From contig JAJZAL010000154.1 of NCBI GenBank assembly GCA_021799405.1, positions 1 through 12,652 of the forward strand: a DNA stretch of 12,652 nucleotides. Reading direction: 5' to 3'. Of this stretch, positions 1 to 12,652 are shown one piece after another; position 1 is the stretch's first letter, and every line of letters starts with the position of its first letter. Under the pieces are notes generated by a model, which saw nothing but the letters and a program-made list of their open reading frames with translations, was not told the origin of the DNA and searched no databases. The stretch is from Acidobacteriota bacterium. Lineage in GTDB: Bacteria; Acidobacteriota; Terriglobia; Terriglobales; Acidobacteriaceae. The position numbers and the translations under genes are program-made.

Positions 1-2080
1 GCAGCCCGGCATTCACGGTCAGCTTTGAACTCGCTCGGTAATCGTCATTGACATACCATGCCCAATCTCGATTCCGAACAGCTTGTTCCTGCGCTATAGG
101 AGCGTATACCGTGTAGCTTCCCTGATCTACAGCGCCCAAGATGTAGCTGGCAAAGGGCACGCCGGTGGTGTTATCGATCGTCGTCGAACCCTGAAGGAAG
201 TTCGCCGTCTCGGTGCCGCTGTACTGGAGAGTGGCCGGGGTGCTTCCGCCCATCGCCGATATGACGTTATTGTCCAGCCACTGAATATCAAAACCAAAAG
301 AAAGCGAATGCTTGCCGCGGACCCATTGCAGGTTGTCCACCAGGTTGAAGTCGTCCGCATTATCCTGGGTTCCGTTTTGTGTGCCCCACTGTGCCGGGGC
401 GTATGCGCCACTGAATTTTTCCGCAGGAAATCCACCCGCGGCCTGGCCGTTGGGAAGACCCTGGATGCCAAACGTCGCCGCCGCCCACGCGTTTATGGGG
501 TAAGTTGGGTTGAAATCCGGCGAATGGTATTGCGCCGTCCCGTACTTGAACTGGTTCACCAGAGTTGAACTGAGGATATACGTGTCCTCGAAGATGCCCA
601 CACGGGTGACGGGGCGGTAGTACTTCGAGTAGCGATAGGGGAAAGGACCTACGTCAGTGGATTGGGCCGACGGGCCCACCAGTCCCTGGCGGCCTGTGGC
701 CAACAGAACGCTGACGGTCTGCTTGCTGCTGAGGTTTGCGTCAACATGAATGTTTCCATCCCAGTTGCTCAAACCGTAAGCGTAAGAACCAAGAAAGTTC
801 TTGGTAAGGTCTGAATTGGCATACGGAATGCCCTGCCAGAACTGCGCCATCTTCTGCGCGATGGGCGAGATCTCGCCCGGCGGGATGATGTTGCCCGGAA
901 ACGGCTGACGCGTACAACTGGTCGATGTGCAGGTTTCCGTGGTCGGATCGTAGATCTTAACCGGAGTGGGAAGGCTCAGGAGCTGACTGAAATCGCCCTT
1001 GAACATTTGTGCGGTGGGAATCGTATTGTAGACCGCCGGAGTCACCGTAGAATAGCGGAAACCATCAAACGCCCCAAAGAAGAACAGCTTGTTATGGATC
1101 AACGGCAAACCAGCGCTGATGCCGTACTGGTTCATATGCAAGGGCGGCTTGTAAATTGCTCCGGTAACGGAGCTGGTCGGCGGAAGAAAACCATACGCAT
1201 CGAATGCTGTGTTGCGGTCGATAACATAGGCCTCCCCGTGGATCTGGTTCGAGCCCGATTTGACGGTAAAGTTCTCCACGCCCAGGCCCGAGTATTCCGC
1301 CGAGTAGGCTGTGGTCTTCAACTGGAACTGATTTACACTCCCCACTCCGAATGCCGGCCAGATATAACGCGGATCGCCCGGGCTGCCAGGGAATGAGAAG
1401 GGAATGCCTTCAATGTACATCGCCGTGGCATGCGCATTGCCGTTGACAACCATCGGCTCATCGGTTTCATTGTTTTTCGTTTCGTTGGACGAAACTCCGG
1501 GCATCAAAGCCGCGAAGTCGGTCACGCGCTGCTGATCGGGACTGTTGGCCGCGCCCATCTCAAGAGGCAGCTCCTGGTAGACACTGCTCTGCAACACTGC
1601 GCCCAGCGTTGCATTCTGCGTCTCCAACGGCGGCGGCGCTGTTGAGACGGTGACCGTTTCCGTGGCTTGACCAATGGTCAGCTTCAGGTCTAACCCCAAC
1701 ACCTGCATGCCATTCAGGTGGATGTTCTTGCGAACTAATTTCTTGAACCCGCTGGCGGTAACCGTGAGGCTGTAGTTTCCTACGTTGAGCGGAGAAATCG
1801 AATAGAAACCATCTTTGTTTGTGTTTTGCTTGATTACAGCTCCGGTGCCGACGTCTGTCACTGCGACACTCGCACCCGGAATCACCGCTCCAGTAGGATC
1901 TGTAACGGTTCCCTGAATCGTCGCGGTTGCGCCGATCTGGGCTTTGGCCACGAACGGTGTCAGGATGGAGATAGCCAACAGCGCCAACCATCTCCATCGC
2001 AAAGAGCGCCGTGAGCAATTCGATGCTCCTCGCGACACTCCTCCTGCCTCCGAAAACGCCCTAAAGGCGAATCGTCTCAT
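1..2080 (-). CDS. Oar-like TonB-dependent receptor with carboxypeptidase-regulatory-like domain (3' end off the window)
   Basis: Outer-membrane active transporter, here probably for pectin-derived oligosaccharides. The minus-strand frame is open from ATG 2080-2078 to the left edge (693 codons visible), so the C-terminus is missing; such receptors are usually about 1000-1200 residues. The start is well supported: GGAGG at 2091-2087 lies 6 nt before the ATG. The leader has a long basic n-region (residues 1-31) followed by a hydrophobic stretch WLALLAISILTPFVAKA-Q, with likely cleavage after residue 47. Residues about 53-135 form a carboxypeptidase-regulatory-like beta-sandwich (IQGTVTDPTGAVIPGASV, then DGFYSISPLNVGNYSLTVTA). 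A plug-like region follows (about 150-280, with MYIEGIPFSFP and YSAEYSGLGVENFTVKSGSN), then aromatic-rich barrel strands. No SusD-like partner is visible. The substrate is inferred only from the neighbouring pectinases; the family assignment is secure. Confidence 0.9.
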   Translation of the reverse strand, partial: MRRFAFRAFSEAGGVSRGASNCSRRSLRWRWLALLAISILTPFVAKAQIGATATIQGTVTDPTGAVIPGASVAVTDVGTGAVIKQNTNKDGFYSISPLNVGNYSLTVTASGFKKLVRKNIHLNGMQVLGLDLKLTIGQATETVTVSTAPPPLETQNATLGAVLQSSVYQELPLEMGAANSPDQQRVTDFAALMPGVSSNETKNNETDEPMVVNGNAHATAMYIEGIPFSFPGSPGDPRYIWPAFGVGSVNQFQLKTTAYSAEYSGLGVENFTVKSGSNQIHGEAYVIDRNTAFDAYGFLPPTSSVTGAIYKPPLHMNQYGISAGLPLIHNKLFFFGAFDGFRYSTVTPAVYNTIPTAQMFKGDFSQLLSLPTPVKIYDPTTETCTSTSCTRQPFPGNIIPPGEISPIAQKMAQFWQGIPYANSDLTKNFLGSYAYGLSNWDGNIHVDANLSSKQTVSVLLATGRQGLVGPSAQSTDVGPFPYRYSKYYRPVTRVGIFEDTYILSSTLVNQFKYGTAQYHSPDFNPTYPINAWAAATFGIQGLPNGQAAGGFPAEKFSGAYAPAQWGTQNGTQDNADDFNLVDNLQWVRGKHSLSFGFDIQWLDNNVISAMGGSTPATLQYSGTETANFLQGSTTIDNTTGVPFASYILGAVDQGSYTVYAPIAQEQAVRNRDWAWYVNDDYRASSKLTVNAGL

Positions 2081-2162
2081 CACTTGCCTCCAAGTAATTA
2101 ACTTTGTGATTTGCCTCACGAACAAGGGATCCATCAACGGCTCACCAAACTATCTCTGCGCT

Positions 2163-2176
2163 GTGGTCTGACCTCC
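2163..2176. promoter_or_regulatory. Operator-like element, copy 1 (TonB receptor leader)
   Basis: The plus strand reads GTGGTCTGACCTCC. The core GGTC-T-GACC is a perfect inverted repeat and matches 7 of 8 defined positions of the TGGT-N3-ACCA pattern bound by classical FadR-family regulators. It is 83 nt upstream of the receptor ATG and just downstream of the possible promoter, a typical repressor position. The same 14-mer with one change occurs upstream of the regulator gene (3492-3505). Confidence 0.5.
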
Positions 2177-2194
2177 CTTTGAAGCGGACTTAGT

Positions 2195-2221
2195 GTCATA
2201 TATGGCGCTGTGCCCTGTCAA
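2195..2221 (-). promoter_or_regulatory. Possible sigma-70-type promoter for the TonB receptor
   Basis: On the minus strand there is a perfect TTGACA (2221-2216), then a 15-bp spacer and TATGAC (2200-2195, 4 of 6 matches to TATAAT). The short spacer and imperfect -10 make this tentative. If correct, transcription would start near 2188 and give a leader of about 108 nt that contains the operator-like element at 2163-2176. Confidence 0.35.
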
Positions 2222-2406
2222 TAGCCAGTAAAGAAATTTTTGCCGGATTATGAAAATTAAGGAGTTAAAAAGAGAGTTGCTCGCGGTAAGGATCGGTTTA
2301 AAGGCAGGTCTCCGCAGATTTAAAGAGACCCGGCAATTCCCTCTGCGCCATCAGCAACGGGAGCATAGCGGCTTCTTGGAATCCAGGAAATATAAGTAAA
2401 ACTAAT

Positions 2407-2423
2407 TATATCAATAAGATATA
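2407..2423. repeat. AT-rich inverted repeat TATATC-AATAA-GATATA
   Basis: Perfect 6-bp arms around a 5-bp spacer, in the gene-free region about 330 bp upstream of the receptor start. It could be a regulator-binding site or a chance feature of AT-rich DNA; nothing else supports a function. Confidence 0.3.
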
Positions 2424-2586
2424 GAGGAAATAGCCATTTCGGTGCCATTCGGGCAAACGGCCATCACCCAACGAGTCAACCGGAAGTATGAAAGTAAAGT
2501 CGACAATACGGTGCTGCGCGCCACTTTCGGGTGATTAGGCTCCACCTATTCCCCACGCTAACCATTCCTGCCGTTAATTTCCGTGG

Positions 2587-3354
2587 TCAGTCCGCAGCGT
2601 GTTTCATTCGTGCCTGGCTGTTTCTCAATGTGCCTGCGGATGACTTCCGTTCCACAGGGCGCTCCATTCCCTGCGCGACCTGAGCCATGCGCAGGTGTTG
2701 CTCCATGAGCCTGCGCGCTTCCGCGGCGTTGCGATTGCGAACGGCGCGGTAAATGGCTCGATGCATCTCGGCTGATTCGCGCAGATCAATTGAGCGCTCC
2801 ACGGTTTTGCGCCGCTTGTCGTACATCGATGATGACACCGTTTCCATGACCGCGCCGAGAATGGGATTGCCTGAAGCCTGGGCAAGGATGCGATGAAAGA
2901 GCACGTCATGTATGAGGTAATCGGAAGGGGCTCCCACCGCGGCAAACATTTCGGCAACCTCTTCGGCCAGCGCGGCATGATGTTCTTCCTTACCGCGTTC
3001 CGCGGCCAGCGCGGCTAGGTTGCTTTCAAGGATGATCCGGGCTTCAAACATCTGCCAGGATTGAAATCCGTGCAGCGCGCCCATAAAGCTGAGAGATGCC
3101 TTGCCAAGCTCCGGCGGACCATCAGCGACAAAGGTTCCCACGCCGTGCTTGATCTTCAACACACCCATCGCCGCCAGGTAGCCGATACCTGTACGAAGGC
3201 TTGCACGGCTGATCTTCAGGTCCCGAGCAAACTCGCGTTCCGGTGGAATCTTGTCGCCGGGTTGGAGCGTGCCATTCTCGATCAATGAGCGTACGTGATT
3301 CACCACCTGCATCGTCCGGTGTGTTTCCGTAAGATTCTGCTTCACCCTCGCCAT
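2587..3354 (-). CDS. FadR-type GntR family transcriptional regulator (wHTH + FCD domain)
   Basis: Cytoplasmic ligand-responsive regulator, probably controlling the surrounding pectin genes. With the start chosen here (ATG 3354-3352, 255 aa), residues about 14-78 form the GntR winged helix (PPEREFARDLKISRASLR, then GVLKIKHGVGTFV). Residues about 95-225 form the all-helical FCD ligand domain. The usual metal-binding set appears complete: D150 and H154 (HDVLFH), H198 (EMHRAI) and H220 (MEQH). FadR members that sense sugar acids such as galacturonate or glucuronate are known, which suits the context. The frame stays open upstream to an ATG at 3519 that overlaps the GH28 stop by 4 bp. I disfavour it because the 55 extra residues look unstructured, use rarer codons (CTA, TTA, AGA, AGG; GC3 about 52% against about 64%), and cover an operator-like element. 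Neither start has a good Shine-Dalgarno sequence, so the start remains uncertain. Confidence 0.85.
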   Translation of the reverse strand: MARVKQNLTETHRTMQVVNHVRSLIENGTLQPGDKIPPEREFARDLKISRASLRTGIGYLAAMGVLKIKHGVGTFVADGPPELGKASLSFMGALHGFQSWQMFEARIILESNLAALAAERGKEEHHAALAEEVAEMFAAVGAPSDYLIHDVLFHRILAQASGNPILGAVMETVSSSMYDKRRKTVERSIDLRESAEMHRAIYRAVRNRNAAEARRLMEQHLRMAQVAQGMERPVERKSSAGTLRNSQARMKHAAD

Positions 3355-3491
3355 AGATGGAAGACACTTTCTGGGAATGAGTTCCGGAGATTCCCGGTAA
3401 GTCGAGATTAACACCGAGACATCATCCTGGTTGAGTAGCCCACCGCCCGGCATCATTGAGAGTTCATGGCTCCCGGTCGGCATAACATTTA

Positions 3492-3505
3492 GTGGCCTGA
3501 CCTCC
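3492..3505. promoter_or_regulatory. Operator-like element, copy 2 (upstream of the regulator)
   Basis: GTGGCCTGACCTCC, 13 of 14 identical to copy 1 at 2163-2176. It lies between the GH28 stop (3516) and the preferred regulator start (3354). This is consistent with autoregulation and with the stretch being a leader rather than coding sequence. Confidence 0.45.
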
Positions 3506-3515
3506 AATAGACCCA

Positions 3516-4814
3516 TCATTGCTGCTTGAGCGAAAGCTCCGCACCCGTCGACTTCGTAATCGGCTGCCCTTTTGCCGCTTGCACAACCACACCTTCGCCG
3601 GTCACCTGAGCGTAGCCGATGGTCAGGCCTTTCTCTGCGCTGATCCTTACATTGCGCAGGACGACGCCGGTAACGGGCGATTCCGGCAAGCCCACGATCG
3701 CTCCCGCCAGCGTGCTTCCCGTGGCCGTCACATTCTCAATCACCATGTCATGAAAGTGCGGAGTCAGCCTCGTTACGGGAGCCGCCGATACCCCTCCGGC
3801 CGGTATGATCCGGGGATAGTATTCGCTGATGATCAGCGCGTTCTTTACGTTCTTCATCTCAATATCGCGGAAGACCAGATGACTCACGTCATGGCCGCGA
3901 TCGCGGTTGGCCTTGACGCGAATGCCGTTCGCGGTGCCATCGAAATGAATGCGCTCAGCAAGAATGTTTTGAGCACCGCCGGCCAGTTCGCTGCCCACCG
4001 AGACACCGTGCCCATGCAGAAAAGTGCAGTCTTTGATGGTGATGTCCCGGCTTGGCGAGTCGGGGCCGGGAGAGTTGATCATACCCGACTTGATAGCCAC
4101 GTTATCGTCGCCCACATCGGAAAATACGTGATCGATCACCATGTGCGAAGAGGAAAACGGATCGATCGCATCCGTATTGGGAGAATGAGCGGGCGCGAGA
4201 ATTCTGACATTGCGGATCGTAACATCGTCGGAGTAGTACGGAACCACCTGCCACATCGGCGAGTTCTGAATCGTCACGCCCTCGATGAGTACGTGCTTGC
4301 AATGATCGAAGACCACCAGCCGCGGCCGCGGGTGATCAGTGCCCAGAATCCCTGAGCCTTTGATGGCCCACGCCATCTTCCACCAGCTCTCTCCCGAACC
4401 ATCGATGATGCCTTCCCCCGTGATCGAGACATTGGTGGCGTTGGTGGCGCTGACCAGCGCTTGCAATCCCGGCGCGCGAAATTCCCTGATTGCGGGGTAG
4501 TCCGCATGGTCTGTGGACCCAAGAAGCGTCGCACCCTTGTCGAGGTGCAGCGTAATGTTGGACTTCAGGACGATGGGGGCACTGAGATACGTGCCTGGCG
4601 TCAGTGTAACCGTACCGCCCCCCTGCCGTTCGCAAGCATCGATGGCGGCCTGAATTGCCGCGGTATCCTTGGTGACGCCGTCGCCCCTGGCGCCGAAGCT
4701 GCGCGGATTGCAATTCGCCGAGGCATAAAGACTTCCCGTAGAAACGGTAAGGGAAAAAATGCAGGCGGCCAACACAAAAAGCCGTTGTCTCGGCAAAGTA
4801 ATCTGTCGTGGCAT
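3516..4814 (-). CDS. Secreted GH28 polygalacturonase-family glycoside hydrolase
   Basis: Hydrolyses alpha-1,4-galacturonic acid linkages of homogalacturonan or pectin fragments, outside the cytoplasm. With start ATG 4814-4812 the protein has 432 residues, a normal family length. It begins with a clean signal peptide (basic MPRQITLPRQR, hydrophobic LFVLAACIFSLTV, likely cleavage near YASA-N). The mature part opens with the pectate-lyase-superfamily motif SFGARGDGVTKDTAAIQAAI, then right-handed beta-helix repeats. All GH28 signature motifs are present: N213-T-D215, D236-D237 (GDDNVAIK), G268-H-G270 and R299-V-K301 (a variant of RIK). GAGG lies 7 nt before this ATG. An in-frame ATG at 4850 has a better site (AGGAG, 6 nt) and would add 12 residues, so it is a real alternative. 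The gene is divergent from the GH28-CE8 enzyme. Endo or exo action cannot be told from sequence alone. Confidence 0.9.
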   Translation of the reverse strand: MPRQITLPRQRLFVLAACIFSLTVSTGSLYASANCNPRSFGARGDGVTKDTAAIQAAIDACERQGGGTVTLTPGTYLSAPIVLKSNITLHLDKGATLLGSTDHADYPAIREFRAPGLQALVSATNATNVSITGEGIIDGSGESWWKMAWAIKGSGILGTDHPRPRLVVFDHCKHVLIEGVTIQNSPMWQVVPYYSDDVTIRNVRILAPAHSPNTDAIDPFSSSHMVIDHVFSDVGDDNVAIKSGMINSPGPDSPSRDITIKDCTFLHGHGVSVGSELAGGAQNILAERIHFDGTANGIRVKANRDRGHDVSHLVFRDIEMKNVKNALIISEYYPRIIPAGGVSAAPVTRLTPHFHDMVIENVTATGSTLAGAIVGLPESPVTGVVLRNVRISAEKGLTIGYAQVTGEGVVVQAAKGQPITKSTGAELSLKQQ

Positions 4815-4870
4815 GAGGAATCCTCGGTAGAAAATTGCTTGCCCGCTCATCATACACTCCTGGGAGTCAC

Positions 4871-4884
4871 GTGGTCATGCCACC
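4871..4884. promoter_or_regulatory. Operator-like element, weak copy 4 (upstream of GH28)
   Basis: GTGGTCATGCCACC, 10 of 14 identical to copy 1. It keeps the outer arms GTGG...CCAC and matches 7 of 8 positions of TGGT-N3-ACCA. It lies 57 nt upstream of the preferred GH28 start. This is the weakest of the four elements. Confidence 0.3.
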
Positions 4885-4965
4885 CGCTCAGGCTTGCCCT
4901 TGTAACGCAGCTGAGAAATTGAATGATACCTGGGAAAGACCGGCACATGGCCAGCCCTGTGATTT

Positions 4966-4988
4966 CGGTCCAGCTTGACTGCGGACCG
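4966..4988. repeat. Inverted repeat CGGTCC-N11-GGACCG in the divergent promoter
   Basis: Perfect 6-bp arms (4966-4971 and 4983-4988) flank the TTGACT of the possible promoter for the GH28-CE8 gene. Position and symmetry fit a binding site for a second regulator, but it could be chance. Confidence 0.3.
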
Positions 4989-5005
4989 CTCCTCTTCTGT
5001 ACATT
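4975..5005 (+). promoter_or_regulatory. Possible promoter for the GH28-CE8 gene
   Basis: TTGACT (4975-4980) and TACATT (5000-5005), separated by 19 bp, which is longer than ideal. A start near 5012 would place the operator-like element at 5017-5030 just downstream, as for the TonB receptor. Weak consensus match. Confidence 0.25.
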
Positions 5006-5016
5006 GGAGATTACTA

Positions 5017-5030
5017 GTGGTCAGTCCTCA
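5017..5030. promoter_or_regulatory. Operator-like element, copy 3 (upstream of GH28-CE8)
   Basis: GTGGTCAGTCCTCA, 11 of 14 identical to copy 1 at 2163-2176 and 58 nt upstream of the preferred start at 5088. The dyad is GGTC-A-GTCC, imperfect at one pair. Confidence 0.4.
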
Positions 5031-5087
5031 TGGAAGGCGATGCTTTCCCTATCACCTCAATTCCGCCTTGCGGATCGGAGCACCTTC

Positions 5088-7454
5088 ATGCGATCTTTTA
5101 TCCTCCGTTCACTCATCGTGACGGCTCCTCTTTTCCTTGCGATTACCTTGACGGCTCAGGATACGCGCACCGTAACCGAACCTCGTATTCCCGCTGCCTG
5201 CGTCACTCTGAAAGCGCGCATTGCTTCCGCAAATGGTGCAATTGCGGCCACAGACGAGCGCCGGTTGGACACCGAGCGCATTCAGGAGGCTATCGACCAC
5301 TGCGCTTCGGGCAAAGCAGTGGTCCTTGGCGCCGGCGGCCGGAAGAACGTCTTCCTCACCGGCCCGCTCACTCTGCGCGCCGGGGTAACGCTGGTAGTTG
5401 ATGCCAATACCGTGCTGGCGGCGTCGCGCGATCCGCGGCTCTTCGACCTGAGGCCGGGCAGTTGCGGCATGGTTGCGGCAAGAGGACACGGCTGCAAACC
5501 TCTCATCTTGGCCGACAACGTTGACAACAGCGGCATCATGGGCGAGGGCTCCATCGACGGTCGAGGAGGGGACAAGTTGCTCGGCCAGGAGGTGACATGG
5601 TGGGATCTGGCACATGAGGCAAAGGTCACGGACCAGCAGCAAAGTGTCTTCGCCCTGATCGTTCTGCACCACGCCCGGAACTTCACGATGTACAAGATCA
5701 CGCTCCGTAATTCGCCGAACTTCCACGTCGCGGTGAATCAGACAGACGGATTTACAGCCTGGGGCGTGAAGATCATGACGCCCAAAACCGCCCGCAACAC
5801 CGACGGCATCGACCCCAGTTCCTCGCGCAATGTGACGATCACGCACTGCTTTATCCACACCGGCGACGACGACGTAGCCGTGAAGTCCGGCAGAAGCGGC
5901 CCGTCCTCGAACATCTCGATCCTGCACAACCACTTCTACACCGGCCACGGCATGTCCATCGGCAGCGGCACCGATGGCGGCGTCGATCACATGCTGGTCG
6001 ACGACCTGACCATCGACGGCGCCGACAACGGCATCCGTATCAAGTCCGATCGCAGCCGCGGAGGCCTGGTTCACGATCTGGTTTATCGCAACATCTGCAT
6101 CCGCAATGTAACCAACCCGCTGGTTTTCACGCCGCACTACACCACATTCAACGGCAACCTGCTCCCTATCTACCGCGACATCACACTCCAGAACATTCAC
6201 ATCCTCACACCAGGCGCCTACACCTTCCTCGGATTGGACGCGGAGCACAAGCTCCAGTTGACGCTCAATAACGTGTTTGCCGATGGCTTGCAGCATTCGC
6301 GCATGATCAGCAAAGACGCGGTCTTTACAATCGGCAGGCAACGCGGCAACCTTGAGCCCGCCGGTGAAGATGTGACCATCGAGCAAACCTCCGGCTCATC
6401 GGCTGGAACGCCGCTCAATTGCGATGCGCGCTTCGTTCCCTTCCCGGCGGATGCAGTGGCGCCTGAGATGGCCGGCAAAGTTCCGCCCGAGGACAAAACC
6501 TACTACGTGGCGGCCGACGGCACCGGTGATTACTACTCCATCCAGCAAGCCATCAATGCCGTGCCCGCTTCAGGCGATGCGATGATCCTGGTGGCGCCGG
6601 GCACATACCGCGAAGTGATCACGATCAACAAGCCGGGCATCCAGCTTCGCAGCGCCACTCCTGATGCGAGCAAGACGATCGTGGTCAACGATCGCAGCGC
6701 CGGCGCAAACGGCGGCACATTGCACTCGGCCACCGTGAATGTTACAGCCGACAACTTCTTCGCCGAAAACATCACCTTCCAGAATGACTTCAATCGCACC
6801 CATCCACAGCTTCCCGCCGGCTCGCAGGCGCTCGCTTTGCTGGTCAAGGGCGACCGCGCAATCTTTCACAACGTGCGTCTGCTCGGCAATCAGGACACCA
6901 TCTACCTGGGCAGCCGCAACTGCTCGCCCGATGGGCAGAATTGCGTCCCCGCGCGCCAGTATTTCTCAGATTGCTACGTCGAGGGCAACGTGGATTTTAT
7001 CTTTGGCGATGGCAAGGCCGCCTTCAATCATTGTGAGATCCACAGTACTCCGCATGACGGCGGATTTATCACCGCGCAAGCGAAGCATGATCCCAGCGAA
7101 GATTCAGGCTTCGTATTCGATCACTGCAAACTCACCGCAGCCGAAGAGCTCACCGGAAAGGTTTTCCTCGGGCGTCCATGGCGGCCCTTCGCAACTGTGA
7201 TCTTCCTCAACACGGAAATGGGCGGCCAGATTGCGCCCGCCGGCTGGCGCGAGTGGCATCCGGGAGAGACACACTCGCTCGACACGGCCTATTACGCGGA
7301 ATTCAACTCGACCGGCCCCGGAGCACACCACGACGCGCGTGATCCGCATGCACATTTTCTAACGCCCAAGCAGGCAAAACATTATGATCCGGCTGTATTT
7401 TTGCGCGGGAGCGACAACTGGAATCCGTTCGTAATTCCCGAGCCGCCGCAATAG
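5088..7454 (+). CDS. Secreted bifunctional polygalacturonase-pectin methylesterase (GH28-CE8 fusion)
   Basis: A 788-residue secreted enzyme that should both remove methyl esters from pectin and cut the galacturonan backbone. The start at ATG 5088 gives a Sec signal peptide (MRSFILRSLIVTAPLFLAITLTAQ) with GGAG 7 nt upstream. The frame is open back to an ATG at 4923, but that extension has no signal-like sequence and covers the promoter. The GH28 domain (about 30-455) carries N237-T-D239, D260-D-D262 (GDDDVAVK), G286-H-G288 and R317-I-K319, all canonical. The CE8 domain (about 470-785) begins at TYYVAADGTGDYYSIQQAI and has GTYRE, Q580 (SQALAL), Q602-D603 (QDTIY, general acid), D636 (DFIFG, nucleophile) and R696 (LGRPW). 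Both active sites therefore look intact. The linker is short. The gene is divergent from the single-domain GH28 and probably shares its control region. Confidence 0.93.
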   Translation: MRSFILRSLIVTAPLFLAITLTAQDTRTVTEPRIPAACVTLKARIASANGAIAATDERRLDTERIQEAIDHCASGKAVVLGAGGRKNVFLTGPLTLRAGVTLVVDANTVLAASRDPRLFDLRPGSCGMVAARGHGCKPLILADNVDNSGIMGEGSIDGRGGDKLLGQEVTWWDLAHEAKVTDQQQSVFALIVLHHARNFTMYKITLRNSPNFHVAVNQTDGFTAWGVKIMTPKTARNTDGIDPSSSRNVTITHCFIHTGDDDVAVKSGRSGPSSNISILHNHFYTGHGMSIGSGTDGGVDHMLVDDLTIDGADNGIRIKSDRSRGGLVHDLVYRNICIRNVTNPLVFTPHYTTFNGNLLPIYRDITLQNIHILTPGAYTFLGLDAEHKLQLTLNNVFADGLQHSRMISKDAVFTIGRQRGNLEPAGEDVTIEQTSGSSAGTPLNCDARFVPFPADAVAPEMAGKVPPEDKTYYVAADGTGDYYSIQQAINAVPASGDAMILVAPGTYREVITINKPGIQLRSATPDASKTIVVNDRSAGANGGTLHSATVNVTADNFFAENITFQNDFNRTHPQLPAGSQALALLVKGDRAIFHNVRLLGNQDTIYLGSRNCSPDGQNCVPARQYFSDCYVEGNVDFIFGDGKAAFNHCEIHSTPHDGGFITAQAKHDPSEDSGFVFDHCKLTAAEELTGKVFLGRPWRPFATVIFLNTEMGGQIAPAGWREWHPGETHSLDTAYYAEFNSTGPGAHHDARDPHAHFLTPKQAKHYDPAVFLRGSDNWNPFVIPEPPQ

Positions 7455-7455
7455 T

Positions 7456-7480
7456 CTTGCTTTCTCGCGGAGAAGCCAAG
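7456..7480. terminator. Hairpin just after the GH28-CE8 stop; possible terminator
   Basis: CTTGCTTTCTC (7456-7466) and GAGAAGCCAAG (7470-7480) can pair at 9 of 11 positions around a GCG loop, starting 2 nt after the stop codon. No T-run follows on either strand, so it is not a classical intrinsic terminator. It may be a 3'-end stabilising or weak termination structure. Confidence 0.3.
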
Positions 7481-7557
7481 CACGATGAGCAGAGGTCCTG
7501 TGAGTAAGTACCGCCGCTGCCGCTCAGCTTGGAGCGAAGGCAGAAGAGAGTTCAGTG

Positions 7558-7877
7558 ATGAGGAGAAGACGCGTCGTTGAAGGCGGCGCCGCGATTGGCG
7601 CAGTCGGCGGTTGGCATTTGCACGGCCAGCGGATGAGCGCGCAAGCAGACAGGACTCGTCCGGAGATCGTGCGCCGGACGTTCTTGTGCTGCCCGACGAT
7701 GGGTGGAATCTCGGGATCAACTGGAAGGCATCGTGGAGAGACGACGTCGTCTTTCTGCCGGAGGATGTCGATCTCGCCGGGCTTCCGGCAAATCCGCCCG
7801 CCGGCGGATGGCAGGGCTTGTGCGCGCGCACGAGCGGGCCCCACGGAACGACACTAGAGCATCAAGCACAAGTTTAG
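7558..7877 (+). pseudogene. Decayed 5' fragment of a secreted glycosidase, probably GH2-like
   Basis: From ATG 7558 one frame reads MRRRRVVEGGAAIGAVGGWH, which looks like a (possibly twin-arginine) export leader. A second frame, from about 7650 to a TAG at 7875-7877, reads LVLPDDGWNLGINWKASWRD, then FLPEDVDLAGLPANPPAGGW. The pattern of LP-D-W-L, then W-x-D-D, LPEDV-x-L, LP-x-NPP-x-GGW matches, from memory, the start of the mature part of large GH2-type sugar-binding-domain hydrolases of Bacteroidota and Acidobacteriota. The leader and mature part are in different frames and the protein stops after about 90 residues, whereas such enzymes exceed 800. I therefore read it as a remnant with a frameshift near 7640-7680 and a large deletion. 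The family assignment has not been checked against a database. Confidence 0.5.
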
Positions 7878-7999
7878 TCAGCATGGTGGAGAATCAGCAG
7901 TTGGAAGCCAATCGGCGCACCGCACAACTTTCACTCCCGGATCATTCAGGACCACATGCCGGGAAGTGGCTACCTGCGCCGCAGACAGCGACCGTCGGC

Positions 8000-10900
8000 T
8001 CATTGCGCCTCTTCGCGAATCACCTTGACCGGCCCAAGCAGGCCGGAGGGCAGCAGCGGCGAGTCAGCCCGGTAGGGCTTAACGTCGGTGAAGGTGTACT
8101 TGGTCGCACCGGGCTGTTGATCGCCGATCAGCCGATTCACCCACGCGTTCACGACCTCGATCCTGATCTGATTCGCGCCGGACTTTAGGGCCGTGGTCGC
8201 ATCCACGCGATACGGCGCGTGCCAGGTCTCACCCAGGTTCTTTCCATTGACGGTCACAACAGCCAGGTTCTTCACATCACCCAAATCTATCCACACATGG
8301 GCTCCCTTCTGGAACCACTGCGGCGAGGCCTGGAAAGTCTTTGTGTATACGCCCACACCGGAGAAGTATTTCACCCCCGCGTCATCGCTCTTGCTCCAGT
8401 CGATGAGCTTGTCCATAACGACGGACGCCGGAGCACCACGGCCTGGCTGGAACTGGACCTTCCATGGCCCGCTGATCGTCGCCACCGTGGTGTCGTTCAC
8501 TGGCGGAAGCGTGAAAACAGTCTTGCTCGTTGGCTTGCGGAAGACCACAAAGATTGTTCCCCACGGCTCCAATTGAAGTGGCATGGTGGTGCGGCCATCT
8601 GCGATCGAGTACGCAGCAGGCTCAGTCTTGCCCGTTTCTGCGTACCACAATTGAGGCGCGTGGCCGGCGACGCGGAAGGTAGCCTCTACGCGGGTGGGGT
8701 AATCGCTGCGGTTATCGACGAAGTAGAGATCGCCATCGGCAAGCTTGCGGTGAACGAACTTCAGGTTGGCCTCAGGACCGGACTGCGTCGTGTAGGCGAA
8801 GTCCGGCGGCACGCGCATGGCATCGAGCGCTTGAGCTACAGTTTGGCCGGCATAGACCGTCCCTTTGCCTACATGATGCACGCCGGTGCCATCGCCGAAG
8901 AGCTCGTTCGCGAGTGTATGGAATTCGCTCTGGTTGTCGGCAAGGCTGGGATCATCTGTTGGTTTGTCGCCGGCAACGGTGGCTCCGTTGATCACAAGCT
9001 GGTGGATAGCGCGTAGCACCGGCAGCGACATGTGGCGGCTGTACAGCGCCAGTCCGAGCACGCGATAAGTGGTACCGCCAGGCGTCGTGATGCGGCCGCC
9101 GGCGTTGACTTTGAGTACATGAATGAGCGCATCGGCGTTGACGTAGTCAAAGCCATAACCTTCCGGCAAGTCCGGTGATTTGGTGTGATAGATAGCAGTA
9201 AGGTTGGAGTCTTCACCGTAGTAGTAAATCACGTCCGCGCCAAAGTGCCCCTGCTGCAGCATGTAGCTGTTACGCGCCAGATAAGTAACCCACGGACCGG
9301 CTTCGTTCGCCCAGGTTTCGTTGCGGTTAAACCATTGGCCGAAGGGGCCGAGCGTCAATCCAGGCGCCTTGCCCACCAAAGGCTGGTGCGCCGACTCGTG
9401 AATGCAGAAGCGGTTGATGCCGTTGAGGAACTCCTGATCGGCGGTAGGCTTCAACGTAGCGGGCGACCATGCCCAGGGCGCGGCGGCAGCGGTCATCGAT
9501 TCCGCCGCGGCAATATTCTGGCCGTAGATGTGGGCTACGGAGGCGGATTCACGATCATCGGCGTTGTAGTCATATTGAACCTTGTTCACGCCGGGGGTCT
9601 GCGTCCACATCGCGCTCATCGGCACTTCGCTGAACTTCTTCACCTCCATGCCGTCAGCAATGAAAGCGCGGCCGCTTTCGTGCGACTCACTGTAGTGGCC
9701 CATGTGCCACTCGTGCAGCACATCCTCCAGCACGCCGTAGTGCTCATAGGCGATGAGATCGCCTATGGTTTCGCGGAAGTCCCAAAGAAAGCGGTCGCTG
9801 TCGGCCACACTTCCCACAATTTCTCCGGTGAGTACCGGCATCCAGGGAACAGGATCGTAGCCGCGCAGGCGTTTGAAGTCGGCAATCATGTTGTCGGTCC
9901 AATTCTCAGAGCCGGCTTCCCAACTGTCGTTGACAACATAGGTAATGCCACGCTGACCCATCATCTCCGGACCCACGGTGTTCTTGTAGCTGTCCAGATA
10001 GTTCTCCATATATTGCCGCACGTCCTGGCCATTGAGCTTATCGACTTCGAGGCCGGTGGCTTCAGCGGTGGCGGGATGATTGGTGATGCCGAGCAGGCTG
10101 TAGCCAAAGCGGAGCACGACCCAGCGCCCGGGCGGAGGAGTCCAGTCGAGAGTACCGTCAGGACGCATCTTTGAGGTGAGATTGATGACGTCGGATTTCT
10201 TCACCGCATCATTGGGACCGGCGGGCGGCGTGGCAAATTCATACAGATCGGGCGCTGTTACAAAAGCGGCTTTCTCTTCAAAGTGATTGACGCGTGCACC
10301 GGGATGCAGGACCAGTTCGGCAATTTCGTACTCGGTAGGCGTGGGCCCGGCATTCAACCCCAAAGATTTCGGATCAACGCCCACTGCCCATGCGGGCGGC
10401 CGAGGGGGAGGCACGCGAAGAAACGTAACGCGAAAGTACTTCGCCGTGACGGCCGGAAAGGAGACGGTCGTTTCGGGAGCGCTGCCGGCGTTGAGTTGCG
10501 CGACTGTGCGCCAGGCTCGGCCATCGTCGCTAGCTTCGAGAGCTTTCTCCGGCGCCGCAATGCCGTAAACGATTGCAACAGCCCGGCTGGGATTGCTCGT
10601 GACCAGCGTGACCGCGCGGATCGTGACGGGCTTGGGAAAGGCGTATTGAATCCAGGCCTTCTGTCCGGGCGGCGGAATGGCAATCCCGGTCGACTTCGAG
10701 AGATCACCATCTATCAGCATCGCGATATCTGGCGAGCCGCCGCTGGCGGTGATGACCGGGTGGAGCGACTCCAGCGCGACATCGCTTTCCGGCTGTCGAT
10801 AGGCAACAACAACCGAGTCAGCATAGAACTGAGGAGCAGGCTTGCCTCCGCGCTCAGCGCGGAGAACATCGTGAATGCCGATGTTCTGAAAAGCGCCGGT

Positions 10901-11395
10901 GTTCCCCGGCGGATGAGGAAGCTTGCCTTCGAATGGCTGGCCGCCTTCGATAACGGTCGCGCTCCAGACATACTTCTTCATGCCCGCGGAGGGCGGAACC
11001 CAGGGTCCGCCGGACTCGCTCCATCCAGGAGAACCGGCAATGGCCATCTCCATGCCGTCTTGGTTACCGAGGTTGATCGCATACCTGAATGCGTCTTGCC
11101 ACGCAGGCGTCATGTACGCCAAACGCTGCTTGACCACCTGCGGCGTAGAGAGCGCGGCATCGAAGGTCTGAAAGCCGCCCAAACCGACCTGGTGCATCCA
11201 GTCCAGGTCAAGCTTAATGCCTACCTCGGTGATGTTGCCATTCATCCAATGCCACCAGACACGTGGCCTCGCGCCATCGGGCGGATTTTCAAAGCCACTC
11301 CGCAAGGGGTCCGCAGACTTCTGCGCAGTAGCAACGCCAAGGCATAGGATCAACAACAAGCTCGCCGAAAGTAGATCTCTCATTCTGGAATACAT
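8000..11395 (-). CDS. Secreted GH106 alpha-L-rhamnosidase
   Basis: Exo-acting enzyme that removes terminal alpha-L-rhamnose, as in rhamnogalacturonan side chains or other rhamnosides. The start ATG 11395-11393 gives 1131 residues and a Sec signal peptide (MYSRMRDLLSASLLLILCLGVATAQ) with AAGGGA 5 nt upstream. The frame is open upstream to 11521, but those 42 residues lack signal features. The mature N-terminus has the GH106 hallmark RVWWHWMNGN (from W47), then GIKLDLDWMHQVGLGGFQ. A galactose-binding-like or F5/8-type insert (about 205-365) follows. The catalytic barrel has conserved NDSWEAGSENWT (E493 is a candidate acidic residue), then DFRETIGDL and a region ending near SHESGRAFIADG. Residues about 970-1131 form a C-terminal beta-sandwich of GH2 sugar-binding type (TVNGKNLGETWHAPYRVD). 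The length is typical. It follows the sulfatase on the same strand after a 131-bp gap, so cotranscription is possible. Confidence 0.92.
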   Translation of the reverse strand: MYSRMRDLLSASLLLILCLGVATAQKSADPLRSGFENPPDGARPRVWWHWMNGNITEVGIKLDLDWMHQVGLGGFQTFDAALSTPQVVKQRLAYMTPAWQDAFRYAINLGNQDGMEMAIAGSPGWSESGGPWVPPSAGMKKYVWSATVIEGGQPFEGKLPHPPGNTGAFQNIGIHDVLRAERGGKPAPQFYADSVVVAYRQPESDVALESLHPVITASGGSPDIAMLIDGDLSKSTGIAIPPPGQKAWIQYAFPKPVTIRAVTLVTSNPSRAVAIVYGIAAPEKALEASDDGRAWRTVAQLNAGSAPETTVSFPAVTAKYFRVTFLRVPPPRPPAWAVGVDPKSLGLNAGPTPTEYEIAELVLHPGARVNHFEEKAAFVTAPDLYEFATPPAGPNDAVKKSDVINLTSKMRPDGTLDWTPPPGRWVVLRFGYSLLGITNHPATAEATGLEVDKLNGQDVRQYMENYLDSYKNTVGPEMMGQRGITYVVNDSWEAGSENWTDNMIADFKRLRGYDPVPWMPVLTGEIVGSVADSDRFLWDFRETIGDLIAYEHYGVLEDVLHEWHMGHYSESHESGRAFIADGMEVKKFSEVPMSAMWTQTPGVNKVQYDYNADDRESASVAHIYGQNIAAAESMTAAAAPWAWSPATLKPTADQEFLNGINRFCIHESAHQPLVGKAPGLTLGPFGQWFNRNETWANEAGPWVTYLARNSYMLQQGHFGADVIYYYGEDSNLTAIYHTKSPDLPEGYGFDYVNADALIHVLKVNAGGRITTPGGTTYRVLGLALYSRHMSLPVLRAIHQLVINGATVAGDKPTDDPSLADNQSEFHTLANELFGDGTGVHHVGKGTVYAGQTVAQALDAMRVPPDFAYTTQSGPEANLKFVHRKLADGDLYFVDNRSDYPTRVEATFRVAGHAPQLWYAETGKTEPAAYSIADGRTTMPLQLEPWGTIFVVFRKPTSKTVFTLPPVNDTTVATISGPWKVQFQPGRGAPASVVMDKLIDWSKSDDAGVKYFSGVGVYTKTFQASPQWFQKGAHVWIDLGDVKNLAVVTVNGKNLGETWHAPYRVDATTALKSGANQIRIEVVNAWVNRLIGDQQPGATKYTFTDVKPYRADSPLLPSGLLGPVKVIREEAQ

Positions 11396-11433
11396 GGGTT
11401 TCCCTTTTACAAGTGCGATCGCGCCTAAATCGT

Positions 11434-11481
11434 TGACAGACATCCTTACTCCATCTCGATTTGGCGCCGCAGTATCTGTCA
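11434..11481. repeat. Spaced inverted repeat TGACAGA...TCTGTCA upstream of GH106
   Basis: TGACAGA (11434-11440) and TCTGTCA (11475-11481) are exact reverse complements 34 bp apart, in the leader of the rhamnosidase gene and next to a possible -10 box (11483-11488). They could be two half-sites of a regulator. They differ from the GTGGTC-type element found upstream of the pectinases. Confidence 0.25.
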
Positions 11482-11482
11482 G

Positions 11483-11512
11483 TCTATAAACCACTTCATA
11501 GCCGCAATTCAA
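11483..11512 (-). promoter_or_regulatory. Possible promoter for the rhamnosidase gene
   Basis: Minus-strand TTGAAT (11512-11507) and TATAGA (11488-11483), 18 bp apart, each matching 4 of 6 consensus positions. This would give a leader of about 80 nt before ATG 11395. It lies directly after the sulfatase stop (11527), so the rhamnosidase could be transcribed independently. Confidence 0.3.
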
Positions 11513-11526
11513 ATCCTGCACCCTCG

Positions 11527-12652
11527 CTAGGCCTGAGTTGGAGTTGCTATCGATCCGGCAGTGCGGTGCAACTCAATTCCATCTTTCTGAAGACGCTGAT
11601 TGTCAATCGGCTCAACCCATCCTGAACTCGCGCCGTGCAAGCTATCCCTCCAAATCTCCCGATAATTTGAAAGGATATTATGCACTCTGGCATATTGCGC
11701 GTCACCGGCTAGATTCCTCGTTTCATGAGGATCACTCCACAGATCATACAACTCCTCAAACGGGGCGGCAGAATCTGTGTAACATAAATACTTCCACCGC
11801 TCAGTACGAATGCCTTCACTCGAAGGAATCCAGCCGCGGTAGGGAAAATGATGTTCAATAAACCATACGTGCCTTCCTTCCGAATCTTTGTCAGCGATCA
11901 AAGGAACAAGGCTTCTACCCTGCGCAGTCGGGGGCGGTTTGAGACCTGCCAGTTCCATGACCGTCGGATGCAGGTCAATATTGAGCGTCATCGCCCCGCG
12001 GCGAGTACCCTTTACGCTCTCAGAAAATCGGGGATCATACACAATGAGAGGCATGCGTATCGATTCCTCTTGCCCATACCATTTGCCTGCTAATCCATGT
12101 TCACCGTTAAATATGCCGTGATCGGCGGAGTAAATAATGATCGTGTTGTCGGCCATTCCCAGCCGCGCGAGCGTCTCCCGCATCGAGCCGATGGCATTGT
12201 CAATTCCGCTGATCAATCTGTAATAGCCTTTGTGTGAAGCCTGATACAGTTCTGGCGTGGCAAAGCGAACGCCCCATCTGTGCCGGCTCTCAGAATGTTG
12301 AATCGCCAGGGGGAATCTACGGATATCGCTCGTAGGAGCACCAACAAACGGAGGGATCGTAACATCCTTATACAGTGACAAGGTATCGGCAGAGGGAAGA
12401 TATTGCTCAGGAGCCTCATCTTGAACGTGTGGGGCCTTAAAACTGACCGACAAGCAAAATGGCTGGCCACGGGGAACACTCTCAAAGAACTCATTCGCCT
12501 GATCCCGCATAATATAGGTAAGATGGGGGCCCTTGGGGCCTTGAGGAAAATACTTCCCTTGTCCCGGGAAGCCTTTCCAGTAATCGAATTCTCCGGAAGG
12601 CATTGTGTCACCTACCCCGAATTTTCCCACGAACCCGATATGGTAACCCGCT
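11527..12652 (-). CDS. Type I (S1) sulfatase, N-terminus off the window
   Basis: Hydrolyses sulfate esters, most likely of a polysaccharide given the neighbours. The frame is open through the right edge; 374 residues are visible. The first ones, AGYHIGFVGKFG, are the conserved sulfatase GY-x5-GK stretch (K10), which normally lies about 100 residues into the protein. A GTG at 12630 is therefore not the start, and the N-terminal Cys/Ser-x-Pro-x-Arg formylglycine motif lies outside the window. Other conserved parts are SFKAPH (K72, H75), SADHG (metal ligands D177 and H178) followed by GEHGLAGKW (K190), and the C-terminal YDLWSDPHETRNLAGD typical of the family. GC is near 48% on lines I counted, against 62-67% in lines of the adjacent rhamnosidase gene, which suggests separate acquisition. 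The S1 subfamily and substrate cannot be assigned from sequence alone. Confidence 0.9.
   Translation of the reverse strand, partial: AGYHIGFVGKFGVGDTMPSGEFDYWKGFPGQGKYFPQGPKGPHLTYIMRDQANEFFESVPRGQPFCLSVSFKAPHVQDEAPEQYLPSADTLSLYKDVTIPPFVGAPTSDIRRFPLAIQHSESRHRWGVRFATPELYQASHKGYYRLISGIDNAIGSMRETLARLGMADNTIIIYSADHGIFNGEHGLAGKWYGQEESIRMPLIVYDPRFSESVKGTRRGAMTLNIDLHPTVMELAGLKPPPTAQGRSLVPLIADKDSEGRHVWFIEHHFPYRGWIPSSEGIRTERWKYLCYTDSAAPFEELYDLWSDPHETRNLAGDAQYARVHNILSNYREIWRDSLHGASSGWVEPIDNQRLQKDGIELHRTAGSIATPTQA

Follow-up and report, generated by a model that had tools for sequence, protein, structure and literature searches.

The repeated dyads in this pectin-degradation locus are very probably operators of the GntR/FCD regulator encoded among them, which we read from sequence as a transcriptional repressor of pectin and galacturonate use in these Acidobacteriaceae. 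The stretch analysed here, the window, comprises 12,652 nt of the Acidobacteriaceae contig JAJZAL010000154.1 (GCA_021799405.1). A near-identical assembly of 5.3 Mb (G000), in which the receptor reading frame of this locus spans 1282 aa, represents the genome of the species.

A repeated dyad in the window

An earlier note on this DNA had described a 14-mer present in four copies, beginning at 2163, 3492, 4871 and 5017. All of these were recovered by pattern search, the copy at 4871 through a looser pattern and reading, and the match counts given for them (13/14, 11/14 and 10/14) are correct. Allowing up to three mismatches, the window contains three matches to the 14-mer where 1.00 would be expected on average; three are reached in 13 of 200 shuffles, which agrees with the few percent that had been estimated for a chance 13/14 match; by window statistics alone the significance of the 14-mer is weak. 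The exact 14-mer GTGGYCTGACCTCC occurs twice in the 5.3 Mb of G000, both times at this locus, and its reversed form not at all. With the gene starts chosen here neither copy falls within a gene; an equal frequency inside coding DNA had been named as an observation that would speak against the element. The repeat is real, but the conserved unit is a 13-bp dyad, GTGGTCNGACCAC, that lacks the trailing TCC of the original description.

A matrix was built from 33 sites, all of them from other species and with G000 excluded. The five top places in the window were those at 2163, 5017, 3492, 2583 and 4871 (Table 1), and the next place scored 6.0. The first is by far the strongest, followed by 5017 and 3492, with 2583 and 4871 the weakest. 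When 4000 windows were simulated with the dinucleotide composition preserved, they contained on average 0.35 matches scoring at least 10; five such matches were reached in a single window, and three matches scoring at least 14 in none. The starts selected for the regulator (3354), GH28 (4814) and GH28-CE8 (5088) genes leave 12.9% of the window outside coding sequence, and this fraction contains four of the five sites in full, though longer alternative frames (the regulator from 3519, GH28-CE8 from 4923) would take in the sites at 3492 and 5017. The fifth, at 2583–2595, shares 9 bases with the 3' end of the regulator gene and is at best a weak candidate operator; second sites in the regulator-receptor gap are also seen in relatives (for example, loci L197 and L188). 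No good copy lies upstream of the GH106 gene, as had been claimed, and we left this gene out of the regulon because it has no upstream operator.

Table 1. Genes, predicted operators and promoter-like box of the window
Feature	Position	Strand	Remarks
TonB-dependent-receptor-like outer-membrane protein	2..2080	-	PF25183, PF13620; runs past window edge
Predicted operator O1, GTGGTCTGACCTC (complement GAGGTCAGACCAC)	2163..2175	.	Matrix score 21.3, best of window; before outer-membrane receptor gene
TTGACA box, likely receptor promoter	2216..2221	-	40 nt before O1
Weak operator-like copy, GTGGTCAGTCCGC	2583..2595	.	Score 10.2; absent from list of earlier note
Regulator, GntR HTH + FCD domain, 255 aa	2587..3354	-	PF00392, PF07729; several orthologues align from residue 1
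Candidate operator, GTGGCCTGACCTC	3492..3504	.	Score 14.8; GH28-regulator gap, 137 nt before regulator start
GH28 polygalacturonase-like protein	3516..4814	-	NCBIfam PglA-like match, under its cut-off
Weak candidate operator, GTGGTCATGCCAC	4871..4883	.	Score 10.05; divergent gap, GH28 side
Candidate operator, GTGGTCAGTCCTC	5017..5029	.	Score 15.2; divergent gap, GH28-CE8 side
GH28-CE8 fusion, polygalacturonase + pectinesterase	5088..7454	+	PF00295, PF01095
GH106 alpha-L-rhamnosidase	8000..11383	-	PF17132; best upstream score 3.9

Identity of the regulator

The FadR-type protein proposed for the locus is borne out by its domains: the regulator scores 53.4 bits against PF00392 (cut-off 27) and 93.8 bits against PF07729 (cut-off 24.3), and is a member of the FadR/FCD subfamily of the GntR superfamily. 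A palindromic operator of the GGTC-N-GACC type, as sought for this subfamily, is indicated by the 33-site matrix and by the conservation of the sites. In an alignment of the two proteins, the regulator has PPERE, SRASLR and KHG where FadR has its PAERE, TRTTLR and QHG motifs. None of the characterized families considered can claim it, with scores falling far under the respective cut-offs for E. coli FadR (TIGR02812, 38.5 against 249.2 bits; NF003444, 41.8 against 189), ExuR/UxuR (51 and 56.5 bits against 396 and 442), LldR (96.5 against 311 bits) and NanR (104.4 against 260 bits). The structure 3fms, which we take to be TM0439 (Thermotoga UxaR), is matched over residues 16–197 at an e-value of 0.0013, more weakly than 24 other distinct chain sequences, and in this the regulator shows only a remote similarity to UxaR.

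Conservation in related loci

Lack of the element from orthologous loci had been named as an observation that would speak against it; instead, it is kept there. In 55 of 64 further acidobacterial loci, the 250 bp upstream of the regulator contain a site scoring at least 14; the remaining 9 have none. As in all our counts across relatives, the genomes compared are not phylogenetically independent. The average over 300 permuted palindromic matrices was 0.06 loci, with a maximum of 4, and no such site was present in any of 64 equally long stretches from the coding sequences of the regulators. Likewise, all 18 regulator-receptor gaps of other genomes contain an operator-like site, compared with an average of 0.12 and a maximum of 14 of 18 for 500 permuted matrices. 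In a locus with the same gene order (L209), GAGGTCAGACCAC occupies the place equivalent to the 3492 site. The gap between GH28 and GH28-CE8 is especially telling: in locus L185 both predicted operators are identical to those of the window at 13/13 positions and are covered by the sole 13-base identical runs, in a gap that is otherwise 43% identical. The corresponding gap of L037 holds GAGGTCCGACCAC and GTGGTCTGTCCAC. Among the compared acidobacterial loci, the five nearest relatives of the GH28 protein itself are 66–74% identical to it.

Promoter geometry and the sign of control

In the gap before the receptor gene, a TTGACA box occurs within 60 nt of the operator in 16 of 18 relatives, and at 39–41 nt in 12 of the 18, as it does in the window. 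Of 49 uxaC promoters having a site, 36 have a TATACT or TATAAT that ends 0–1 nt before the operator; in the species studied here the uxaC operator is 18 nt after TATACT, and does not adjoin it. Since the predicted operators usually adjoin or closely follow promoter-like boxes, repression is favoured. A consensus promoter scan of 2081–2600 and 3340–3600 returned no promoter, including around the TTGACA box. A weak match at 4878–4849, on the GH28 side, was not relied upon; its first hexamer overlaps the 4871 site.

The regulator might instead bind these sites and activate its targets, as FadR does at the fab genes; members of the FadR family can repress as well as activate. The GH28 and GH28-CE8 promoters of the window are too poorly defined to place the sites relative to them, which leaves room for this possibility. 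However, the positions of the operators in the uxaC and receptor promoters suit blocking and not activation, and we regard activation as unlikely.

Sites away from the locus and their link to the regulator

The earlier note had proposed a local regulon. The receptor, regulator and both pectinase genes of the locus do carry sites, but the predicted regulon extends to the unlinked uxaC gene (galacturonate isomerase) and, in relatives, to further genes. In the species studied here CTGGTCAGACCAC lies 33 nt before uxaC, on a separate contig. Of 22 genomes with the regulator, 15 have a site before uxaC, compared with 0 of 21 without it (Fisher p = 1e-6), with the proviso that training of the matrix drew in part on the uxaC-regulator promoters that this test scores. 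The uxaC upstream regions of the other 7 of 22 regulator-bearing genomes are without a site scoring at least 14, and 6 of these 7 have regulators 49–64% identical to that of the window. In relatives, copies also precede GH28, receptor, KDG-kinase-like and 6-phosphogluconate dehydrogenase genes. Predicted operators stand before galacturonate catabolic and pectinase genes, a trait of the functional class of hexuronate/pectin regulon repressors. For the kdgK-like gene of the own genome, only GTGGTCAGTCCAC was found, about 1 kb upstream and in front of another gene.

The word alone is not specific: with up to one mismatch, the degenerate 13-mer is encountered at 18 places in the own genome, 12 of which are inside predicted genes. 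With two mismatches the motif is found at 136 places in G000 versus 492 for a reversed control pattern, which is the commoner at both one and two mismatches. Defining the regulon from one- or two-mismatch scans of the own genome was therefore rejected as too unspecific, and because of the commoner control we dropped absolute motif frequency as evidence and used the contrast between genomes instead. In 25 genomes that encode the regulator the exact motif has a density of 0.353 per Mb, versus 0.088 in 95 that lack it (p = 6e-9), and the reversed control pattern displays no such difference (p = 0.24). Among 26 exact sites away from the regulator, 19 precede GH28, receptor, uxaC, PfkB kinase, 6PGD or transketolase genes, and 7 have no evident pectin target. 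The pairing of the motif with its linked regulator holds across many soil Acidobacteria, so that the proposed shared switch is very likely real.

The sites could also be genuine operators of another FadR-type paralogue, with the linked regulator a bystander. Between 2 and 23 unconfirmed GntR candidates are present per genome among the 50 genomes listed, and dyads of the GGTCnGACC type are also bound by E. coli LldR and FadR, as given in parts of two reports (PMC10272880, PMC9329746). Against this, both motif density and the uxaC operator track this particular regulator, a site precedes the regulator gene itself in most loci, and four genomes of the same genus with no match to the regulator at 1e-30 (G083, G102, G117 and G064) have kept uxaC and have no operator; we consider a paralogue quite improbable. 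Coincidental resemblance, or a short dispersed repeat without regulatory role, could draw on the marginal standing of the 14-mer within the window, yet is scarcely credible beside its two occurrences in 5.3 Mb, the perfect footprint in the diverged L185 gap and the positional conservation (55/64 and 18/18) that such a reading is refuted by.

Comparison with known regulators

The closest analogy is to UxaR (TM0439) of Thermotoga maritima, whose regulon, in the portion of the account consulted, includes pectate lyase, exo-polygalacturonase, uxaE, gnd and the kdgA-kdgK-uxuB-uxuA operon (PMC3750489). Both are GntR-family proteins associated with pectin and galacturonate genes through several operators, those here being predicted, and the acidobacterial sites too precede gnd, kdgK-like and uxaC-uxaE genes. 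In contrast to the UxaR regulon, outer-membrane receptors as well as GH28 and GH28-CE8 enzymes are among the predicted targets here. The Thermotoga motif, at 17 nt, is longer than our 13-bp dyad, and the same portion assigns Thermotoga uxaC to KdgR and not UxaR (PMC3750489), whereas uxaC here carries a predicted operator. We interpret the regulator as a probable analogue of UxaR, a pectin/galacturonate repressor of Acidobacteriaceae. The UxaR of Caldicellulosiruptor is not comparable, as it is described in an excerpt as a DeoR-family protein (PMC8579813). ExuR/UxuR, the hexuronate regulators of Gammaproteobacteria, share the GntR family with it (PMC9369180, in part), but not the family scores reported above.

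Literature matches to GGTCNGACC include, in the matching passages, the E. coli operators of LldR, AAnTGGTCnGACCAnTT (PMC10272880), and FadR, aaCTGGTCnGACC(T/A)Gtt (PMC9329746). The GGTCnGACC core is common to these and the acidobacterial dyad; the latter differs in its outer bases, GTGG..CCAC, and in its targets, and the regulator scores far below both family cut-offs.

Proposed regulon

From the predicted operators, where they lie, how well they are conserved, their occurrence together with the regulator and their promoter-like geometry, all of them features of sequence, we infer a model of repression rather than activation. A dimer of the regulator would occupy GTGGTCNGACCAC, placed on the transcription start of each target or shortly after it, and prevent transcription. 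With pectin available, a compound derived from galacturonate inside the cell would free the regulator from DNA, allowing the receptor, the two pectinases, the regulator and the unlinked uxaC operon to be expressed together.

Possible, though on balance doubtful, is a family-wide acidobacterial regulon under a single FadR-type repressor, which would link outer-membrane receptors, pectinases, the uxaC-MFS-LarA-like-uxaE-SDR route for galacturonate and, in certain species, Gnd and transketolase of the pentose-phosphate pathway to a common signal; if this is true, the effector and the LarA-like pathway step would be new. Acidobacteria are abundant in soils, and among the open-licence literature matches listed none describes a regulon for plant polysaccharide use in them. 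The operator matrix may offer a handle for listing pectin genes and uptake receptors in species known only as assembled genomes. The motif likewise provides a ready binding test, and the ligand of the regulator would reveal which galacturonate product these bacteria sense.

The candidate operator and its regulator

The earlier note had described four related 14-mers starting at 2163, 3492, 4871 and 5017 of the window, and both a search and a reading of the window bore this out. As matches of this order were equalled by 13 of 200 shuffles, the case from window statistics alone was marginal, and the question was therefore decided by comparison across genomes. The element GTGGYCTGACCTCC has exactly two copies, both at this locus, in G000, a near-identical assembly of the source species (21 differences over window positions 1-7415). 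The corresponding G000 contig (C4) stops at 7415, just short of a stretch of about 545 bases (7455-7999) between GH28-CE8 and GH106 to which no gene was assigned.

Genes of the window considered here
Gene	Coordinates	Strand	Length	Basis
Regulator (GntR-HTH + FCD)	2587-3354	minus	255 aa	domain search
Receptor (TonB-dependent-receptor-like)	2-2080	minus		
GH28	3516-4814	minus		
GH28-CE8	5088-7454	plus		
GH106	8000-11383	minus		

Regulator frames longer than the one starting at 3354 exist, extending up to 3519. However, residue 1 of the 3354 start is where the alignment begins for several orthologues, and the 3492 site is therefore placed in the GH28-regulator gap. Against the NCBIfam models FadR, LldR, ExuR, UxuR and NanR the protein stayed below the cut-off in every case. 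Its PPERE, SRASLR and KHG segments align with the DNA-contacting motifs of FadR. This alignment fits the GGTCnGACC core that the predicted sites would share with FadR and LldR. The core is reported for operators of both LldR (PMC10272880) and FadR (PMC9329746).

In other genomes we noted a near-perfect palindrome, GTGGTCNGACCAC, in front of the regulator's orthologues, with T/A tolerated at positions 2 and 12; many such loci have the regulator and the galacturonate isomerase gene uxaC in divergent arrangement. The Pfam assignment of the gene run in such loci was made on one of them, L035, where uxaC (PF02614) is followed by genes for an MFS transporter, a LarA-like protein (PF09861; 12580-13848), UxaE (PF16257) and a short-chain dehydrogenase, so that the LarA-like gene lies within the uxaC-uxaE run. 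ORF calls in the equivalent part of the source species' own genome (L123:6483-8045) are poor.

A symmetric matrix was built from 33 sites, all of other species. Of these, 14 lie at most 320 bp upstream of regulators and differ from the pattern by one base at most; the other 19 are exact matches preceding transketolase or genes related to pectin. Seven more exact matches, distal ones within genes or lacking an evident target, were kept out of the training set. The four window sites and a fifth at 2583-2595 took ranks 1-5 against this matrix, with a gap before rank 6. Four of the five are entirely noncoding, while 2583-2595 shares 9 bases with the 3' end of the regulator gene; its parallels in other loci are only loose.

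Conservation across acidobacterial loci

A scan of titled genome records yielded 72 acidobacterial loci, almost all from MAGs, of which 64 were left after dropping L248 (a match of only 53 residues), five whose contigs equalled in length ones already used (L194, L219, L230, L235, L238) and two with short upstream sequence (L213, L233). In 55 of the 64, the 250 bp ahead of the regulator contain a site scoring at least 14, as against a mean of 0.06 and a maximum of 4 loci for 300 permuted palindromic matrices. In 18 of 66 loci (L213 and L233 still included) a receptor gene lies at most 1.8 kb beyond the regulator on the same strand, which is the window's arrangement; all 18 intervening gaps contain an operator. 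For these gaps, 500 permuted matrices gave a mean of 0.12 and a maximum of 14 out of 18; our guess is that the matrix reaching 14 struck the conserved promoter. L209, which has the window's GH28-regulator-receptor order, shows strong sites at the equivalents of both 3492 and 2163.

The gap between the two pectinases contains GAGGACTGACCAC and GTGGCATGACCAC, the complements of the 5017 and 4871 sites. In L185, whose enzymes are 73-74% identical to those of the window, both 13-mers are identical, whereas the gap outside them is 42.5% identical, and runs of 13 identical columns occur only at the two sites.

Tandem operators with starts 16-17 bp apart were seen in the uxaC-regulator promoters of L034 (same contig as L194), L177, L180, L187, L189, L190, L193, L195, L196, L204 and L242, an arrangement that suggests cooperative binding. 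In L054 and L055, whose homologues are 44-46% identical, the palindromes upstream of the regulator (GTGGCTATACCAC, GTGGTAATGCCAC, GTGGCATTGCCAC) have altered centres, possibly reflecting a shifted operator specificity. Three assemblies, as judged by accession prefix, carry two regulator copies each: in L178/L218 and L231/L239 one copy adjoins uxaC and the other does not, and in L181/L229 each adjoins a uxaC.

Co-occurrence with the regulator and candidate targets

A regulator match at 1e-30 was found in 30 of the 120 genomes of its family; the 25 with at least 190 bits were counted as bearing it and the 5 weaker ones as lacking it. uxaC was detected in 43 of the 120. Of these, 22 have the regulator, and 15 of the 22 show a site scoring at least 14 in the 300 bp upstream of uxaC; among the 21 without the regulator, 0 do. 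Many of the promoters scored were also in the training set. uxaC sites outside that set (G000, G047, G116, G104) score 16.1-16.6. Four same-genus species with no regulator match (G083, G102, G117, G064) keep uxaC and lack the operator. Where the regulators are 58-64% identical (G034, G098, G052, G067), the standard uxaC operator is absent or degenerate.

Genomes with the regulator contain 38 exact copies of the pattern in 107.5 Mb, and those without it 36 in 409.5 Mb. Among 22 of the latter 36 that were examined, 15 lie inside predicted genes and none has a neighbour recognised as pectin-related, Pfam having been applied to two of the flanking genes. In regulator-bearing genomes, 19 of 26 exact sites examined away from the regulator precede candidate target genes and 7 do not. 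These targets comprise several GH28 genes, receptor-like outer membrane proteins (the L102 call being on the N-terminus only), uxaC, KDG-kinase-like PfkB kinases (so labelled from PfkB and context), 6-phosphogluconate dehydrogenase and transketolase. As the regulon hypothesis predicts, the source species has an unlinked site, CTGGTCAGACCAC, which is flanked by a GH88 gene on one side and by uxaC on the other and precedes uxaC by 33 nt.

In the same genome, GTGGTCAGTCCAC (L124:5929-5941, G000:C285) precedes a PfkB/KDG-kinase-like gene by roughly 1 kb, with one gene intervening. Beyond the window, L033:9639-11533 contains pectate lyase (PF09492) and GH88 genes after the receptor on the same strand; no further operator scoring at least 9 was found among them, and they are possibly co-transcribed.

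Promoter geometry and implications

A TATACT or TATAAT box lies at most 30 nt upstream of the site in 40 of 49 site-bearing uxaC promoters. In 36 of the 40 the box ends 0-1 nt ahead of the operator; in the source species the two are 18 nt apart. For the receptor, 16 of 18 loci have TTGACA no more than 60 nt ahead of the operator, 12 of them at a distance of 39-41 nt, and the window's own spacing is 40 nt. These spacings place the operator on or after the presumed start, which would thus be the geometry of a repressor: the predicted regulator would sit on or past the start of its target genes, blocking transcription.

Hexuronate/pectin regulons of the GntR family are already known as a class. 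The closest functional analogue is Thermotoga UxaR, for which a DNA complex unaffected by every uronate tested and a locus that also includes gnd are reported (PMC3750489). In L112 (G033) and L105 (G044), genes for 6-phosphogluconate dehydrogenase and transketolase are preceded by exact operators, which hints at a link between the pectin signal and central metabolism. Among the matches listed from the open-licence literature we found no acidobacterial pectin regulon; the genome comparisons make the existence of such a predicted regulon well supported.
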